A stretch of 64,000 bases of DNA from Actinomycetospora termitidis (GCF_030286555.1 NZ_JASVWF010000001.1:1364001-1428000); one strand, 5' to 3'. Shown: positions 1-64,000, counted from the stretch's first letter. The notes: a model not told the origin generated them from the sequence alone. Translations and numbers: made by a program.

Positions 1-1419
1 GGCGCGTCCGAGGGTGAGCACGTCGGCAACTACAACGCCGGCGGGGTGTCCCTCGGCGAGGACGCGTACGACGTCATCGAGTGGGTCGCCGCCCAGCCGT
101 GGTGCGACGGCAACGTCGGGATGATCGGCATCTCCTACTTCGGCTCGATGCAGATCCTCGCCGCCGCCGAGCGGCCCCCGCACCTGAAGGCGATCTTCGT
201 CAGCGGCGGCCACTACGACTTCTACGAGACCACGTACCACGGCGGCATCCTGTGGTTCATGCCGCGCGCCGCCCGCGAGGGCCGGGGCGGTGACTCGGGC
301 TGGGCGTTCACCGACCGGATGCGGTCGCGGATGCTCGAGGCGTACTCGCCCGAGGAGATCGCGAAGCGCGTCGCCGAGCGCCTCGCCGATCCCGACATCG
401 CCGCCTGGCCGAACCTCGTGCATCTCCTGCACTACCCGACCCACCACGAGGCCTGGTTCGACATCGTCCTGAACGAGGTCGACGGCGACTGGTACGAGGA
501 GCGGAACCCGGTCAACCTCGCCCGCGACATCGACGTCCCCGTGTACCTGCAGATCAACCAGGGCCGGGGCTGGACGGTCGACGGCCACCTCGAACTCTTC
601 GAGGTCCTGCAGGGCCCGAAGAAGCTCGTCGTCGGGCCGTACCCGCCCATGCAGTCGCGCCCCTGGGTCGAGGAGCACGACGAGATGTTCCGCTGGTACG
701 AGTACTGGCTCAAGGGCGTCGACAACGGCGTGATGGACACCCCCGCCGTCAGCGTGTCCGTCGAGGGCTCGCCGGAGGTGGTCACCGCCGAGCAGTGGCC
801 GCCGAAGGAGATCGACTACCGCTCGCTGCACCTACGGCCCCGTGGGGGCCTGACGCCGGAGCCCGAGCCGATGGGCCCCGACCACGCCGCCCCGGACGGC
901 TTCTACCAGGCACCGCTCACCGTCACCAACCTCGTCGAGGTGATCAGCTGGCGGACCGCCCCGTTCCGCGAGGCCACCGAGATGATCGGGACCGGGGCCG
1001 CACACCTCTTCCTCGAGATCGACCAGCCCGACACCAACATCATCCTGCGGCTGTTCGACGCCGCCCCGGACGGGCACCGGCAGCTGGTCACCACGGGCTA
1101 CCTCAAGGCGTCGCACCGCGAGCTGGACGACCGGACCACCGAGGGCGACCCGTACCACCCGCACACCCGGGCCGTGCCGGTCGAGCCCGGCGTGGTCGAG
1201 GAGTACGTGGTGCGGCTCTACCCGTTCGCGACGGTGTTCCGGCCCGGGCACCGCCTCGTGGTGGAACTGTCCAACGCCGAGCCGCTCGCGGACGCCCACA
1301 ACGCGCTGCTGCCGCCGGACGCGTTCCACCTGCCCGTCGGTCGCCCGGTGACCCACCGGGTCCACCGCGACGCCCGGCACCCGTCGCGGCTCGTCCTGCC
1401 GTTCACGACGGGAACGTGA
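1..1419 (+). CDS. CocE/NonD-family serine hydrolase (5' end missing)
   Basis: The reading frame is open from the first base, so the N-terminus lies outside the window; a GTG at 46 is probably an internal codon. The visible part holds the alpha/beta-hydrolase nucleophile elbow GISYFGS near the left edge, matching the GxSYxG signature of the CocE/X-Pro dipeptidyl-peptidase (S15) family. The C-terminal half, from about residue 300, reads like the family's jelly-roll domain. Known relatives hydrolyse esters or acyl-peptide bonds; the substrate here cannot be told. It ends 52 bp before an M20 amidohydrolase on the same strand, so the pair may be co-transcribed. Family assignment is firm. Confidence 0.9.
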   Translation, partial: GASEGEHVGNYNAGGVSLGEDAYDVIEWVAAQPWCDGNVGMIGISYFGSMQILAAAERPPHLKAIFVSGGHYDFYETTYHGGILWFMPRAAREGRGGDSGWAFTDRMRSRMLEAYSPEEIAKRVAERLADPDIAAWPNLVHLLHYPTHHEAWFDIVLNEVDGDWYEERNPVNLARDIDVPVYLQINQGRGWTVDGHLELFEVLQGPKKLVVGPYPPMQSRPWVEEHDEMFRWYEYWLKGVDNGVMDTPAVSVSVEGSPEVVTAEQWPPKEIDYRSLHLRPRGGLTPEPEPMGPDHAAPDGFYQAPLTVTNLVEVISWRTAPFREATEMIGTGAAHLFLEIDQPDTNIILRLFDAAPDGHRQLVTTGYLKASHRELDDRTTEGDPYHPHTRAVPVEPGVVEEYVVRLYPFATVFRPGHRLVVELSNAEPLADAHNALLPPDAFHLPVGRPVTHRVHRDARHPSRLVLPFTTGT

Positions 1420-1471
1420 GACGGGCCCACGGCCGGGGAACGCCCGGGGTGACGACGGGCGAGGAGGTCCG

Positions 1472-2719
1472 ATGACGGACGCGATGCTGGACGGGATCGA
1501 CGGGCTGCTGGACGGCGCGCGGGAGTTCTACACCGACCTGCACGCGCATCCCGAGCTCTCGATGCGCGAAGAGCGGACCGCCGGCCTCGCGGCGGCGCGC
1601 CTGTCCGACGCCGGCTTCGAGGTCACCACCGGGGTCGGGACGACAGGCGTGGTCGGGGTGCTGCGCAACGGCGACGGGCCGACCGTCGCCCTGCGGGCGG
1701 ACATGGACGCGCTGCCGGTGCGGGAGGCCACGGGCCTGCCCTACGCGAGCACGGCGACCGCGACCGACGACGACGGCCGGGAGACCCCGGTGGCGCACGC
1801 CTGCGGGCACGACATGCACGTCGCGTGGCTCGCCGCGGCGGCCGCGCAGCTCGCGGCCCGGCGTGACGCCTGGTCGGGCACCGTCGTCGCGGTGTTCCAG
1901 CCGGGGGAGGAGATCGGCGCGGGGGCGCAGGCGATGGTCGACGACGGCCTCGTCGACCGCGTCCCGACCCCGGACGTCGTCCTCGGCCAGCACGTGATGC
2001 CCGCGCCGGCCGGCGTGCTGAGCACCCGGCCCGGCATCATCACCTCGGCCTCGGACGTCTGGCGCATCCGGATGTTCGGCCGGGGTGCGCACGGCTCGAT
2101 GCCGGAGGCGGCGGTCGACCCGGTCGTCGTGGCCGCGTCCACGGTGCTGCGGCTGCAGACCGTCGTGTCCCGCGAGCTCGGGATGAACGAGCCCGCCGTC
2201 CTCACGATCGGGATGCTGCAGGCCGGCAGCAAGGAGAACGTCATTCCCGACGACGCCGTCATCGGGCTGAACCTGCGCTGCTACGACGAGGGCGTGCGGA
2301 CCCGGGCCCAGCAGGCGATCCGTCGGATCGTCGCCGCGGAGGCCGAGGCCGCGGGTGCGCCGCGCGAGCCGGAGATCACCCCGGTGGAGACCTACGAGCT
2401 CACCGACAACGATCCTGCGGCCGTCGACCGGGTGCTGGAGTCCTTCCGCGAGAACTTCGACGACTCGCGGGTGCAGTCCACCGGCCCGTCGTCGGCCAGT
2501 GAGGACTTCGGTGTGCTCGGCCGGGCCTGGGGTGCGCCGTCGGTGTTCTGGTTCGTCGGCGGCCTCGATCCGGAGACCTACGCCGAGGCGGCCCGCGACG
2601 GGCGGCTCGGCGAGCTGCCCACCAACCACAGCCCGCAGTTCGCGCCCGTCCTCGACCCCACCGTCCGCACCGGCGTCGAGGCCCTCGTGACGGCGGCCGG
2701 AGCCTGGCTGGCGCGCTGA
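1472..2719 (+). CDS. M20-family metal-dependent amidohydrolase
   Basis: This 415-residue protein fits the aminoacylase/hippurate hydrolase/IAA-amino-acid hydrolase branch of peptidase family M20. ALRADMDALPV at about 73-83 and HACGHDMH at 109-116 supply metal ligands, and FQPGEEIGAGA near 145 carries the catalytic and metal-binding glutamates. A dimerisation (lid) domain is expected in the middle, around residues 185-300. The start is an ATG preceded by GAGGAGG. Enzymes of this branch remove acyl groups from N-acyl amino acids or related amides; the substrate is not deducible. It follows the CocE-like hydrolase and converges on pth. Confidence 0.93.
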   Translation: MTDAMLDGIDGLLDGAREFYTDLHAHPELSMREERTAGLAAARLSDAGFEVTTGVGTTGVVGVLRNGDGPTVALRADMDALPVREATGLPYASTATATDDDGRETPVAHACGHDMHVAWLAAAAAQLAARRDAWSGTVVAVFQPGEEIGAGAQAMVDDGLVDRVPTPDVVLGQHVMPAPAGVLSTRPGIITSASDVWRIRMFGRGAHGSMPEAAVDPVVVAASTVLRLQTVVSRELGMNEPAVLTIGMLQAGSKENVIPDDAVIGLNLRCYDEGVRTRAQQAIRRIVAAEAEAAGAPREPEITPVETYELTDNDPAAVDRVLESFRENFDDSRVQSTGPSSASEDFGVLGRAWGAPSVFWFVGGLDPETYAEAARDGRLGELPTNHSPQFAPVLDPTVRTGVEALVTAAGAWLAR

Positions 2720-2758
2720 GCCCCGGGCACTCGACGGGGTGTCATCGGCACCGGGAGG

Positions 2759-3349
2759 TCAGTGGAACCGGTTCTGTGCCGGTTCGAGTCCCTCGGTGAG
2801 CAGCGCCTCGACGGCGTCGGCCGCGACCTCGAGCGAGACGTCGAGCTCCTTGCGCTCGGCCCCGCTCCACCGCTTCAGGACGTAGTCCGCCGGGTCCTGG
2901 CGGCCGGGCGGGCGGCCGATGCCGAAGCGGACCCGCAGGTAGTCCTTGGTGCCGAGGGACTTCGAGATCGAGCGCAGGCCGTTGTGGCCGCCCTCGCCGC
3001 CGCCGCGCTTGAGCCGGACGACGCCGAACTCGAGGTCGAGGTCGTCGTGCACCACGACCAGGTCCTCGGTCGGCACGGAGAAGAAGCGCAGGGCGTTCGT
3101 CACCGGGCCGCCGGAGAGGTTCATGTAGCCACGCGGCTTGACCAGGACCGCCCTGCGCCCGACCAGGCGGCCCTCGGCGACGTCCGCGCCGGACTTGCGG
3201 TGCGCGGAGAAGCGGCCGCCGACGCGCCCGGCGAGCACGTCGGCGACCGCGAACCCCACGTTGTGCCGGGTGCCGTCGTACTCGGCCCCCGGGTTGCCCA
3301 ACCCGGCGACGAGCACCGGGCCCGCCGGACCCGTCGTCGGGAAGGACAT
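2759..3349 (-). CDS. pth: peptidyl-tRNA hydrolase
   Basis: This 196-residue enzyme cleaves the ester bond of peptidyl-tRNAs released by stalled ribosomes and recycles the tRNA. The family signature is intact: GLGNPG at 16-21, the catalytic histidine H29 in TRHNVGF, GYMNLSG near 80, and VHDDLDL followed by [10 protein letters not shown]. Length is normal for bacterial Pth. Its ATG shares one base with the stop of the ribosomal protein gene upstream (TGATG), so translation is coupled. The order glmU-prs-rplY-pth is the arrangement known from mycobacteria. Confidence 0.97.
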
Positions 3350-4041
3350 CAGCTCTCGTCGGAGGTCTCGTCGGAGGTCGCGCCCTCGGTGGCCTCGGCG
3401 GACGCACCGGACTCCGAGTCCTCGGCGGCCTCGTCCTCGGGGGCGTCCTCCTCGACACCGGCACCCTCGGTGTCGAGCTCCTCCTCCATGGCGTCCTCGG
3501 TCGGCGCCTCGGTGACGTTCACGACGAGGAGCTCGGGGTCGGAGAGCAGCGTGGAGCCGTCGGGCAGGCGGATGTCGCCGGCGAGGAACTGCGTGCCGAT
3601 CTCGGCGTCCTCGATGACGACCGAGATCTCCTCGGGGATGTTCAGCGCGTCGGCCTCGATGGACAGCGTGTCCTCGTTCTGGAACACGAGGGTGCCCGCG
3701 CCGGCCTCGCCGACCGTGACGACGCGGACGTCGACGGTGACCTTCTCGCCGCGACGGACGACCACGAGGTCGACGTGCTCGATGTAGCCCTTGATCGGGT
3801 CGCGCACGACGCTCTTGGTCAGCGCGAGCTGCTCCTTGCCGACCCCGGTCACGGTGAGGACGGCGTTGCGGCCGTTCTCGCGCATGACGGCGGCGAACTC
3901 GACGGTGTCGAAGGAGAGGTGCACCGGGTCGGTGCCGTGCCCGTAGAGGACGGCGGGGACCCGACCCGACCGGCGGGTGCGGCGCGCGGCGCCCTTGCCG
4001 AACTCGGTGCGGTTCTCGGCGGCGATCTTGACGTCGGCCAT
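3349..4041 (-). CDS. rplY: 50S ribosomal protein L25/general stress protein Ctc
   Basis: This 230-residue L25 of the two-domain CTC (TL5) type binds 5S rRNA. The N-terminal domain begins [17 protein letters not shown] and continues with a GRVPAVLYG-type stretch. The second, TL5-like domain runs to about residue 185. The last ~40 residues are almost entirely Glu, Asp, Ser and Ala, an acidic tail typical of actinobacterial L25. The ATG at 4041 is preceded by AGGAG at good spacing; an upstream in-frame start at 4095 has no such site. Coupled to pth by a one-base overlap. Confidence 0.96.
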
Positions 4042-4171
4042 GGCTTCTCGTAGCTCCTGCGATGGTGCGGCACGGCGGACGACGCCGGGCACCACGGCGG
4101 ATCACGCCGGGATGCTCACCGCGTCGATCACGGCCGGGTGGTCCCGGCCCTCGCCGAAGTGGATCGGGAAC

Positions 4172-4177
4172 AGTCTA
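4172..4177 (-). promoter_or_regulatory. candidate -10 element for rplY-pth
   Basis: The 144-bp gap between prs and rplY carries TAGACT on the minus strand, a good match to the actinobacterial TANNNT -10 hexamer. No clear -35 lies at 17-18 bp, so this is weak. It would give rplY-pth their own transcript besides read-through from glmU-prs. Confidence 0.25.
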
Positions 4178-4185
4178 CGGGTGGG

Positions 4186-5166
4186 TCAGGCGTTGCCGTC
4201 GAAGAGGTTCGTGACCGACCCGTCCTCGAACACCTCGCGCACCGCGCGGGCGATCAGCGGGGCGATCGAGAGCACCGTGAGGCCCGGGAACCGCTTCTCG
4301 TCCGGGATCGGCAGGGTGTTGGTGACGATCACCTCGCGGGCCCCGCAGCTGGAGAGCCGCTCGACGGCGGGTCCGGAGAGCACGCCGTGGGTGGCGGCGA
4401 TGACGACGTCGGAGGCACCGTCGGCGAGCAGGGCCTCGGTGGCCTTCGCGATCGTGCCGCCGGTGTCGATCATGTCGTCGACGAGGATGCAGCAGCGCCC
4501 CTCGACGTCACCCACGACCCGGTTCGCGACGACCTCGTTCGGACGGGTCTTGTCGCGGCTCTTGTGGATGAACGCCAGCGGGACGCCACCCATGGTGTCG
4601 GCCCACTTCTCCGCGACCCGCACGCGGCCGGAGTCGGGCGCGACGACCGCGAGGTCCTCGCCCGAGTAGGCGTCGCGCAGGTGCTCGGCCAGGACCTTGT
4701 TGGCCAGCAGGTGGTCGACCGGTCCGTCGAAGAAGCCCTGGATCTGGTCCGTGTGCAGGTCGATCGTCATGATCCGGTCCGCACCCGCGGTCTTGAGCAG
4801 GTCGGCCACCAGACGCGCCGAGATGGGCTCGCGGCCGCGGTGCTTCTTGTCCTGACGCGCGTAGCCGTAGAACGGCACGACCGCGGTGATCCGCTTGGCC
4901 GACGCCCGCTTCAGCGCGTCGATCATGATCAGCTGCTCCATGAGCCACTGGTTGATCGGCTGAGTGTGGCTCTGCAGCACGAACGCGTCGCAGCCGCGCA
5001 CGGACTCCTCGAAGCGGACGAAGATCTCGCCGTTGGCGAAGTCGTACGCCGACTGCGGGGTGATCGTGACGTCGAGCTCCTTCGCGACCTCCTCGGCGAG
5101 CTCCGGGTGGGCCCGCCCCGAGAAGAGCATGAGGTTCTTCTTCGGGGTCGACGACACTGCGCTCAC
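4186..5166 (-). CDS. prs: ribose-phosphate pyrophosphokinase
   Basis: This 326-residue class I PRPP synthetase transfers pyrophosphate from ATP to ribose-5-phosphate, feeding nucleotide, histidine and tryptophan synthesis; in actinomycetes PRPP also supplies decaprenyl-phosphoryl-arabinose. Motifs are complete: FVRFEESVRG with SHTQPIN, VVPFYGYARQDKKH, DLHTDQIQGFFD, the flexible loop VAPDSGRVR, and the PRPP-binding loop LVDDMIDTGGT. It begins two bases after the glmU stop, so the two are almost certainly one transcript. Confidence 0.97.
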   Translation of the reverse strand: MSAVSSTPKKNLMLFSGRAHPELAEEVAKELDVTITPQSAYDFANGEIFVRFEESVRGCDAFVLQSHTQPINQWLMEQLIMIDALKRASAKRITAVVPFYGYARQDKKHRGREPISARLVADLLKTAGADRIMTIDLHTDQIQGFFDGPVDHLLANKVLAEHLRDAYSGEDLAVVAPDSGRVRVAEKWADTMGGVPLAFIHKSRDKTRPNEVVANRVVGDVEGRCCILVDDMIDTGGTIAKATEALLADGASDVVIAATHGVLSGPAVERLSSCGAREVIVTNTLPIPDEKRFPGLTVLSIAPLIARAVREVFEDGSVTNLFDGNA

Positions 5167-5168
5167 GT

Positions 5169-6671
5169 CTACTGCTCCTCCTGGTCACGGCGGTCGGGCG
5201 CCGATGCCGACCCGCCCGGTCCCCCTGCGGACGGATCCGCCTGCGTCCGGCCCGCGGCCTCGGCCGCCGCCGTGCCGGGACGCCTGCGTTCCACCCAGCC
5301 CTCGATCGTCCGTTGCGGTCCCGACGACACCGCGAGGGCGCCCGCGGGGACGTCTCCGCGGACCACGGTGCCCGCCCCCGTGTACGCGCCGTCACCGATG
5401 CTGACGGGCGCCACGAAGGTGTTGTCGCTGCCGGTCCGGACGTGGTCGCCCACCACGCTACGGTGCTTGGCCACCCCGTCGTAGTTGACGAAGACGCTGG
5501 ACGCGCCGATGTTGCTGCCCTCGCCGATCGTCGCGTCGCCGACGTAGGTCAGGTGCGGCACCTTGGAGCCGCGCCCGATGCTGGAGTTCTTGACCTCGAC
5601 GAAGGTCCCGATCTTGCCCCGCTCGGCCAGCTCCACGCCGGGGCGCAGGTAGGCGAACGGGCCCACGGAGGTCTCCGGCCCGACCGTCGAGTTGCTCCCG
5701 TGCGTGCGCACGACGGAGGCCCGGGCCCCGACCGTGACGTCGGTGAGCGTGGTGTCCGGGCCGACGGTGGCGCCCTCGGCGACCACCGTCGTGCCGTGCA
5801 GCTGGGTGCCGGGCAGCAGGGTGACGTCGCGCTCGAGCCGGACGCCGACGTCGACCCACGTCGTGTGCGGGTCGATCACGGTGACCCCGGCGCGCATCGC
5901 CCGCTCGACCACGCGGCGGTTGAGCTCCGCGCCGAGCGCCGCGAGCTGCACCCGGTCGTTCACCCCGGCCACCAGCCACGGGTCCTCGAGCTCCACCGCG
6001 CCCACTCCGAGGCCGTCGCGGTGCGCCGTGGCGACGACGTCGGTGAGGTAGAGCTCGCCCTGGGCGTTGTCGGTGCCGAGCTCGGCGAGTGCGGCGCGCA
6101 GCACCTCCAGGTCGAACGCGTACACCCCGGAGTTGACCTCGGTGATCGCGAGCTGGTCGAGCGAGGCGTCGGCCTGCTCGACGATCGCCGTCACGCCGCC
6201 CTTCTCGTCGCGCACCACGCGGCCGTAGCCGGTCGGGTCCTCCATCTCGGCGGTGAGCAGCGTGACCGCGTGGCCGGCGTCGTCGTGCTCGGCGACCAGG
6301 GCGCGCAGCGTCGACGCGTCGAGCAGCGGGACGTCGCCGTAGGAGACCAGGACGGTGCCGGAGGCGGACGCGGGGAGGGCGTCGACGCCGCAGGCCACGG
6401 CGTGCCCGGTGCCCCGGCGCCGGTCCTGCACCGCGGTCCGGACGTCCCGCCCGAGCTCGGCGCCGACCTGCGCGCAGTGCGTGCCGACCTCCTCGCGCCC
6501 GTGCCCGACCACGACGACGAGGTGCTCGGGCGCGGCGCCCGCGGCGGCGTGCAGCGCGTGCCCGAGGAGGCTGCGACCGCCGACCGGGTGCAGGACCTTC
6601 GGCGTGGCCGACCGCATGCGGGTGCCCTCACCCGCGGCGAGGACGACGACCGCGGTGGGGGTCGGCGGCAT
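5169..6671 (-). CDS. glmU: bifunctional GlmU (GlcN-1-P acetyltransferase/GlcNAc-1-P uridyltransferase)
   Basis: This 500-residue enzyme makes UDP-GlcNAc for peptidoglycan and surface glycans. The N-terminal pyrophosphorylase domain opens with [13 protein letters not shown] followed by [12 protein letters not shown]. From about residue 250 the protein is a left-handed beta-helix with hexapeptide repeats, including [31 protein letters not shown] and the end of the acetyltransferase site. The last ~45 residues are a disordered Ala/Gly/Pro tail, common in actinobacterial GlmU. The ATG at 6671 starts exactly at the conserved N-terminus; a longer in-frame start at 6731 only adds an Arg/Pro-rich leader. 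First gene of glmU-prs. Confidence 0.96.
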
Positions 6672-6800
6672 CGGCTCTCGGCTCCTGTGGGGGCGGCGGG
6701 GTGCTGGTCGACGGGCACGGTGCCCGGGCACCGGCTCCTGGATTCTCCCACCCGGCGCGCGTCCGGGGACCCACGGGGTCGGCGCTGCGCCGTCGACCGA

Positions 6801-8666
6801 TCAGCCGCCGACGACCAGCCCGTCCGCGGGCGTGTCCGTGCTCTCGTCGAGGATCACCGCGTTCCCGCCGCCCCGCTTGGCCTCGTACATCGCGCGGTCC
6901 GCGCGGGCGAGCAGGGTCCCCGGGGTGATCCCGGAGTGCACGGTGCCCGCGACCCCGACCGACAGCGAGACCTGCGACCCGTCCCCGACCGGCACGTCGG
7001 CGACCGCGCGGGCGGCCCGCTCGAGGGCGGCCCGCGCGTCGGACTCCGAGCTCCCGGGGAGGACGACGACGAACTCGTCGCCGCCGTAGCGGGCCACGAG
7101 GTCGTCCGCGCGCAGACAGCGCCGCAGGGTCTCGGCGACCAGACGCAGCACCTCGTCGCCGCGTGCGTGCGAGACCCGGTCGTTGATCGTCTTGAACCGG
7201 TCGACGTCGACCATCGCGATCGCGAGCGCCGAACCGGCCCGGCTGGCGACCGTGGTCAGGTGGTCGGCGAGGGTGTCGTCGAGCGCACGCCGGTTCGGCA
7301 GCCCGGTCAGGGGGTCCGTCCGGGCCTGGGCGGCGACCTCGCCGTGCTCGCGGCGAAGCTGCTCGTGGGCGATGCGGGTCCGCAGCGAGAGGACCCGCGC
7401 CTGCTGCAGCGTCCACAGCTCGCGCTCGAGGTCGGCGGTGTAGTCCCGCAGCGCCCGGCGACCGGGCACACCGCCGAGGTGGTCGGTCGCGACGTGCACG
7501 AGTTCCCGGCTCACGGCGAGCGCGAGGCCGGGCTCGCCGCGCGGCCGCCGGTCGCGCACCGCGGCGAGGCCGGCCGCGGCCTCGTCGGGGCGTCCGGCGA
7601 GCACGAGGGACCGGGCGCGGGCGAGCGCCACGAGCAGGTGGTCGGACAGCCCGGCGCACGACCGGTCGGCGGGACCGAGGGCCTCGACGTCCCCGCGGGC
7701 GCGGGCCGCGGCCTCCGCAGGCGTCCGGAGCCGGGGGCCGGTGTGCCGCACGAGCGTGACGACCGCGCGCAGCGCCCGCCGGTGCTCGGGGCCGAGCAGG
7801 GCCGGCTCGGCGTGGAGGGCCCCGGCGCGGTGGCCGGCCTCCTCGAGCAGCGGTGCCCCGTCGCGTCCGGCGCGCTGCAGCCGCAGGCCCCAGGCGGCCA
7901 GGACCCGGATGAGCTCGTGCTCGCAGCGCGCCGCGGCGATCAGGTCGCCGTCGTCCTCGGCGATCACCCGGGCCCGCGTGAGCAGCGGCTGGGCGTTCTC
8001 GTGCAGACCGAGGGCGGCGAGCGTCGAGGCGACCAGACGGTAGGTGTCCTGCAGGTTCCCGCGGTGCTCGCGGGCGGTGGGCGCGTGGTCGACGGCGGAC
8101 TGCTCGTCCAGGCTCGTGAGCGCGCGGGTCGCCGCCGCCAGCGCGGACTCCTCGTCGTCGGCGAGCAGGGCGCGGCGGGCCAGCAGCGCCTCGGCGTCCA
8201 CCGCGAACAACGTCAGCCCGTGTTCGGACACCACGGCGACCAGCTCGTCGAGGGTCCGCTCCGCCGCGTCGGTGTCGACGGGGGAGGGTCCGCCGTCGTC
8301 GAGGGTGCCGGACCCCGTCGGGCTGGGGTCGTCGCCGCCGCCGCGGACGGCGAGCAGGGCGGCCGCGGTCTCGCGCAGGAGCACCGCCCGCGTGGCCGGG
8401 TCCCGTCGCCGGCTGCTCCGCACGAGATCGACGAGGGTCGCGATGTCGGTCCCGCGGCCGGGGTGCGGGACCCGGGCGGCCCGGGCGCCCACGGCGCGCG
8501 CATGGGCGATCACGCTCTCCCGTGGGGCGTGTTCGGGCCGCGCGAGCGCGCCCGCGAGGACCGCACCCGCCGGGGAGGGGCGGTCACGACCGTCCGTCCG
8601 TGTCACCCGCACCCCCTGGACCCCCACCGGCGTTACCCCTCCGGGCTCCGCCGACCGTCCGGTCAC
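6801..8666 (-). CDS. GGDEF diguanylate cyclase with helical-repeat N-terminal region
   Basis: About 440 residues of Ala/Leu/Arg-rich helices, resembling degenerate TPR repeats, precede a GGDEF domain that begins at TDPLTGLPNRRALDD. The active-site sequence GGDEF is at 528-532. The inhibitory I-site RxxD (R519, D522) lies five residues before it, so both catalysis and product feedback look intact. No membrane segment or EAL domain is present, so it should be a cytosolic c-di-GMP synthase. The start is uncertain: the GTG at 8666 lacks a ribosome-binding site, and several in-frame GTGs lie downstream near 8610-8630. It is divergent from the PAP2 gene. A role in controlling the glycan locus is only inference. 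Confidence 0.88.
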   Translation of the reverse strand: MTGRSAEPGGVTPVGVQGVRVTRTDGRDRPSPAGAVLAGALARPEHAPRESVIAHARAVGARAARVPHPGRGTDIATLVDLVRSSRRRDPATRAVLLRETAAALLAVRGGGDDPSPTGSGTLDDGGPSPVDTDAAERTLDELVAVVSEHGLTLFAVDAEALLARRALLADDEESALAAATRALTSLDEQSAVDHAPTAREHRGNLQDTYRLVASTLAALGLHENAQPLLTRARVIAEDDGDLIAAARCEHELIRVLAAWGLRLQRAGRDGAPLLEEAGHRAGALHAEPALLGPEHRRALRAVVTLVRHTGPRLRTPAEAAARARGDVEALGPADRSCAGLSDHLLVALARARSLVLAGRPDEAAAGLAAVRDRRPRGEPGLALAVSRELVHVATDHLGGVPGRRALRDYTADLERELWTLQQARVLSLRTRIAHEQLRREHGEVAAQARTDPLTGLPNRRALDDTLADHLTTVASRAGSALAIAMVDVDRFKTINDRVSHARGDEVLRLVAETLRRCLRADDLVARYGGDEFVVVLPGSSESDARAALERAARAVADVPVGDGSQVSLSVGVAGTVHSGITPGTLLARADRAMYEAKRGGGNAVILDESTDTPADGLVVGG

Positions 8667-8768
8667 GGAGCGCAGAGGAGTCGTCGCGCGTCGTCACCCC
8701 GGATTCTGCACATGCGGACGCCGACGGCTCCCGCCGGGTCCGGGACACGAGCAGAGAGGGGTCGAGCG

Positions 8769-9470
8769 TTGGCGAACGGTCGTACCGAGGTCGGTGATCG
8801 GCTGATCCCGGGGAGCGCCCGCCGGGCCGTCGCCCTCGTCGTCGGGACCGGCATCGTGGTCGTCGGTGCGCTCGCGGTCCACGCCGCGGGCCGGGACGGG
8901 CCCGGCCGGACCGACCGCGCGCTCGCCGCGCTCGTCCCGATGCACCACGGACCCGCGGCCGTCGTGGGCGACGCGCTCGGCGCGCTCGGGGATCCCGTCC
9001 CGGTCGCGCTGCTGCTCCTGCTCGGTTCCGCCGCGGCCTGGCGGACCCGGGGCGGGCGCGGACTCGCGCTGGTCCTGGTGGCCCCGCCCGCGGCGATGGT
9101 GACCACCTCGCTCGTCCTCAAGCCCATCGTCGGCCGCACGCGCGGCGGGGAGCTGGCCTTCCCCAGCGGACACACCACCGCTGTCGCCGCGCTCGCGGGG
9201 GTCGCGGCCGTGCTCGTCCTCTCCGCGGTTCAGCTCGCGCGCCGCACCCGGGCGACCGCGGTGACGGCGCTCGGCCTGCTGGTGGTGGCCGTCGGGGTGA
9301 GCCTGGTCGGCCGCGACGTGCACGACCCGAGCGACGTGCTGGGGGCCCTCGGGGTCGTGGCGGCCGTCGTGCCCCTCGCCGCGCTCGCCGTGGACGCCTT
9401 CGCCGATCTCGCCGAGCCCGAGCACACGCCCGACGACGAGATCACCCGGCGGCTGCCCGCCCTGCGCTGA
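8769..9470 (+). CDS. PAP2-superfamily membrane phosphatase
   Basis: This 233-residue protein has about six hydrophobic segments and the lipid-phosphatase motifs KPIVGRTR (KX6R) and PSGH. The third motif reads SLVGRDVHDPSD: the His and Asp are in place, but the usual SR pair is displaced, which is unusual. Family members dephosphorylate phosphatidic acid, undecaprenyl diphosphate or similar lipids; recycling of polyprenyl carrier for the neighbouring glycan locus would fit. The TTG at 8769 is chosen because GAGAGGGG lies just upstream; an in-frame ATG at 8712 has no ribosome-binding site and would add 19 residues. Confidence 0.85.
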   Translation: MANGRTEVGDRLIPGSARRAVALVVGTGIVVVGALAVHAAGRDGPGRTDRALAALVPMHHGPAAVVGDALGALGDPVPVALLLLLGSAAAWRTRGGRGLALVLVAPPAAMVTTSLVLKPIVGRTRGGELAFPSGHTTAVAALAGVAAVLVLSAVQLARRTRATAVTALGLLVVAVGVSLVGRDVHDPSDVLGALGVVAAVVPLAALAVDAFADLAEPEHTPDDEITRRLPALR

Positions 9471-9490
9471 TCCCCACGTCGGTCCGGTCG

Positions 9491-9952
9491 TCAGGCCTGG
9501 GCGGCGGACCGCTCGTGCGCCCCGGACGGCAGGCGGCGCCGCAGGGTGACCACCGTGCCCGGTTCGCCGCGGTCCACGCTGGTCTCGGCGAGACGCTCCA
9601 TCATCGCGAGGCCCCGGCCCCGCGAGCTGGGTCCCGACGGTGGCTCGCGCCACTGGCCGTGGTCGGTGACCACCACCGCGACCGTGCCGTCGCGCAGCTC
9701 CGCCCGCAGCGACATCGCGCCGGGCTCCCCCCGGGCGGCGTAGGCGTGGTCGACGACGTTCTCGAGCGCCTCGCTGGTCGCGAGGACCAGGTCGTCGGCC
9801 AGGTCGGCCAGCTCGTCCTCGGTGCCCGGGTCGGGCCCGGCGGAGTCCAGGGCCTCGCCGAGCCACCGGCGCAGCGCACGGCGGAAGGCGCCGACCTGCG
9901 GCGGCGCGGCCTCGGCGGTCAGGTCGAGGTCGGGCGGGGCCTGCGAGGACAC
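9491..9952 (-). CDS. RsbW/SpoIIAB-type ATP-binding anti-sigma regulatory protein
   Basis: This 153-residue protein is made of a single HATPase_c_2 domain. The N-box is in SEALENVVDHAY (around 60-71) and the G-box region is in SSRGRGLAMMERL, both typical of stand-alone GHKL ATPases that phosphorylate or sequester partners in sigma-B-like switches. The start is a GTG after GGGAG. No anti-sigma-factor antagonist or sigma gene lies beside it, so its partner is unknown. It converges with the PAP2 gene, 20 bp apart. Confidence 0.87.
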   Translation of the reverse strand: MSSQAPPDLDLTAEAAPPQVGAFRRALRRWLGEALDSAGPDPGTEDELADLADDLVLATSEALENVVDHAYAARGEPGAMSLRAELRDGTVAVVVTDHGQWREPPSGPSSRGRGLAMMERLAETSVDRGEPGTVVTLRRRLPSGAHERSAAQA

Positions 9953-10037
9953 TGAGCTCTCGACTCCCGAGGGGCACGGAGTGACGGAGTGACCCCGTCT
10001 ACTACCCCGGCCCGTCGGTGGGGAAACCGCGGTCCGC

Positions 10038-10283
10038 TCACGTGCCCGTCGTCCGCACGCGCTGCTCCACGGGCAGGTAGCCGGTGCGGTCGTCGAGCGG
10101 GGTCCGCACGTCGTAGCGGCACTCGTCGTGGACCACCGCCGGCCCCCACACCCACAGTCGCGGCGCCTCGCGCGGCGCGAGGCCCACGACGCGCACGGTG
10201 CCGTCGGCGTCCGGGGTGACCGCGCGGGCGCAGACGGGGCAGCGGGTGGCGGAGGCCCCGGTCAGGCGGGCGGGCGTGCTCAT
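10038..10283 (-). CDS. small hypothetical protein with CPVC...HDEC motif
   Basis: This 81-residue protein was not recognised as a named family. CPVC near residue 14 and HDEC near residue 50 could together coordinate a zinc ion. Between them lies a strand-rich segment (TVRVVGLAPREAPRLWVWG). The ATG at 10283 is preceded by GGGAG at good spacing; a longer in-frame start at 10367 lacks this. It lies between the anti-sigma-type gene and the OhrR-type regulator on the same strand. Confidence 0.65.
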   Translation of the reverse strand: MSTPARLTGASATRCPVCARAVTPDADGTVRVVGLAPREAPRLWVWGPAVVHDECRYDVRTPLDDRTGYLPVEQRVRTTGT

Positions 10284-10400
10284 CGGCGACTGCTCCCGGC
10301 GCGGCTCGGCGCCCCCCGACGGCGGGCGTGACCCGATCAGGTTGCCCGCGACCGATCGGCGAGGCAAGAGCCCGTCCGGTCGGACGGCCGTGCGCCGGGG

Positions 10401-10889
10401 TCAGGCCCCGGCGGCCCGCTGCTCCTGCAGGGTGGTCGCGGCGCGGAGCCGCTCCGCGAGCTCGTCGAGCCGGCCGCGCAGGTCGGCGAGCTCGGGGGCG
10501 CTCATCCCGGTCGCGCGCTCGACGTCGCGCTGGACGAGCCGGGCCCGGTCGTAGAGCTCGCGGCCCTCCTCGGTGCAGGCGATCTCCAGCGTGCGCTCGT
10601 CCTCCGGGCGCCGACGGCGGGTCACCCGGCCCTGCTTCTCCAGGCGCTTGAGCAGGGGCGAGAGGGTGCCCGAGTCGAGGTGCAGCTGCTCGCAGAGGAA
10701 CCCCATGGACACGGCCTCGTACTGCCAGAGCACCAACATCACGGCGTACTGGCTGTAGGTCAGCCCGAGGGCGTCGAGGCCCTGGCGGTAGCAGGCGGTC
10801 ATCGCCCGGGAGGCGGAGTGCAGTGCGAAGCACAGCTGCCCGTCGATCGTGAACGGTTGCGTGCCCGTCCCAGCCTCGGCCGTCGTCAT
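10401..10889 (-). CDS. ohrR: MarR-family regulator, OhrR-type organic peroxide sensor
   Basis: This 162-residue winged-helix regulator closely follows OhrR: QLCFALHSASRAMT carries the peroxide-sensing cysteine at C20, followed by YRQGLDALGLTYSQYAVMLVLW and the recognition segment LDSGTLSPLLKRLEKQG. OhrR proteins repress an organic hydroperoxide reductase (ohr) until this cysteine is oxidised. No ohr gene lies next to it here, so its target must be elsewhere or different. Only the N-terminal cysteine is seen, which suggests the one-Cys mechanism. The ATG at 10889 fits the conserved N-terminus. Confidence 0.9.
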   Translation of the reverse strand: MTTAEAGTGTQPFTIDGQLCFALHSASRAMTACYRQGLDALGLTYSQYAVMLVLWQYEAVSMGFLCEQLHLDSGTLSPLLKRLEKQGRVTRRRRPEDERTLEIACTEEGRELYDRARLVQRDVERATGMSAPELADLRGRLDELAERLRAATTLQEQRAAGA

Positions 10890-10960
10890 CCCACCAGGGT
10901 AAACGCAGTCGGGCCGATCCGGGGCGCGCTCACGGTCCGAATCCGTCCGGAAACGGAAGG

Positions 10961-11368
10961 TCACCGTTCGGGCAACAGTCCTGCCCTCTCGAGGATGCCG
11001 AACAGATCCGTCGTCAGCTCGAGGGTGCCCATCTCCGCGCGGGTGAACCACGCGGCGTCCGCGGCGTCGTCCCCCGCACGCAGCTCCCCGCCGACGGCGG
11101 TGGCGACGAAGTCGTGGATCTCGAAGACCACACCGTCCGGCCCCGGTCGCTCGAGGACGAGCCACTCGCCGCCGACCTCCACGACGATCCCGGTCTCCTC
11201 GGCCACCTCGCGGGCCGCGGCGGCAGCGGGCGACTCGCCGGCCTCGACGCGTCCGCCCGGGAGCGTCCACCGGCCCGCCTGGGGCGGGCGGCCGCGCCGC
11301 ACCAGCAGGAGGCGCCCCTCGGCGTCGCGGACCACCGCGCCGGCCGCGGGCACGCGGCGCCGTTCCAC
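10961..11368 (-). CDS. Nudix hydrolase
   Basis: This 135-residue protein has a complete Nudix box at about 39-61: it starts GGRVEAGE and ends REVAEETG, matching Gx5Ex7REUxEExGU. WTLPGG just before it and the opening VPAAGAVVRDAEGRLLLV are typical of MutT/ADP-ribose pyrophosphatase-like enzymes. Such proteins hydrolyse nucleoside diphosphates linked to another moiety; the substrate is not deducible. The start is a GTG after GAGGAGG. It lies between the tRNA-Gln gene and the OhrR-type gene. Confidence 0.92.
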   Translation of the reverse strand: MERRRVPAAGAVVRDAEGRLLLVRRGRPPQAGRWTLPGGRVEAGESPAAAAAREVAEETGIVVEVGGEWLVLERPGPDGVVFEIHDFVATAVGGELRAGDDAADAAWFTRAEMGTLELTTDLFGILERAGLLPER

Positions 11369-11411
11369 GGCGCCACCTCCTCGTCGTCCTCGCCCGGCGC
11401 GTGGCGTACCG

Positions 11412-11482
11412 CTCCGCCGCCTGGATTCGAACCAGGATCATCGGAACCAAAATCCGAGGTGTTGCCCTTACACCACGGCGGA
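11412..11482 (-). tRNA. tRNA-Gln (anticodon UUG)
   Basis: Read on the minus strand, the acceptor arms TCCGCCG and CGGCGGA pair perfectly. The anticodon stem TCGGA/TCCGA closes the loop TTTTGGT, giving anticodon TTG. The T-arm is CCTGG-TTCGAAT-CCAGG. The discriminator is G and the 3' CCA is not encoded. The 71-nt length is normal. Confidence 0.95.
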
Positions 11483-11641
11483 CCGGGCCCACGCCGTCGG
11501 GCCCGGTCCCATGGTGACACGCCCCTCACCCGGGCTCCGGCGGGACGCCGCCGCCGTCGTCGTGCCCCATCCGTGACCTCACGTGACGTCATCGTTGCGT
11601 CACGCGCCGTCAGTGGACCGGGGGACCGTCGTCCGAGGAGC

Positions 11642-12634
11642 GTGACCAACACCACCGTCAGCCGTCCGGGCCCCCAGCAGCGGCGTCGGCGCCGCGCCCA
11701 CCGGGCGCTCGTCGTCATCGCCGTGATCGCGGTCGCGGTCGTCGTCGCCGTCCTCGCGGTCGGCACGCACGTCGTCGGCCGCACCGTGCGCTACCCGGAC
11801 GTCTTCGGGCCGATCCCGGAGAGCTCGCGCCCGGCGCCCGCCCCGGACGGCGCGCAGACCTACCTGCTCGTCGGCACCGACGGCGGGTCGCCGACCCGTG
11901 CGTTCCTCGGCAGCCCGATCGCGGGGCGGACCATCCAGGTGGTGCGCGTGGCGCCCGACCGCGCGAGCGCCCAGGTGATCGGGATCAGCGCCGACTCCCT
12001 CGCCCCCGTCCCCGGGCGGGGTCCGGGGCCGCTGGGGTCGGCCCTCGTGAGCGGGGGGCCGACCGGGCTCGTGCAGGCCGTGGAGGGGCTGACGGGCGTC
12101 CGCGTGGACCACTTCGCGACCGTCGACTTCCCCGGCTTCCGCAGCCTGGTCGACCGGTTCGGCGGGATCGACGTCGGCGTCGCCGCCCCCACCACCGGCG
12201 GCGCGCCCCTGGTCCACCTCGACGGGGCGCAGGCCCTGGCCTACCTCCGGGTGGCCGACGAGCCCGGCAACGAGGCGAGCCGCGTGGCCCGGGAGCAGAA
12301 CGTGCTGCGCGGCCTGCTCACCGGCGCCGCCCACGCGAGCCCGTTCGCGCTCCCGGGCACGATCGTCGACCTCTCGGGGTCCGTCGGCTTCGACGACAGC
12401 ATGGGTGTCTGGTCGATCCTGCGGCTCGGGACGGACATCGCGACGATGCGCGGCGACACGATCACCTTCGTCACCGCGCCGATCGCGGCCGCGGGCGCAC
12501 CGGGCGACCAGGGCCGTCCGACGCAGCTCCTCGCGCCGTCCGCGACGGATCTGTTCGCGGCGCTGCGCGACGGGCGGGTGGGCGACTGGCTCGCGCAGAA
12601 CGGGCCGTCGCAGGCGGTCACGGCGCCGCGCTGA
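11642..12634 (+). CDS. LCP (LytR-CpsA-Psr) family glycopolymer transferase
   Basis: This 330-residue protein has a basic N-terminus (RRRRRAHR), one membrane segment at about 22-44 and an extracytoplasmic LCP domain. TYLLVGTDGG matches the LCP 'LLLGSD' strand. LDGAQALAYLRVADE followed by SRVAREQNVLRGLL matches the conserved 'LDGxqALaYvR...R..RQQ' block. LCP enzymes attach lipid-linked glycopolymers to peptidoglycan or other wall polymers, which fits its place just before the initiating sugar transferase. The GTG at 11642 has AGGAG unusually close to it; an in-frame GTG at 11573 is an alternative. The sequence is divergent from classical LCPs. Confidence 0.8.
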   Translation: MTNTTVSRPGPQQRRRRRAHRALVVIAVIAVAVVVAVLAVGTHVVGRTVRYPDVFGPIPESSRPAPAPDGAQTYLLVGTDGGSPTRAFLGSPIAGRTIQVVRVAPDRASAQVIGISADSLAPVPGRGPGPLGSALVSGGPTGLVQAVEGLTGVRVDHFATVDFPGFRSLVDRFGGIDVGVAAPTTGGAPLVHLDGAQALAYLRVADEPGNEASRVAREQNVLRGLLTGAAHASPFALPGTIVDLSGSVGFDDSMGVWSILRLGTDIATMRGDTITFVTAPIAAAGAPGDQGRPTQLLAPSATDLFAALRDGRVGDWLAQNGPSQAVTAPR

Positions 12635-12942
12635 CCCGTGACCGCGGGCGGCCCCGGTCGTTGATCCCCGTCAGGAACCGGCCGGTCCCGGCATGACCTG
12701 TTTCACGCCCGGGATCGGCGCGCAACCCGCCCGGCGCACGCGCGTCCTTCGTGGTGGAGGACCCGATCCGCCTGCCGAGGGCGGACGCCGTGCGAAGGAG
12801 GTGGGCGGGTGGACGAGGCACGAGGGACGCGTCCCGATCACCCGTCCGACCTCCCACACCACCGCACGGGCGACGAGCGACGTCGGGCGACGGGCACGCG
12901 GTCGGTGGGCCGCGTCCCGGCGCTCAGAACAGGGGCGAACGC
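12635..12942 (+). other. 308-bp intergenic gap upstream of the initiating transferase
   Basis: No gene is supported here. An in-frame extension of the next gene reaches back to 12751, but its translation is an Arg/Pro-rich leader without family character. The promoter of the glycan block should lie in this stretch; no convincing -35/-10 pair was seen. Confidence 0.4.
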
Positions 12943-14628
12943 GTGAGCGGTACCGAGCTCGACGGTCGGACCGATCCGGGTGACACCGGGGAGATCCCGG
13001 CGGGACCGAAGACGCAGCGGAGCGGAGCTCGACCCGCGGGACCGGAGACGCAGCGGAGCGGAGCTCGACCCGTAGGCACCGTCGGGGCGACGGCCTCGCC
13101 GACGGCGGCCGGGGAGGCGACGCCGGCACCCGAGCCGTTCGTCGACCCGGACCCGACGGCACCGGGCTTCATCCGCATCTGGGACGACGAGGCCCCCGGT
13201 CAGCCGGGCAGCGTCGCCACCGCCACGAGCTGGCAGTCGAAGTTCGCGCTGTCGGTCGCCGCGAGCGACCTGCTGGTGCTCGCGATCTGCGCGGCGCTGG
13301 GCGCCCTGGCGAACTTCGGTGCGGGCACCGGCTCCTCGGGCACGAACCCGTGGGTCCTCGCCGGGGTCTGCATGGTGCTCGTGCCGATGGCGATCGGCGC
13401 GGCACGCGCGTGGGACCCCCGGGTCCTCGGTCAGGGCTCGGAGGAGTGGAGCCGGCTGATGCGCGCGTACGTCAGCGCGGCGATCATCCTGGCGCTGGCC
13501 GGACTCGTGCTCGAGCGCACCGGCGTGCGGCCGTGGGTCTTCGGGATCCTGCCGGTCGCGGGCCTGCTGTCCATGGCCGGCCGCTACACCCTGCGCCGCT
13601 GGCTGCACCAGGCGCGCAAGCGCGGCCGCGGGTTGCTGCCGGTCCTCGCGATCGGCACCGAGGAGTCCGTCCGCGACCTGATCGAGCGCACCCGCCGGGT
13701 CGCGCACATCGGCTGGGTCGTCACCGGTGCCTGCACCCCGACCGGACTGGGTGAGGAGGGGCAGGGCCACGTCGCCGGGGTCCCGGTGATCGGCGACCTG
13801 GACTCGCTGCCCTCCTCCGTGCGCACCGGCCGCTTCGGCGTCGTCGCGGTCGCCCAGACCCCCGGCTGGAGCCCGAAGCGGCTGCACCGCCTCGCCTGGG
13901 ACCTCGAGGGCACCGGTTCCGAGCTCGTCGTGGACCCCGGTCTGATGGAGGTCGCCGGACCCCGCCTGCACGTCGCCCCGGTGGACGGGCTGCCGCTGCT
14001 GCGCCTCACCGAGCCGCGCCTCTCGGGCGTCCCGCGGATCGGCAAGCTGCTCTTCGACCGCGCCGCGTCGACCGCGCTCGTGCTGGCCCTCGCGCCCGTC
14101 TTCCTGCTCATCGCGCTGTTCGTCAAGCTCGACGGCGGCCCGGTGTTCTACCGGCAGACGCGCGTCGGGCTGCGCGGCCGGACGTTCCGGATGGTCAAGT
14201 TCCGCTCGATGGTCCCGGACGCGGACCGGTTGCGTGCCCAGGTCGTCGCGGGCGGTAACGACGGGTCGGGCCCGCTGTTCAAGCTCCGCCGCGACCCCCG
14301 GGTGACGCGCATCGGCTCGATGCTGCGCCGCTACTCTCTGGACGAGCTCCCGCAGCTGTTCAACGTCGTCGGGGGCTCGATGTCGCTGGTCGGGCCCCGC
14401 CCGCCGCTGCCCGGAGAGGTCGACGCCTACTCCGACGCCGCCAAGCGCAAGTTCCTGGTGCGGCCGGGCATGACGGGTCTGTGGCAGGTCAGCGGCCGAT
14501 CCGATCTGTCGTGGGAGGAGTCGGTCCGGTTGGACCTGCGCTACGTGGAGAACTGGTCGCCCGCCATGGACCTGGTCATCCTGTGGAAGACGGTCTCGGC
14601 CGTCTTCCGGGGTGACGGGGCCTACTGA
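12943..14628 (+). CDS. polyprenyl-phosphate sugar-1-phosphate transferase (initiating glycosyltransferase, WbaP/CpsE type)
   Basis: This 561-residue membrane enzyme of the polyprenyl glycosylphosphotransferase family transfers a sugar-1-phosphate from a nucleotide sugar to undecaprenyl or decaprenyl phosphate, the first step of repeat-unit assembly. A disordered N-terminus of ~90 residues is followed by four or five membrane segments (about 99-215), a CoA-binding-like domain, and the catalytic domain from about 366. Key motifs are KLDGGPVFYRQTRVG, KFRSM near 419, RYSLDELPQLFNV near 466 and VGPRPPLPGE near 483. The GTG at 12943 has AGGGG seven bases upstream. The N-terminus contains a perfect-period DNA repeat encoding TQRSGARP twice. 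Confidence 0.95.
   Translation: MSGTELDGRTDPGDTGEIPAGPKTQRSGARPAGPETQRSGARPVGTVGATASPTAAGEATPAPEPFVDPDPTAPGFIRIWDDEAPGQPGSVATATSWQSKFALSVAASDLLVLAICAALGALANFGAGTGSSGTNPWVLAGVCMVLVPMAIGAARAWDPRVLGQGSEEWSRLMRAYVSAAIILALAGLVLERTGVRPWVFGILPVAGLLSMAGRYTLRRWLHQARKRGRGLLPVLAIGTEESVRDLIERTRRVAHIGWVVTGACTPTGLGEEGQGHVAGVPVIGDLDSLPSSVRTGRFGVVAVAQTPGWSPKRLHRLAWDLEGTGSELVVDPGLMEVAGPRLHVAPVDGLPLLRLTEPRLSGVPRIGKLLFDRAASTALVLALAPVFLLIALFVKLDGGPVFYRQTRVGLRGRTFRMVKFRSMVPDADRLRAQVVAGGNDGSGPLFKLRRDPRVTRIGSMLRRYSLDELPQLFNVVGGSMSLVGPRPPLPGEVDAYSDAAKRKFLVRPGMTGLWQVSGRSDLSWEESVRLDLRYVENWSPAMDLVILWKTVSAVFRGDGAY
13001..13071 (+). repeat. 36-bp tandem repeat, two copies, inside the transferase gene
   Basis: The 35-bp units 13001-13035 and 13037-13071 differ at one base and repeat with a period of 36 bp. 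They encode the peptide TQRSGARP twice in the disordered N-terminus. The core agcggagcggagc also occurs at 33307-33319 inside another glycosyltransferase gene. Confidence 0.85.
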
Positions 14629-14652
14629 CACGGGCCTGGGATTCTGGACGAG

Positions 14653-15912
14653 ATGACTGCCGCCCCCGCACTGTCCTGTCGCCTCTGCGGGTCGACGGAG
14701 CTGGAGAGCTTCGTCGACCTCGGGGCCACGCCCCCCTGTGAGCTCTTCCTGACGGCGGAGGCGCTCGAGGCCCCCGAGCCGACGTTCCCGCTGCACCCCC
14801 GGGTGTGCCGGAACTGCCTGCTGGTGCAGCTGCCCCCGCTGATCGACCCGGACGAGACGTTCACCGAGTACGCGTACTACTCGTCGTTCTCGACGTCGTG
14901 GGTGGAGCACGCACGCCGCTTCGTCACCGCCGCGACCGCACGGGCCGGGCTGACGTCCGACTCGCTCGTGGTCGAGGCCGCGTCCAACGACGGCTACCTG
15001 CTCCAGCACGTCGTCGCGGACGGGATGCGCGCGGTCGGCGTGGAGCCGAGCGTGAACGTCGGCCAGGCCGCCCGGGACAAGGGCGTCCCGACCGTCACCG
15101 CGTTCCTCTCCCCGGAGACCGGCGCGGCCGTGCGGGCCGAGCACGGGCCGGCCGCGCTCGTCGTCGCGAACAACGTGTACGCGCACATCCCCGACGTCGT
15201 GGGCTTCACGAAGGGCCTGCGCGCGATGGTGGCCGACGACGGCTGGGTGTCGATCGAGGTGCAGCACCTGCTGACCCTCGTGGCCCTGCGCCAGTTCGAC
15301 ACGATCTACCACGAGCACTTCCAGTACTACACGGTCGGCACGGCGATCCGGGCGCTCGCGTCCGGCGGCCTCGACCTCGTCGACGTCGAGCTGGTCCCCA
15401 CCCACGGCGGGTCCATCCGGCTGTGGGCGCGCCCCAGCGAGCTCGCGGAGCCGGCCTCACCCGCCGTCGCGCAGGTCCTGGCCGAGGAGGCGAAGGCGGG
15501 GCTGGACACCGTCGAGGGCCACGCCGGGTTCGCCCGCGAGGTCTCGCGCATCCGGAACGACCTGATGCGCTTCCTGATCGACGCCGCCGACGCCGGCAAG
15601 ACCGTCGTCGGCTACGGGGCGCCGGGCAAGGGCAACACGCTGCTGAACTACTGCGGCATCCGTCCCGACCTGCTCGGCTACACCGTGGACCGGAACCCGT
15701 ACAAGCACGGGCGGTACACGCCCGGCACGCGGATCCCGATCCACCCGCCGGAACGCATCGACGCCGACCGGCCCGACTACGTGCTCGTGCTGCCGTGGAA
15801 CCTCCGCGACGAGATCACGGCCCAGCTGGCGCCGGTCGCGGACTGGGGCGGCAAGCTCGTGTTCCCGATCCCGACCCTCGAGGTCGTGGAGCCCGGCAGC
15901 ACCTCTGCCTGA
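14653..15912 (+). CDS. SAM-dependent sugar C-methyltransferase (zinc-domain, TylCIII/NovU-like)
   Basis: This 419-residue protein has the three-part layout of deoxysugar C-methyltransferases. An N-terminal zinc-binding domain (CRLCG at 9-13 and CRNCLLVQ near 54) is followed by a Rossmann methyltransferase domain with VVEAASNDGYLLQ near 105-117. The C-terminal domain contains GYGAPGKGNTLLNYCG near 320. Characterised relatives methylate a keto-sugar carbon on a nucleotide. Its neighbours (nucleotidyltransferase, deacetylase, epimerases) suggest a branched or otherwise modified sugar, but the substrate is inferred. It starts 24 bp after the initiating transferase. Confidence 0.92.
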   Translation: MTAAPALSCRLCGSTELESFVDLGATPPCELFLTAEALEAPEPTFPLHPRVCRNCLLVQLPPLIDPDETFTEYAYYSSFSTSWVEHARRFVTAATARAGLTSDSLVVEAASNDGYLLQHVVADGMRAVGVEPSVNVGQAARDKGVPTVTAFLSPETGAAVRAEHGPAALVVANNVYAHIPDVVGFTKGLRAMVADDGWVSIEVQHLLTLVALRQFDTIYHEHFQYYTVGTAIRALASGGLDLVDVELVPTHGGSIRLWARPSELAEPASPAVAQVLAEEAKAGLDTVEGHAGFAREVSRIRNDLMRFLIDAADAGKTVVGYGAPGKGNTLLNYCGIRPDLLGYTVDRNPYKHGRYTPGTRIPIHPPERIDADRPDYVLVLPWNLRDEITAQLAPVADWGGKLVFPIPTLEVVEPGSTSA

Positions 15913-15937
15913 GTCGACGGAGAAGGAAGTAACTGCA

Positions 15938-16759
15938 GTGAAGGTCGTCCTGTTCTGCGGCGGATTCGGCATGCGGATGCGGGATGGGGACTCCGACGTC
16001 CCCAAGCCGATGCAGATGGTCGGTCCGCGCCCGCTGATCTGGCACGTGATGCGCTACTACGCCCACTTCGGGCACAAGGAGTTCATCCTGTGCCTGGGCT
16101 ATGGCTCGCACCACATCAAGGACTACTTCCTCAACTACCGCGAGACGGAGTCGAACGACTTCGTCCTGCGGGAGGGCTCGATCGAGCTCGGGGGCTCCGA
16201 CATCGCGGACTGGACGATCCACTTCGTCCACACCGGCCTCGAGTCGCCCATCGGTGAGCGGCTGCGGCGGGTGCGCCACCTCGTCGACGGCGACGAGATG
16301 TTCCTCGCGAACTACGCGGACGTCCTCACCGATGCGCCGCTGGACCAGATGGTCAAGCGGTTCTCGGACTCGGACGCCGAGGCGGCGCTGCTCGCCGTGC
16401 TGCCGCAGGCGGTGTTCCACATCGTGGAGTCCGGTGAGGACGACCGCATCACCTCGATCCACCCGGTCACCGACATGGGCGTGCGGGAGAACGGCGGCTA
16501 CTTCGTCCTGCGGCCGTCGGTCATCGACCGCATCCCGGAGAACGGCGACCTGGTCGGCGACGCCTGTACCGCGCTGGCGGCCGAGGGGAAGCTGATGGGC
16601 TACCCGTACGAGGGCTTCTGGCTCCCGGCGGACACGCTCAAGGAACGCAACCAGCTCGAGGCCTCCTACCGCGCGGGCACCCGGCCCTGGATGCTCTGGG
16701 AGAAGGAGCCGGACATGACGCCGCTGGAGAGCCTCGTGACCCAGGAGCTGCAGACCTGA
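15938..16759 (+). CDS. rfbF: sugar-phosphate nucleotidyltransferase, glucose-1-phosphate cytidylyltransferase-like
   Basis: This 273-residue protein begins KVVLFCGGFGMRMRDGD, a variant of the nucleotidyltransferase signature, followed by PKPMQMVGPRPLIWHVMRYY and HFGHKEFILCLGYG. The latter resembles RfbF ('[24 protein letters not shown]'). RfbF makes CDP-glucose, the entry to CDP-deoxysugars. The Gly-rich loop departs from the standard GGxGTR (GGFGMR), so the nucleotide and sugar preference could differ. No clear CDP-glucose 4,6-dehydratase is in the window. Its stop shares one base with the next start (TGATG). Confidence 0.85.
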   Translation: MKVVLFCGGFGMRMRDGDSDVPKPMQMVGPRPLIWHVMRYYAHFGHKEFILCLGYGSHHIKDYFLNYRETESNDFVLREGSIELGGSDIADWTIHFVHTGLESPIGERLRRVRHLVDGDEMFLANYADVLTDAPLDQMVKRFSDSDAEAALLAVLPQAVFHIVESGEDDRITSIHPVTDMGVRENGGYFVLRPSVIDRIPENGDLVGDACTALAAEGKLMGYPYEGFWLPADTLKERNQLEASYRAGTRPWMLWEKEPDMTPLESLVTQELQT

Positions 16760-17400
16760 TGCGTCGCCTGGTCCCGGACGGGCTCGACGAGCTGGTGCTG
16801 CTCGGCGCGCACTGCGACGATATCGCGATCGGGGCGGGCGGCACGGTCCTGACGATCTGCCGGGCCCGGCCCGGCATCCGGGTCCGCGCGCTCGTGCTGT
16901 CCGGGGCCGGCACCGACCGGGAGGCCGAGGAGCGCAAGGCGCTCGACGCGTTCTGCCCGGCCGCCGACCTCGAGGTCACGGTGCTCGACCTGCCCGACGG
17001 CCGGCTGCCGCACCACTGGCAGTGGGCCAAGGAGGCCCTGGAGTCCTTCCGGCGGTCCTGCGAGCCCGACCTCGTGCTCTGCGGGCACCGCGCCGACGAC
17101 CACCAGGACCACCGCGAGCTCGCCCGGCTCGTCCCCACGGTGTTCCGGGACCACCTCGCGCTCGGCTACGAGATCCTCAAGGCCGAGCCGGACCTCGCCC
17201 AGCCCCCGCTGCTGTGGCCGCTGTCGCAGGAGGCGGTGGACGACAAGATCCGCCTGCTGCACGAGCACTACCCCTCGCAGACCGGCCGGACCTGGTTCGA
17301 CGACGAGGCGTTCCGCGGTCTCGCGCGGATCCGCGGCGTCCAGGCCGGTGTCCGCTACGCCGAGGGGTTCCACCCCACCCGCCTGCTGGTGGGTGTCTGA
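16759..17400 (+). CDS. PIG-L (LmbE-like) family N-deacetylase
   Basis: This 213-residue protein has the zinc-site signature as GAHCDDIAIGAGG near 15-27, a variant of the usual AHPDDE motif in which Pro-Asp-Asp-Glu becomes Cys-Asp-Asp-Ile. The distal part HRADDHQDHRELARL supplies the second metal-binding HxxxH-type site. Family members remove acetyl groups from GlcNAc derivatives or antibiotic precursors. Overlap with the nucleotidyltransferase suggests action on the same sugar pathway. The Ile in place of the catalytic-site Glu is notable. Confidence 0.88.
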   Translation: MRRLVPDGLDELVLLGAHCDDIAIGAGGTVLTICRARPGIRVRALVLSGAGTDREAEERKALDAFCPAADLEVTVLDLPDGRLPHHWQWAKEALESFRRSCEPDLVLCGHRADDHQDHRELARLVPTVFRDHLALGYEILKAEPDLAQPPLLWPLSQEAVDDKIRLLHEHYPSQTGRTWFDDEAFRGLARIRGVQAGVRYAEGFHPTRLLVGV

Positions 17401-17425
17401 CCGTCATCGATCGGAGCTGTCCACC

Positions 17426-18451
17426 GTGCGCGTCCTCCTGACCGGCCACCAGGGCTACCTGGGCACCCTCGCCGCCCCCATGCTCGCCGCGGCGGGCCAC
17501 GAGGTGACGGGGCTGGACTCCGGCCTGTACGCCGACTCGATCCTGGGCGAGCTCGAGCAGCCCGACCCGCCGGCGCTCGCCGTCGACCTGCGCGACGTGA
17601 CCGTCGAGCAGCTGCAGGGTTTCGACGCCGTCATCCACCTCGCGGCGCTGTCCAACGACCCGCTCGGGTCGCTCGCCCCGCAGCACACCTACGACATCAA
17701 CCACCACGCCTCCACGCGGCTGGCGCGGCTGGCCAAGGAGGCCGGCGTCGGCCGCTTCGTCTACGCGTCGACCTGCTCGGTGTACGGCGCGTCCGGCACC
17801 GACGACGTGCTCGACGAGGAGGCGCGGATGAACCCCGTGACCCCCTACGCGGAGTCCAAGGTGCGCGTCGAGGCCGACCTGGTGGACCTGGCGTCGGAGG
17901 AGTTCGTGCCGGTGTCGATGCGCAACGCGACCGCGTTCGGGTTCTCCCCGCGGCTGCGCGCCGACATCGTGCTGAACAACCTGGTGGGGCACGCCGTGCT
18001 CTCCGGGCGGATCCTCGTGATGAGCGACGGCACGCCGTGGCGCCCGCTGTGCCACGGCCGCGACATCGTCTCCGCAGCGATCGCGGCGATGGAGGCCCCG
18101 GCCGACGTCGTGCGGGCCCAGGCCTTCAACGTCGGCCGCACCGACAACAACGTGCAGGTCCGTGACATCGCCGAGGCCGTCAAGGTCGCCGTGCCCGAGG
18201 CCGAGCTGATCGTCACCGGCGAGACCGGCGGCGACCCGCGCTCCTACCGCGTCGACTTCACCAAGATCGAGAAGACGTTGCCGGAGTTCCGCTGCGCCTG
18301 GTCGGTCGCCGACGGTGCCGCGGAGCTGCTGCGCGAGTACCGCGCCCGCGGGCTCACCCAGGAGACGTTCGACCTGCGCTTCACCCGGCTCGCCGTGCTG
18401 CACGCCCGGCGGGAGGCCGGGACGCTGGACGAGACCCTGCGCCCCGTCTGA
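17426..18451 (+). CDS. NAD(P)-dependent sugar epimerase/dehydratase (extended SDR)
   Basis: This 341-residue protein starts with the Rossmann signature LLTGHQGYLG (GxxGxxG), and the catalytic pair is Y141/K145 in TPYAESK. YASTCSVYG supplies the Ser/Thr, and VSMRNATAFGFSPRLR is typical of the nucleotide-sugar-binding part. Extended SDRs of this kind are 4,6-dehydratases, 4-epimerases or reductases of NDP-sugars; which one cannot be decided. The GTG at 17426 follows GGAG at nine bases. It is seven bases from the convergent RmlC-like gene. Confidence 0.93.
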   Translation: MRVLLTGHQGYLGTLAAPMLAAAGHEVTGLDSGLYADSILGELEQPDPPALAVDLRDVTVEQLQGFDAVIHLAALSNDPLGSLAPQHTYDINHHASTRLARLAKEAGVGRFVYASTCSVYGASGTDDVLDEEARMNPVTPYAESKVRVEADLVDLASEEFVPVSMRNATAFGFSPRLRADIVLNNLVGHAVLSGRILVMSDGTPWRPLCHGRDIVSAAIAAMEAPADVVRAQAFNVGRTDNNVQVRDIAEAVKVAVPEAELIVTGETGGDPRSYRVDFTKIEKTLPEFRCAWSVADGAAELLREYRARGLTQETFDLRFTRLAVLHARREAGTLDETLRPV

Positions 18452-18458
18452 GGACCTC

Positions 18459-18998
18459 TCACAGGCTCGCGAGCAGGTCCTTCCACGAGCCGGCCGTGCG
18501 GTCGCGCTCCGAGATCGCGGTGACCTCGACCGGCCAGGAGATGGCCAGGTCGGGGTCGTCGTGGGCCACCCCGAGGTCCTCGCCGGGCGCGTGCGGCCGG
18601 TCGATCCGGTAGCAGACGTCCGCGTCGGTGATCGCCTGGAAGCCGTGCAGCAGGCCGGCGGGGACGTAGAGGTGGTGGAAGTCGACGTCGTCGAGCCGGA
18701 AGGACGCGACGGTGCCGAACGTCGGCGACTCCCGGCGCGCGTCGACGAGGACGTCGTGCACCGCGCCATGGGCCACGCGGACCAGCTTCGCCTCGCCGGC
18801 GCCGCGGCGGCCGTGCATCCCGCGGATCGTCCCCGCCCGCGACCGCGACTGGCTGTCCTGGGCCAGCGCTCCCAGGTCGACCCCGTGCTCCGCCCCGATC
18901 GCCGCGTCGAACGTGCGGGTGAACAGCCCGCGGTCGTCCCGGTGCGGGGTCGGGACGAACACCAGGACACCCTCGATCGTGCTCGTGCGAACCTCCAT
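18459..18998 (-). CDS. dTDP-4-dehydrorhamnose 3,5-epimerase-like protein (RmlC family)
   Basis: This 179-residue cupin follows RmlC throughout: an N-terminal IEGVLVFVPTPHRDDRG segment, then TIRGMHGRRG with the catalytic-base histidine H62, KLVRVAHGAVHDVLVD with ESPTFG, and YVPAGLLHGFQ. RmlC enzymes epimerise C3 and/or C5 of 4-keto-6-deoxy nucleotide sugars. In classical RmlC the H62 motif reads GLHYQ; here it is GMHGRR, so specificity may differ. It is divergent from the methyltransferase-like gene at 19047 with 48 bp between starts. Confidence 0.9.
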   Translation of the reverse strand: MEVRTSTIEGVLVFVPTPHRDDRGLFTRTFDAAIGAEHGVDLGALAQDSQSRSRAGTIRGMHGRRGAGEAKLVRVAHGAVHDVLVDARRESPTFGTVASFRLDDVDFHHLYVPAGLLHGFQAITDADVCYRIDRPHAPGEDLGVAHDDPDLAISWPVEVTAISERDRTAGSWKDLLASL

Positions 18999-19046
18999 GC
19001 CCGTCAGCCTCCCAGGAGGCACCGACCCGTCGTCAGGAAGGACCCC

Positions 19047-20207
19047 ATGACCCGCGAGGTCTCCGAGCCAGTGACCTGCCGCTGGTGCGGCTCCACCGAG
19101 GGCACGCTCGTGCTCGACCTCGGCGACCAGCCCGCCGCCGACCACTTCCCGGCCGCGGACGACCCCGGCCCCGACCCGGTGCACCCGCTGCGGATGTGGC
19201 AGTGCGCGCAGTGCGGCCTGGCGAACCTCGCCGAGGACCCCACCACCCCCGAGGAGCCCCGCGGCGCCGAGCCGCAGGCGATGGTCGACCAGGCGCGGGA
19301 CGCGGTCGCCCGGGTCCAGGCGGCGGGCCTGCTGGCCGGACCGGACGGCGCTCCGCGGCGCACGGTCACCGAGTTCGGCAGCCCCCACGGCGGGTCGTGG
19401 CTGGACCTCCTCGACGCCGTGGGGCTCGCCCCGCTGCCCGAGGGGGAGGGCGCGGACCTCGTCATCGACTGCTTCGGCCTCATGCACGACGCCGACCAGG
19501 CCGCCGGCCTGGAGCGGCGCGCGGCCGCGGTGGCCCCGGAGGGCACGCTGCTGCTGCAGTTCCACACGCTCGCCGCGATCGTCGCCGACGGCGGTTGGAA
19601 CGCCCTGCGGCACGGGCACTTCGCCTACTACTCCACCCCGGTGCTGGTGCGGATGCTCGCGGCGATCGGGTTCGAGACGACCCACGCCTTCCGGTTCGAC
19701 CTGTACGGGGGCACGGTGCTGCTCGCCGCGCGGCGAACGGGCGTCGCGGGGCCGACGGACCTCCCGTCGGTCGAGACGCTCGTGGAGGCCGAGCTCGCGG
19801 CCGGGGTGCTCGACCCGCGGGTGGTCGGGGGCCTCGAGGCCGCGACGGCGGCGAGTGCGGACGCCCTCGCCGAGCACCTGGCCGCCCAGCGCGGCAGCGG
19901 CCGTGCGGTGCTCGGGTACGCGGCCGCGTCGCGCGCGGTGCCGCTGCTCAACCGCGCCCGGATCGGGCCGGACCTGCTGCCCGCCGTGGCCGACGGCTCG
20001 CCCGGCAAGCAGGGGCGCCGGTTCCCCGGGGTCGGCGTCCCGATCGTCGGGGTGGACGAGGTCGCCCGCCGGCGCCCGGACGAGGTGGTCCTGTTCGTCA
20101 CCGACCTGCTCGAGGAGATGCGGGGGCGCCTCCCGGAGGTCGAGGCCGCGGGCGGGCGGTGGGTGGTCGTGGACCCGGTCGTCCGCGTCACGGAACCACA
20201 CCCGTAG
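19047..20207 (+). CDS. degenerate zinc-domain methyltransferase homologue
   Basis: This 386-residue protein has the same three-part layout as the C-methyltransferase at 14653. CRWCG near 11-15 and CAQCGLANL near 52 form the zinc domain. The C-terminal domain keeps GYAAASRAVPLLNRARIG, the position equivalent to GYGAPGKGNTLLNY. The SAM-binding motif (ASNDGYLLQ in intact members) is replaced by EFGSPHGGSWLDLL, and LVIDCFGLMHDAD follows. Without the Gly-rich SAM loop it may have lost activity or act as a partner subunit or scaffold; this is inference. The ATG at 19047 follows AAGGA. Confidence 0.82.
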   Translation: MTREVSEPVTCRWCGSTEGTLVLDLGDQPAADHFPAADDPGPDPVHPLRMWQCAQCGLANLAEDPTTPEEPRGAEPQAMVDQARDAVARVQAAGLLAGPDGAPRRTVTEFGSPHGGSWLDLLDAVGLAPLPEGEGADLVIDCFGLMHDADQAAGLERRAAAVAPEGTLLLQFHTLAAIVADGGWNALRHGHFAYYSTPVLVRMLAAIGFETTHAFRFDLYGGTVLLAARRTGVAGPTDLPSVETLVEAELAAGVLDPRVVGGLEAATAASADALAEHLAAQRGSGRAVLGYAAASRAVPLLNRARIGPDLLPAVADGSPGKQGRRFPGVGVPIVGVDEVARRRPDEVVLFVTDLLEEMRGRLPEVEAAGGRWVVVDPVVRVTEPHP

Positions 20208-20321
20208 GTGAGACCCAGGTCACCGTCGGGGCACCCGCCGGACCGGCGCGGCGTCTTGCGGGGAGCGGGCCGGGATCGGCCCGGGACACCGGCGGGTGAC
20301 GAGACCGTCGGGGGTCCGCCC

Positions 20322-20327
20322 TAGACT
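20322..20327 (+). promoter_or_regulatory. candidate -10 element upstream of the Wzz-Wzy gene
   Basis: TAGACT lies in the 234-bp gap before the 20442 gene, flanked by short GC-rich arms (ccgccc/gggcgg). No good -35 is present at 17-18 bp, so this is tentative. Confidence 0.25.
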
Positions 20328-20441
20328 CCCCGGGCGGGAGTGGCCGACGGAGCGGGGCCGGGCGTCCGGGGAGGGCGCGTCGAGCCGTGTGACGGAAACC
20401 GTACGGCCGGCCGCAGACGATCGAAGGATGGGACGCGACGG

Positions 20442-22715
20442 ATGACGGCAGTCGAGGCCCCTCGGGCCCCGGGCCCCCCGCCCGGGCAGCGGGTCCCGCC
20501 GCAGCAGGGCGGTGCCCCACCCGGACGGCGCCGGACTCCCCATCTGCGCGTGGCGGCCGCCGTCGTGATCCTGACGACGCTGATCGCCGGCGGTGCCACC
20601 TTCGCGGGGGTCTTCGCCTCGACCGGTCGCTGGCAGAGCACCGCCGAGGTCGTCTTCAACAGCTCGATGCCCAACGACGAGAACATCGCGCGGGGCTCGC
20701 GGTACGTCCAGGACCGCCTCACGACGTGGGAGGCGCTCGGCGGCAGCGAGGCGGTCGCCCGGCGCGCCACCGAGATCGGGGCGCGCCCCGGCGCGACGCC
20801 GTTCGACCCGACGCGCGTCTCCGTCACCTCGAAGCACCTCACCGCCACCGAGATCCTCGAGGTCACGGCCACCTCGGACGACTCGGGGACCGTCTCGGCC
20901 GACGCGGGGACCGCGGCGCAGGCGCTCGCCGACGTCGTGGTCGCCAGCGAGCGCTATCCCGGGTCGACGAACTCCAAGGTCACCGCGCGGGTGGTGAGCG
21001 GGGGCGGGCCGGCCGTGGACCACGGCGTCCAGGTCGCCCGGTGGTGGGGGATCCTCGGAGCGGTCGCCGGGTTCGTCGTCTCGCTGCTGGCCTGCTCGCT
21101 GCTCCGGCCCGGTCGCTGGTCCCGGGATCTCGCCCCGTTCACGATCCGCTCCCGTCGCCGCATGGTCGAGCTGAACCAGGCGGTGATGCACGAGGCGCTG
21201 CGGGACCTGGTCGTCAACGGTCTCCGCTCGCCGCCGGGCAAGATCGCCGTGGGAGTCGCGGCCGTCTCCGTCGCGGGCTACGGGATCACCGGCCTCGCCG
21301 TGTTCCCCCTGATCCCCGTGCTCGCCGCCGCGGTGTGGACGTGGAAGAAGGCCGATCCGCGCTGGTCGTCGGCCGCGCTGCTGTTCACCGGCATCGGCGT
21401 GTTCCCGGAGAAGGTCGACCTGGTCAAGCTCGGGCCGGTCACGCCCACCGTGCTCGAGGTGGCGCTGCTCCTCGCGTTCGTGCTGCTGCTCCGTGGCCGC
21501 GGCATCGCCCGGTCGCCCCGGCCGGTGTTCACCTGGCCGGTGATCGGGATCCTGGTCGCCGCGACGGTCGGCGGCGTCGCCGCCCTGGCCGTCGGCGGCG
21601 AGTTCAGCCTCATGATCGACAACTACCGGGCGCTGCTCATGGTGGCCGCGTTCTTCCCGGTGTACTTCGCCTTCGCCCGCCGGCCCCACCAGCTCATCGC
21701 GGTGCTGCTCTCGATCGCGGGCGTCTGCAGCTCGATCGTGCTCGTCGCGGCGGCGGCGGGCTGGTCGCGCCTGCTGGTCGACGAGCGCAACTCCATCATC
21801 ACCGGCTCGGACACCTCGGACGTCTCCCGGCTGTCCGGCCCGTCGCTCGACATGTGGGCGCCGCTGCTGATCCTGCTGCTCTCGGCGCTCATGCCGCGCA
21901 AGCCCCGGTGGCTGTGGGTCGGGCTGGTGCTGATCGGCATCGCCCACGAGGCCGCCAGCTTCAACCGGTCGACGTGGGCGCCGCTGATCCTCCTGGTGGT
22001 CGCGGTCGCGGCCGTCACCCACGGCCCCAAGGGCCTGGTGCGCCGGGCCGCCGTGCTCGTCGTCGTCGGGGCGATCGGGCTCAGCCTCGCCCTGACCGGG
22101 CTGGCGGGCGGCCAGGCGAAGGCGATCGCGCTGCGCGCGACGAGCGTCGTCACCGGGCAGGCCTACGGGGAGGACAGCCTCCCGGACCGGTTGCGGGAGA
22201 ACGCGGCCGCGTACGCGACGCTCGAACGCCAACCCTGGGTCGGGGTCGGCGTGGGCCAGTACTACGGCGGTGAGCTGCCGCAGTACGACAACGACCTGAG
22301 CCGTCCGTACGTCGACCCGCGCCCGTACATCCACAACCAGTACCTGCGCATCTGGCTGTACATGGGCGTCCTGGGGCTGTTCGCCTACGCCTTCGCCGGG
22401 ACGCGCATCCTCTCGGCGACCCTGTTGTCCTGGCGACGACGATCTCCCGGCGCGCCCATGGTGGTCGTCGTCGGGATGGGTCTGGCCTGCCTCGCGGCCC
22501 AGTCCAGCCTGCAGACCATGCTCGTCGACCGACCGGCGATCATCACCACGGTCGCGTTGATGGCGGCGCTGTCCGCCTTCGCCTCGTGGTCGCCGTGGCC
22601 CGTCCGCCGCCCCGCCCCGCGCCGACCCGGCGCCCCTGTGGGGAGTGCACCGATGCGCCCCGTGCCGGGTCCACCGCGACGGCCTGCGGCCCCCGCAGGC
22701 ACCATGGAGGAGTGA
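20442..22715 (+). CDS. Wzz-like chain-length domain fused to O-antigen ligase/polymerase
   Basis: This 757-residue membrane protein has two parts. Residues ~35-225 look like a polysaccharide co-polymerase: a first membrane segment (VAAAVVILTTLIAGGATFAGV), a periplasmic-type domain with YVQDRLTTWEALGGSEAV, and a second membrane segment near 205-225. Residues ~265-735 carry about ten further segments. The O-antigen ligase/Wzy_C core is there as ASFNRSTWAPL near 505, QPWVGVGVGQYYGGELPQ near 600 and HNQYLRIWLYMGVLGL near 630. Such proteins polymerise or ligate lipid-linked glycans, and Wzz sets chain length. The C-terminal ~45 residues are Pro/Arg-rich. It ends just before the next Wzz-like gene. 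Confidence 0.88.
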   Translation: MTAVEAPRAPGPPPGQRVPPQQGGAPPGRRRTPHLRVAAAVVILTTLIAGGATFAGVFASTGRWQSTAEVVFNSSMPNDENIARGSRYVQDRLTTWEALGGSEAVARRATEIGARPGATPFDPTRVSVTSKHLTATEILEVTATSDDSGTVSADAGTAAQALADVVVASERYPGSTNSKVTARVVSGGGPAVDHGVQVARWWGILGAVAGFVVSLLACSLLRPGRWSRDLAPFTIRSRRRMVELNQAVMHEALRDLVVNGLRSPPGKIAVGVAAVSVAGYGITGLAVFPLIPVLAAAVWTWKKADPRWSSAALLFTGIGVFPEKVDLVKLGPVTPTVLEVALLLAFVLLLRGRGIARSPRPVFTWPVIGILVAATVGGVAALAVGGEFSLMIDNYRALLMVAAFFPVYFAFARRPHQLIAVLLSIAGVCSSIVLVAAAAGWSRLLVDERNSIITGSDTSDVSRLSGPSLDMWAPLLILLLSALMPRKPRWLWVGLVLIGIAHEAASFNRSTWAPLILLVVAVAAVTHGPKGLVRRAAVLVVVGAIGLSLALTGLAGGQAKAIALRATSVVTGQAYGEDSLPDRLRENAAAYATLERQPWVGVGVGQYYGGELPQYDNDLSRPYVDPRPYIHNQYLRIWLYMGVLGLFAYAFAGTRILSATLLSWRRRSPGAPMVVVVGMGLACLAAQSSLQTMLVDRPAIITTVALMAALSAFASWSPWPVRRPAPRRPGAPVGSAPMRPVPGPPRRPAAPAGTMEE

Positions 22716-22723
22716 GCTCACCG

Positions 22724-25027
22724 ATGACCGTGACGTCAGCGCTGCGCAAGGCGTGGTGGGTGCTCGTGCTCGGGGCGGTGCTCGGCGCCGTCGTGGGGCT
22801 CGTCGTCGACCTCCGGGTCTCGGGACAGGGGTACACCTCGTCGTCCCAGGTCCTGATCTCCGGCGGCGGGGGCCAGGATCCGGACGAGATCTACACGGCG
22901 AACCAGTACGTCAACCAGCGGATGTCGACGTACGCGGAGTTCGTGACGAGCGACCAGGTGCTCGGCCCGGCCGCCCAGCAGCTCGGGATCGCCGAGCCGG
23001 ACCTCGCGTCCCGCGTCACCGCGAACGCCGGCAGCGAGACGACGGTGCTCACGATCGACGTCCAGGGCGCCAGCCCGGACGACGCGGTCCGCTCCGCGCG
23101 GGCCGTCACCGAGTCGTTCACCCAGGCGGTCGGGGTGTTGGAGTCCCCGGCGCCGGGTCAGCCGCCGCGCATCACGACCGACGTGACGGGCGACCCGTCG
23201 ACCCCGACCCAGAGCCAGTCGAGCTCCGTGCTCCGGGTCGCCGGAGGTGCGATCGCGGGTCTGGTCCTGGTGCTGATCGGTGTGGTCCTCTACGGCTCGC
23301 AGTTCGTGCGTCGCACCGGCAGCAGGGTCTACGCCTGGATCTCCTCGGACCCCGACGGTGCGCGCCCCCTGATGGGGCCGCCGACGGGGGCCAACCCGGC
23401 CGTCGGCCCGCCGCCGGGCTACTTCCCGCCCCCGGGGCGCCCGCTCCCGCCGCCCCCACGGCCCGCGGCGACGCAGGTCCCCGGTCCGGCCGTCGACCCG
23501 ACGCCCACGACCCCGGTCTCCGCGGCCATGCTCGCCGAGGCCCGGGCCGCCGGCGGCCTCGGCTCGTCCGAGGCCACCCAGCGGGTGCAGGGACGCGAAT
23601 CCGAGGCCGGTTCGCCGGCGGCGTCGTCGGCGCCCGGCTCCGGTGACGCGGGCGGCAAGGCCGCCGGTCCGGCCGCGGCAGGCGCTGCGGGTGCTGCTGC
23701 CGGAGCGTCGGCCGCCTCGGGCCCGGCGTCGGCGGGCCCCGCGTCGAGTGGCCCGCAGGGCGGTACCAAGCCGGCACCGTCCCCCGGGGCCACGAACGGA
23801 CGCCCCGGGCCCGGTGCCTCGTCGCCGAGCGGCCCGCAGGCGAAGCCGACACCCGGCGGCGCGGGGGCCGCGGTCAAGCCGTCCCCCGGTGCGCCGGCGA
23901 AGCCGTCCCCGGGCGGCCCGAACAGCGCGGCGCCGGGTGCGGCCGCGGCGGCCGCCGCCGGTGCGGCCGCGGGTGCGGCCGCCTCCCGGGGCCAGGGGCC
24001 CTCGGGCGGCTCCACCGCCGGCGGTCAGAAGCCCGCGGGCCAACAGAGCGGTGCGGCGGCGGGCCAGAAGCCCGGCCAGACCTCCACTCCGAGCCCGGGG
24101 AGCCAGGGGCAGGGCGGCCAGAGCAAGCCCGGCCCCGGTCAGGCAGGTCCGGGTGGTCAGAACAAGCCCGGTCCCGGCCCGGCGGGCCAGAAGAAGCCCG
24201 GTCCGGGCCAGACCGGTCAGCAGGGCTCCGGGCAGGGGCAGCAGGCTCCGCAGGGCAAGCCGGGTCCCGGCCCGGCCGCCCAGCAGGCCTCGGGCGGTCC
24301 GGCCCCCTCGGGTCCGGGGCAGCAGGGACAGCCGAGTCAGGGCAAGGGTCCCGGACAGCCGGGCCAGCAGAACTCCGGTCCGGCCAAGCCCGGTCCGGGG
24401 CAGAGCGGCCAGCAGGCGTCCGGGCAGGGCGGTCAGGGAGGACAGGCGGCGCAGGGCCAGGGTCCGTCGTCGCAGGGTCCGTCGTCCCAGGGGCCGCAGT
24501 CCCAGGGGCCGCAGTCCCAGGGCCCGACGCCGAAGTCGGCGGCCGCGTCCCCGACGCCGAACGGGGCCGGTGCGTCGAACGGTGCCGCACCGTCCGGCCA
24601 GAACGGCCAGGCGAAGCCGGCTCCGGGTGCGACCGGAGCGAACGGCGCGGCTGCCGGTGGGTCGAAGGCGACCACGAACGGCGCCGCGGCGAACGGTTCC
24701 GGCCCGAAGCCCGGGTCGCCCGCCGACGCGCCGACCACCACGGTCGGGGCGGCCCGCTCGTCGTCCTCACCGACGCCGCGGCGACCCTCGCCCGGGAAGC
24801 CGGTGTCGATCAAGCCCAAGGGATCGTCGTCGACCCCGACCGTCGCGTCGGGCGGGCACACACCGCCGGCGCGGAACGGTGGTCTCGACGCCGACACCGT
24901 GGCCGTCGACATGCGGCGCAAGGGTGGGCCGAGCCCCACGCCGCGGCCGCGCGCCAACGGGACGCCGAATCGCGTCGGTTCCGCGGCCTCGAGCGACACC
25001 GACCGAGGTGGCTCCCGCGACAGCTGA
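22724..25027 (+). CDS. Wzz-like membrane protein with very long Gly/Pro/Gln/Ala-rich tail
   Basis: The first ~205 residues of this 767-residue protein look like a capsular chain-length determinant. A membrane segment (about 10-30) is followed by SSSQVLISGGGGQDPDEIYTA and the helix NQYVNQRMSTYAEFV, then a second membrane segment near 168-188. Everything after ~220 is low-complexity. It is first Pro-rich (PPPGYFPPPGRPLPPPPRP), then hundreds of residues of PGPG, PAGQ, QGPSSQGP and AAAAAG repeats, and ends in a charged segment. By Wzz topology the tail is cytoplasmic. Function of the tail is unknown. The ATG at 22724 lies eight bases beyond the stop of the Wzz-Wzy gene, with GGAG upstream. A strong hairpin follows. 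Confidence 0.85.
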   Translation: MTVTSALRKAWWVLVLGAVLGAVVGLVVDLRVSGQGYTSSSQVLISGGGGQDPDEIYTANQYVNQRMSTYAEFVTSDQVLGPAAQQLGIAEPDLASRVTANAGSETTVLTIDVQGASPDDAVRSARAVTESFTQAVGVLESPAPGQPPRITTDVTGDPSTPTQSQSSSVLRVAGGAIAGLVLVLIGVVLYGSQFVRRTGSRVYAWISSDPDGARPLMGPPTGANPAVGPPPGYFPPPGRPLPPPPRPAATQVPGPAVDPTPTTPVSAAMLAEARAAGGLGSSEATQRVQGRESEAGSPAASSAPGSGDAGGKAAGPAAAGAAGAAAGASAASGPASAGPASSGPQGGTKPAPSPGATNGRPGPGASSPSGPQAKPTPGGAGAAVKPSPGAPAKPSPGGPNSAAPGAAAAAAAGAAAGAAASRGQGPSGGSTAGGQKPAGQQSGAAAGQKPGQTSTPSPGSQGQGGQSKPGPGQAGPGGQNKPGPGPAGQKKPGPGQTGQQGSGQGQQAPQGKPGPGPAAQQASGGPAPSGPGQQGQPSQGKGPGQPGQQNSGPAKPGPGQSGQQASGQGGQGGQAAQGQGPSSQGPSSQGPQSQGPQSQGPTPKSAAASPTPNGAGASNGAAPSGQNGQAKPAPGATGANGAAAGGSKATTNGAAANGSGPKPGSPADAPTTTVGAARSSSSPTPRRPSPGKPVSIKPKGSSSTPTVASGGHTPPARNGGLDADTVAVDMRRKGGPSPTPRPRANGTPNRVGSAASSDTDRGGSRDS

Positions 25028-25035
25028 TCGCACCC

Positions 25036-25078
25036 CGACGAAGGCCCGGCAGCGGACTCCGCTGCCGGGCCGTCGTCG
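25036..25078 (+). terminator. strong hairpin terminator after the Wzz-like gene
   Basis: GGCCCGGCAGCGG (25043-25055) pairs perfectly over 13 bp with 25059-25071 around an ACT loop. After one mismatch a further six base pairs (CGACGA/TCGTCG) extend the stem. There is no T-run, which is usual for actinobacteria. Confidence 0.8.
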
Positions 25079-25528
25079 TCTCCGGCGTCCGCGAGTGCGA
25101 CGTGGTGCAGGTTCTGTGGCGCGTTGACCTGCGTTGCGTCGCACTGGCGGGCGGGTCGGTGTCCGAGCCGGCGGCGGGTTCTGCGAGTGCGACGTCGTGC
25201 AGAGTCCGTTGCGAGACGCACACGGGCGGCGGAGTTCGCCCAGCGAGGGCGGTCTGTTGCGCGACGCACACGCCTGCGTTGGTCGGCCCCGGAGCCGATG
25301 ACCGTTGCGTGGCGCAACGCGGCGGTGGGACCGGGCGAACTCGGCCGGCCGTGTGCGCGCCGCAACGGGGCCGTCGGGATCGACGAACTCGGCCGGCCGT
25401 CTGCGCGCCGCAACGGTGTCGTGGCGCGGGCCACGGGGTGATACCGGCGGGTCCGCGAGTGCGACGTGGTGCAGGTTCTGCGGGGCGTCGACCTGTGTGG
25501 TGTCGCTCTCGTGAGCGGGCCCGAGGGC
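25079..25528. repeat. intergenic cluster of direct and tandem repeats
   Basis: This 450-bp stretch between the terminator and the GT gene contains no supported gene and is built largely of repeats. A direct repeat of about 54 bp begins at 25087 and 25451; the first 30 bp (25087-25116, 25451-25480) are identical. A third, partial copy of gcgagtgcgacgtcgtgcag is at 25183-25202. A 32-bp unit at 25337-25368 recurs at 25385-25416 with one mismatch, a 48-bp period. A perfect hairpin CGTTGCG-TGG-CGCAACG spans 25303-25319, and related ttgcg..cgcac motifs occur near 25210 and 25258. Confidence 0.85.
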
Positions 25529-26572
25529 TCAGGCCGCGGCGCGACGACCGGAGACGCGCCAGAACACCCGGCCCCAGGACTCGGCCGCACGGTCGGCGGC
25601 GAAGTGGGCGAGGTAGTGCTCCCGGGCGGAGGCACCGAGGGCGGCGGCGGTCGTCGGGTTCGCGAGGCGCCCGAACGTCGCGGTGAGGCCGGCGACGTCG
25701 TCGACCCCGAGCGGCGGCAGGGAGGGCGGGCAGAACTCGGGGAGACCGCCGGAGTCCGACACGATCGTCGGGATGCCGAGCTGCATCGAGAGGACCTGGA
25801 CGCCGCTCTGGGTCGCCAGCCGGTAGTGCGCCAACGAGCCCTTGGCGCGGGCGAGGTCGGGGAGGACGTCGGCGTAGGCGAAGTGCTCGCGGCGCCACTC
25901 GACGTGCTCGGGCAGCGTCACCGACTCGAGCGGCCCGTTGCCGAGCAGCAGCAGGCGGTCGCCCCGGAAGTCCGCCGACGCGACGTGCGCGGCCCAGGCC
26001 TCCAGGGCGACACCGACGTTCTTGTACGGCGACATGCGCCCGAGCAGCACGAAGTCCCGCCGCTCGACCGACGGCACGGGCGGGAGCGCGGACTCGGGGA
26101 CGTCGGAGGTCAGCGGCACGACGTCGACCCGGCGCCCGAACCGCGCCGAGAGCACCGCGGCCACGTGGGCGCTGGGGGCGACGACGGCGGCCGCCGAGCG
26201 CGTCTGGTGGTCGAGGACGGCGCGGCGGTGCCACGGCCGTTCCTCGGTGGCGTCGTGCGGGCGGTCGTCGTGGACGACCTGGACGAGCGGCGCCAGACGG
26301 GTCATCGGCAGCCAGCGCGGGTCGTGCATGAGCTCGGAGACCACGACGTCGGGCCGGAACCGCCGGGCCTCCGCCGTCACCCGGGCGAGCGCGGGGACCG
26401 TGCGCGGGTCCTTGATCGAGGGGTCGAGCACGCGCTCGTCGGCGCGCGCGGCGACCTTCTCGTAGTGCTGGTCGGTGGTCACGACGAGGCACTCGTGTCC
26501 GGCCGCGGACAGCGCGTCGACCTGCACGCGCGTGAGCGTGCGCAGCCACGGCGAGAGCCAGAGGACCCTCAC
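25529..26572 (-). CDS. glycosyltransferase, GT4-like
   Basis: This 347-residue GT-B protein opens MRVLWLSPWLRTLTRVQVDALSAAGHE, contains PDVVVSELMHDPRW, and has a donor-domain start at DFVLLGRMSPYKNVGVALEAW near 170. QSGVQVLSMQLGIPTIVSDSGGLPEF near 275 matches the donor-site region of GT4 enzymes. It is expected to add a sugar to the lipid-linked repeat unit on the cytoplasmic face; donor and acceptor are unknown. The GTG start overlaps the stop of the upstream GT gene by four bases (GTGA), so the two are translationally coupled. Confidence 0.88.
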   Translation of the reverse strand: MRVLWLSPWLRTLTRVQVDALSAAGHECLVVTTDQHYEKVAARADERVLDPSIKDPRTVPALARVTAEARRFRPDVVVSELMHDPRWLPMTRLAPLVQVVHDDRPHDATEERPWHRRAVLDHQTRSAAAVVAPSAHVAAVLSARFGRRVDVVPLTSDVPESALPPVPSVERRDFVLLGRMSPYKNVGVALEAWAAHVASADFRGDRLLLLGNGPLESVTLPEHVEWRREHFAYADVLPDLARAKGSLAHYRLATQSGVQVLSMQLGIPTIVSDSGGLPEFCPPSLPPLGVDDVAGLTATFGRLANPTTAAALGASAREHYLAHFAADRAAESWGRVFWRVSGRRAAA

Positions 26573-28551
26573 AGCACGTCCGCCGGCTCGGACGGGGCAC
26601 CCGGGATCGGGCGCTCGAGCAGGCGCCCGAACGCCCGCTGGTAGGCGTCGGCCATGGCGGCGTCGGTGTAGTGCGCCAGCGCGCGCTCCCGGCCGGCCTC
26701 GCCGAGGGCGGCCAGGCCGTCACGGTCGTCCAGCGCGGTCGTCAGGGCGGCCGCCCAGGACTCGACGGTCGCGGGGGAGACCACGACACCGGCCGCCCCG
26801 TGGTCGAGCATCTCGGGCACGGTGCCGCTGGCGGACGCCATGACCGGCACCCCGCGCGTCATCGCCTCCACCATCACCAGCGGGAACGCCTCGAAGTCGC
26901 TCGGCACGCAGAGCACGTCGGTCTCGGCGAACGCCGCGGCGGGCCCCGAGACCTGCCCCCACCATCGCACCCGGTCGCGCAGGGCGGCGGGGGTCCGCGG
27001 CTCGAGGGCCGCGCGGTCCGGGCCGTCGCCGAAGATGTCGAGGGTCCAGTCGTCGCGGCCGAGCGACTCGAGCGCGCGGATCAGCAGCAGCGGGTTCTTG
27101 TACTCGAGGATGCGGGTCAGCATCGCGAGGCGCAGCGGGCCCGTGCGGGCCCGGAAGGTCAGCGGGTCGGCGGCCGGGATCCCGTTCGGGGCGGCCATGA
27201 CGAGGTCGGTGAGCCGCTGGTGGCGGGTCAGGTCCGCGTGGTGCTGCGCGGAGAGCACCAGCAGCCCGTCCGCGCCGCGCAGGGCGGCGGCGACCGTGCT
27301 GGAGTAGGTGGGCCGGTCGAGCCGGGCCGGGTCGTGCGTGGCGGGCATCCACCGGCGGCGTTGTCCGGCGGCCCGGCCCAGCGCCCGCCAGGCCCGCGCG
27401 AAGGCGACCTCGGTGTTGGTGACCCCACCCACCACGATCGCGTCGTCGCCCGCGACCTCCACCGTCGGCTGCCACCACGGCACGAACGCGAGGCGCACCC
27501 GCGGGTCGAGCTCGGCGGTGTAGAGCCCCAGCCCCTGCAGGCACACCAGTGTCACGGGGTGCCCCCGGTCGACGAGGGCGTTGGCCAGCAGGACCCGCTG
27601 GCGCTCGGCCCCGCCGAGGGTGAGCTGGTTGGTGGTGACGACGATGCCCGGCCGCCCGGCCGCGCGCTCGGTCTGGGCGACTCGACGACGACGGCGGTCC
27701 GACCGCTTGGAGCGCTGGACGCGGTCGAGCACGGCGGAACCGAGCGAGAACACCGTCCCCGGGCCGCGGTTGCCGGCGTTGCCGAGCGCCATCACCTGCG
27801 CGGCGCGCAGCAGGTCGTCGCCGCGCTGCGAGGCCAGCGGGTCGTCGGTCTGGGTCCCGGCGGCGGTGTGGCGGACCTGCGGGCCGTCGTCGTCGACCAG
27901 GTGGAGCGTCCAGCCCGCCCGACGGGCCGCCGGCTGCCACGTCGCGTCCTCGCCGTAGACGAAGAACCGCTCGTCGAAGGGCCCGAGCGCGTTCCAGGCG
28001 TCGCGGGCGACGAACAGGCAGCAGCCCGCCATGTAGCCGTCGACGTCGTGCGGGGCCGAGGGGTAGAGGTCCGAGAGCCAGGACAGGCGGGGGTGTTCCC
28101 GCAGCCGCTTCGCGTAGCCCGCGGCGTTGAGCAGGTTGCGCAGCACGCTCTGCTCGCGGTGGGCGACGTCCCAGGGCAGCTCCCGCCCCTCCGGGTCGAG
28201 CACCGGCGGGGACACCGCCGCGACCCGTGGCCGCGCGATCGCCGCGCGGGCCGCCGTCAGCGGGCCGATCAGCTCAGCGTCGGGGTTCAGGTGGAGCATG
28301 TCCGCGTCCGGGCACTGCGCCGCGAGGCGGTTCATCGCCGCGATGTAGCCGAGGTTGCTCTCGCAGAACGTCCAGCGGACGTCCGGGTACGCCGCCGCCA
28401 GCTCGCGCACCTGCGGTGAGCCCGAGGACGCGTTGTCCCAGACGTACGTGGTCGCGTCGGGCAGGTGCTTCTCGACGCTGCGCAGCGCGCGGTCCAGCAG
28501 GTCGGCCCGCCGGTAGGACACGATCAGGACCGCCAGCTCACGCACCGCCAC
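26569..28551 (-). CDS. two-domain glycosyltransferase, GT2 fused to GT4
   Basis: This 660-residue protein has an N-terminal GT2 (rhamnosyltransferase-like) domain: LAVLIVSYRRADLLDRAL, VWDNASSGSP, NLGYIAAMNRLA, DMLHLNPDAEL and FDERFFVYGEDATW. After a basic linker near 300 (RSKRSDRRRRR) a GT4 domain starts with IVVTTNQLTLGGAERQRVLL and includes LAMLTRILEYKNPLLLIRAL, DIFGDGPDR and CVPSDFEAFPLVMVEAMTRGVPVMAS. Two successive sugars could be added by one polypeptide. The GTG at 28551 is chosen because GAAGGAGA lies nine bases upstream; a GTG at 28545 and a longer frame to 28605 are less likely. Confidence 0.92.
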   Translation of the reverse strand: MAVRELAVLIVSYRRADLLDRALRSVEKHLPDATTYVWDNASSGSPQVRELAAAYPDVRWTFCESNLGYIAAMNRLAAQCPDADMLHLNPDAELIGPLTAARAAIARPRVAAVSPPVLDPEGRELPWDVAHREQSVLRNLLNAAGYAKRLREHPRLSWLSDLYPSAPHDVDGYMAGCCLFVARDAWNALGPFDERFFVYGEDATWQPAARRAGWTLHLVDDDGPQVRHTAAGTQTDDPLASQRGDDLLRAAQVMALGNAGNRGPGTVFSLGSAVLDRVQRSKRSDRRRRRVAQTERAAGRPGIVVTTNQLTLGGAERQRVLLANALVDRGHPVTLVCLQGLGLYTAELDPRVRLAFVPWWQPTVEVAGDDAIVVGGVTNTEVAFARAWRALGRAAGQRRRWMPATHDPARLDRPTYSSTVAAALRGADGLLVLSAQHHADLTRHQRLTDLVMAAPNGIPAADPLTFRARTGPLRLAMLTRILEYKNPLLLIRALESLGRDDWTLDIFGDGPDRAALEPRTPAALRDRVRWWGQVSGPAAAFAETDVLCVPSDFEAFPLVMVEAMTRGVPVMASASGTVPEMLDHGAAGVVVSPATVESWAAALTTALDDRDGLAALGEAGRERALAHYTDAAMADAYQRAFGRLLERPIPGAPSEPADVL

Positions 28552-28647
28552 GACGTGCCGTCTCCTTCGCCGTCCACCACGATCCGGACACCGCGATCGT
28601 GGCACGGCGCCCGGAGTGACCCGGGCCCGCCCCGGCCGGTGTAGTCG

Positions 28648-30435
28648 TCAGCCCTTGCGGATGACGCGCATCTCCACGAACTTGCCCTGCTGGCGCATGC
28701 GGATGGTCTGCAGCGCGGCCATGTCGAGCTCCATGGTCGGCACGTCGGTGATGTCGGAGAGGTCGCGACCCCGCCCGGCGCTGCGCGTGCCCGCCGCGAC
28801 CGTCGGACGCAGCTGCGTGGTCTCGGCGTCCAGCGCGTTCTGCTCCTCCGGGACGCGGGGGCCGGGGAGGACGGTGGTCGCGGCGTCGAGCCCGACGCCG
28901 GCCGGGTCGATCCGCGGGTCGACCTCGGGCGCGGACGGGGCGACGCCGAGGCCCTCGTCGTCCGGGTGGGCCGCGGCCTCGGCCTCCATGCGGTCGAGGC
29001 TCTTCGGGCGCAGGGCCCCGAGCAGGGCGTTGCGCATCGCCGGCGGGATCGCACCGACGAGCAGCGCCCCGCCGAAGTAGGCGATCCCGCCCGCGGCCAG
29101 GGGGACGATCAGCGGCAGGTCGTAGGTCAGCCAGATCGCCCCGAGCGCGAGCAGGCCGGCGGGGACCAGCCGGGCGAGGTAGCCGAACGGCAACGGGTGC
29201 ACCCCGTGCCGGCGCAGCCGCCACTGCGAGGCCAGGACGCCGATCGTCTCGGTGACGATCAGCATGATGCCGCAGGCCACGGCGCCGAGGCGGGGCACCA
29301 GGATGATGTTCCCGACGATGTTGATGATCAGGTTGATCGTCGACATCGTCGTCAGGTAGCGCTGCTCGTGGGCAGCGATGAGCCCGTCCGAGACGATCGC
29401 GGACAGGAACGTCATGGCGACCGCGATGAAGAAGAACTGCAGCGGCGGCCCGGCGAACGCGCCGACCCCGTCCTCGCCGCCGACGATGTCGGCCATCCGC
29501 TGGGCCAGCGGCCAGCCGATCACCGCGATCGGGAGGCCGACGAGCAGCAGGAAGCGGTAGCCCTGGTCGACGGCGCGGGCGAACCGGTCACGGTCGGAGT
29601 TGTAGGTCTCGTTGATCGTCGAGAGCACGGAGCGCTCGAACACCTGTGAGATCAGGGTGAGCGTGAACGCGATCTGCAGGGCCGCGTAGTAGCCGCCGAT
29701 CTGTTCGGAGGTGCCGAGGATCGACAGGATCAGGCCGTCGGCGCGCCAGTAGAGCACCGCGATGATCGAGATGATCGTGAGCGGGAACGCCTCCTTGAGG
29801 AGGCGCCACATCTGCGGCCAGTCGACCACCCAGCTCAGCTCGGTGAGCCGCCGCGCGCCCCACCACTGGATCACCAGGCGCAGGGCCTGCGGGATGATCT
29901 GGACCGCGCACATCGCGAGCAGACCCCAGTCGAAGTACGCGACCGAGGCGGCGGCGGAGAGCGTGAGCACGCGGGAGAAGAACTCGGCCGAGGCCGCCGA
30001 GGAGTACCGCACCTTGACGTCGAACACCGGCTCGTAGCACGACGAGACCGTGGTGAAGATCAGTCCGACGGCGAGCACGCAGACGGCGGCCTGCTGCTCG
30101 ACGTCGCCCCAGTAGACCCCGATGCCCGCGATCCCGGCGATGATCGCCAACGGGAGCGCGTACACCGTCGAGAACGAGATGTTCATCCCGACGAGGCGTT
30201 CGAGGTTGCCGCCCAGCCCCGCGACCCGGCGCACGATGATCGTGCCGATCCCGAGCTCAGTGAACGCCTCGAAGGTCTGCGCGAAGACGACGGCCGCGGC
30301 GAGGACGCCGTAGCCGTCCTCGCCGAGGTATCGGGTGGCGATGCCGAGGGTCACCATCGAGAGCGGCAGCGCCGAGAACTTGGCCAGCACCTGGATGACG
30401 ACGCCGCGCGCGATCGCCGTGGACCGGGTGCTCAT
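28648..30435 (-). CDS. Wzx-type polysaccharide flippase with long cytoplasmic tail
   Basis: This 595-residue member of the MATE/MVF superfamily is expected to flip lipid-linked repeat units across the membrane. About twelve to fourteen membrane segments fill residues 10-465, beginning RGVVIQVLAKFSALPLSMVTLGIATRYLGEDGYGVL, the typical flippase N-terminus. The last ~130 residues are hydrophilic and rich in Asp, Glu, Pro and Thr. They hold several Thr-rich spots (DAATTVLPGP, AETTQLRPT, DVPTMELD) that resemble Ser/Thr-kinase sites. Unlike its GT neighbours it is not overlapped by another gene; 96 bp separate it from the GT2-GT4 gene downstream. Confidence 0.92.
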   Translation of the reverse strand: MSTRSTAIARGVVIQVLAKFSALPLSMVTLGIATRYLGEDGYGVLAAAVVFAQTFEAFTELGIGTIIVRRVAGLGGNLERLVGMNISFSTVYALPLAIIAGIAGIGVYWGDVEQQAAVCVLAVGLIFTTVSSCYEPVFDVKVRYSSAASAEFFSRVLTLSAAASVAYFDWGLLAMCAVQIIPQALRLVIQWWGARRLTELSWVVDWPQMWRLLKEAFPLTIISIIAVLYWRADGLILSILGTSEQIGGYYAALQIAFTLTLISQVFERSVLSTINETYNSDRDRFARAVDQGYRFLLLVGLPIAVIGWPLAQRMADIVGGEDGVGAFAGPPLQFFFIAVAMTFLSAIVSDGLIAAHEQRYLTTMSTINLIINIVGNIILVPRLGAVACGIMLIVTETIGVLASQWRLRRHGVHPLPFGYLARLVPAGLLALGAIWLTYDLPLIVPLAAGGIAYFGGALLVGAIPPAMRNALLGALRPKSLDRMEAEAAAHPDDEGLGVAPSAPEVDPRIDPAGVGLDAATTVLPGPRVPEEQNALDAETTQLRPTVAAGTRSAGRGRDLSDITDVPTMELDMAALQTIRMRQQGKFVEMRVIRKG

Positions 30436-30582
30436 CGTCGCCGATGCTACTCGCGCGTGCCCGGACGGATTCCTGGCGCACGCCCTGCTCGGAGGCCTCC
30501 CGGAGCCGGTCGACGGCTCCGTCGGGGCCGCTGACTAGGGTGACGTCCCGATGGACGCGCGGGCCCTGCGGAATGTGACGAC

Positions 30583-31524
30583 GTGAGCACCTGGCTGCTC
30601 ACCGGCGGCGCCGGCTACATCGGCTCCCACGTGCTCGCGGCCCTCCGCGCGGCGGGGCACGACGCGGTCGTCCTCGACGACCTCTCGACGGGGCTCACCT
30701 CGCGGCTCCCCGACGACGTCGAGCTCCTGCGCCACGACCTGCTCGAGCCCGGCCTGCCGGACGTCCTCACCGACCTCACCCGCCGCCGGGACGTCGACGG
30801 GGTGGTGCACCTCGCGGCGAAGAAGTCGGTGCCGGAGTCGGTCGCGGTGCCGCTGGACTACTACGAGCACAACGTCGGCGGCACGGTCGCCATGCTGCGG
30901 GCGGCGGCGACCGCCGGCATCGGACGGTTCGTGTACTCCTCGAGCGCGGCGGTCTACGGCGAGACCTCCGCCGAGCCGGTCGCCGAGGAGCACCCCACCC
31001 TGCCGACGAGCCCCTACGGCGAGACGAAGCTGGCGGGGGAGTGGGCGGTGCGCCGGTACGCGGAGGCCGAGGGCCTCGTGTGGACGGCGCTGCGCTACTT
31101 CAACGTGGCCGGCTCGGCCTCCGCGGCGCTCGCCGACCGGGGCGCCACGAACCTGTTGCCGCTGGTGATGCGGGCCGTGGACACGGGCCGGCCGGTCCAG
31201 GTCTTCGGCGACGACTGGCCGACGCCGGACGGCACCTGCCTGCGGGACTACGTGCACGTGGAGGACCTCGCCGAGGCCCACGTCGCCGCGGCGGCCGCTC
31301 TGCTCGAGGGCCGCTCGCCGGGCGCACTCAACGTCGGGCGCAACGAGGGCACCAGCGTCCTCGAGGTGATCCGGGCGGTCGAGGAGGCCCGCGGCCGGCC
31401 GGTGCCGTACGAGATCGTCGCGCGTCGCCCCGGCGACCCGGCCCGCGTGGTCGCCGACGCGTCGCGGATCGCGACGGTCCTCGGGTGGCGGGCCTCCCGC
31501 GGCATCGCCGCGATGGCCGGCTGA
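30583..31524 (+). CDS. galE: UDP-glucose 4-epimerase-like (short C-terminus)
   Basis: This 313-residue extended SDR has TGGAGYIGSHV at 7-17, VVHLAAKKSVPESV near 84 and the catalytic pair Y145/K149 in SPYGETK. RYFNVAGS and GDDWPTPDGTCLRDYVHVEDLA are hallmark GalE segments. It interconverts UDP-Glc and UDP-Gal (or the GlcNAc forms). The protein ends WRASRGIAAMAG, while usual GalE proteins carry a further 10-20 residues with a conserved aromatic helix, so the end is shortened. The start is a GTG. Confidence 0.9.
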   Translation: MSTWLLTGGAGYIGSHVLAALRAAGHDAVVLDDLSTGLTSRLPDDVELLRHDLLEPGLPDVLTDLTRRRDVDGVVHLAAKKSVPESVAVPLDYYEHNVGGTVAMLRAAATAGIGRFVYSSSAAVYGETSAEPVAEEHPTLPTSPYGETKLAGEWAVRRYAEAEGLVWTALRYFNVAGSASAALADRGATNLLPLVMRAVDTGRPVQVFGDDWPTPDGTCLRDYVHVEDLAEAHVAAAAALLEGRSPGALNVGRNEGTSVLEVIRAVEEARGRPVPYEIVARRPGDPARVVADASRIATVLGWRASRGIAAMAG

Positions 31525-31558
31525 GCGGTCCCCGACGCCGATCGGCGCCGAGGACCGC
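31525..31558. terminator. bidirectional hairpin between galE and the oxygenase gene
   Basis: GCGGTCC (31525-31531) pairs with GGACCGC (31552-31558), and an inner palindrome GCCGATCGGC extends the structure. It lies in the 40-bp gap between convergent genes. Confidence 0.7.
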
Positions 31559-31564
31559 GGCGCG

Positions 31565-32227
31565 TCAGCTGCCGAAGGTCCCGTCGGCGTTCAGCTTGCG
31601 GTAGTAGCCCGAGAGGTCCATGCGGCGCTTGGCGTTGACGGTGGACTTGCCCTCGTCGACGAACAGGCGCAGCGGGATCGCGCGGAAGTCGAAGCTCACG
31701 CGCGAGGTGTCGGTGTCGTTCGGGTAGTTGCCGTGGCGGTTGTTCACGGCGTCGAACCGCCACACCTCGCCCGGGTCCACCACGACCGGCGAGAACGTGT
31801 CGCCGCCCGGGCTGTCCTCGATCCACATCGAGTTGGTGCCGTAGGCGCGGGTCAGCGGCAGCCAGTAGTTCAGCGTGGCCGGCTGGTGGTTGTAGTCGGA
31901 GTCCTTGTGGAACTCGGACACCGCGACGCTGCCCGGGCGGTGGACCCGGAAGGTGGGCACGCGCTGCACGGCGAGGTCCTCGCCGTACTGCGGCAGGATC
32001 CACTCGACCAGGAAGCGGTCGTAGAGGTCGCGCACCTGCTCGTACTCGCGGTAGAAGATCGAGTGGTCGTCGGAGTCCTGGTCGTGGTTGTCCACGTCCG
32101 CACGGCGACCCAGGTCGTGGATCTTCTCGAGGTCGGGGGTGTCGAGGATCTTCGCGACCACCGTCGAGAAGGGGAACTCGATCGGGTCGTACGTGAGCAC
32201 GGTGCCGTGCTCGCTGCGGTCGGCCAT
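31565..32227 (-). CDS. 2-oxoglutarate/Fe(II)-type oxygenase
   Basis: This 220-residue protein has an iron triad and co-substrate residue laid out as in phytanoyl-CoA-dioxygenase-like enzymes: H107-x-D109 in SEFHKDSDYN, distal H165 in NNRHGNYPN, and R176 in TSRVSFDFRAI. The sequence also recalls StrG-like proteins of aminocyclitol clusters, which is an impression only. It probably hydroxylates or oxidises a sugar or amino-acid intermediate; the substrate is unknown. The ATG follows AGGAAGG. It lies 13 bp after a GT gene on the same strand, the last gene of that three-gene run. Confidence 0.78.
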   Translation of the reverse strand: MADRSEHGTVLTYDPIEFPFSTVVAKILDTPDLEKIHDLGRRADVDNHDQDSDDHSIFYREYEQVRDLYDRFLVEWILPQYGEDLAVQRVPTFRVHRPGSVAVSEFHKDSDYNHQPATLNYWLPLTRAYGTNSMWIEDSPGGDTFSPVVVDPGEVWRFDAVNNRHGNYPNDTDTSRVSFDFRAIPLRLFVDEGKSTVNAKRRMDLSGYYRKLNADGTFGS

Positions 32228-32240
32228 CGGAACCTTCCTG

Positions 32241-33362
32241 TTACGGGGAGAGGAGTTCGCGGTAGAGCCCCACGAGGCGGTCCGCCCAGACGGCGGCGCC
32301 GTACGGCGTCACGCTCTCCCGGGCCCGGGCACCCAGGTGGACCCGGACCTCGTCGTCGGAGAGCAGCTTGTCGAGGGCCGCGGCGAGCGCGGCCGGGTCG
32401 TGCACGCCGACGACGACCCCGTTGTCGCCGTCACGGACGAGGGTCGCCAGTCCGCCGACGGGGGTGACGACGGGGCACAGGCCCCACGCCATCCCCTCGA
32501 GGACCGACATCGGCAGCCCCTCCCACCAGCTCGGCAGGAGGAGGAGCTGGGCGTCCCCGAGGAGCTCGTCCCGCTCCTCGGGCCCGATCCAGGTGCGCAC
32601 GTCGACGGTGCGCTCCAGCCCGGCCTCGGCGACCGCACGGCGCACCGCGTCGACGTCGCCGTGCCCGGCCAGGGTCAGGTGGAGGCGCTCCCGGTGGTCG
32701 GCCTGCAGCGCCGCGACCGCCTCGATCAGGTCGAAGACGCCCTTGCGGTCGATGAACCGACCGAGGAACACGCCGCCGACGTGCTCGGCGTGCGGGTCGC
32801 GCTCCGGGATCGCGGGGGGCAGCTCGACGGGGTTCGCGAGGACGACCACGCGGTCGTCGGGAAGCCCGAGCCGGGAGGTGTAGACCGCGCGGGCGTCGGG
32901 CGCGAGCACGACGACGCGGTCGGCCCACAGCAGCCGCGCGACGAGGGCGCGGACCGGCCGGGGCAGGCCGTCGAACCACTCGGCGAAGGCGCCGGCGTGG
33001 GTGTGCAGCACGGTCGGGATCCCGACGGCCCGCGCGGCGGCGACCAGGACGCCCTTGCGCAGCGCGGACAGGCCCTTGGCCACGTGCAGGTGCACGACGT
33101 CGACCCGCCGACCCACGATGAGCGTCAGCGCCCGGGCGATCCCGCCGACCATCAGCCGCAGCCGGCGGGCGAGGCCGACCTCGTCGTAGGTGGTGACGAC
33201 CCGCACCGCCACGTCCTCCCGCGCGTCCAGGAAGCGCACGTGCAGACGCTGGACGGACGAGATGCCGCCCGGGGTCCCCGCGGCCTGGCCGACGACCAGG
33301 ACGCGTAGCGGAGCGGAGCCGGACCCGAGGTCGGCGCCGCGCAGCGGTCCGGAGGACGTCAC
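32241..33362 (-). CDS. glycosyltransferase family 4
   Basis: This 373-residue protein contains LRVLVVGQAAGTPGGISSVQRLHVRFL (acceptor-side Rossmann start), VVHLHVAKGLSALRKG and VLHTHAGAF. The donor domain starts at VGGVFLGRFIDRKGVFDLIEAV, with LLLLPSWWEGLPMSVLEGMAWGLCPV, the classical ExxxxxGxP-type donor site of GT4. Its GTG overlaps the stop of the upstream GT by four bases (GTGA). The N-terminal segment GSGSAPLR is encoded by a short repeat (33307-33319) also seen in the initiating transferase gene. The sugar is unknown. Confidence 0.92.
   Translation of the reverse strand: MTSSGPLRGADLGSGSAPLRVLVVGQAAGTPGGISSVQRLHVRFLDAREDVAVRVVTTYDEVGLARRLRLMVGGIARALTLIVGRRVDVVHLHVAKGLSALRKGVLVAAARAVGIPTVLHTHAGAFAEWFDGLPRPVRALVARLLWADRVVVLAPDARAVYTSRLGLPDDRVVVLANPVELPPAIPERDPHAEHVGGVFLGRFIDRKGVFDLIEAVAALQADHRERLHLTLAGHGDVDAVRRAVAEAGLERTVDVRTWIGPEERDELLGDAQLLLLPSWWEGLPMSVLEGMAWGLCPVVTPVGGLATLVRDGDNGVVVGVHDPAALAAALDKLLSDDEVRVHLGARARESVTPYGAAVWADRLVGLYRELLSP
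33307..33319 (-). repeat. copy of the agcggagcggagc element
   Basis: This 13-base core and its flanks match the 36-bp tandem repeat at 13001-13071 at 18 of 21 positions. Here it encodes GSGSAPLR at the start of the GT4 protein. Confidence 0.5.
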
Positions 33363-34564
33363 CGGGAGGCGACCGCCGGGTCGACGGTGCCGTAGGCCGC
33401 GAGCAGGGACAGCTGGGAGTGCGACCAGGACAGGGCGCCGGCGACGCGCTCGCGGCCGACCTCCCCCATCTGCTTGCGGCGCACCGGGTCGTCCAGCAGG
33501 TCCGAGACCAGGGCCGCGTACTCCTCGACGTCGTTCGGCCGGGCGAACAGCGCGGCGTCGCCGGCGGAGACCCGGCTCTCGGTGAGGTCGAACGAGACCA
33601 TCGGCAGGCCCATCGCCATGTACTCCATGATCTTGTTCATGGTGGACACGTCGTTGAGCGGGTTGAGCGGGTCCGGGGCGAGGCCCAGGCACGCCGTCGA
33701 GAGGTAGCGGCGCACGTCGGGGGTGTCGGCCATGCCGGTGAAGGTGACCCGGTCGTCGAGCCCGAGGCGGTGCGCGAGGTCGACGACGTCGTCGAACGCG
33801 TCTCCGCCACCGAGGAAGGCGGCGTGCCAGTCGTCCCGGCGGTCGGCGAGCTGCGCGAGGGCGCGGACGGCGTAGTCGACGCCGTCCTGCGGGCCCATCA
33901 CCCCGAGGTAGACCAGCAGGTGCTCCTTGCCGTGGGCCAGCTCCGGCTCCGGCGGGACCTGCTTGAAGCGGTCCAGCGCCGGCGCGCTGCGCACGGTGAA
34001 CGCGCGCTCCCCGCGGACCCGGCCCCGGCCGACGGCCTTCGACCGGTAGCTCTCGTTCGTCGAGATGACGACGTCGGCGGTGCGGTAGGTGAGGAACTCC
34101 ATGAGCCGCAGGCCCCAGTACAGCGCGTCCCGCTTGGGCCGGAAGCGGGACAGGTAGAGCTCGGGCACCAGGTCGTGCTGGTCGAAGACGACCTTCGTGC
34201 GCCCGCCGCTGAGCACCTTGAGGACCAGGGCGACCAGGAACAGCAGGTCGGGCGGGTTGCACAGGTGGACGACGTCGACGGGCTCGCGACGGTGGACCGC
34301 ACGCGCCAGGCGCACCGAGTGGAACAGCGCGGTGGCGTACTCCTTGAGGTAGCCCTGCGGTCCCCCGGACGCCGCCTGCAGCGGGTAGCGGTGGATGCGG
34401 ACCCCGTCGACGGTCGCCCGACGCTCGGTGTCCCGGTCCGTGCCCCGCGGGCAGATCACCTCGACGTCCCAGCCGTGGTCGCGCAGCGTCGTGGCCTCCT
34501 GCCAGACGCGGCGGTCGAACGGCACCGAGAGGTTCTCGACGAGGATGAGTGCTCTTCCGGGCAA
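33359..34564 (-). CDS. glycosyltransferase family 4
   Basis: This 401-residue GT-B protein begins RALILVENLSVPFDRRVWQEATTLRDHGW, a typical N-terminus of this GT4 subgroup. VDVVHLCNPPDLLF, VVFDQHDLVPELY and a donor domain at HLLVYLGVMGPQDGVDYAVRAL follow, with DVSTMNKIMEYMAMGLPMVSFDL. The TTG at 34564 starts right at the conserved N-terminus and has GGAAG upstream. An ATG at 34675 would add 37 residues whose codon use looks non-coding. First gene of a coupled run with the GT at 33362 and the oxygenase. Confidence 0.9.
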   Translation of the reverse strand: MPGRALILVENLSVPFDRRVWQEATTLRDHGWDVEVICPRGTDRDTERRATVDGVRIHRYPLQAASGGPQGYLKEYATALFHSVRLARAVHRREPVDVVHLCNPPDLLFLVALVLKVLSGGRTKVVFDQHDLVPELYLSRFRPKRDALYWGLRLMEFLTYRTADVVISTNESYRSKAVGRGRVRGERAFTVRSAPALDRFKQVPPEPELAHGKEHLLVYLGVMGPQDGVDYAVRALAQLADRRDDWHAAFLGGGDAFDDVVDLAHRLGLDDRVTFTGMADTPDVRRYLSTACLGLAPDPLNPLNDVSTMNKIMEYMAMGLPMVSFDLTESRVSAGDAALFARPNDVEEYAALVSDLLDDPVRRKQMGEVGRERVAGALSWSHSQLSLLAAYGTVDPAVASR

Positions 34565-34833
34565 GATCCTGTCTTCCGTCCTGTCGGGGGCCAGGGCCGG
34601 CCCGAGCGGGAACCCGTTCGGGCTCGGACCACGGTAGCGATGCGGTGTCGGCGCCCCGTCGGGTGCCCGGCGCACCTCCGCGCGTCACTGTCCAGGAGAC
34701 GTCCGGGGGCCGTGTGGGTTGCGGGCGGGCCCGGACGAACGCCGACGGAGGCCGGGACGGGCGGAATCGGTACCGTGCGCACGGCCCCCCGAACGGTGGA
34801 GTCGATTCCGATGCGGGAGTGCGGGAGACGAGC
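34565..34833. promoter_or_regulatory. divergent intergenic region with CCGTGCGCACGG palindrome
   Basis: This 269-bp region separates two divergent GT genes and should hold both promoters. A perfect 12-base palindrome lies at 34773-34784 and overlaps a TACCGT hexamer at 34771-34776. It could be an operator, but no -35 partner was found. Confidence 0.3.
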
Positions 34834-35892
34834 ATGCACGTGCACGTGGAGCTGCCCGAGGAGCTCGACGTGGAGTCCTACCGGCTTCGCAACGCCCGCG
34901 GCGAGATCCCGGACCACACCCCCTACGGCCTGCACCACATCGGTGACGACGGCGACGTGGTCACCTTCCGCCGTCCGGCGCGCGGCGCGCTGGCGTACGT
35001 GTCACGCAAGGTCCGCAACCGGCTCGACGGGTACGAGGCGGTGACCGCCGTGACCGGCGCGCCCCAGCGCCGCGGCGCCGACGCGATCCTGTGCATGGAC
35101 GAGCGGACCGGGGTGCCGGCCCTGTTCACCTCGCCGCGGCGCCCCGTCGTGACCGGGATCGGCTGGTTGGAGCGCCCGGACATGCTCCCGCCGGCCGAGC
35201 GCCGTGCCACCACGCGCGCCCTGCGCCGGTGTGCCGGCATGTTCAGCCAGTCGCCCGGCGTCGTCCCGATCCTGCGCGAGCACTGGGGCGTCGACCCGGA
35301 GCGGGTGCACGGCGTCACGCTCGGGATCGACCCGGAGTTCTATCCCGAGCAGCCCTGGGACGGGCGGGACCCGGGCGGGGTGACCGTCACGAGCGTCGGC
35401 GACGACCGCAACCGCGACCACCCCACGCTGATCGCGGCCGTGGAGCAGGTGCGGGCCGGCGGGATCCCGGCGTGGCTGGAGCTCGCCACGACGATCCCCG
35501 TCACCCTGGCCCCGGACGCCGGCGTGGTGCACGCCCGGCGGATGAACGCGGCCATGCGCGGGCTGTACCAGCGCTCCACGGTGGTGGCGATCGCGCTGCG
35601 GTCGAACCCGGTCGGCGCCGGCCTCACGGTCGCGCTCGAGGGCCTGGCGAGCGGGCGCCCCGTCGTGGCGACGGACAACCCGGGCATGGACCACTACGTC
35701 GACCACGGCCGGACCGGCCTGCTGGTCCCGCCGGACGACCCCGCCGCCATGGCGGCCGCCATCGGTGAGCTGCTCGCCGACCCGGAGCGGGCCGCCGCGA
35801 TGGGCGCGGAGGGCCGCAAGGACGTCGAGTCGCGGTTCACCTCCGCGCACATGGCGCGCGAGCTCGCGACCATCGTCCGCAACGCGCTCTGA
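34834..35892 (+). CDS. glycosyltransferase, GT4-like
   Basis: This 352-residue protein has a GT-B donor domain near 185-340: VTVTSVGDDRNRDHPTLIAAVEQV, NPVGAGLTVALEGLASGRPVVATDNPGMDHYVDHGRTGLLV. The N-terminal half (HVHVELPEELDVESYRLRN) is not typical and shows no named domain. The ATG follows GGGAG. The gene stands alone on its strand and ends in a perfect hairpin. Donor and acceptor are unknown. Confidence 0.87.
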   Translation: MHVHVELPEELDVESYRLRNARGEIPDHTPYGLHHIGDDGDVVTFRRPARGALAYVSRKVRNRLDGYEAVTAVTGAPQRRGADAILCMDERTGVPALFTSPRRPVVTGIGWLERPDMLPPAERRATTRALRRCAGMFSQSPGVVPILREHWGVDPERVHGVTLGIDPEFYPEQPWDGRDPGGVTVTSVGDDRNRDHPTLIAAVEQVRAGGIPAWLELATTIPVTLAPDAGVVHARRMNAAMRGLYQRSTVVAIALRSNPVGAGLTVALEGLASGRPVVATDNPGMDHYVDHGRTGLLVPPDDPAAMAAAIGELLADPERAAAMGAEGRKDVESRFTSAHMARELATIVRNAL

Positions 35893-35893
35893 A

Positions 35894-35933
35894 CCTTCCC
35901 GACGGCAGGTGGCCTCACCTGCCGTCGGGAAGG
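35894..35933. terminator. perfect 18-bp hairpin between convergent genes
   Basis: The 18-base arm 35894-35911 pairs without mismatch with 35916-35933 around a GCCT loop. It begins right after the GT stop and ends five bases before the stop of the convergent aminotransferase gene, so it should terminate both. Confidence 0.9.
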
Positions 35934-35937
35934 GGGT

Positions 35938-36885
35938 TCAGGACGCGACCAGCGCGCGCCCGGCGTCGGTGGCGACCATCTCCACGCCCTCGACGACGTC
36001 CTCGCCGCGCATGACGCGCAGGTAGGCCGCGCGCAGACGGGCCAGGACCCCGTCGACGGGGAACACGAACCCGTCGATCTCGGAGACCAGCGTGAGCTCG
36101 GAGATCGTGCCCGCGATCCCGACCTCCTGGGCGGCCAGGAGCTCGGTGCGGTCGACCGGGCGGCGCACGAGCCGGACGCCGTCGCGCTCGCAGAGGCGCT
36201 CGAGGATGCGGACGGTCAGGCTGTCCAGCGCCCCCTCGGACGACGGCGGCACCACGACCTCACCGTCGACGACGGCCAGGACACAGGCCCCGGTGGCCTC
36301 CGCGACGCGTCCCTCGCGGTTGAGGAGGATCGCGTCGTCGTAGCCGAGCCGGCGTGCCTCGATGCGCGCCAGGCGGGCGACGACGTAGTTCGCGCTGCTC
36401 TTGACCCTGGTGGGGAGGTCCACGTCGGTGCCGCGCCGCCAGGTGGAGACGCCGAGGCGCATCGGCTCGCCGGACTCCTTCTGCTGCGTGAACGCGGTGA
36501 TCACCAGCGAGGCCCGCGTGCCCTCGCCCCAGTGGCCCTCGGTCACGTAGAGCGTGGGGCGGAACCAGAGGTCACGCTCCCGGACGAGGAGTTCGGCGGC
36601 GAGCTGCTCGAGCCGGCGCAGGAACTCGGGATAGTCGAAGTCGACCGGGATGTGGAACAGCTTCGCGGAGCGGAGCAGGCGCTCGTAGTGCTCGCGGGGC
36701 GAGCGGATCGAGAACGTCTCCGACGACGGGTCCCAGTAGCCCTTCACGCCCTCGAACACCGACAGCGCGCGGGTGAGCGCCTCGGCGGAGATGTGGATCC
36801 GCACGTCGGAGTACGGCACCAGCTGGCCGTCGACGGACGCCCACGGCGGCGTCTGGAGCTGCGAGAGCGACGCGATGTGCGCCAT
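35938..36885 (-). CDS. class IV PLP aminotransferase (branched-chain/D-amino-acid/ADC-lyase fold)
   Basis: This 315-residue fold-type IV enzyme has the PLP lysine K162 in TRVKSSANYVVARL, the N-x-x-G-x-VxEAT element (NREGRVAEAT) at 189-198, and SVFEGVKGYWD near 43-52. The Phe-Glu-Gly element and the length fit branched-chain aminotransferases. However, sequences of this type also occur in natural-product clusters as D-amino-acid transaminases or chorismate-derived lyases. In this glycan locus it may supply or process an amino group. The ATG follows GGAGG. It is divergent from an oxygenase gene. Confidence 0.88.
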   Translation of the reverse strand: MAHIASLSQLQTPPWASVDGQLVPYSDVRIHISAEALTRALSVFEGVKGYWDPSSETFSIRSPREHYERLLRSAKLFHIPVDFDYPEFLRRLEQLAAELLVRERDLWFRPTLYVTEGHWGEGTRASLVITAFTQQKESGEPMRLGVSTWRRGTDVDLPTRVKSSANYVVARLARIEARRLGYDDAILLNREGRVAEATGACVLAVVDGEVVVPPSSEGALDSLTVRILERLCERDGVRLVRRPVDRTELLAAQEVGIAGTISELTLVSEIDGFVFPVDGVLARLRAAYLRVMRGEDVVEGVEMVATDAGRALVAS

Positions 36886-36934
36886 ATGTCGTGTTCCTCC
36901 CCGAATGAACCACTGCCGGACGTTCGGTGATCGA

Positions 36935-36940
36935 ATTCTA
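36935..36940 (-). promoter_or_regulatory. candidate -10 (TAGAAT) for the class IV aminotransferase gene
   Basis: In the 156-bp divergent gap, which is visibly less GC-rich than its surroundings, TAGAAT on the minus strand would start transcription about 40 bases before the ATG at 36885. The -35 region (CAATTC/GCAATT) is a weak match. Confidence 0.4.
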
Positions 36941-37041
36941 TCCGTGGTGGCCCGGACGAATTGCTTTCGGGTACCTCGGTGAACCCGGTCGGACAACCTG
37001 TGACTACCGTGCGACGTCCTGGGCCGGAGGAGGTTCTCCTG

Positions 37042-37968
37042 ATGTGGGGAGAACCCGGCGCGAAGGGGGCCGATGTGACCAACGTTCTCTCGAACCCGTC
37101 GTTCGACGACGCGACGCGACGGGACGCCCTCTACCGGGGCGACGTCATGGTCTACGGCGCGACGCCGGCGACGCTCGCGCTCGTCCAGTTCACCCGCGAC
37201 CTCGTCGAGGAGGCCTTCGCCGGCCGGGACCCGCAGGTGGCGCAGTACGAGATGGACGTGACGGAGTTCGCGGCGCTGCTCGCGGACCTCAAGCCGCGCT
37301 TCATCCACCACCCGCGGTGCAAGGAGCTCCTCCCCGCGATCCTCGAGGAGCGCGGCTGCGACCTCGAGCGGACCTACTTCGACGTGCCGCGCCTGCGCAC
37401 CTCGACCTCGGACGACTACCTGACGACGGGGATCGCGTTCGCCTTCCACCCGCACCGCGACACCTGGTACTCGGCGCCGATGTGCCAGACGAACTGGTGG
37501 ATGCCGGTGTACCCGGTGACGCCGGACAACGTGATGGCCTTCCACCCGAAGTACATGACGGAGGGCGTCCGCAACGGCTCCCGCCGCTACGACTACGACG
37601 AGTGGAACCGCACCAGCCGGTTCGTCGCCGCGTCGCAGATCGGCCGGGACACCCGCGACCAGCCGACGCCCGAGGAGCCGGTGGAGCTCGACCCGCAGGT
37701 CCGGGTCGTGCCGGAGGTCGGCGGGATGATGGTGTTCTCCGGCAACCAGCTGCACTCGTCGGTGCCGAACACCTCGGGGCGCACCCGGTACTCGATTGAC
37801 TTCCGCGTGGTCGACATCGACGACGTGGCCGCGGGCCGCGGGTCACGCAACGTCGACTCGGAGTGCTCCGGGACGTCGCTGCGCGACTTCCGTCGCTGCA
37901 CCGACCTCGCGCCCATGCCCGAGGAGCTCGCCGCGCAGTACGACGGTCGGGCGGTCGTCGGGGTCTGA
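37042..37968 (+). CDS. putative 2-oxoglutarate/Fe(II)-type oxygenase
   Basis: This 308-residue protein has H138-x-D140 in HPHRDTWYS, a distal H238 in GNQLHSSVPN, and R249 in GRTRYSIDFR. These sit in the order expected of a double-stranded beta-helix Fe(II)/2-oxoglutarate dioxygenase. The family was not recognised by name, and the N-terminal ~120 residues show no known domain. The ATG at 37042 has GGAGGAGG eight bases upstream; a GTG at 37075 with AAGGGGG is an alternative. Neighbouring PLP genes suggest joint modification of an amino-acid or amino-sugar unit, which is inference. Confidence 0.72.
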   Translation: MWGEPGAKGADVTNVLSNPSFDDATRRDALYRGDVMVYGATPATLALVQFTRDLVEEAFAGRDPQVAQYEMDVTEFAALLADLKPRFIHHPRCKELLPAILEERGCDLERTYFDVPRLRTSTSDDYLTTGIAFAFHPHRDTWYSAPMCQTNWWMPVYPVTPDNVMAFHPKYMTEGVRNGSRRYDYDEWNRTSRFVAASQIGRDTRDQPTPEEPVELDPQVRVVPEVGGMMVFSGNQLHSSVPNTSGRTRYSIDFRVVDIDDVAAGRGSRNVDSECSGTSLRDFRRCTDLAPMPEELAAQYDGRAVVGV

Positions 37969-37975
37969 GCGCTCG

Positions 37976-39316
37976 TCAGCGCCGTCGCGGGGCGGCGTGG
38001 GTGCGCAGGGCCGGCGCGACGGGGCGTCCCTCGAGCAGACCCGCCGTCGACCCGTGCTCGATCGCCTTGCGGTAGGTCGGCAGCGCGTCCGCGACGGCCT
38101 GCACGGTCTGGTCGACGTCCGCGTCGGTGTGTGCCGCGGACACGACGAACGACTGCCCGAGCACCCCGCCGCGCAGCAGCTCGGCGAGGAAGAGCGTCCG
38201 GAACTCCTGGGAGGGGAGCCCGTCCGGACCGCGGGTGAGGAAGACCAGGCAGTTCGGGTGCCCGGCGACGCGCAGGTACTCCTCGAGGCCCTCGGCCTCG
38301 ATCGCGGCGTTCGCGCCGGCGGCGAGACGCTCCCCGGCGCGGCGCATGGCCGCGACCGGGTCCCCGGTCCGGTAGGCCCGGGCGACCGCCCGGAAGGCGG
38401 TGAGCCCGACGGTCTCGGGCCCGTTGGTGGTGGAGAGCAGGAAGACCCGGGCGTCGTCGGTGGCCAGGCCACCGAGCTCCATCAGATCCCGCCGGCCCGC
38501 GAGCGCGGCGACCGGGAAGCCGTTGCCCATCGCCTTGCCCCAGGTGGACAGGTCCGGGACGACACCGTGGACCGCCTGCGCGCCGCCCGCGGCCCACCGG
38601 AACCCGGTGATCATCTCGTCGAAGACCAGCACCGTGCCCTCCGCGGTGCAGAGGTCGCGCACGGCGGCGAGGAAGCCCGGCTCCGGGGCGACCATGCCGG
38701 TGGCGGCCTCCATGAAGACCGCGGCGATCCGGCCGGGGTGCGCCGCGAAGAGGGCCCGCAGCGAGTCCAGGTCGTTGAAGGTGAACCGCACCGTGGCCGA
38801 CCGGACGCCCTCGGGGATGCCGGCGGACATCCCCGTCGTGCCGATGAACCAGTCGTCGACCGAGAAGAACGGCTGGTCGGCGACCGCGACCAGCTCGCGA
38901 CCGGTGGCGGCCCGGGCCAGGCGCAGGGCCGCCGTCGTCGCGTCGGAGCCGTTCTTGGCGAACTTGACCATGTCGGCGCCGGGGATCACCTCGAGGAGGT
39001 CCTCGGCGGCCGCCACCTCCAGCGTGGAGGGGCGGGTGAAGCTCACCCCGCGCGTCAGGACGTCCCGCACCGCGTCGACGACCGGCTCGTAGCAGTGACC
39101 GAGGGTCACCGCCCGCAGGCCCATGCCGTACTCGACGAACTCGTTCCCGTCCGCGTCCCAGACCCGCGCCCCGAGGCCGCGTTCGATGATCGGAGCCATG
39201 CCCTCGGGGTACTGGTCGTCACCGCGGGCGTAGGTGTGCGCGCCACCGGGCACCATCGTGTGCAGACGGTTCTGCAGCTCGGTCGAACGGGTGAAGATCG
39301 GCGCGGGCCTCTCCAA
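37976..39316 (-). CDS. class III aminotransferase (glutamate-1-semialdehyde aminomutase-like)
   Basis: This 446-residue fold-type I PLP enzyme has K261 in STWGKAMGNGFPV, D233 in VFDEMITGFR, and the N-terminal GGAHTYARGDDQYP and GHCYEPVVDAV segments. It resembles HemL. However, its location in a glycan locus and Tyr/Arg substitutions around the GSA motifs suggest an aminotransferase for a secondary pathway rather than haem synthesis; this cannot be settled here. It converges on the oxygenase gene with a seven-base gap, so the two may belong to one functional module on opposite strands. Confidence 0.88.
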   Translation of the reverse strand: MERPAPIFTRSTELQNRLHTMVPGGAHTYARGDDQYPEGMAPIIERGLGARVWDADGNEFVEYGMGLRAVTLGHCYEPVVDAVRDVLTRGVSFTRPSTLEVAAAEDLLEVIPGADMVKFAKNGSDATTAALRLARAATGRELVAVADQPFFSVDDWFIGTTGMSAGIPEGVRSATVRFTFNDLDSLRALFAAHPGRIAAVFMEAATGMVAPEPGFLAAVRDLCTAEGTVLVFDEMITGFRWAAGGAQAVHGVVPDLSTWGKAMGNGFPVAALAGRRDLMELGGLATDDARVFLLSTTNGPETVGLTAFRAVARAYRTGDPVAAMRRAGERLAAGANAAIEAEGLEEYLRVAGHPNCLVFLTRGPDGLPSQEFRTLFLAELLRGGVLGQSFVVSAAHTDADVDQTVQAVADALPTYRKAIEHGSTAGLLEGRPVAPALRTHAAPRRR

Positions 39317-39763
39317 CGGAGCACCTCCGGGTCGGGATGGCGGACGTCTTCGTCACGAACCGTGTTCAGAATCGGCGGCGTCGGACGGCGTCGTCCGTCA
39401 CCGGATCGTTCTCGGTGGCTCCGGGAGAATAGACGATTCGTCCCGAGAAGTCCGGAGTGTCCCTCCGGTCCGTGCGGGGGAGGGCCGGCTCCCGGGGACG
39501 TCGTCCGTGCCGGTCGCTCGGTGGGGGAACGCTCCGTCCGCCCGTCGGTGACGCGGGCTCTCGACGCCCTCAGTTGTACGCTCCGTCACCGTTCGGCCGG
39601 GAACCCGGGGGTGGTGTCCGCCGTCTCACGGCCCGTCCGCCCTGATCGGCGGCTCGGGTGAGGGACGGCCGGTCGCGGGTCCGATATGGCGTGCGGCCGG
39701 TGGACGTACCCGCGGCTCCGAGGCAGGTCCCCCGACCGTGGTTGGCCTGAGGGGCTGCTCAGA
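39317..39763. other. 447-bp divergent intergenic region
   Basis: No gene is supported. The region is slightly less GC-rich near 39355-39450 and should carry the promoter of the class III aminotransferase gene. A TTGTAC hexamer is at 39574, without a matching -10. In-frame extension of the next gene to 39686 is possible. Confidence 0.4.
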
Positions 39764-40177
39764 ATGGTCCACATGGCGGAGCGTGGTTCCTGCGAGGCGG
39801 GCAGTGACACCGTGGCGGCGGGGAGCGAGGTCGGCGAGGTGGGCGAGGTGTCGGGCATGGGCTCGGTGAGCCGGATGGTGACCCTGCGCTCGACGCCCCG
39901 TCGGGAGCCCGTGGCCGCGCCCGCGTGGGCCCCGGCGGGGACCGGCGCGTGGAGCCCGGAGTCGACCGGCGCGTCCTCGGTCCTCCCGGCGGGGGTCGAG
40001 GTGCCGTTCGCGCCGGACCCCGAGGCGGCGGCGTTCCTCAACGCGCCCCGGCGTCCCCTGGGCTTCTACGTGGCGCCCTTCGGCACCCCGCCGTTCGGCA
40101 ACCCGCCCAGCCGTCCGGCGCCCGGGGGGTCCGTGGACGGGCCCGAGTGGGGTCCCGCCTACCCGGCCGGCGCCTGA
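39764..40177 (+). CDS. hypothetical protein, Pro/Gly-rich C-terminus
   Basis: This possible 137-residue protein is of no known family. The first third is Gly/Val/Ser-rich (SEVGEVGEVSGMGSVSRM). The remainder is Pro-rich, with FYVAPFGTPPFGNPP near the end. No membrane segment or metal motif. The ATG at 39764 follows GAGGGG at nine bases, and an ATG at 39773 is close by; this site is the main reason to accept the gene. It lies 26 bp before the next conserved gene on the same strand. Confidence 0.45.
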   Translation: MVHMAERGSCEAGSDTVAAGSEVGEVGEVSGMGSVSRMVTLRSTPRREPVAAPAWAPAGTGAWSPESTGASSVLPAGVEVPFAPDPEAAAFLNAPRRPLGFYVAPFGTPPFGNPPSRPAPGGSVDGPEWGPAYPAGA

Positions 40178-40203
40178 CACCTGTCGTCGGGAACCATCCG
40201 CGG

Positions 40204-41001
40204 GTGACCTCCCTCGCGGGACTGGTCGACCGGTTCACCGCCGCCCTGCGGATGGACGGTCCCCACCGCGCCCCCGACGCCGACGAGCGCCACGAGGCCG
40301 ACGCCCTCGCCACGGCCCTCGCTGCAGGGCGGGACGTGGCACCGCACGCGGCCGCCCTCGGGTTCGCGGTGCACGAGGTCGCCGGTCGGAGGGTGCTGGC
40401 GGCGGATCCGCGGACCGAGCGGTCGTGGGGGCTGGTCGTGCTCCCGGCGGTCGAGCCGACGGTCGTCGTCGAGGTCCCGCACCCGGGCTCGGACCTGCGC
40501 ACGGAGCAGGTCGGTGTCGCGGTGCTCGAGCGGTGCGCGGGGGCGCTCTACCTGCAGGCGGGGTCGCACCGTCGGGCCGGGGCACCGCCGGACGCGCACC
40601 GCCACGGCGACTTCCCGGGCGACGTCGCGCACCGTCCCGACTCGGTGTTCGCCCACCTGGCCGCCGGGCTGGCCGCGCACCGTGGGCTGGCGCAGGTCCA
40701 GCTGCACGGGTTCGCCGACCGGCCCGGCTTCGACGTCGTGGCCTCCGCCGGGGCGGCCGCGGGGTCGGCGTTGCTGGACGAGACGGTGCGGCGGCTGGAG
40801 TCGGCGGGGGAGGTCGTGCGGCGCGGGGGCGAGCCGGGCTGCGACGACCTGTCCGGGGTGCTCAACACCCAGGGCCGGGCGGCGGCGCGGCACGGAACGG
40901 TGTTCGTGCACCTGGAGCTGTCGCGCTCGGTGCGGCGCTCCGCCCGCCGTCGGGACGGGGTGGCGGAGGCGGTCGCCGGGGCCGTGGTGGCCGCCACCTA
41001 G
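40204..41001 (+). CDS. conserved hypothetical protein, possible metal-dependent hydrolase
   Basis: The middle of this 265-residue protein has a pattern of conserved-looking polar residues: VVEVPHPGSDLRTEQVGV near 80, LYLQAGSHRRAG near 115, VAHRPDSVFAHL near 142 and VQLHGFAD near 165. This arrangement of His/Asp pairs suggests a metal site and recalls uncharacterised bacterial proteins with the same PHP..D, THR, D.AH..DS and QLHG blocks, from memory only. No signal peptide. The start is a GTG. It lies 11 bp before a polysaccharide deacetylase gene, which hints at carbohydrate or cell-wall substrates. Confidence 0.65.
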   Translation: MTSLAGLVDRFTAALRMDGPHRAPDADERHEADALATALAAGRDVAPHAAALGFAVHEVAGRRVLAADPRTERSWGLVVLPAVEPTVVVEVPHPGSDLRTEQVGVAVLERCAGALYLQAGSHRRAGAPPDAHRHGDFPGDVAHRPDSVFAHLAAGLAAHRGLAQVQLHGFADRPGFDVVASAGAAAGSALLDETVRRLESAGEVVRRGGEPGCDDLSGVLNTQGRAAARHGTVFVHLELSRSVRRSARRRDGVAEAVAGAVVAAT

Positions 41002-41012
41002 CATCGGCGGGC

Positions 41013-41960
41013 ATGGGCAACCGGCTCCTCGTGCTCGGCTGGCACAACATCGACCCGACGCCCGGCTTCCCGGACCCGCCCGGCGTCGGCCGGCTCGGGT
41101 TCGCCAAGCAGCTGCGGATGCTGTCGCGCTTCGCGAACGTGCTGCCGCTGCAGACCGCGCTGGGGCTCATGGAGGCGGGCGAGCCGCTGCCGTCGCGGGC
41201 GGTGGTGCTGACCTTCGACGACGGCTACCGGGACAACCTCGAACTCGGCGTACCGATGCTGGAGCGCCACGGCCTCCCGGCGACCTTCTTCCTCGTGCCC
41301 GGGTTCCTGTCCGGGACCGTCGGCGCCTGGTGGGAGGACCTGTCGTCGGCGTTCGACCGGGCCCGCGCCTCGTCGCTGGAGTTCGGCGGCACGGCGTACC
41401 CGCTGTCGACGCCGGCCGAGCGGGAGACGGCGCACGCGGCGGTGCGGGGCGCCCTGAAGACACTGGACCACGCGTCGCGGGTTGCCGAGGTGGCGCGGGT
41501 GTCCGCGTTGCTCGCGCCCGCCGAGACGTCCGTGGGCGAGGGCCTGTTCATGGACTGGTCGGGCGCGAAGTCCCTGCTCGCCGCGGGTCACGAGATCGGG
41601 TCGCACACGGTCTCGCACGCGATCCTGGAGCGGGAGTCCGAGTCCGGCCAGCGTGCGGAACTGGGCGAGTCCCGGGCCGCCCTGGAGTCCGGCCTCGGCA
41701 TCACGGTCGACACGCTCGCCTTCCCCAACGGCTCGAGCGGCGACTACTCGGACGTGACCACCCGCGTCGCCGCGGAGGCCGGCTACCGCTGCGCGGTCAC
41801 GACCACCGCGGGCCTGGCGTCGGGGAAGGACTCGCCGTACGAGATGCGCCGCGTCGTCGTCACGCCGACCACCGACCTCGCCAGCGTCGCCGAGAAGGGC
41901 TGGCGCAAGGCCCGGGGAGTCATCGGGCGTCGCGTCGCCGCGGTGTCCGCCCGCCGGTAG
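41013..41960 (+). CDS. polysaccharide deacetylase (NodB/CE4 family)
   Basis: This 315-residue protein has the CE4 catalytic motif as LTFDDGYRDN (Asp-Asp pair near 70) and the metal histidines in EIGSHTVSHAIL near 195, giving HxxxH. LAFPNGSSGDYSD is the third family block, with Asn in place of a usual Tyr/Arg region. No signal peptide is evident, so it may act in the cytoplasm or at the membrane face on a lipid-linked intermediate, as in some exopolysaccharide clusters. It ends ~30 bp before the left inverted repeat of the AbiEi unit. Confidence 0.9.
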   Translation: MGNRLLVLGWHNIDPTPGFPDPPGVGRLGFAKQLRMLSRFANVLPLQTALGLMEAGEPLPSRAVVLTFDDGYRDNLELGVPMLERHGLPATFFLVPGFLSGTVGAWWEDLSSAFDRARASSLEFGGTAYPLSTPAERETAHAAVRGALKTLDHASRVAEVARVSALLAPAETSVGEGLFMDWSGAKSLLAAGHEIGSHTVSHAILERESESGQRAELGESRAALESGLGITVDTLAFPNGSSGDYSDVTTRVAAEAGYRCAVTTTAGLASGKDSPYEMRRVVVTPTTDLASVAEKGWRKARGVIGRRVAAVSARR

Positions 41961-41989
41961 GTGCACCTCCCGGTCGTGGCGCCCCCACC

Positions 41990-42026
41990 GTGTCAGCAAT
42001 GCGGCCATGCTGACACTGGACGTCAC
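41990..42026. repeat. left inverted repeat flanking the AbiEi-like gene
   Basis: Bases 41992-42026 match the reverse complement of 43211-43245 at 34 of 35 positions. The repeat contains its own hairpin, GTGTCAGCA-9 nt-TGCTGACAC (41990-42016), so it could also act as a terminator for the deacetylase gene. Confidence 0.9.
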
Positions 42027-42040
42027 GATCATGGGGTGTA

Positions 42041-43021
42041 TCAGCGGGCCCGAACCGGGCGAGGCTCGCCGTAGACGACGTTCGGCTCCGGCATCCGCGC
42101 GGCGATCTCCAGCCCCTTCTCGATCTCGCGGCGCACCCCTCGGGGATCGTTCCGCCGTTCGCTCGGCCGGGTGCTGACCACGTAGAGGTTGCGGTCGAAC
42201 AGGCGCTGCCGCCGCCGCTTCGTCGCGAGGACCTGCTCCACGGTGGCGAAGTGCTCCTCCACCGAGTCGATCTCCCAGGCGAACCCGACGTCCCGGACGA
42301 CGGCGTCCGGGACCGCGATCACGGACAGGTCGTCGGGGTCGAGCAGCGGGACGTTCCACTCGGCCGGGACGAGCCCCAGCGAGTCCCAGAATCCGAGGGC
42401 GTCGAACTCCGCCGGGGAGCGGACGCCTCGCCCCACGGCGCCGAGTACGGCGCGCGGAGCGGCCGTACCCCGCCGGCACCCGGTGTCGAGCTCCTCGCGG
42501 ATCTCCTCCACACCGAGCAGCCGCCGTTGCACCGGCTCGGTCATCAGCGCCGAGATGGCGTTCTCGTGACGCAGCCGCCGCACCGCGTCGGTCAGACAGC
42601 GCACGAGGGGCGCGACGGCGAGCCCGTCCCGCTGCTCGGACGGAGGGAGCCGACTCGTCCGCTCGATCACCGCGAACCCGCTGCTCCGGACCTGCCGTGA
42701 CCAGTCGACCAGGACGTGGACGGCGTCGGACTCCTCGGCCCGGCGCATGCCGTGGAGCCGCAGACCGCCCTGCCCGGTGATCATCGCGCCGTCGCCCGCG
42801 TGCAGCAGAGCGGCGATCTGCCGTTGCCGTCGGGTCGGCGGTCCACTGGTCAGCTTGAGGATGCCCGGCAGCAGGGGCAGCCAGGGCCCGTCCTCCTCGC
42901 AGCGGCGGTAGCTCGTGCGCTGCGGTACCCCGAGCGTCTCGAGTCGGCGTACCGCGATCACGTCGTCGTCGGCCGCGTCCCGGATGGCGGCCATGTCCCT
43001 GGCCCAGTCCCCACGTCTCAT
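42041..43021 (-). CDS. AbiEi-like antitoxin/transcriptional regulator domain protein
   Basis: This 326-residue protein has an N-terminal winged-helix-like segment (DVIAVRRLETLGVPQRTSYRRCEEDGPWLPLLPGILKLTSG) of the AbiEi antitoxin type. A middle region with VHVLVDWSRQVR and VIERTSRLPPSEQRDGLAVAPLVRCLTDAVRR follows. The C-terminus (VGFAWEIDSVEEHFATVEQVLATKRRRQRLFDRNLYVV) recalls the DUF559/endonuclease-like end of many actinobacterial relatives. No AbiEii nucleotidyltransferase toxin is beside it, so calling it a toxin-antitoxin system is not justified. It is bracketed closely by a 35-bp inverted repeat. The start is an ATG. Confidence 0.75.
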   Translation of the reverse strand: MRRGDWARDMAAIRDAADDDVIAVRRLETLGVPQRTSYRRCEEDGPWLPLLPGILKLTSGPPTRRQRQIAALLHAGDGAMITGQGGLRLHGMRRAEESDAVHVLVDWSRQVRSSGFAVIERTSRLPPSEQRDGLAVAPLVRCLTDAVRRLRHENAISALMTEPVQRRLLGVEEIREELDTGCRRGTAAPRAVLGAVGRGVRSPAEFDALGFWDSLGLVPAEWNVPLLDPDDLSVIAVPDAVVRDVGFAWEIDSVEEHFATVEQVLATKRRRQRLFDRNLYVVSTRPSERRNDPRGVRREIEKGLEIAARMPEPNVVYGEPRPVRAR

Positions 43022-43210
43022 GGGCCGACGATGCGGTCACGGCCCGCTCGACGGCGACCACGTCGGTCGTTGCTGGGGACAGGTGTCCGTCTCGTGCCGG
43101 TCGGGACGGCCGAGGCGCGTTCGCCGCAACGACTTCTGCGACGAACGGCCCGACCCGCAGGGCTGAATGCACCTGCGGGGCGGGCCGGGTTCGTCGTACT
43201 CAGTGCCCTT

Positions 43211-43247
43211 GTGACGTCCAGTGTCAGCATGGCCGCACTGCTGACGC
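43211..43247. repeat. right inverted repeat flanking the AbiEi-like gene
   Basis: Reverse-complement partner of 41992-42026 with one mismatch. It lies 190 bp upstream of the AbiEi start and 24 bp beyond the 3' end of the methyltransferase gene. The internal hairpin here has one mismatch. Confidence 0.9.
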
Positions 43248-43268
43248 CACGACGCAGCGGGGAGCGAA

Positions 43269-44975
43269 CTACCGCTTGATGCGGAAGATGCCCCAGGCGA
43301 GCTGGCCGGACCGCCCACCGTTGACCCAGTTGCGCAGGCCGGTCTTCATGTTGGAGATGTACTCCTCGGAGATCTTCCCGGCGAACGCCTTCTCCGCCTT
43401 CTCGAGCTCCTGCAGCACCCGGCCGTAGTGGGTCGTGAGCTGGTCGGTGTGGTCGTCGAAGACGTAGTCGTTGAACCCGTTCTTCGCGAACTCCGCCTTG
43501 TAGAACCCGGGCGAGCCGAGGGTGTCCAGGTGCAGTCGCGCGAGGATCGGCGTGAGGGCGGAGACGTCCGCGCCGTCGGCCGCCATCGGGTCGGTGAACA
43601 CGATCTGGCCGGTCGGCACCAGGACGCGGGCGATCTCCGCGACGACCGTCGAGCGCTCGCCGGAGTGCAGGAAGGCGTCCTGCGACCAGACGAGGTCGTA
43701 GGCGTTGTCCTGGATCGGCATGTTCTCGAACGACCCGTCGACGACGTCGACGAGGTGGTCGAGGCCCTGCTCGCGGGTCTTCTCCCGGTTCCGCTCGTTC
43801 TCGACCTCGGAGAGGTTCAGGCACGTCACGCGGCAGCCGTACTTCTTCGCCAGGTGCCGGGCCGCTCCGCCGTAGCCGGCGCCCATGTCGAGGATGCGGG
43901 TGTCGGCGGTGATGCCGGCGGTCTCGGCCATCCGCTCGACGGTGCGCGCGGAGGCCGGGGCGATCGCCTCGTCCGGGGTCGCGTAGAGCCCGACGTGGAT
44001 GTCCTCACCGCCCCACACCTCGTGGTAGAAGGTGTCGGCGTCCTCCGAGTTGTAGTAGTCGCGGGCGGTGTGGACCGCCGTCGAGTACGACTCGGTGAGC
44101 TCCTCGTCGGTGCGGTAGGTCTTCTCGGCCACGTGGATCCAGAAGTCGGGGGTGTCCTCGCCGTAGGTGTCCTGGAAGTCGCCGTAGGTGTCGATCTTCT
44201 GGAAACCGACCTCGCGCATGAGGCGCCGCACGTAGTCCTTGCGCAGCGGGAACATGTTCAGGTGGTACACGGACCCGTCGTCGTGGAACGTGTACCGGAA
44301 GCGCGCGAGGCCGTCGTCGAGGTACTCGGGCTCGGCGGTGACGGTGTCACCGCTGTAGTAGTACTTGTGCTTCGACGAGAAACCGTCGTCGAGGATCGAG
44401 TCGTAGTTGCGCTGGTCGAGGATCAGCACGCCGTCGTGCGACAGCATCGCGTAGAACTCGGCCAGGGCCTTGCGCCGGTCGCGCTCGGAGAACAGGTGCG
44501 TGAACGAGTTCCCGAGGCAGATGATGGCGTCGTACTCGCCGTGCACGTCGCGGTTGAGCCAGCGCCAGTCGGCCTGGACGACCCGCAGCACGTGCCCGCG
44601 CTCGCGGCCGTTGTGGAACGCCCGCGCGAGCATCTCGGCGCTGCCGTCGGCGGAGACGGTCTCGAAGCCCGCCTCCAGCAGCTGCACCGAGTTGAAGCCG
44701 GTCCCGGTGGCCACGTCGAGGACCTTCTCGACGCCCCGCGCACGGAGCTGGTCGATGAAGAACGATCCCTCGCTGGCGGCCCGTCCCTCCCAGCCGATGT
44801 AGTCGTCCCACTTGTCGACGAATCCCTTGATGTATTCGTCCTGGTAGTGGTTCGTGTCGCGCACCTCGTTCGGGTTCTCGCCGAACTCCTGGTGCACTTC
44901 CTCGGGGGAGTACGCGGCCTCGGTGTCGTCGAGGCCAGCCGCGGTGTCGGGGCTCCGGTCTGCGGCTGTCGTCAT
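43269..44975 (-). CDS. fused glycine/sarcosine and sarcosine/dimethylglycine N-methyltransferase (betaine synthesis)
   Basis: This 568-residue protein has two complete SAM-methyltransferase domains. The first resembles glycine/sarcosine N-methyltransferase, with motif I LDVATGTGFNS at 86-96, IICLGNSFTHLF, LDQRNYDSILD and KYYYSGDTV. The second resembles sarcosine/dimethylglycine N-methyltransferase, with ILDMGAGYGGAARHLA at about 361-376, VWSQDAFLHS and ISEEYISNMKTGL. Together they would convert glycine stepwise to glycine betaine, an osmoprotectant. A fused enzyme of this kind is known from the halophilic actinomycete Actinopolyspora. The ATG follows GGAGG. The gene stands alone between the AbiEi unit and the lipoprotein operon. 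Confidence 0.93.
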   Translation of the reverse strand: MTTAADRSPDTAAGLDDTEAAYSPEEVHQEFGENPNEVRDTNHYQDEYIKGFVDKWDDYIGWEGRAASEGSFFIDQLRARGVEKVLDVATGTGFNSVQLLEAGFETVSADGSAEMLARAFHNGRERGHVLRVVQADWRWLNRDVHGEYDAIICLGNSFTHLFSERDRRKALAEFYAMLSHDGVLILDQRNYDSILDDGFSSKHKYYYSGDTVTAEPEYLDDGLARFRYTFHDDGSVYHLNMFPLRKDYVRRLMREVGFQKIDTYGDFQDTYGEDTPDFWIHVAEKTYRTDEELTESYSTAVHTARDYYNSEDADTFYHEVWGGEDIHVGLYATPDEAIAPASARTVERMAETAGITADTRILDMGAGYGGAARHLAKKYGCRVTCLNLSEVENERNREKTREQGLDHLVDVVDGSFENMPIQDNAYDLVWSQDAFLHSGERSTVVAEIARVLVPTGQIVFTDPMAADGADVSALTPILARLHLDTLGSPGFYKAEFAKNGFNDYVFDDHTDQLTTHYGRVLQELEKAEKAFAGKISEEYISNMKTGLRNWVNGGRSGQLAWGIFRIKR

Positions 44976-45090
44976 GTGGGTGTCCTCCGGACGTCGTTCG
45001 GTGACGCTTCCGGAGAGGAGACGCTAGAGCGGTCCGACCACGATGGACACCGCAACCGGTCACGCTGCGTGTCACGAACGATTCAGTAGA

Positions 45091-45105
45091 CCGATTCGGA
45101 ATCGG
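45091..45105. promoter_or_regulatory. 15-base palindrome upstream of the betaine-synthesis gene
   Basis: CCGATT-CGG-AATCGG is a perfect inverted repeat about 115 bases upstream of the methyltransferase start, in a gap with lower GC content. A possible operator; TAGCGT at 45021-45026 (minus) is a candidate -10 with a poor -35. Confidence 0.3.
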
Positions 45106-45136
45106 CCGTACTCGTCCGATCAGCCCTGTTGGGAGG

Positions 45137-45158
45137 GGTCGTCCGGCGCGCGACGACC
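45137..45158 (-). terminator. candidate hairpin after the lipoprotein operon
   Basis: GGTCGTC (45137-45143) pairs with GACGACC (45152-45158) around an eight-base loop, 57 bases beyond the stop of the OmpA-domain lipoprotein gene. The stem is short. Confidence 0.4.
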
Positions 45159-45214
45159 AGGTTGCCGAACTGTGAAGAGATGCCGGTCACTGGCCATGCG
45201 GCGCGGAACGTGCT

Positions 45215-46423
45215 TCACGCCGTCGGGTCGACGATGACCTTCCGGTTCGTGGCCGCCGGCCCGGGCAGCTGCCGGCCGCCCGGCCCCACGTCGTTGACGT
45301 AGCCGGGGAACTGGCTCCCCACGCCCTTCGTCGTGATCCGGTCCGCCGCGGCCCCCAGTGAGACCAGCAGTCCCTTGACCGCCTCGGCCCGCCGCGTGGA
45401 CAGGTCCACCTGCGAGGCGGGGCTCCCGGCGCGGGCGGTGGTGCCGGTCAGCGCGAGGCGGTGCGTCGGGCCCTGCTTGACGAAGTCCGCGAACGGCCCC
45501 AGCACCCCCCGCGCGGCGTTCTCGTCGCGGAACTCCGCGGTGTCCGGCCGGAAGCCGACCGAGCCGTCGTCGGGCAGGGCCGTGGACCGACCCGGCGTGA
45601 TGGTCGGCGGCGGCGGCAGGGCCACGGTCGAGACCGGCGGGACGTCCGACGGGGCGTCCCCCGACCGGGGCTCGTCGACGACCGCGACGCACGATGCGCC
45701 ACCGGCCTCCGCGATGCCCCTCCACAGCGCGACCAGGGACGCGCGCTGCGAGGTGTCCAGCGGGCCCTGGGGCTCCGCGACGTCCCCGATCCCGGCCAGG
45801 ACCACGGTCGCGCCGTTCAGGGACGGCAGGGCGTTCGCGTCGCGCAGCGAGCTCACGACGTCCTGGACGGGCGCCGCGAGCAGGCCCTCGGTACGGAAGT
45901 CCAGCGGGGCGACCGTGGAGAGCCCGGAGTCGACCAGCACCACCGTGCCCGGCCGCGACCCCTGCACCGACCGGCCCGCGAGCGTGAGCGCGCCGAGCGT
46001 GTCGGCCTCCGGGGTCTGCGCCCGCAGCTGCGAGATCGCGTCACCCAGCCCGGACAGGAACGCGTTCTGGTCGTCCTGCGCGGCGATCGCGTTCCCCGCG
46101 TCGGTGCGGTAGGTGTCGCTGCCCGCCACCGTGGGCCGGCCGTCCACGCTCACGACGGTGAACTTCGGCTGTACCTTCTGGTCGGCGGCGCCGGAGACGA
46201 CCGTGATCGCCGCCTGCTGGACCGCGCCGGGCAGCCCCGGCTCCGGCTCGTTGGCCCGCCCGCCGACCGCGATCGCCATCGGGCCGACGGGGACCGGGCA
46301 CGACAGCGGCGCGCCGCCGCCCCCACCGGACGCGAAGCCGCCGGAGGAGTCGTCACCCGAGGAGCACGCTCCCAGCACCAGCACCGCCGCAGTGGCCAGG
46401 GCGAGTGCGAGGCGACGGCTCAA
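45215..46423 (-). CDS. lipoprotein with C-terminal OmpA-like domain
   Basis: This 402-residue protein begins SRRLALALATAAVLVLGACSSG: a lipoprotein signal with lipobox LGAC, so it should be lipid-anchored outside the membrane. The middle part (about 40-260) looks like a vWA-related or otherwise Rossmann-like fold (GTVVLVDSGLSTVAPLDF, ATVVLAGIGDV), not firmly identified. The C-terminus (about 285-400) has the OmpA peptidoglycan-binding pattern: VGFRPDTAEF, LALTGTTARAGS, DLSTRRAEAVKGLLVSLGA and ITTKGVGSQFPG. The TTG at 46423 overlaps the upstream stop (TTGA) and follows GGAGAG. Last gene of a coupled four-gene operon. Confidence 0.83.
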   Translation of the reverse strand: MSRRLALALATAAVLVLGACSSGDDSSGGFASGGGGGAPLSCPVPVGPMAIAVGGRANEPEPGLPGAVQQAAITVVSGAADQKVQPKFTVVSVDGRPTVAGSDTYRTDAGNAIAAQDDQNAFLSGLGDAISQLRAQTPEADTLGALTLAGRSVQGSRPGTVVLVDSGLSTVAPLDFRTEGLLAAPVQDVVSSLRDANALPSLNGATVVLAGIGDVAEPQGPLDTSQRASLVALWRGIAEAGGASCVAVVDEPRSGDAPSDVPPVSTVALPPPPTITPGRSTALPDDGSVGFRPDTAEFRDENAARGVLGPFADFVKQGPTHRLALTGTTARAGSPASQVDLSTRRAEAVKGLLVSLGAAADRITTKGVGSQFPGYVNDVGPGGRQLPGPAATNRKVIVDPTA

Positions 46424-47430
46424 GAGTGCTCTCCGTTCGTGGTCGGGGCCCGGTGGTGCCCGTTGCGGTGCCCGTTCACGACGGCGGGTGCGGGCGCCCG
46501 GTGCGCGGGCGGATCGTTCCGCACCGGCGGGCGCGCCTCGCGGCCGGGCTCGATCGCGCGGGCCGGGGTGAACAGCGGGTACGGCGCGGAGTTGGTGAGC
46601 CCGTCGGTGACCGAGGGGTTCTGCATCTTCGAGGCCATCAGGTTGCGGGCGTAGTTCTGCAGCTCCAGCATCTCGGCGGCCACCTGCTGGCGGGCCGCGA
46701 CCCACCGCTGCTCCTCGCGGTCGCGCTCGTTCTGCTGCTGGCGCAGCGCCTCCCGCGAGCGCTCCAGCTCGGCCCGGCTCGCCCGCTCCGCGGCGGTGGC
46801 CTCCTCGAGGCGCCGCTCGGCCCGGCGCAGCGCCCCAGCGACCGGGTTGAACGACACGAACGTCGCCACCATCGCCGCCACGCCGCTCGCGAGGAACAGC
46901 GCGCCGAAGAGCATCGCGGGCAGCACCGCCGAGGAGTCCAGCGCGGCCGACGACCCGGAGCCGAACCCGCCGCCGGAGCCCGAGCCGAACCCGGAGCCGC
47001 CGCCCGAGCCGAATCCGGATCCCGACGACGAGCCGAACGGGTTCGACGAGGTCGACGACGGCGTCAGCAGCCGGGTGACGAACGAGGCCACACCCAGCAC
47101 GAGCCACGTCAGGAAGGCCGCGACCGTGAGGAGGACCGAGGCGCGCGGGTCGCCGCAGCGCCGGCGGGCCAGACCTTGGCCGACGAGGTGCGCGAGCCCG
47201 ACCGAGGCGGCCGCGAACCCGACCGTGCCGATGACGATCAGGAACGTCGAACCGCGGAAGACCCGGGCGAGGACCACGTAGAACGCGGCGATGTCGCCGC
47301 CGATCGCGAGGACGATGATGCCGAGCGCGAGGTAGTCCTCCCGCGAGCGGTTCACCAGCATCGTCGAGTCGCGGTAGGAGCCGACCGTGCCGGGCCGGGG
47401 GCCGCGGCGCAGGGAGAGGCGCGGGGTCAT
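46420..47430 (-). CDS. membrane protein with Gly/Ser-rich loop and coiled coil
   Basis: This 336-residue protein was not recognised. Three or four membrane segments lie near 35-55, 62-82, 100-118 and 165-185. The last two are separated by a striking loop of GSGFGSGGGSGFGSGSG type (about 125-155). After the membrane part comes a charged helix likely to form a coiled coil (RRAERRLEEATAAERASRAELERSREALRQQ), then a disordered Pro/His/Asn tail. The ATG overlaps the upstream stop by four bases, and the stop overlaps the lipoprotein start, so it is translationally tied to both. Confidence 0.72.
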   Translation of the reverse strand: MTPRLSLRRGPRPGTVGSYRDSTMLVNRSREDYLALGIIVLAIGGDIAAFYVVLARVFRGSTFLIVIGTVGFAAASVGLAHLVGQGLARRRCGDPRASVLLTVAAFLTWLVLGVASFVTRLLTPSSTSSNPFGSSSGSGFGSGGGSGFGSGSGGGFGSGSSAALDSSAVLPAMLFGALFLASGVAAMVATFVSFNPVAGALRRAERRLEEATAAERASRAELERSREALRQQQNERDREEQRWVAARQQVAAEMLELQNYARNLMASKMQNPSVTDGLTNSAPYPLFTPARAIEPGREARPPVRNDPPAHRAPAPAVVNGHRNGHHRAPTTNGEHS

Positions 47431-48137
47431 CGGGTCTCCTGCTCGGTGGCTGCGTCCTCGACGGCGGGCCCGGTTCGCACCCGCAACGGGCTGGTCAGGG
47501 GCTCGTCGTCGGGGATGTCGGGGCGTCGGACGGTCAGCGCCTGCCGCGCCGCCCGGGGGCCGCGGGACGCACTGCGCCGGGGGTCGTCGGCGACGGTCTC
47601 GTCGTCCTCGGCCACGCCGGGGCGCACCGCGGGGCTGCGCGGGGTCTCCATCAGCCGGTCGCGGGCGTCGGCGTAGTCGCGGCGGGCGATCTCGAGGGCC
47701 CGTCGGTCGCGCTCGTGGTTGGCCTCGGCGTCGGCGAGCTGCTGGCGGGCGCCGCCGACGAGCCGGTCGATGACGGCGTGGTGGTCGGCGTGCTCGGAGT
47801 CGATGCGGGCCAGCCACCCCGACGCCCAGGAGGCGATCAGCGGGTCGAGCGCCGCGCCGGTGCCCTCGTCGACGGCGTTCGGGAGCAGGTCGTTGACCAG
47901 GCTGCGCACCCGCCCGCGGGCCGCGGCGACGTCCGGCGAGGCCTGGTTCGGGTAGGGCATCGGGCCGACCCGGTCCTCGGCGTAGACCTGGGAGAACCGC
48001 TTCTCCTCGGGGGTGCCGGGCCTGCGCAGACCCGGGCGCGGTGGGGTGTCGGTGGTGGTGCCGCCCGCCCGGTGCGTCGGAGTCCGGCCCGGTGCCTCCG
48101 GGTCGTCGGAGCGCCGACGGCGCGGGAACGGGAACAT
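47427..48137 (-). CDS. hypothetical soluble helical protein
   Basis: This 236-residue protein is not a known family. A disordered basic N-terminus (FPFPRRRRSDDP) is followed by a helical core at about 45-165 (EEKRFSQVYAEDRVGPM, RGRVRSLVNDLLPNAVDEG, LARIDSEHADHHAVIDRLVGGARQQL). It continues into a likely coiled coil, ANHERDRRALEIARRDYADARDRL, and then a disordered acidic tail. No signal peptide or membrane segment. The ATG follows GAGGAG and shares one base with the upstream stop (TGATG). Its place between a coiled-coil cytoplasmic protein and a membrane coiled-coil protein suggests a complex. Confidence 0.68.
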   Translation of the reverse strand: MFPFPRRRRSDDPEAPGRTPTHRAGGTTTDTPPRPGLRRPGTPEEKRFSQVYAEDRVGPMPYPNQASPDVAAARGRVRSLVNDLLPNAVDEGTGAALDPLIASWASGWLARIDSEHADHHAVIDRLVGGARQQLADAEANHERDRRALEIARRDYADARDRLMETPRSPAVRPGVAEDDETVADDPRRSASRGPRAARQALTVRRPDIPDDEPLTSPLRVRTGPAVEDAATEQETR

Positions 48138-49081
48138 CACGACTCCTCGACGGGACGGTCGACCGGGCCGGCGGAGAGCTGGCCCTCCTCGGCGGTGAAC
48201 ACCCAGCCCGGGATCCGGGGGTGCCGGGCGACGAGCCACGGACCGATCCGGTCGCCCTGCGGGTGGTGGCGCACCAGGTGGCTCTCGTAGGCCGAGATGC
48301 GGCGCATGGCGAGCGCGTGCAGCCGGCGCACGCGCGTCGCGCCGACCACCTCCCGGGCGCGGATCGCGGCCCGCACCCGCGCGAGCTCCTCGCGGGCGGC
48401 CGCGCCGGTGCGCTCCAGCCGGGTGATCTCGTCGACCATCGGCCGGCGCAGCGCCTCGTACTCCCGGGCGCGGCGGGCGCGGACGACGTCGTCGGCGGTC
48501 AGGGTCTCCCCGCCCCGGCGCAGGCCGAGCTGGTCGGAGTCCAGCAGCACCGGCCAGGACGCGACCCGGCCCTCGGCGCGCTCACGGGCGGCGTCGGTCT
48601 CGTCGATGCGGACGACCAGGGTGGCCACGGTCTCGAGCAGCGGGGCGAGCTCGACGTCGAGACGCAGGCGCTCGCGGTGGCTGCGGGCGAGGAAGTCCTG
48701 CGCGAGCTCCTCGAGGGTCGGGGTGCCGGACTCCGCGCTGGGCAGGCCGGCCCGGCCGTCCGCGCGGGCGCGTCGCCGGTCGGCCAGGCGGTTCGCGAGC
48801 GTGTACGGCGGCATCGAGCCCGTCGAGGCGTCGGCGGGCCGGATGCGGGGTGACGACGGGGCCGGGGGCGGCCCCGCGGTCGGAACGGCCGGGGGTGCCG
48901 GACGGGGGGCGGGGGCACCGATGACGGGCGTCCCGGCCGCCGGGGTGCCGGGCTCCGGTCCGCGGACGCGCCGGGTCGCCGGGGGCTCGGCGTGCCGGGG
49001 GAAGGGAGCGGACGGCACACCGGTGGCGGTGTCGCCGCGACCGGGGTGGCCGGTGCGACCCCCGTCGTCCGACCGGGACAT
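48137..49081 (-). CDS. hypothetical protein, Pro-rich N-terminus and coiled coil
   Basis: This 314-residue protein is not a known family. Residues 1-90 are disordered and Pro/Gly-rich (PAPRPAPPAVPTAGPPPAP). The remainder is helical: TLEELAQDFLARSHRERLRLDVELAPLLETV, then ARRAREYEALRRPMVDEITRLERTGAAAREELARVRAAIRAREVVGATRVRRLHALA broken by short gaps. It ends with VARHPRIPGWVFT and an acidic tail. The ATG at 49081 follows GGAGG. First gene of the four-gene run; a candidate promoter lies ~110 bp upstream. Confidence 0.68.
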   Translation of the reverse strand: MSRSDDGGRTGHPGRGDTATGVPSAPFPRHAEPPATRRVRGPEPGTPAAGTPVIGAPAPRPAPPAVPTAGPPPAPSSPRIRPADASTGSMPPYTLANRLADRRRARADGRAGLPSAESGTPTLEELAQDFLARSHRERLRLDVELAPLLETVATLVVRIDETDAARERAEGRVASWPVLLDSDQLGLRRGGETLTADDVVRARRAREYEALRRPMVDEITRLERTGAAAREELARVRAAIRAREVVGATRVRRLHALAMRRISAYESHLVRHHPQGDRIGPWLVARHPRIPGWVFTAEEGQLSAGPVDRPVEES

Positions 49082-49434
49082 GGGACCTCCTGCTCGCGGT
49101 CCGCCGGTGCCTGGCCGGGGCCGTTGCCTCCGCGACGCCCCCTCGCGCCGCCCGCGCGAGGGCCCGCCACCGGACCCTCGGACGGGAGTGTAGGTGGCCC
49201 CCGTGCGGGGGTGACCCGCGCGGGCCCCTCCGGCCCTGCCGGACCGGACGGGCCGCCCCTCCGGGACACGGCGGCGACACGCCGACGATCGGGTCACTCG
49301 ACGGCGTGAAAGTCGCGTCGCGGTGACGCGGCTCGATGCGGTGGCACGCACGCTCCGACCTGCAACTTCTCCCACCGCTACGCCATTCGGCCGCGAAGCG
49401 AAGGGGTTAACTGTTGCTCTGAACGGTCGATTCT
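49082..49434. promoter_or_regulatory. 353-bp divergent region between the lipoprotein operon and the second glycan block
   Basis: On the minus strand TACACT (plus 49187-49192) is a good -10, with GTCACC at 17 bp as a partial -35. The spacer between them contains a perfect hairpin CCCCC-GTGC-GGGGG (49198-49211). Near the right end TTAACT and ATTCTA at 17 bp (49407-49434) lie immediately before the GT2 start and could drive the second glycan block. No gene is supported in this stretch. Confidence 0.35.
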
Positions 49435-50475
49435 ATGGGGGTGCAGAACGTGATGGACGGCTCCGGGGACGCCCTGTCCCCGCACCCGGCTCTGCGTGGG
49501 GCGGGCGACCTCCGCCCCGCGGACCTCGTGGACACGCTACGGAGCAGCGAGCTCGTCGACGTCGTGGACGACGCCGTCGTCGCGGCCGTCGCGCGGGAGG
49601 TCTCGCGGGCGACCGGGGAACTGACCGAGCGGACCCCCGCGTCCACCACCGAGGCGGGGGCCCGCACGCCGGTGGACCTCGAGGTGGTCATCCCGGCCTA
49701 CAACGAGTCCGGGCGGCTGCCCGCGACGCTCGCGGCGATGACCGCGTTCCTGTCCGAGCAGCCGTGGACCTCGCGCATCGTCGTGGTCGACAACGGCAGC
49801 GTGGACGACACCGCGGCCGGCGTCCTCCACGTCACCGGCCGGGCGTGCAACGTCGCCACCGGCTGGTGCGTGGAGGCGGTCGCGATCGGCTGCTCGCAGG
49901 CCGGCAAGGGCGCGGCGGTGATCCGCGGGCTGCGGACCAGCCGGTCGCGCGTCGTGGGGTTCACCGACGCCGACCTCTCGACGCCGCTCGAGACCTTCCT
50001 GCCCGTGATGGGCGCGCTGGACCACGGCGCGACCGCGGCGATCGCGTCGCGGCACGCGCCCGGCGCGTCGATCGCCACGAAGCAGCCGCTCGGCCGGCGC
50101 CTCGGCGGCAACGCGTTCCGGATGCTGTCGCGCCCGCTGCTGCCCGGCATCCACGACACCCAGTGCGGGTTCAAGTTCTTCGACCGCGAGGCCGTGCAGA
50201 GCGCGCTGTGGAAGTGCCGCTCCACCGGGTTCGCCTTCGACGTCGAACTGCTGCGCCACATCCGCGACGACGGCGGCCGCATCGAGGAGGTGCCGGTCAC
50301 CTGGACCGACACCACCGGCTCCACGCTGCGCCCGGTCCGCGACGGCCTCGCCGCCTTCACCGCCGTGGCCAAGCTGCACCGCCAGCTCAACCGCGGCAGC
50401 GGCCCGGCCCTGCCCGGCCGCACCACCTCCCCGGCCACCGTGACCGACACCGCGACCATCGGGAGCGCCCCGTGA
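49435..50475 (+). CDS. GT2 family glycosyltransferase (polyprenyl-phosphate sugar transferase-like)
   Basis: After ~80 poorly conserved residues this 346-residue protein carries a GT-A domain: VVIPAYNESGRLPATLAAM, VVDNGSVDDTA, and the metal-binding DAD at 178-180 in FTDADLSTPLE. LGGNAFRMLSRPLLPGIHDTQCGFKFF is characteristic of the dolichyl-phosphate glucosyl/mannosyltransferase (ALG5/DPM) type. Such enzymes make polyprenyl-phosphate sugars that feed membrane transferases of the PMT/GT39 type, one of which is encoded three genes downstream. The start could be ATG 49435 or ATG 49453; the latter has a G-rich site. Its stop overlaps the next GTG by four bases. Confidence 0.9.
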   Translation: MGVQNVMDGSGDALSPHPALRGAGDLRPADLVDTLRSSELVDVVDDAVVAAVAREVSRATGELTERTPASTTEAGARTPVDLEVVIPAYNESGRLPATLAAMTAFLSEQPWTSRIVVVDNGSVDDTAAGVLHVTGRACNVATGWCVEAVAIGCSQAGKGAAVIRGLRTSRSRVVGFTDADLSTPLETFLPVMGALDHGATAAIASRHAPGASIATKQPLGRRLGGNAFRMLSRPLLPGIHDTQCGFKFFDREAVQSALWKCRSTGFAFDVELLRHIRDDGGRIEEVPVTWTDTTGSTLRPVRDGLAAFTAVAKLHRQLNRGSGPALPGRTTSPATVTDTATIGSAP

Positions 50476-52034
50476 CGACCACCCTGTCCCGCCCGGAGGA
50501 GACGCTCCCCCCGGTCCGCCTGGTCCCCGTCCTCGGCCGGGCCACCGCGCAGCTCGCGGGGTGCCGCGTGCTCGTCCTGAACTGGCGCGACGTCCGGCAC
50601 TCGCAGGCCGGCGGCGCCGAGGCCTACGCCCACGAGATCTCGCGCCGCTGGGTCGAGGCCGGCGTGCACGTCACGTGGCTGACCGCGCGGGACGCGGGGC
50701 AGAGCGCCCGCGAGGAGATCGACGGCATCGAGATCCGGCGGGCCGGCGGCACGATGGGCGTCTACCTGCGCACCGCGGCCCGGCTGCTGCGCGGCGGCCG
50801 CCGCTTCGACGCCGTCGTCGACTGCCAGAACGGCATCCCGTTCTTCTCGCCGCTGTTCACGCGCAACGCCGTCCCGGTGGTCCAGCTCGTCCACCACGTC
50901 CACCAGGACCAGTTCTCGACGCGGTTCGGTGCGGGCGGGTCCCTCGTCGGCCGGCTGCTCGAGGGCCGCGTGGCCAAGCGCGTCTACCAGGGCAAGCGCA
51001 CCGTGGCGGTGTCCGCCTCGACCCGCCAGGAGCTGCGCCGCCGGCTGAAGTTCGACGGGCCCATCGACGTCGTCCCGAACGGCATGAACACCGCCATCTC
51101 CTCGGGCGTGCGCCGCCGCGCGGAGAAGCCGACGATCGTGCTGACCAGCCGGCTGGTCACGCACAAGCGCGTCGACCTGCTGCTGCACGCGATCTCCGCC
51201 GCGCTGCCGGACGTGCCGGACCTGCAGGTCGAGATCATCGGCGACGGCCCGGACCTGACGAACCTGCGCCGCATGGCCGTCGAGCTCGGGCTCGGCCGCG
51301 TCGTGCGCTTCCACGGGCGGCTCCCGAACGACGAGCGGGACGCCCTCATGGAGTCCGCCTGGCTCACCACCTCCACCTCCGACGGCGAGGGCTGGGGCCT
51401 GGTCGTGCTGGAGGGCGCCGCGGCCGGCGTGCCGTGCCTCGCGATCCGCACCACCGGCATCCGCGACTCGGTCCTGGACGGCGTCACCGGCTGGCTCGTC
51501 GACGGCATCGACGACTTCGCCGCGGCCCTCCCGCGGACCCTGGCCGAGCTCGCCGACCCCACCCGGGCGAACGAGGTCGCCGACGCGTGCCGGACGTGGG
51601 CGAGCTGCTTCTCGTGGGAGCGCTCCGCCGAGCTGCTCGCGGGGTCGGTGCTCTCCGAGATGCGCGCGTTCCACCGCACCCAGGCCGACTCGAACCTCCC
51701 ACCGGCCGACCGCTCGGCGCTGCACCGCGCCGCGACCCGCCGTCGGGCCCGGTCGGACATGACGGTGCTGGCCCGCTTCACCCACGACGAGCCGACCGAG
51801 GCCGCGGCCACGCTGCGGCTCACCGACGAGGTGTCGATCTGCCTGGGCCGCAACCAGGTCCTGGCGCTGCTGCGCGGCTGCGACGAGGTGGACGCGCTCG
51901 GGGTCATCGGCCGACTGGGCGCGAAGGAGCCCCACGTGCGGCTCGCGAGCCGCCCCGAGCTGCTCGGGGGACCGGCGATCGTCGGCCTCACCTCGGGCGA
52001 GACCCTGCCCTCGGACGTCGCTCCGGCCCGATGA
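50472..52034 (+). CDS. glycosyltransferase family 4
   Basis: This 520-residue protein has a GT-B fold from about 28 to 410. VLVLNWRDVRHSQAGGAEAYAHEISRRWVEAG is the acceptor side with the GGAE element. VQLVHHVHQDQFSTRFG follows, then a donor domain at PTIVLTSRLVTHKRVDLLLHAI with STSDGEGWGLVVLEGAAAGVPCLAIRTTG. The last ~110 residues (RRRARSDMTVLARF onward) form an extra domain without a clear family. Start GTG and stop ATGA both overlap neighbours by four bases, placing it in a translationally coupled run of GT2, GT4, flippase-GT4 and GT39 genes. Confidence 0.9.
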   Translation: MTTTLSRPEETLPPVRLVPVLGRATAQLAGCRVLVLNWRDVRHSQAGGAEAYAHEISRRWVEAGVHVTWLTARDAGQSAREEIDGIEIRRAGGTMGVYLRTAARLLRGGRRFDAVVDCQNGIPFFSPLFTRNAVPVVQLVHHVHQDQFSTRFGAGGSLVGRLLEGRVAKRVYQGKRTVAVSASTRQELRRRLKFDGPIDVVPNGMNTAISSGVRRRAEKPTIVLTSRLVTHKRVDLLLHAISAALPDVPDLQVEIIGDGPDLTNLRRMAVELGLGRVVRFHGRLPNDERDALMESAWLTTSTSDGEGWGLVVLEGAAAGVPCLAIRTTGIRDSVLDGVTGWLVDGIDDFAAALPRTLAELADPTRANEVADACRTWASCFSWERSAELLAGSVLSEMRAFHRTQADSNLPPADRSALHRAATRRRARSDMTVLARFTHDEPTEAAATLRLTDEVSICLGRNQVLALLRGCDEVDALGVIGRLGAKEPHVRLASRPELLGGPAIVGLTSGETLPSDVAPAR

Positions 52035-54754
52035 CCGCGCGGGACACCGCCGAGCCGCTCGACGTGGGGACCGCCGCGCTGCTGGCCACCGAGGGTGCCC
52101 CGCCGCCCGCGCCCGGCAACCGCGCCACCGGCGGGACGGCGACCCTGCTCTCCGCCTCCGGCGGGCTGGTCGGGCTGCTGAGCTACGCGGTCACGCTCGT
52201 CATGGCGCACCTGCTCGACGCGGCCGCCTACACGGCCTTCGCGGCGGCGGTCGCGGTCGTCGGGACGGCAGGGGTGGCCTCGGCCGCGCTCATCCCGTTC
52301 CCGCTCGCGCACGTGGTCCGGGCCCACCCGGACGGACACCCGGAGCGGCGCGCGGCCACGGCCTTCGCGGTCGGGGTGTCCGTGCTCGTCGGGCTCGTCG
52401 CCGCGGTGGTGCTCGGGCTCGTCGTGGGTCCGGTGTCGGACGTGCCGACCGCGCTCGCGGCCGCGGTGTCGGGGCTCGCCCTGTTCGCGGTCGCCCCGAT
52501 CTGGGGGTTCCTGCAGGGCGAGGACCGGTTCGGGCGGTACGCGGCGCTGACGGTCGGCGAGGTCGCGGTGCGCCTCGTCGCGAGCGTGGTCGCCGTCGTC
52601 GTGGGGGCCGGGGCGTGGGGCGCGGTCGGCGGGTTCGCCGTCGGCGCCCTCGCGATCCTCGCGGTGTCCGCCACCCCGCGCACCGGCCCGTTCCGCGGGC
52701 TCCGGTTCGCGACGATCACCCGCGCGCTCGCCGACCGGGCGCGGTGGGCGGAGACCGGCGGGGTCGCCGTGACCCAGGCCGTGCTGTCGGCGCTCGCCGC
52801 CGCGGACGCCGTCGTCGTGGCCCTCGCGGTCACCGACGCGACCGCCTCCGCCGGATACCAGGCGATCTCGACCCTCGCCAAGGCCCCGGTGTACGTCGCG
52901 GTCGGGACGGCGCTCGTCAGCTTCCCGGTGCTGCGCGTCGCCCACGGCCGGGACCGGGAACTGCGGATGCGCGAGGCCCTGGTGTCCTTCGTGCGCCTCG
53001 TCGTCCCGGCCGCCGCCGTCGTCGCGACGGTGCCGGGCGCCCTCGTCGGCATCGTGCTGCCCGAGCGGTACCTGCCCTCGGTCGCGCTGCTGCCGGTGCT
53101 CGCGGTGATGGGCGTCGGGCTGGGCGCGACGACCGTGCTCGCCAGCCTGCTGCTCGCGGTCCGGGCGCGGCGGGCCCTCACGGTGTCGCTCTCCCTCGCC
53201 GTCGTCGCGCTCGCCGTCGGGCTCGCCCTCGGCGCCTCCGGGGCTCTCGCCGGGCTCCCGCTCGTCCCCGACGACCCCGCCGGTCCGCTGGCCGCCGGCG
53301 CCGCGTCCGGCGCGCTCGTCGGCGCCGTCGCGGTCGCGGTGTTCGGCGCCGCCCACCGGCCGCGACGCATCGCGCCGGATCCCGGGCTCGGCCGCGCGGC
53401 CGCGGTCGGTGTGCTGTACGCGGCGGTGGTGACGGTCGTGCTCGCGGCCGCCCGGTCGTCGGTCCCGCTGTGGCTGCTCGCGGTCGTCGTGCTCGGTCTC
53501 GGCCTGGTCGGCCTGCCGGTGCTCGGGCGCCGGATCCTCCCCGGCCCGGACGCGGCCCTCGCGTCGCCGGACCGCGAGCACGGGGCGCTGCACGTACTGC
53601 ACCTCGCCTTCGAGGACCCGGCGATGCCCGGCTCCGGCGGCGGGGCGCTGCGCACCGCCGAGATCGACCGGCGCCTCGCCGCCGCCGGGCACCACGTCAC
53701 CGTCCTCACCGGGCGCTACCCGGGCGCCGAGGACCGGGTGGAACACCACGGCCGGGGCACCGTGCACTGGGTGCACCCGCACGTCGGACGCGGTCGCACC
53801 CGGCTCACCCGGCTCGTGGCCTACATGGCGGCCGCGTTCCTCGCCTCCCGCCGGGCCGGGCGCCGGCACCCGGGCGACGACGCCGGCCCGGGCCCCGTCG
53901 ACCTCGTCGTCGAGGACTTCTTCGCCCCGATCTCCTCGATGGCGATCCCGCGCTGGACGCGCCGACCCGTCGTCGGGGTCGTGCAGTGGCTCAACGCGAA
54001 GGAGAAGGCGGCGCAGTACCACGTGCCCGTCCACTGGGTGGAGCGCTGGGCGGTGCGCACGCACCGGCGGATCGTCGCGGTCTCGCACGGCGTCGGGGCG
54101 GCGACGCAGGCGCTGGCCCCGCGGGCCGAGGTCGCGGTGATCGGCAACGGCGTCGACCCGGTCGCCTTCACCGTCCCGCCCGCGCCCGTCCACGCCCGGC
54201 GCGACGTGGTCTTCGTCGGGCGGATCGAGATCGCCCAGAAGGGCCTCGACCTGCTGCTCGACGCGTGGGCGCAGGCGGCGGACCGGATCGACGGCTGCCT
54301 GCTGCTGGCCGGGACCGGGCCGGACGAGGAGGCGCTGCGCGAGCGCGCCCGCGAGCTCGGGATTGCCGACCGCGTGCGCTTCCTCGGCTGGGTCGCCGGG
54401 CGGGACAAGGCCGAGCTGGTGGCCCGCGCGCGGATCGCGGCCGTGCCGTCGCGCTTCGAGACCTTCGGGATCGTCGCCGCGGAGGCGCTCGCCGTCGGGA
54501 CCCCGGTCGTGGCCTACGACATCGACTGCCTGCGCGAGGTCGTCCCGGCCGACGGCGGTGTCCTCGTGCCGGCCCGCGACGGCTTCGACGCCTCGGCCTA
54601 CGCCGAGGCCCTGGTGGCGATCGGGGAGGACGAGCCGTACCGCGCCGTCGTCGCGCGCCGGGGACCCGACCTCGCCCGGATCCACGACTGGGACGCGCTC
54701 GCCGCGACCCAGGACGCGTTCTACCGCCGGGTGGCGGCCGAGGGCCGACCGTGA
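52031..54754 (+). CDS. flippase (Wzx/MATE-like) fused to a GT4 glycosyltransferase
   Basis: Residues ~38-510 of this 907-residue protein are a multi-pass membrane domain of about twelve to fourteen segments. It begins GGTATLLSASGGLVGLLSYAVTLVMAHLLDAAAYTAF, typical of polysaccharide flippases, and contains GFLQGEDRFGRYAALTVGEV. From ~519 a soluble GT-B domain starts, HVLHLAFEDPAMPGSGGGALRTAEIDRRLAAAG. It contains WLNAKEKAAQYHVPVHWVERW, NGVDPVAF, VVFVGRIEIAQKGLDLLLDAW and PSRFETFGIVAAEALAVGTPVVAYD. The frame is continuous with no stop or obvious frameshift between the two parts. Both ends overlap neighbours by four bases. Confidence 0.9.
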   Translation: MTARDTAEPLDVGTAALLATEGAPPPAPGNRATGGTATLLSASGGLVGLLSYAVTLVMAHLLDAAAYTAFAAAVAVVGTAGVASAALIPFPLAHVVRAHPDGHPERRAATAFAVGVSVLVGLVAAVVLGLVVGPVSDVPTALAAAVSGLALFAVAPIWGFLQGEDRFGRYAALTVGEVAVRLVASVVAVVVGAGAWGAVGGFAVGALAILAVSATPRTGPFRGLRFATITRALADRARWAETGGVAVTQAVLSALAAADAVVVALAVTDATASAGYQAISTLAKAPVYVAVGTALVSFPVLRVAHGRDRELRMREALVSFVRLVVPAAAVVATVPGALVGIVLPERYLPSVALLPVLAVMGVGLGATTVLASLLLAVRARRALTVSLSLAVVALAVGLALGASGALAGLPLVPDDPAGPLAAGAASGALVGAVAVAVFGAAHRPRRIAPDPGLGRAAAVGVLYAAVVTVVLAAARSSVPLWLLAVVVLGLGLVGLPVLGRRILPGPDAALASPDREHGALHVLHLAFEDPAMPGSGGGALRTAEIDRRLAAAGHHVTVLTGRYPGAEDRVEHHGRGTVHWVHPHVGRGRTRLTRLVAYMAAAFLASRRAGRRHPGDDAGPGPVDLVVEDFFAPISSMAIPRWTRRPVVGVVQWLNAKEKAAQYHVPVHWVERWAVRTHRRIVAVSHGVGAATQALAPRAEVAVIGNGVDPVAFTVPPAPVHARRDVVFVGRIEIAQKGLDLLLDAWAQAADRIDGCLLLAGTGPDEEALRERARELGIADRVRFLGWVAGRDKAELVARARIAAVPSRFETFGIVAAEALAVGTPVVAYDIDCLREVVPADGGVLVPARDGFDASAYAEALVAIGEDEPYRAVVARRGPDLARIHDWDALAATQDAFYRRVAAEGRP

Positions 54755-56967
54755 CCGGCGGATCCGCACCCCTCATCCGCCTCGACCCCCGCCCCACCCC
54801 GCGGGTCCGGACTGCGGGTCCCGACGGCCGGTGGGGGCGCTCCGAGACCCTCGGCTGGGGTCCGCCGTCGGCGGTCGAGGCCGTGCCCGGGGCGGCGCTG
54901 CGCGTGGACGGTGGCACCGCCACCCGGCCCCGGCCGGGGGGTCTCCGGCCCCACGACCAGCGGGCCCGGGAGAGCTACCGCGTCGACCCGGAGCGCACCG
55001 ACCCGCACGGCACCGTCCCCCCGGTCCCCGACGGTCCCGCTCCCCGGAGCAACGGCACCGGCCGGCACCGCGCCACCCCCGCCCACCGGCGCTCCGGGGG
55101 CGCACCGTTCCCCGGCCTCGGCCCGCCGGTCCACCGCCGCCGGCGGCTGCCGCCCGGTGCCGCGCCGCCGCTCGGCCGCGTCCTGGTCACCGCCCCCGGG
55201 CCGCAGCGCCACCGGCCCGGCGGGATCGCCGGGATCGAGTGGCGGGTCCGCGACCTGCTCGCCGTCCTCGGCACCTTCCTGCTCGTGCACCGCCCGACAG
55301 CCGGGCTCGTCCGCCGGTTCTCCCGGGTGCCCGGCGCGCCGCTGACCGCGGTCCTCTACGGCACCCGGCCCTTCGCCGGCGCGCTGCCGGGACGCCGGCC
55401 GAGCCCGGTGTTCGTCGGCTCCACCCTGCTCCTCGTCGCGGCCGCGGTGTTCCTGCGCGGGTTCCACCAGGACACCGCGTACGAGATGTTCATGGACGAG
55501 GTCCAGTACGCCGACGTCGCGAACTCGTTCACCCGCGGCGACGGGCCGCAGCTGTTCCACGCGCCGTTCTTCCTGCACCCACCGCTGGCGTTCCTCTACT
55601 TCAGCCGGTTCATCAGCGCCCCGCAGGCGAGCATGACCGTCGAGTTCGTCCTCTCGCTGCGCCCGGCCGTCCTGCTCTTCGCCGCCGCGAACACCGCGCT
55701 GGTCGTCGCCTGCGCCCGACGGGTCACGCCCCGCTGGGCCGCGCTCGTCGCCGGGGCCTTCTACGCGCTCGACCCCTTCGTCATCCGGTTCGACAGCCGC
55801 CTCATGCTCGAGGCACCGATGCTCTTCGGCGTCCTCGCCGGGCTGCTCCTCCTGCTCCTCGCCGCCGAGGCCCCCACCGGGAGACGCCGGTGGGTGCTGC
55901 TCGTGGCCGGCGGCCTGCTCTGGGGCCTCGCGATCACGACGAAGACCAACGCGGGCCTCGTCACCGGCCTCCCCCTGCTGATCATGATGGTGTGCTCGTG
56001 GGGGCTGCGCCGGCGCGAGGCGGTCACGGTGTTCGCCTGCGAGATCGGCTTCTACCTCTGCTACGTGTTGTGGACGCTGGTCACCGGCCGCTTCCTCGGC
56101 TGGGCCGACCAGACCCTGGGCGGTGTCGCGCGGGCGATCGGCCTGGTCAAGGAGACCGGCTTCAACTCCGCGAACTCGCCGTCGTTCACCAGCCGCATCG
56201 CGGCGAACCTGACCCTGACCGGGACGTCGTACGCGCTCATCGCGTCCGCCTCGGTGTTCGCGGCGTTCCTCGTGCTGCTGTCGTGGCGCTCCCTGCGGCT
56301 CCGGGGAGAGCCCGGGGACCGCTTCGCCGACCCCCGCGACCTGGGCGGCCGGGTCCGTGCGCCGGGGGAGAACGCGCTGGGCGTGCTCGCCTGCTGGGTG
56401 GCGGGCGTGGTGGGCGCGATCGTCTACACCTTCGGCCTCGGCGAGGTGGAGGAGCAGACCTTCTACCTGCTCGCGGTGCCGCTCTCGGTCGTGGCGGGGC
56501 TGGTGGTGACCCGCATCGCGCGCGCCCGCCGCTGGGTGGCGACGGCGGGTCTGGCCGCGGTCGCGCTCGTCCTGGTCGCGTCGGTCGCGATCTGGTGGAA
56601 CATCCGCTCGCAGACCGACGACACCTACCGCGACTTCTCCGCCTGGTTGTTCACCACGGTCGACCCGAAGACGACCCACATCGCCCTCGGTGAGCACACC
56701 GCGCAGTTCGTCATGCCCGGCTACGGCGTCTTCCCGTTCCACGACGTCGAGGACGCGCGCCGGAGCAACTCCCGCTACGGCGTGGTGTCCACCCAGCTCT
56801 CCGAGCTCGGCCTGGCCGACCTCACGCCCGCCACCATCGCCGAGCTCGATCGGCGCTACCCGGTGGTCTTCGTCGCCCACGGACGCACCGCGGGCGACCT
56901 CAAGGTCTACGACTTCAGCCGCCCGCTCGACGGGTCGGCCCCGATCGGCTCCGGTCCGCAAGGGTAG
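54751..56967 (+). CDS. membrane glycosyltransferase, GT39/PMT-like (GT-C fold)
   Basis: The first ~165 residues of this 738-residue protein are disordered and rich in Pro, Arg, Gly and His. Then about eleven membrane segments follow. FMDEVQYADVANSF places the catalytic-type Asp-Glu (D249, E250) in the first extracytoplasmic loop after a membrane segment, as in PMT/ArnT-like enzymes. GFHQDTAYEM and HPPLAFLYFSRF are family-like. The C-terminal ~120 residues form an extracytoplasmic domain (DDTYRDFSAWLFTTVDPKTTHIA). It probably uses a polyprenyl-phosphate sugar, perhaps made by the GT2 enzyme three genes upstream. The GTG overlaps the flippase-GT stop by four bases. Confidence 0.87.
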   Translation: MTGGSAPLIRLDPRPTPRVRTAGPDGRWGRSETLGWGPPSAVEAVPGAALRVDGGTATRPRPGGLRPHDQRARESYRVDPERTDPHGTVPPVPDGPAPRSNGTGRHRATPAHRRSGGAPFPGLGPPVHRRRRLPPGAAPPLGRVLVTAPGPQRHRPGGIAGIEWRVRDLLAVLGTFLLVHRPTAGLVRRFSRVPGAPLTAVLYGTRPFAGALPGRRPSPVFVGSTLLLVAAAVFLRGFHQDTAYEMFMDEVQYADVANSFTRGDGPQLFHAPFFLHPPLAFLYFSRFISAPQASMTVEFVLSLRPAVLLFAAANTALVVACARRVTPRWAALVAGAFYALDPFVIRFDSRLMLEAPMLFGVLAGLLLLLLAAEAPTGRRRWVLLVAGGLLWGLAITTKTNAGLVTGLPLLIMMVCSWGLRRREAVTVFACEIGFYLCYVLWTLVTGRFLGWADQTLGGVARAIGLVKETGFNSANSPSFTSRIAANLTLTGTSYALIASASVFAAFLVLLSWRSLRLRGEPGDRFADPRDLGGRVRAPGENALGVLACWVAGVVGAIVYTFGLGEVEEQTFYLLAVPLSVVAGLVVTRIARARRWVATAGLAAVALVLVASVAIWWNIRSQTDDTYRDFSAWLFTTVDPKTTHIALGEHTAQFVMPGYGVFPFHDVEDARRSNSRYGVVSTQLSELGLADLTPATIAELDRRYPVVFVAHGRTAGDLKVYDFSRPLDGSAPIGSGPQG

Positions 56968-56975
56968 GTACCACG

Positions 56976-58178
56976 ATGTCCGAGCAAGCCCGTCCCCGAC
57001 CGTCGGCACCGACCGGGCTCATCCCGAGCCTGGTGGGCATCCGCGGCTACCTCGCGCTGATCGTGGTGATCGTCCACCTGGCGCCGTACGCGGTCGCGAT
57101 GGTCCCGGCCACCGCCGGCTTCTTCGTCCCGTTCTGGCACCACGGCTACGTCGTGCTGGACCTGTTCTTCGTGCTCTCCGGGTTCGTGATCAGCTCGGGC
57201 TACGCGCGGACGTTCGCGCGGTGGCCGGGCCGCGCGACCTTCGGGAAGTTCCTCTGGGCCCGGTTGTCGCGCTTCTACCCGGTCCACCTCGCGGTGCTCG
57301 CCGTGATGGTCGCCGCGGTGCTGGTGTCGCGGGCACTCGGCGACGAGATCCCGCACGGCGGGAACCTGACCTGGGACCTGCTGCGCCAGATCACGCTCAC
57401 CTCCGGGTGGGGCGGCGCGCACGCGCTGACGTGGAACGGCCCGGTGTGGTCGCTCTCGGCGGAGTGGGCCTGCTACCTCGTCCTGCCGCTGCTGCTGCCC
57501 CTGGTGCAGCGGCTGCGCACACCCGCGGCCTGCGTGATCGGGTACCTCGTGGCCTGCGCGATCCCGCTGGTCTGCTACTCGTTCCTCGGGTTCGACGACG
57601 GGACGATCACCTACGAGATGCCGCTGCCGCGGGCCTTCGGCGCGTTCCTCGCCGGGGCCACGCTGTTCCAGCTGCAGAGCGTCGGGTCGCGGATCCCGGC
57701 GGCGCTGGGGCGGGTGACCGGCCCGGTGGTGGCGGTGGCGTTCCTGTCGATCGTGGGCATCGCGGCCCTCGGGCACCCGAGCATGCTCGCGCTGCCGGTG
57801 GTGGGCCTCGTGGTGCCGGCGCTCGCCCAGCGGCACGGCGCGGTCGACCGCTTCCTGTCCACCCGGGTGTCGCTGCTCGGCGGCGAGTACAGCGTCGCGC
57901 TGTTCCTGGTGCACGTGCCGTGGATCATCGCGGCGTCGATGCTGATCAACCCGCGGACGTTCCCCGGCTCCGGCTGGGGCGTCGTCGGGATCCTGCTCCT
58001 GGTGGCCGGGTCGTTCGTCCTCGCGTGGCTGGCCTACGTCGTGGTGGAGCGTCCGGCGCAGAAGTGGATGCGCCGGCTCGTGAAGCGGGCCCCGGGCGCG
58101 CCGCGCAAGCCCGTGGAGGAGCGGGTGGAGGAGCGGGTCGACGTGACCTCGCACGGCCGTTCCGACGCCGGGAAGTGA
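56976..58178 (+). CDS. membrane acyltransferase 3 family protein (OafA/YrhL-like)
   Basis: This 400-residue protein with about ten membrane segments carries the family start IPSLVGIRGYLALIVVIVHL, with R23 and the catalytic-type H34. LDLFFVLSGFVISSGYARTF, WSLSAEWACYLVLPLLLPL and SVALFLVHVPWII are all typical of acyltransferase 3 enzymes. These O-acylate, usually O-acetylate, exported polysaccharides. Its start is eight bases after the GT39-like gene, so it is the last gene of the coupled glycan run. The C-terminal ~30 residues are charged, with a repeated EERVEERV motif. Confidence 0.94.
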   Translation: MSEQARPRPSAPTGLIPSLVGIRGYLALIVVIVHLAPYAVAMVPATAGFFVPFWHHGYVVLDLFFVLSGFVISSGYARTFARWPGRATFGKFLWARLSRFYPVHLAVLAVMVAAVLVSRALGDEIPHGGNLTWDLLRQITLTSGWGGAHALTWNGPVWSLSAEWACYLVLPLLLPLVQRLRTPAACVIGYLVACAIPLVCYSFLGFDDGTITYEMPLPRAFGAFLAGATLFQLQSVGSRIPAALGRVTGPVVAVAFLSIVGIAALGHPSMLALPVVGLVVPALAQRHGAVDRFLSTRVSLLGGEYSVALFLVHVPWIIAASMLINPRTFPGSGWGVVGILLLVAGSFVLAWLAYVVVERPAQKWMRRLVKRAPGAPRKPVEERVEERVDVTSHGRSDAGK

Positions 58179-58263
58179 CCTTTTCGGAGTAGTTGTACGC
58201 CCGATCGGGTGACAGGCTGACGCTCCCGCTGATGCGCGGGTCGGCCCTCCCGATCGGACTCAC

Positions 58264-59583
58264 GTGACGACCCTCCTGCGCCTGCTCCCCGTCGCGATCG
58301 TCGTCGCGCTGCTCGTGTCGGCCGCGCTGCCGACCGGTCGCGCGCAGGCCGCCGCCGGCCCGGCCTGGGGCCTGGTCGCCTCCACCTGCACCGCGTCCTC
58401 GCTCGCGGCGAACCGTGCCGTCGGCATCACCGTGGTCGAGGTCGAGGCCTACTGGGACCGCTACATGCCCGCCCGGGCCGGCGCGGTGGACACCGCCTAC
58501 GTCGCCGACCTGCGGGCCCGGATCACCCGCTGTCTCGACGCCGGCCTGCGCGTCGTCCTCGGCCCCGGGATGCAGTACCCGCCGGCCTGGGTGCGGTCGC
58601 TGCCCGGGGCGGCGCTGGTCGACCAGCGCGGCAAGCGCCCCACGAACGGCGCGATCGACACCGTCTTCTCCGCCGCCGTGCGGGCCGCCCAGGCCGACTA
58701 CCTGAAGCGCCTCGTGACCGACCTCCCGGCGAAGCGCATCGAGGCGGTCCGGGTGGGCACCAGCACCGAGGGCGAGATCGGCTACCCGGGGCCGAACGAG
58801 GCGGGCGACGGGTTCCTCCAGAGCTGGTGGGCCTTCTCGCCCGCCGCCCAGCAGGGCACCGGGCTCGCGGCCGGGACGGCCCGCTCGCCGATGCCGGGCT
58901 GGATCCCCGGGCAGAAGGCATGGCAGGGGAAGGCGGTGACCGCGGCCGCCGCCCGGTCCTGGTTCCTCTGGTACTCCCGCGCGCTCACGTCCGCGGTCAA
59001 GGGCCAGCACGACGCCCTGCGCGCCGCCGGGTTCACCGGCCAGGTCCACCTGCCATCGCCCGGCAAGGGGGTGCTGCCCGCCGACCTGACGACGGCGGCG
59101 AACGCGCTGCTGAACGGGACCGGCGACCGCGACGGCTCGCTCGGGCGCGGCCTGAACTACACCGACCAGTTCGCGGTGCTGGCGGGCAGCACGTCGAAGA
59201 TGGTGATCGACCTCAGCGGGGTGGACGACGCGTCCGCCGTGCTCGCCCGCCGGCAGTCGCCCGCCCAGGACGCCTGCCGGTCCTCCGACCCGTCGACCAG
59301 CGTCGCGGCCGGGACCCCCGTGCACCTCTGGTCGAACCTGCGCTTCGCCCGCGCCCAGGCGACCCGGGCCGGCCTGCCCGCGATCGGGGAGAACCCCGGG
59401 CCGCCCGCGGCGCAGACCGGCGGCACGTCGTACTCGGACTCCCTCGCCGAGCAGGTCCGCCGCGCACCCGGCTACGCCCGCAGCTGCGGCCTGTCGGCCC
59501 TGCTGGTGGCGTTCGAGTGGGCGCTCGACGACCCGGGCTCCGGGGTCACCCGCGACGACTACCGCCGCGCGGTCCTCGGCTGA
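58264..59583 (+). CDS. secreted glycosidase-like protein, paralogue 1
   Basis: This 439-residue protein is one of three tandem paralogues. A Sec signal peptide (LLPVAIVVALLVSAALPTGRAQA) ends near residue 31. The mature protein reads like a TIM-barrel glycoside hydrolase. VVEVEAYWDRYMP and LDAGLRVVLGPGMQYPPAWV lie in early strands, VRVGTSTEGEIGYPGPNE carries a candidate acid/base glutamate, and AIGENPGPPAAQTGG carries a candidate nucleophile. Assignment to a numbered GH family was not possible. It is likely to act outside the cell on the locus's own polysaccharide (trimming or release), which is inference. The start is a GTG. Confidence 0.78.
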   Translation: MTTLLRLLPVAIVVALLVSAALPTGRAQAAAGPAWGLVASTCTASSLAANRAVGITVVEVEAYWDRYMPARAGAVDTAYVADLRARITRCLDAGLRVVLGPGMQYPPAWVRSLPGAALVDQRGKRPTNGAIDTVFSAAVRAAQADYLKRLVTDLPAKRIEAVRVGTSTEGEIGYPGPNEAGDGFLQSWWAFSPAAQQGTGLAAGTARSPMPGWIPGQKAWQGKAVTAAAARSWFLWYSRALTSAVKGQHDALRAAGFTGQVHLPSPGKGVLPADLTTAANALLNGTGDRDGSLGRGLNYTDQFAVLAGSTSKMVIDLSGVDDASAVLARRQSPAQDACRSSDPSTSVAAGTPVHLWSNLRFARAQATRAGLPAIGENPGPPAAQTGGTSYSDSLAEQVRRAPGYARSCGLSALLVAFEWALDDPGSGVTRDDYRRAVLG

Positions 59584-59650
59584 GCCACGATCGGGCGGTT
59601 CCCGGCGTCCGTCCCGACGACGGGTGCGGCCGGTCGGCCAGGCTGCCCCG

Positions 59651-60979
59651 GTGAGGTCCGCACGACGGCGACGCGCACCGGCCCGCTCGCTGGCCGTCCT
59701 GCTCGCCCTGGTCGCGTCGTGCGGCGCCGCGCCGACCGCGCCGACCGCACCGGCCCCGCGCGCCGACCCGGCCTGGGGCGTCGTCGACTCGACGTGCGCC
59801 CCCGAGCGCCTCGCCGCCCGCGTCCCCGGGGTCGACGTCGCCGTGGTCGAGGCGCACTGGGACCGGCTGGAGCCGCAGCCCGGCGTGACGGATCCGGGCT
59901 ACGCCGAGGGGCTGCGCGCCACCGTCACCCGCTGCGTCGACGCGGGGGTCCGGGTGGTCCTCGGCAGCGGGCTGCAGTACCCGCCGGGCTGGGTCCGCGC
60001 GCTGCCGGGCGCGGAGATCCGGGACCAGGCCGGCCGCACCCCGACCACCGGCGCCGTCGACACCGTCTTCTCGGCCGCGGTCGCCGCGGCGGCGGACGAC
60101 CACCTGCGGCGGCTGGTCGCCGCCGTCCCGCTCGACGGCCTCGTCGGGATCCGCGTGGGCACCTCCACGGCGGGCGAGCTCGGCCACCCCGGCCCGGAGG
60201 CGTCGGGTGCGGCGTTCGACAGCTGGTGGGCCTTCGGCGACGCCCCGCAGCACGGCGTCGGCCTGGCGCCGGGCCAGGTGTCCTCCCCGATGCCGGACTG
60301 GGTCCCCGGGCAGCGCACCTGGCAGGGCCGCGCCGTGACGCCGGACGACGCCCGCGGCTGGTTCACCTGGTACTCCGGCGCGCTGGTCCGCGCCGTCGCC
60401 GACCGGGCCCGGTCCCTGCGGGAGGCCGGGTACCGGGGGCCGGTGCACGTCCCCGCCGCCGGGCGCGGGGTCCTGCCCGCCGACCTCGACGCCGCGGTCG
60501 GCGTCGTGCTCGACACCGCGGTGCGCGACGGCGCCCTGCGCCGCGGGCTGGACTACGTCGGCGACCTGCCCGCGCTCGCCGCGGCCGTGCCGGGCGCCGT
60601 CGTCGACGTCACCGGGCTCGACGACGCCACCGCGGTCCGCGCCCGCCGCCTCGACCCGCCGCAGGACCGCTGCGCCCCCGGCGACGCCGAGGCCCTCGTC
60701 GCCGGCGCACCGTCCCTCGACGACTGGCCCAACCAGCGCGTGACCGTCGCCGCGGCGGCCCGGGCCGGGCTGCCGACCGTCGGGGAGAACCCGGGCCCGC
60801 CGGGGCCGACGACGGGCGGGGTCGCGGACTCCGACAGCGAGGCGGACCAGGTCCGGTACGGCGTCGAGTACGCCCGCGTCTGCGGCCTCTCGGCCTTCCT
60901 CCTGGCGTTCGAGGACGACCTGTACACCGGCCGCAGCGGGATCACCCCGGACGACTACCTCACCGCGATCCGTCGCTGA
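59651..60979 (+). CDS. secreted glycosidase-like protein, paralogue 2 (divergent)
   Basis: This 442-residue protein is homologous to its neighbours across its length. Its signal segment SLAVLLALVASCGAAPT contains a possible lipobox (VASC), so it may be a lipoprotein unlike the other two. It keeps VVEAHWDRLEPQPG, CVDAGVRVVLGSGLQYPPGWV, IRVGTSTAGELGHPGPE and TVGENPGPPGPTTGG. GTSTEGEIG of paralogue 1 is GTSTAGELG here: the first Glu is lost, the second is kept. This is the most divergent copy. The GTG at 59651 is chosen over one at 59624 without strong support from a ribosome-binding site. Confidence 0.77.
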   Translation: MRSARRRRAPARSLAVLLALVASCGAAPTAPTAPAPRADPAWGVVDSTCAPERLAARVPGVDVAVVEAHWDRLEPQPGVTDPGYAEGLRATVTRCVDAGVRVVLGSGLQYPPGWVRALPGAEIRDQAGRTPTTGAVDTVFSAAVAAAADDHLRRLVAAVPLDGLVGIRVGTSTAGELGHPGPEASGAAFDSWWAFGDAPQHGVGLAPGQVSSPMPDWVPGQRTWQGRAVTPDDARGWFTWYSGALVRAVADRARSLREAGYRGPVHVPAAGRGVLPADLDAAVGVVLDTAVRDGALRRGLDYVGDLPALAAAVPGAVVDVTGLDDATAVRARRLDPPQDRCAPGDAEALVAGAPSLDDWPNQRVTVAAAARAGLPTVGENPGPPGPTTGGVADSDSEADQVRYGVEYARVCGLSAFLLAFEDDLYTGRSGITPDDYLTAIRR

Positions 60980-61097
60980 CCCTGCCCGTCATCGTTCGGC
61001 CGAGTGGAGCTGCGCACGTTGAGCCGGCCGCGTGGATTCGCTGGGCCGACCGATCGTCAACCTCGTCGCGCTGTGCGATCCGGGCCCGGACGACGCG

Positions 61098-62480
61098 ATG
61101 GCAGAGAGCGTGTCCCTCCTCGCGTATCACCCGTCCCTCCCGCCCCGGTCGTCCCTCCGGTCCCGCGCGGCCGTGGCCACCGTGCTCGCCCTCGTCGCCG
61201 CCCTCCTGCTCGGCCAGCGACCGCCGACCGCCCACGCGGCGTCCGACCCCGCCTGGGGCGTGCTGGCCTCCGGCTGCACGACCTCCGACATCGCCGCGAA
61301 CCGCGCCGTGGGCATCGGGCTCGTCGAGGTCGAGGCGTACTGGGACCGCTGGCTGCCGACCTCGGCCGGCGTCGAGAACACCGACTACGTCGCCGACCTG
61401 TCCGCCCGGGTCACCGCCTGCCTCGACGCCGGCCTGCGCGTCGTGCTCGGGACCGGCACGCAGTACCCGCCGTCGTGGGTCCGCGGGCTCCCCGGCGCGA
61501 CGCTGGTCGACCAGCGCGGCGACAGCGCGGACACAGGCGCGATCGACACCGTCTTCTCCGCCGCGGTGCGCAGCGCCCAGGACGACTACCTGCGGCGCAT
61601 CGTCGCGGCGCTGCCCGTCGCGCGGCTCGACGGCATCCGCGTCGGCACCAGCGCCGCGGGCGAGATCGGCTTCCCGGGGCCGAACGAGTCCGGCACGGGC
61701 TTCCTGCAGAGCTTCTGGGCCTTTGGCGCCGACGCGCAGCAGGGGACCGGGCTGGCCGCCGGGATGCCGCGTACCCCGATGCCGGGCTGGGTCCCCGGCA
61801 CGCGGACCTGGAACGGCACGACGGTCACGCCGGCCGCCGCCCGGAACTGGTTCCTCTGGTACGAGCGCTCGCTGATGTACGCGGTCAAGGGCCAGGCCGA
61901 CACCCTGCGCACCGCGGGCTACACCGGCGCCGTGCACGTCCCCGCGCCCGGCAAGGGTGTGCTCCCGGCCGACCTCACCGCGGCCACGAACGCCCTCCTG
62001 AACGGCACCGGCGATCGCGACGGCTCCCTCGGCCGCGGGCTGTACTACGTCGACCAGTTCCCGGTGCTGGCCGGCAACGTCGCGAGCACCGTCGTCGTCG
62101 ACCTGACCGGGGTCGACGACGCCACCGCCGTCACCGCCCGCGCGCTGACCCCCGCGCAGGACACGTGTCAGGCGAACGACGCCACCACGAGCATTCAGAG
62201 CTCGACGCCGGTCGCGAGCTGGTCGAACCTCCGCTTCGCGCGCGCCCAGGCTGCCCGCGCCGGGCTCGCGGCCGTCGGGGAGAACCCGGGGCCGCCCGCC
62301 GCGCAGACCGGCGGCACCTCGAACTCGGACTCCGAGGCCGAGCAGATCCGCCGCAGCCCCGCCTACGCCCGCGGGTGCGCGCTGGCCGCGTTCTTCCTGG
62401 CGTTCGAGGACGTGCTCGACGACCCGTCGTCGGGATCGGACCGGCAGGACTACGTCGACGCCGTGACCGGGACGAGCTGA
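61098..62480 (+). CDS. secreted glycosidase-like protein, paralogue 3
   Basis: This 460-residue protein is closest to paralogue 1. From the ATG at 61098 a signal peptide follows (SRAAVATVLALVAALLLGQRPPTAHA). A longer frame from GTG 61032 would add 22 residues with no signal character, so the ATG is preferred. Motifs: VEVEAYWDRWLP, CLDAGLRVVLGTGTQYPPSWV, IRVGTSAAGEIGFPGPNE, VDLTGVDDATAVTAR, AVGENPGPPAAQTGG. As in paralogue 2, only the second Glu of the EGE element remains. Gaps of 67 and 118 bp between the three copies suggest one duplication unit, possibly one transcript. Confidence 0.8.
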   Translation: MAESVSLLAYHPSLPPRSSLRSRAAVATVLALVAALLLGQRPPTAHAASDPAWGVLASGCTTSDIAANRAVGIGLVEVEAYWDRWLPTSAGVENTDYVADLSARVTACLDAGLRVVLGTGTQYPPSWVRGLPGATLVDQRGDSADTGAIDTVFSAAVRSAQDDYLRRIVAALPVARLDGIRVGTSAAGEIGFPGPNESGTGFLQSFWAFGADAQQGTGLAAGMPRTPMPGWVPGTRTWNGTTVTPAAARNWFLWYERSLMYAVKGQADTLRTAGYTGAVHVPAPGKGVLPADLTAATNALLNGTGDRDGSLGRGLYYVDQFPVLAGNVASTVVVDLTGVDDATAVTARALTPAQDTCQANDATTSIQSSTPVASWSNLRFARAQAARAGLAAVGENPGPPAAQTGGTSNSDSEAEQIRRSPAYARGCALAAFFLAFEDVLDDPSSGSDRQDYVDAVTGTS

Positions 62481-62575
62481 CGGGCCGTGACGGGCGCCTC
62501 CCCGGTCGGTACGCGATCAGGTGGCGCTCCGGTCCGTGGCGCGCGATCCGTGGCCGGAACGGGTGCAATGTCGGA

Positions 62576-63700
62576 ATGGGTGTCGGGGCCGGCGGGGGCC
62601 GACGGGTCGTCCTCTCGATCTACGACGACGTGGACAACCCCTACTACGCCGGAGGCGGTCCGGCCGTGGTGGCGCGGGTGGGCCAGCGCCTCGCGGCCGA
62701 GGGGTACGAGGTCACGGTCTACTGCGGCTCCTACCGCGGCGCGGTGTCCGGCGACCGCGACGGCGTCCGCTACGTCCACCTGCCCGTCGGCTGGGCCGGC
62801 CCCCGCGGCGGGCAGGTCCTGTTCTGGCTGCTCCTGCCGCTGATCGCGCTCGTGGTCCGGCCGCACGTCTGGATCGAGAGCCTCACCCCGCCGATCTCGG
62901 CGAGCCTGCTCCCGCTGACGGCACGCTGCCCGGTCGTCGGGCTGGTGCAGATGCTGTGCGGCGCGGACATGCAGCGCCGCTACCACCTGCCGTTCGAGGC
63001 GATCGAGCGCCGCGGTCTCGCGCTCTACCGGCACTTCGTCACGCTGAACGAGGTCGACGCCGGTCTGGTCGCGGCGGCGTGCCCCCGCGGGAGGGTCCGG
63101 CTGATCCCGAACGGGGTGGACCTCCCGGCGGAGGTCACCCCCGCCGTCGGGACGGGGCTGCTGTTCCTCGGACGCCTCGACGTGCGGCAGAAGGGGCTCG
63201 ACCTGCTCCTCGAGGCCCTTCCCGACGGCGGGTCGCTCGAGATCGCAGGGTCCGGCACCGCCGCCGAGGAGGCGCGGCTCGCCGGGCTCGTCGGCGGGGA
63301 CCCGCGGGTGCGGATCCTCGGCCGGGTGCAGGGGGACGCCAAGGAGGCGGCGCTGCGGCGCTGCGCGGTCGTGGTGGTGCCCTCGCGGTACGAGACGTTC
63401 AGCCTGACCGCGCTCGAGGCGATGGCCCACGGCCGGCCGGTGATCCACTTCGACCTGGCGCGGCTCGCCTGGATCGGCGCCGAGGCCGGGGTCGCCGTGC
63501 CGGCGTTCTCCGTGCCGCAGCTGCGGACCGCGATCACCGGGCTGACGTCGGACGGGGCGCGCCGGGCGGCGATGGGCCGCGCGGCCCGGCGCCACAGCCG
63601 CGGCTACGACCGGCGGATCACCGAGGAGCGCTACGTCGACCTGGTCGCCGACCTGGTCGGGACCCGCCGTCCGGCGCCGTCGGGTCAGGCGGCCCAGTAG
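62576..63700 (+). CDS. glycosyltransferase family 4
   Basis: This 374-residue GT-B protein contains VVLSIYDDVDNPYYAGGGPAVVARVGQRLAAEG (acceptor side with the GGGP loop), PVVGLVQMLCGADMQRRYHLP, LIPNGVDLP, LLFLGRLDVRQKGLDLLLEAL and PSRYETFSLTALEAMAHGRPVIHFD. The arrangement is similar to the GT4 half of the flippase fusion at 52031. The ATG is preceded by GGA only. Its 3' end overlaps the convergent PIG-L gene by 16 bases. Confidence 0.9.
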   Translation: MGVGAGGGRRVVLSIYDDVDNPYYAGGGPAVVARVGQRLAAEGYEVTVYCGSYRGAVSGDRDGVRYVHLPVGWAGPRGGQVLFWLLLPLIALVVRPHVWIESLTPPISASLLPLTARCPVVGLVQMLCGADMQRRYHLPFEAIERRGLALYRHFVTLNEVDAGLVAAACPRGRVRLIPNGVDLPAEVTPAVGTGLLFLGRLDVRQKGLDLLLEALPDGGSLEIAGSGTAAEEARLAGLVGGDPRVRILGRVQGDAKEAALRRCAVVVVPSRYETFSLTALEAMAHGRPVIHFDLARLAWIGAEAGVAVPAFSVPQLRTAITGLTSDGARRAAMGRAARRHSRGYDRRITEERYVDLVADLVGTRRPAPSGQAAQ

Positions 63701-64000
63701 GTCTCGGGGGCGCGCGGGACGACGCCGTCCGGGAAGAGCGCGTCCACCTGCGTGCGATAGCCGCGGATCAGCTGCTCCTTCGCGTCGAGCCCGTCGTCGA
63801 CGACGTGCGGCCGCAGGCCGGCGCGCCGCACGAAGGTCGGGTCGGGCTCGTGGGTCAGGGAGTACGGGAAGTCGGCGTAGTGCACGACAGGGGTGCGGGT
63901 CCACTCCGCACCCAGGTCACGGGTGATCAGATGGTCCACGTGCCGGCCCACGCCGAGCGGGGCGAGCAGCAGGTCGACCTCCCCGGCACGCTCGGCCAGG
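63685..64000 (-). CDS. PIG-L (LmbE-like) family deacetylase, 5' part outside the window
   Basis: Only the C-terminal ~105 residues are visible; the frame is open to the right edge. LLLAPLGVGRHVDHL is the second conserved block of PIG-L/LmbE proteins, with the His-x-x-x-His metal ligands (GRHVDH). The end ADFPYSLTHEP...LDAKEQLIRGYRTQVDALFPDG...PETYWAA is typical of the family's C-terminus. The N-terminal AHPDDE-type motif lies beyond the window. It overlaps the convergent GT4 gene by 16 bases. Confidence 0.85.
   Translation of the reverse strand, partial: LAERAGEVDLLLAPLGVGRHVDHLITRDLGAEWTRTPVVHYADFPYSLTHEPDPTFVRRAGLRPHVVDDGLDAKEQLIRGYRTQVDALFPDGVVPRAPETYWAA

Follow-up and report, generated by a model that had tools for sequence, protein, structure and literature searches.

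Four overlapping genes and their flanks

In the window, by which we mean the whole 64,000-nucleotide stretch of the Actinomycetospora termitidis genome that was analyzed, four genes lie in series on the minus strand. We term them g1 to g4. The gene g1 (48137..49081, minus) encodes a protein of 314 aa and its ATG is preceded by AGGAGG. It is followed by g2 (47427..48137, minus), of 236 aa if read from an ATG or 237 aa if the GTG at 48140 is used, by g3 (46420..47430, minus), which encodes a 336-aa membrane protein, and by g4 (45215..46423, minus), which begins with TTG and encodes a 402-aa lipoprotein. Read directly from the sequence, the overlap of g1 with g2 is 1 base for the ATG start or 4 bases for the GTG start, and the next two overlaps are 4 bases each, ATGA between g2 and g3 and TTGA between g3 and g4; the close coupling of the four genes described in a first, sequence-only reading of this region is thus borne out. 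A scan for promoters and terminators found nothing. Across g1, g2, g3 and g4, dN/dS against four congeners ranged from 0.08 to 0.37, and this purifying selection on all four argues that they are real genes.

No Pfam family was matched by g1, g2 or g3, and comparisons of these three proteins with NCBIfam, PADLOC and PHROGs returned only sub-threshold noise. Similarly, no PADLOC 2.0 model was matched by any of the four proteins, the lone g3 match having an E value of 0.078. The sequence-only reading had placed the first three proteins in no family that it recognized, and the Pfam, NCBIfam and PADLOC searches agree, with no match above threshold.

Directly downstream of the quartet, at 43269-44975 (minus), lies a fused glycine/sarcosine and sarcosine/dimethylglycine N-methyltransferase of glycine betaine synthesis. 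This fusion is found in the same place in all Actinomycetospora loci examined, and it remains where the quartet is absent. The other flank is variable, and consists of a glycosyltransferase/flippase cluster in the window or of a P-type ATPase and a VKOR gene in about half of Actinomycetospora. The quartet is divergent from the glycosyltransferase/flippase genes in the window and might on this basis be regarded as an accessory of the neighboring polysaccharide cluster. However, the replacement of that flank in about half of the genus largely refutes such a link and indicates that the quartet is independent of polysaccharide synthesis; in addition, one Actinomycetospora genome (G009) retains the polysaccharide genes without the quartet. 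We regard an accessory role of this kind as highly improbable. The polysaccharide cluster ends with a run of three genes (58264-62480, plus) whose products look secreted, and at least the last two of these proteins share a related stretch.

Predicted structure of the four proteins

No hydrophobic segment was detected in either g1 or g2, in agreement with their earlier description as cytoplasmic. The g1 protein has a Pro/Gly-rich tail (about residues 1-90) followed by a conserved core, and g2 consists of a long helix with disordered tails. Both are found in natural fusions. In Geodermatophilaceae, Kutzneria, Lentzea aerocolonigenes, Saccharothrix and Solihabitans, g2 is fused to the N-terminus of g3, which strongly supports the view that g2 and g3 act as one piece. 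In Saccharothrix, Pfam matches place the g1 domain at the N-terminus of a protein with FHA, ABC_tran and ABC2_membrane domains, and the same g1-FHA-ABC exporter fusion was identified by homology in Kutzneria, Lentzea, Solihabitans and Actinomadura.

The fold of g3 was read from a model of the Saccharothrix g2-g3 fusion (pLDDT 83), with whose family the window g3 aligns end to end. The model has membrane helices at residues 148-174, 180-209, 217-240 and 262-290, and long helices at 56-123 and 293-366; g3 is therefore predicted to have four transmembrane (TM) helices and a long C-terminal helix in the cytoplasm. The membrane segments and the Gly/Ser-rich loop noticed by the sequence-only reading were both recovered. 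The loop lies between TM3 and TM4 at about residues 124-168 (46927..47061, minus) and is taken to be external, since the N-terminus and tail are basic and the loop has no basic residue. Six residues, Asp46, Gly84, Trp109, Gly113, Arg120 and Gly183, are invariant in the 26 rows of alignment A4, and His81 is kept in 25 of them. Asp46, whose codon is at 47293..47295 (minus), falls in the middle of TM1; it is absent from the second g3-like protein of a large CHAT/kinase cluster (see below). An orphan second g3, 52% identical and lying within atypical sequence, was found without g1, g2 or g4 in Actinomycetospora G011 (L045 9633-10844, minus).

The lipobox of g4, L-G-A-C20, was read directly from the sequence at the end of the signal peptide (46364..46423, minus), and no other hydrophobic segment is present. 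Two domains appear to follow. The C-terminal one, residues 286-402 (45218..45568, minus), is a divergent OmpA-like domain that matches Pfam OmpA PF00691 with 42.9 bits (cut-off 27.2). Its best sequence match in the PDB is Rv0899 (E 1.8e-7), and in a model of g4 (pLDDT 89) it has the OmpA-like fold, Foldseek comparisons to the PDB identifying OmpA, Pal and PA0833, with PA0833 the best (E 4e-10). The N-terminal domain, residues 42-262 (45638..46300, minus), lies within the high-confidence region of the same model and has the strand order of a vWA domain (b-a-b-b-a-a-b-a-b-a-b). In a viral Foldseek library it matched vWA (VWFA) proteins over about 215 columns, with E values from 8e-5 and low TM-scores. 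No match to vWA (PF00092) was found by sequence in Pfam or by profile search of the PDB, nor by hhalign, the last being a weak test in which some vWA reference sequences were in the wrong frame. The MIDAS motif DxSxS is missing from strand 1 in the aligned rows, and a motif on the fourth strand, DSGL(S/Q)T (DSGLST in g4), does not vary over the 35 rows of alignment A6. From the strand order and the weak Foldseek scores, we suggest that residues 42-262 form a degenerate vWA-like domain. The earlier description of g4 was correct as to the OmpA-like domain and incomplete as to the rest, having missed the vWA-like domain that makes up most of the protein.

The OmpA-like domain had also been described as peptidoglycan-binding, and the whole complex as reaching the wall. 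DAP binding by OmpA-like domains takes place through the motif TD(x)7NxxLSxxRA (PMC5104382), and the corresponding binding residues in A. baumannii are D271 and R286 (PMC6572160). In g4 the motif reads TA(x)7QxxLSxxRA, with Ala330 at the Asp position, Gln338 at the Asn position and Arg345 kept. Among 77 related sequences the Asp position is occupied by Ala in 66, Ser in 8 and Asp in 1; the Asn is present in 4/77 and the Arg in 77/77. Tp0624 of Treponema carries the same change of motif and failed to bind DAP (PMC5104382). Because the binding Asp is replaced, canonical peptidoglycan binding by g4 is not to be assumed. The lipoprotein with an OmpA-like domain stands, the label "peptidoglycan-binding" is doubtful, and anchoring of the complex to the wall is unsupported, with Ala or Ser at the critical position in 74/77 sequences and a parallel in Tp0624. 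With an Ala naturally present in the DAP site, g4 also offers a direct test of whether "OmpA family" lipoproteins are anchored to the wall, as is assumed.

These features bear on two other views of the quartet. One sees it as no more than a structural link that holds membrane and wall together, in keeping with the lipoprotein nature of g4, its fold and its lack of a catalytic motif. However, the DAP site is degenerate, and a tether leaves the cytosolic g1 and g2 and the g1-exporter fusion unexplained; we consider it quite unlikely. The other, less probable still, is an ion-driven envelope motor in the style of MotAB, TolQR-Pal or Zorya, in which g3 would form the channel and g4 would anchor it to the wall. 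The long cytoplasmic helix of g3, its OmpA-domain partner, the invariant Asp in mid TM1, the near-invariant His in TM2 and the Arg at TM3 would all suit a motor. Conversely, g3 has no MotA_ExbB match in Pfam and no MotA, ExbB or ZorA fold match (ExbB appears only at E 0.69), g4 has no TM helix bearing an ion-binding Asp, and its DAP-binding Asp is lost. For the g2-g3 fusion model as a whole, no fold in the PDB was matched at E < 0.01. Membership of the Zorya, MotAB or TolQR families was rejected, given the missing Pfam and fold matches of g3 and a g4 with only a signal peptide and lipobox.

Inheritance and partner genes

In 297 Pseudonocardiaceae genomes, g1 was found in 39, g3 in 42 (counted with alignment A2) and g4 in 76, as nested sets: genomes with g1 fall within those with g3, and these within those with g4. 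Outside the genus, co-occurrence of g1 and g3 has a Fisher p of 1e-31, which is no true probability since the genomes are related. The distance from g3 to g4 is 0-665 bp in all 23 non-Actinomycetospora genomes that have g1, g3 and g4. Three genomes have g3 without g1, and in one of these (G004) the contig ends inside the quartet. Within Actinomycetospora, g3 is present in 17/18 genomes, with the quartet at one fixed site; in the remaining genome, G009, the block corresponding to 45191..49387 is absent as a unit, all four genes being gone from an empty site with both flanks intact. About 34 Pseudonocardiaceae genomes carry divergent g4 relatives without g1-g3, suggesting that g4 belongs to a wider family. 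Divergent lone g4 relatives (loci L115-L126) have other conserved neighbors. Relatives in which these genes never occur together would have refuted the sequence-only reading; for g1-g3 the comparisons did not show this, and g4 has the wider, divergent family just mentioned.

These comparisons strongly support the view that g1-g4 are one inherited unit. Taken with the g2-g3 fusions, the empty site and conservation in other orders and a second class, the near-perfect co-occurrence and adjacency also lend good support to that part of the sequence-only reading which proposed a single membrane-spanning complex, its reach to the wall excepted. Very probably, then, the four genes build one undescribed complex whose parts reach from the cytoplasm across the membrane to a lipoprotein on the outer side.

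Beyond Pseudonocardiaceae, the quartet was seen in Streptacidiphilus, Micromonospora, Virgisporangium, Actinomadura and Geodermatophilaceae, and in relatives it stands alone or beside genes for Ser/Thr kinases or for FHA, CHAT, AAA+ or radical-SAM proteins. In Slackia the order is g4-g1-g2-g3, directly preceded by two Ser/Thr kinase genes, and two Bacillota MAG loci carry g4 with weak g2/g3 matches or unassigned neighbors of the same size. The Nocardia plasmid pPE-7 bears the whole quartet. On Nocardia and Rhodococcus plasmids (L178-L180), g4 relatives were also observed near TPR and CHAT genes, those of Rhodococcus with scattered g1- and g3-like genes.

A larger cluster comprises CHAT, a 258-aa protein, g1-g4, a Ser/Thr kinase, a 406-aa protein, a ClpB-type AAA+ protein, FHA, a second g3-like protein and an NrdG-like radical SAM protein. 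No description of this conserved cluster of about 12 genes was found. It is bordered by two mutually related proteins (hhalign 96%), to which no function was assigned (L095-L105, L049). In the g4 tree it forms one clade with support of 100/100, and two changes are required for the FHA-ABC form; the two forms lie nested among stand-alone quartets. In Actinomycetospora, no kinase, FHA or exporter gene is encoded adjacent to the quartet. In the genome of A. termitidis itself, plain ABC ATPases are the only relatives of the FHA-ABC proteins, and FHA-ABC exporters are present elsewhere in the genomes of most congeners; the 406-aa partner was not found in the genus by a single-sequence query, which is a weak search. 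The kinases, phosphopeptide-binding proteins or exporter that adjoin the quartets of relatives give the system the look of an unknown signaling or stress device of the membrane.

A CARF-HEPN gene (PADLOC E 1.5e-63) precedes the quartet of Pseudonocardia oroxyli, and a gene read by eye as Cas2-like adjoins the quartet; this locus is perhaps a CRISPR-linked variant of the module. Here a CARF-HEPN gene, a 330-aa gene, the quartet and a 94-aa gene were seen in one run (L046 7230-14068). Such neighbors raise the question of a role in conflict or in defense against phages, in which the quartet would supply the envelope component of an immunity system in multicellular actinobacteria. The CHAT, kinase and FHA genes found with relatives' quartets, the plasmid copies and a patchy occurrence outside a few genera would fit this role. 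However, a fixed site in 17/18 Actinomycetospora genomes is unlike a defense island, PADLOC recognizes none of the four proteins and g4 occurs in no phage record; we judge an anti-phage role unlikely, if the least so of the alternatives weighed here. A phage origin was rejected, since g4 has no phage match and its PHROGs match is limited to the OmpA part.

A possible sensing module and its known counterparts

Our preferred reading, to which we give nearly an even chance, is that g1-g4 form one transmembrane scaffold or sensor complex; that its role is in signaling is possible and slightly less assured. Outside the membrane, g4 would face the external loops of g3, and what it senses or clamps there would be a protein, a glycan or a non-canonical wall ligand, and not DAP peptidoglycan of the classical kind. 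This state would be relayed across the membrane by g3 to the helical stalk that it extends into the cytoplasm, and a docking face would be formed there by g2 and g1. Where kinase, FHA, CHAT or AAA+ genes or a g1-FHA-ABC fusion accompany the quartet, output would then go through partners of the Ser/Thr phosphorylation type or through an exporter. In Actinomycetospora, where the quartet is a stand-alone, near-core gene set, output would pass through partners elsewhere in the genome.

More tentatively, the quartet may be an unnamed, old trans-membrane sensing module that has been plugged into different outputs in at least one, perhaps two phyla, and so represent a new class of signaling or immunity device. 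Its parts would be an extracytoplasmic vWA-like/OmpA-like reader, a four-helix membrane transmitter and a cytoplasmic docking pair, and its forms stand-alone, exporter-coupled (g1-FHA-ABC), kinase/CHAT/AAA+/radical-SAM-coupled and CRISPR-associated. Three families with no named relative, found together from Actinomycetes to Coriobacteriia and weakly in Bacillota, point to a conserved envelope machine whose proteins are at present annotated only as "hypothetical protein" and "OmpA family protein". With its changing partners (kinase, FHA, CHAT, AAA+, radical SAM, exporter, CARF-HEPN), it would serve several actinobacterial stress or immunity systems as a shared input component.

No description of the quartet was found in the open-access full-text literature searched, subscription papers lying outside that search. 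None of the families or systems compared fits the quartet. Membrane complexes with an OmpA-fold lipoprotein are already known; g1-g3 and the way they are combined are not. The OmpA-like domain of g4 shares its fold and Arg345 with the C-terminal domains (PF00691) of Rv0899/ArfA, PA0833 and Pal, but differs from them in Ala330, Gln338 and the vWA-like domain in front. In its binding site g4 resembles Treponema pallidum Tp0624 (PMC5104382), which likewise has Asp changed to Ala, Asn to Gln/Glu, the Arg kept and extra domains in front, although these N-terminal domains are of other kinds and no quartet has been described in this spirochete. Zorya ZorAB, MotAB and TolQR-Pal resemble g3 and g4 in pairing a long-helix membrane protein with an OmpA-domain protein. 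This is a comparison of working only, as no sequence or fold relation to g3 was detected and g4 is a lipoprotein with no TM ion site.

Kaur et al. (2020) described vWA conflict systems with OmpA effectors, built on MoxR (PMC7159879). Like the module and its partners, with their putative vWA-like domain, these vWA-MoxR/iSTAND systems combine domains of the vWA and OmpA types with Ser/Thr kinases, FHA and radical SAM, and occur in multicellular bacteria. However, no MoxR, VMAP or iSTAND component was found in the quartet neighborhoods scanned, and the vWA-like domain of g4 is extracytoplasmic and lacks a MIDAS. Finally, the Rv1747-PknF system couples an FHA-ABC exporter to a kinase (PMC3908365). 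The window quartet has no such partner, but the quartets of some relatives are accompanied by just these components, an FHA-ABC2 exporter or a Ser/Thr kinase.
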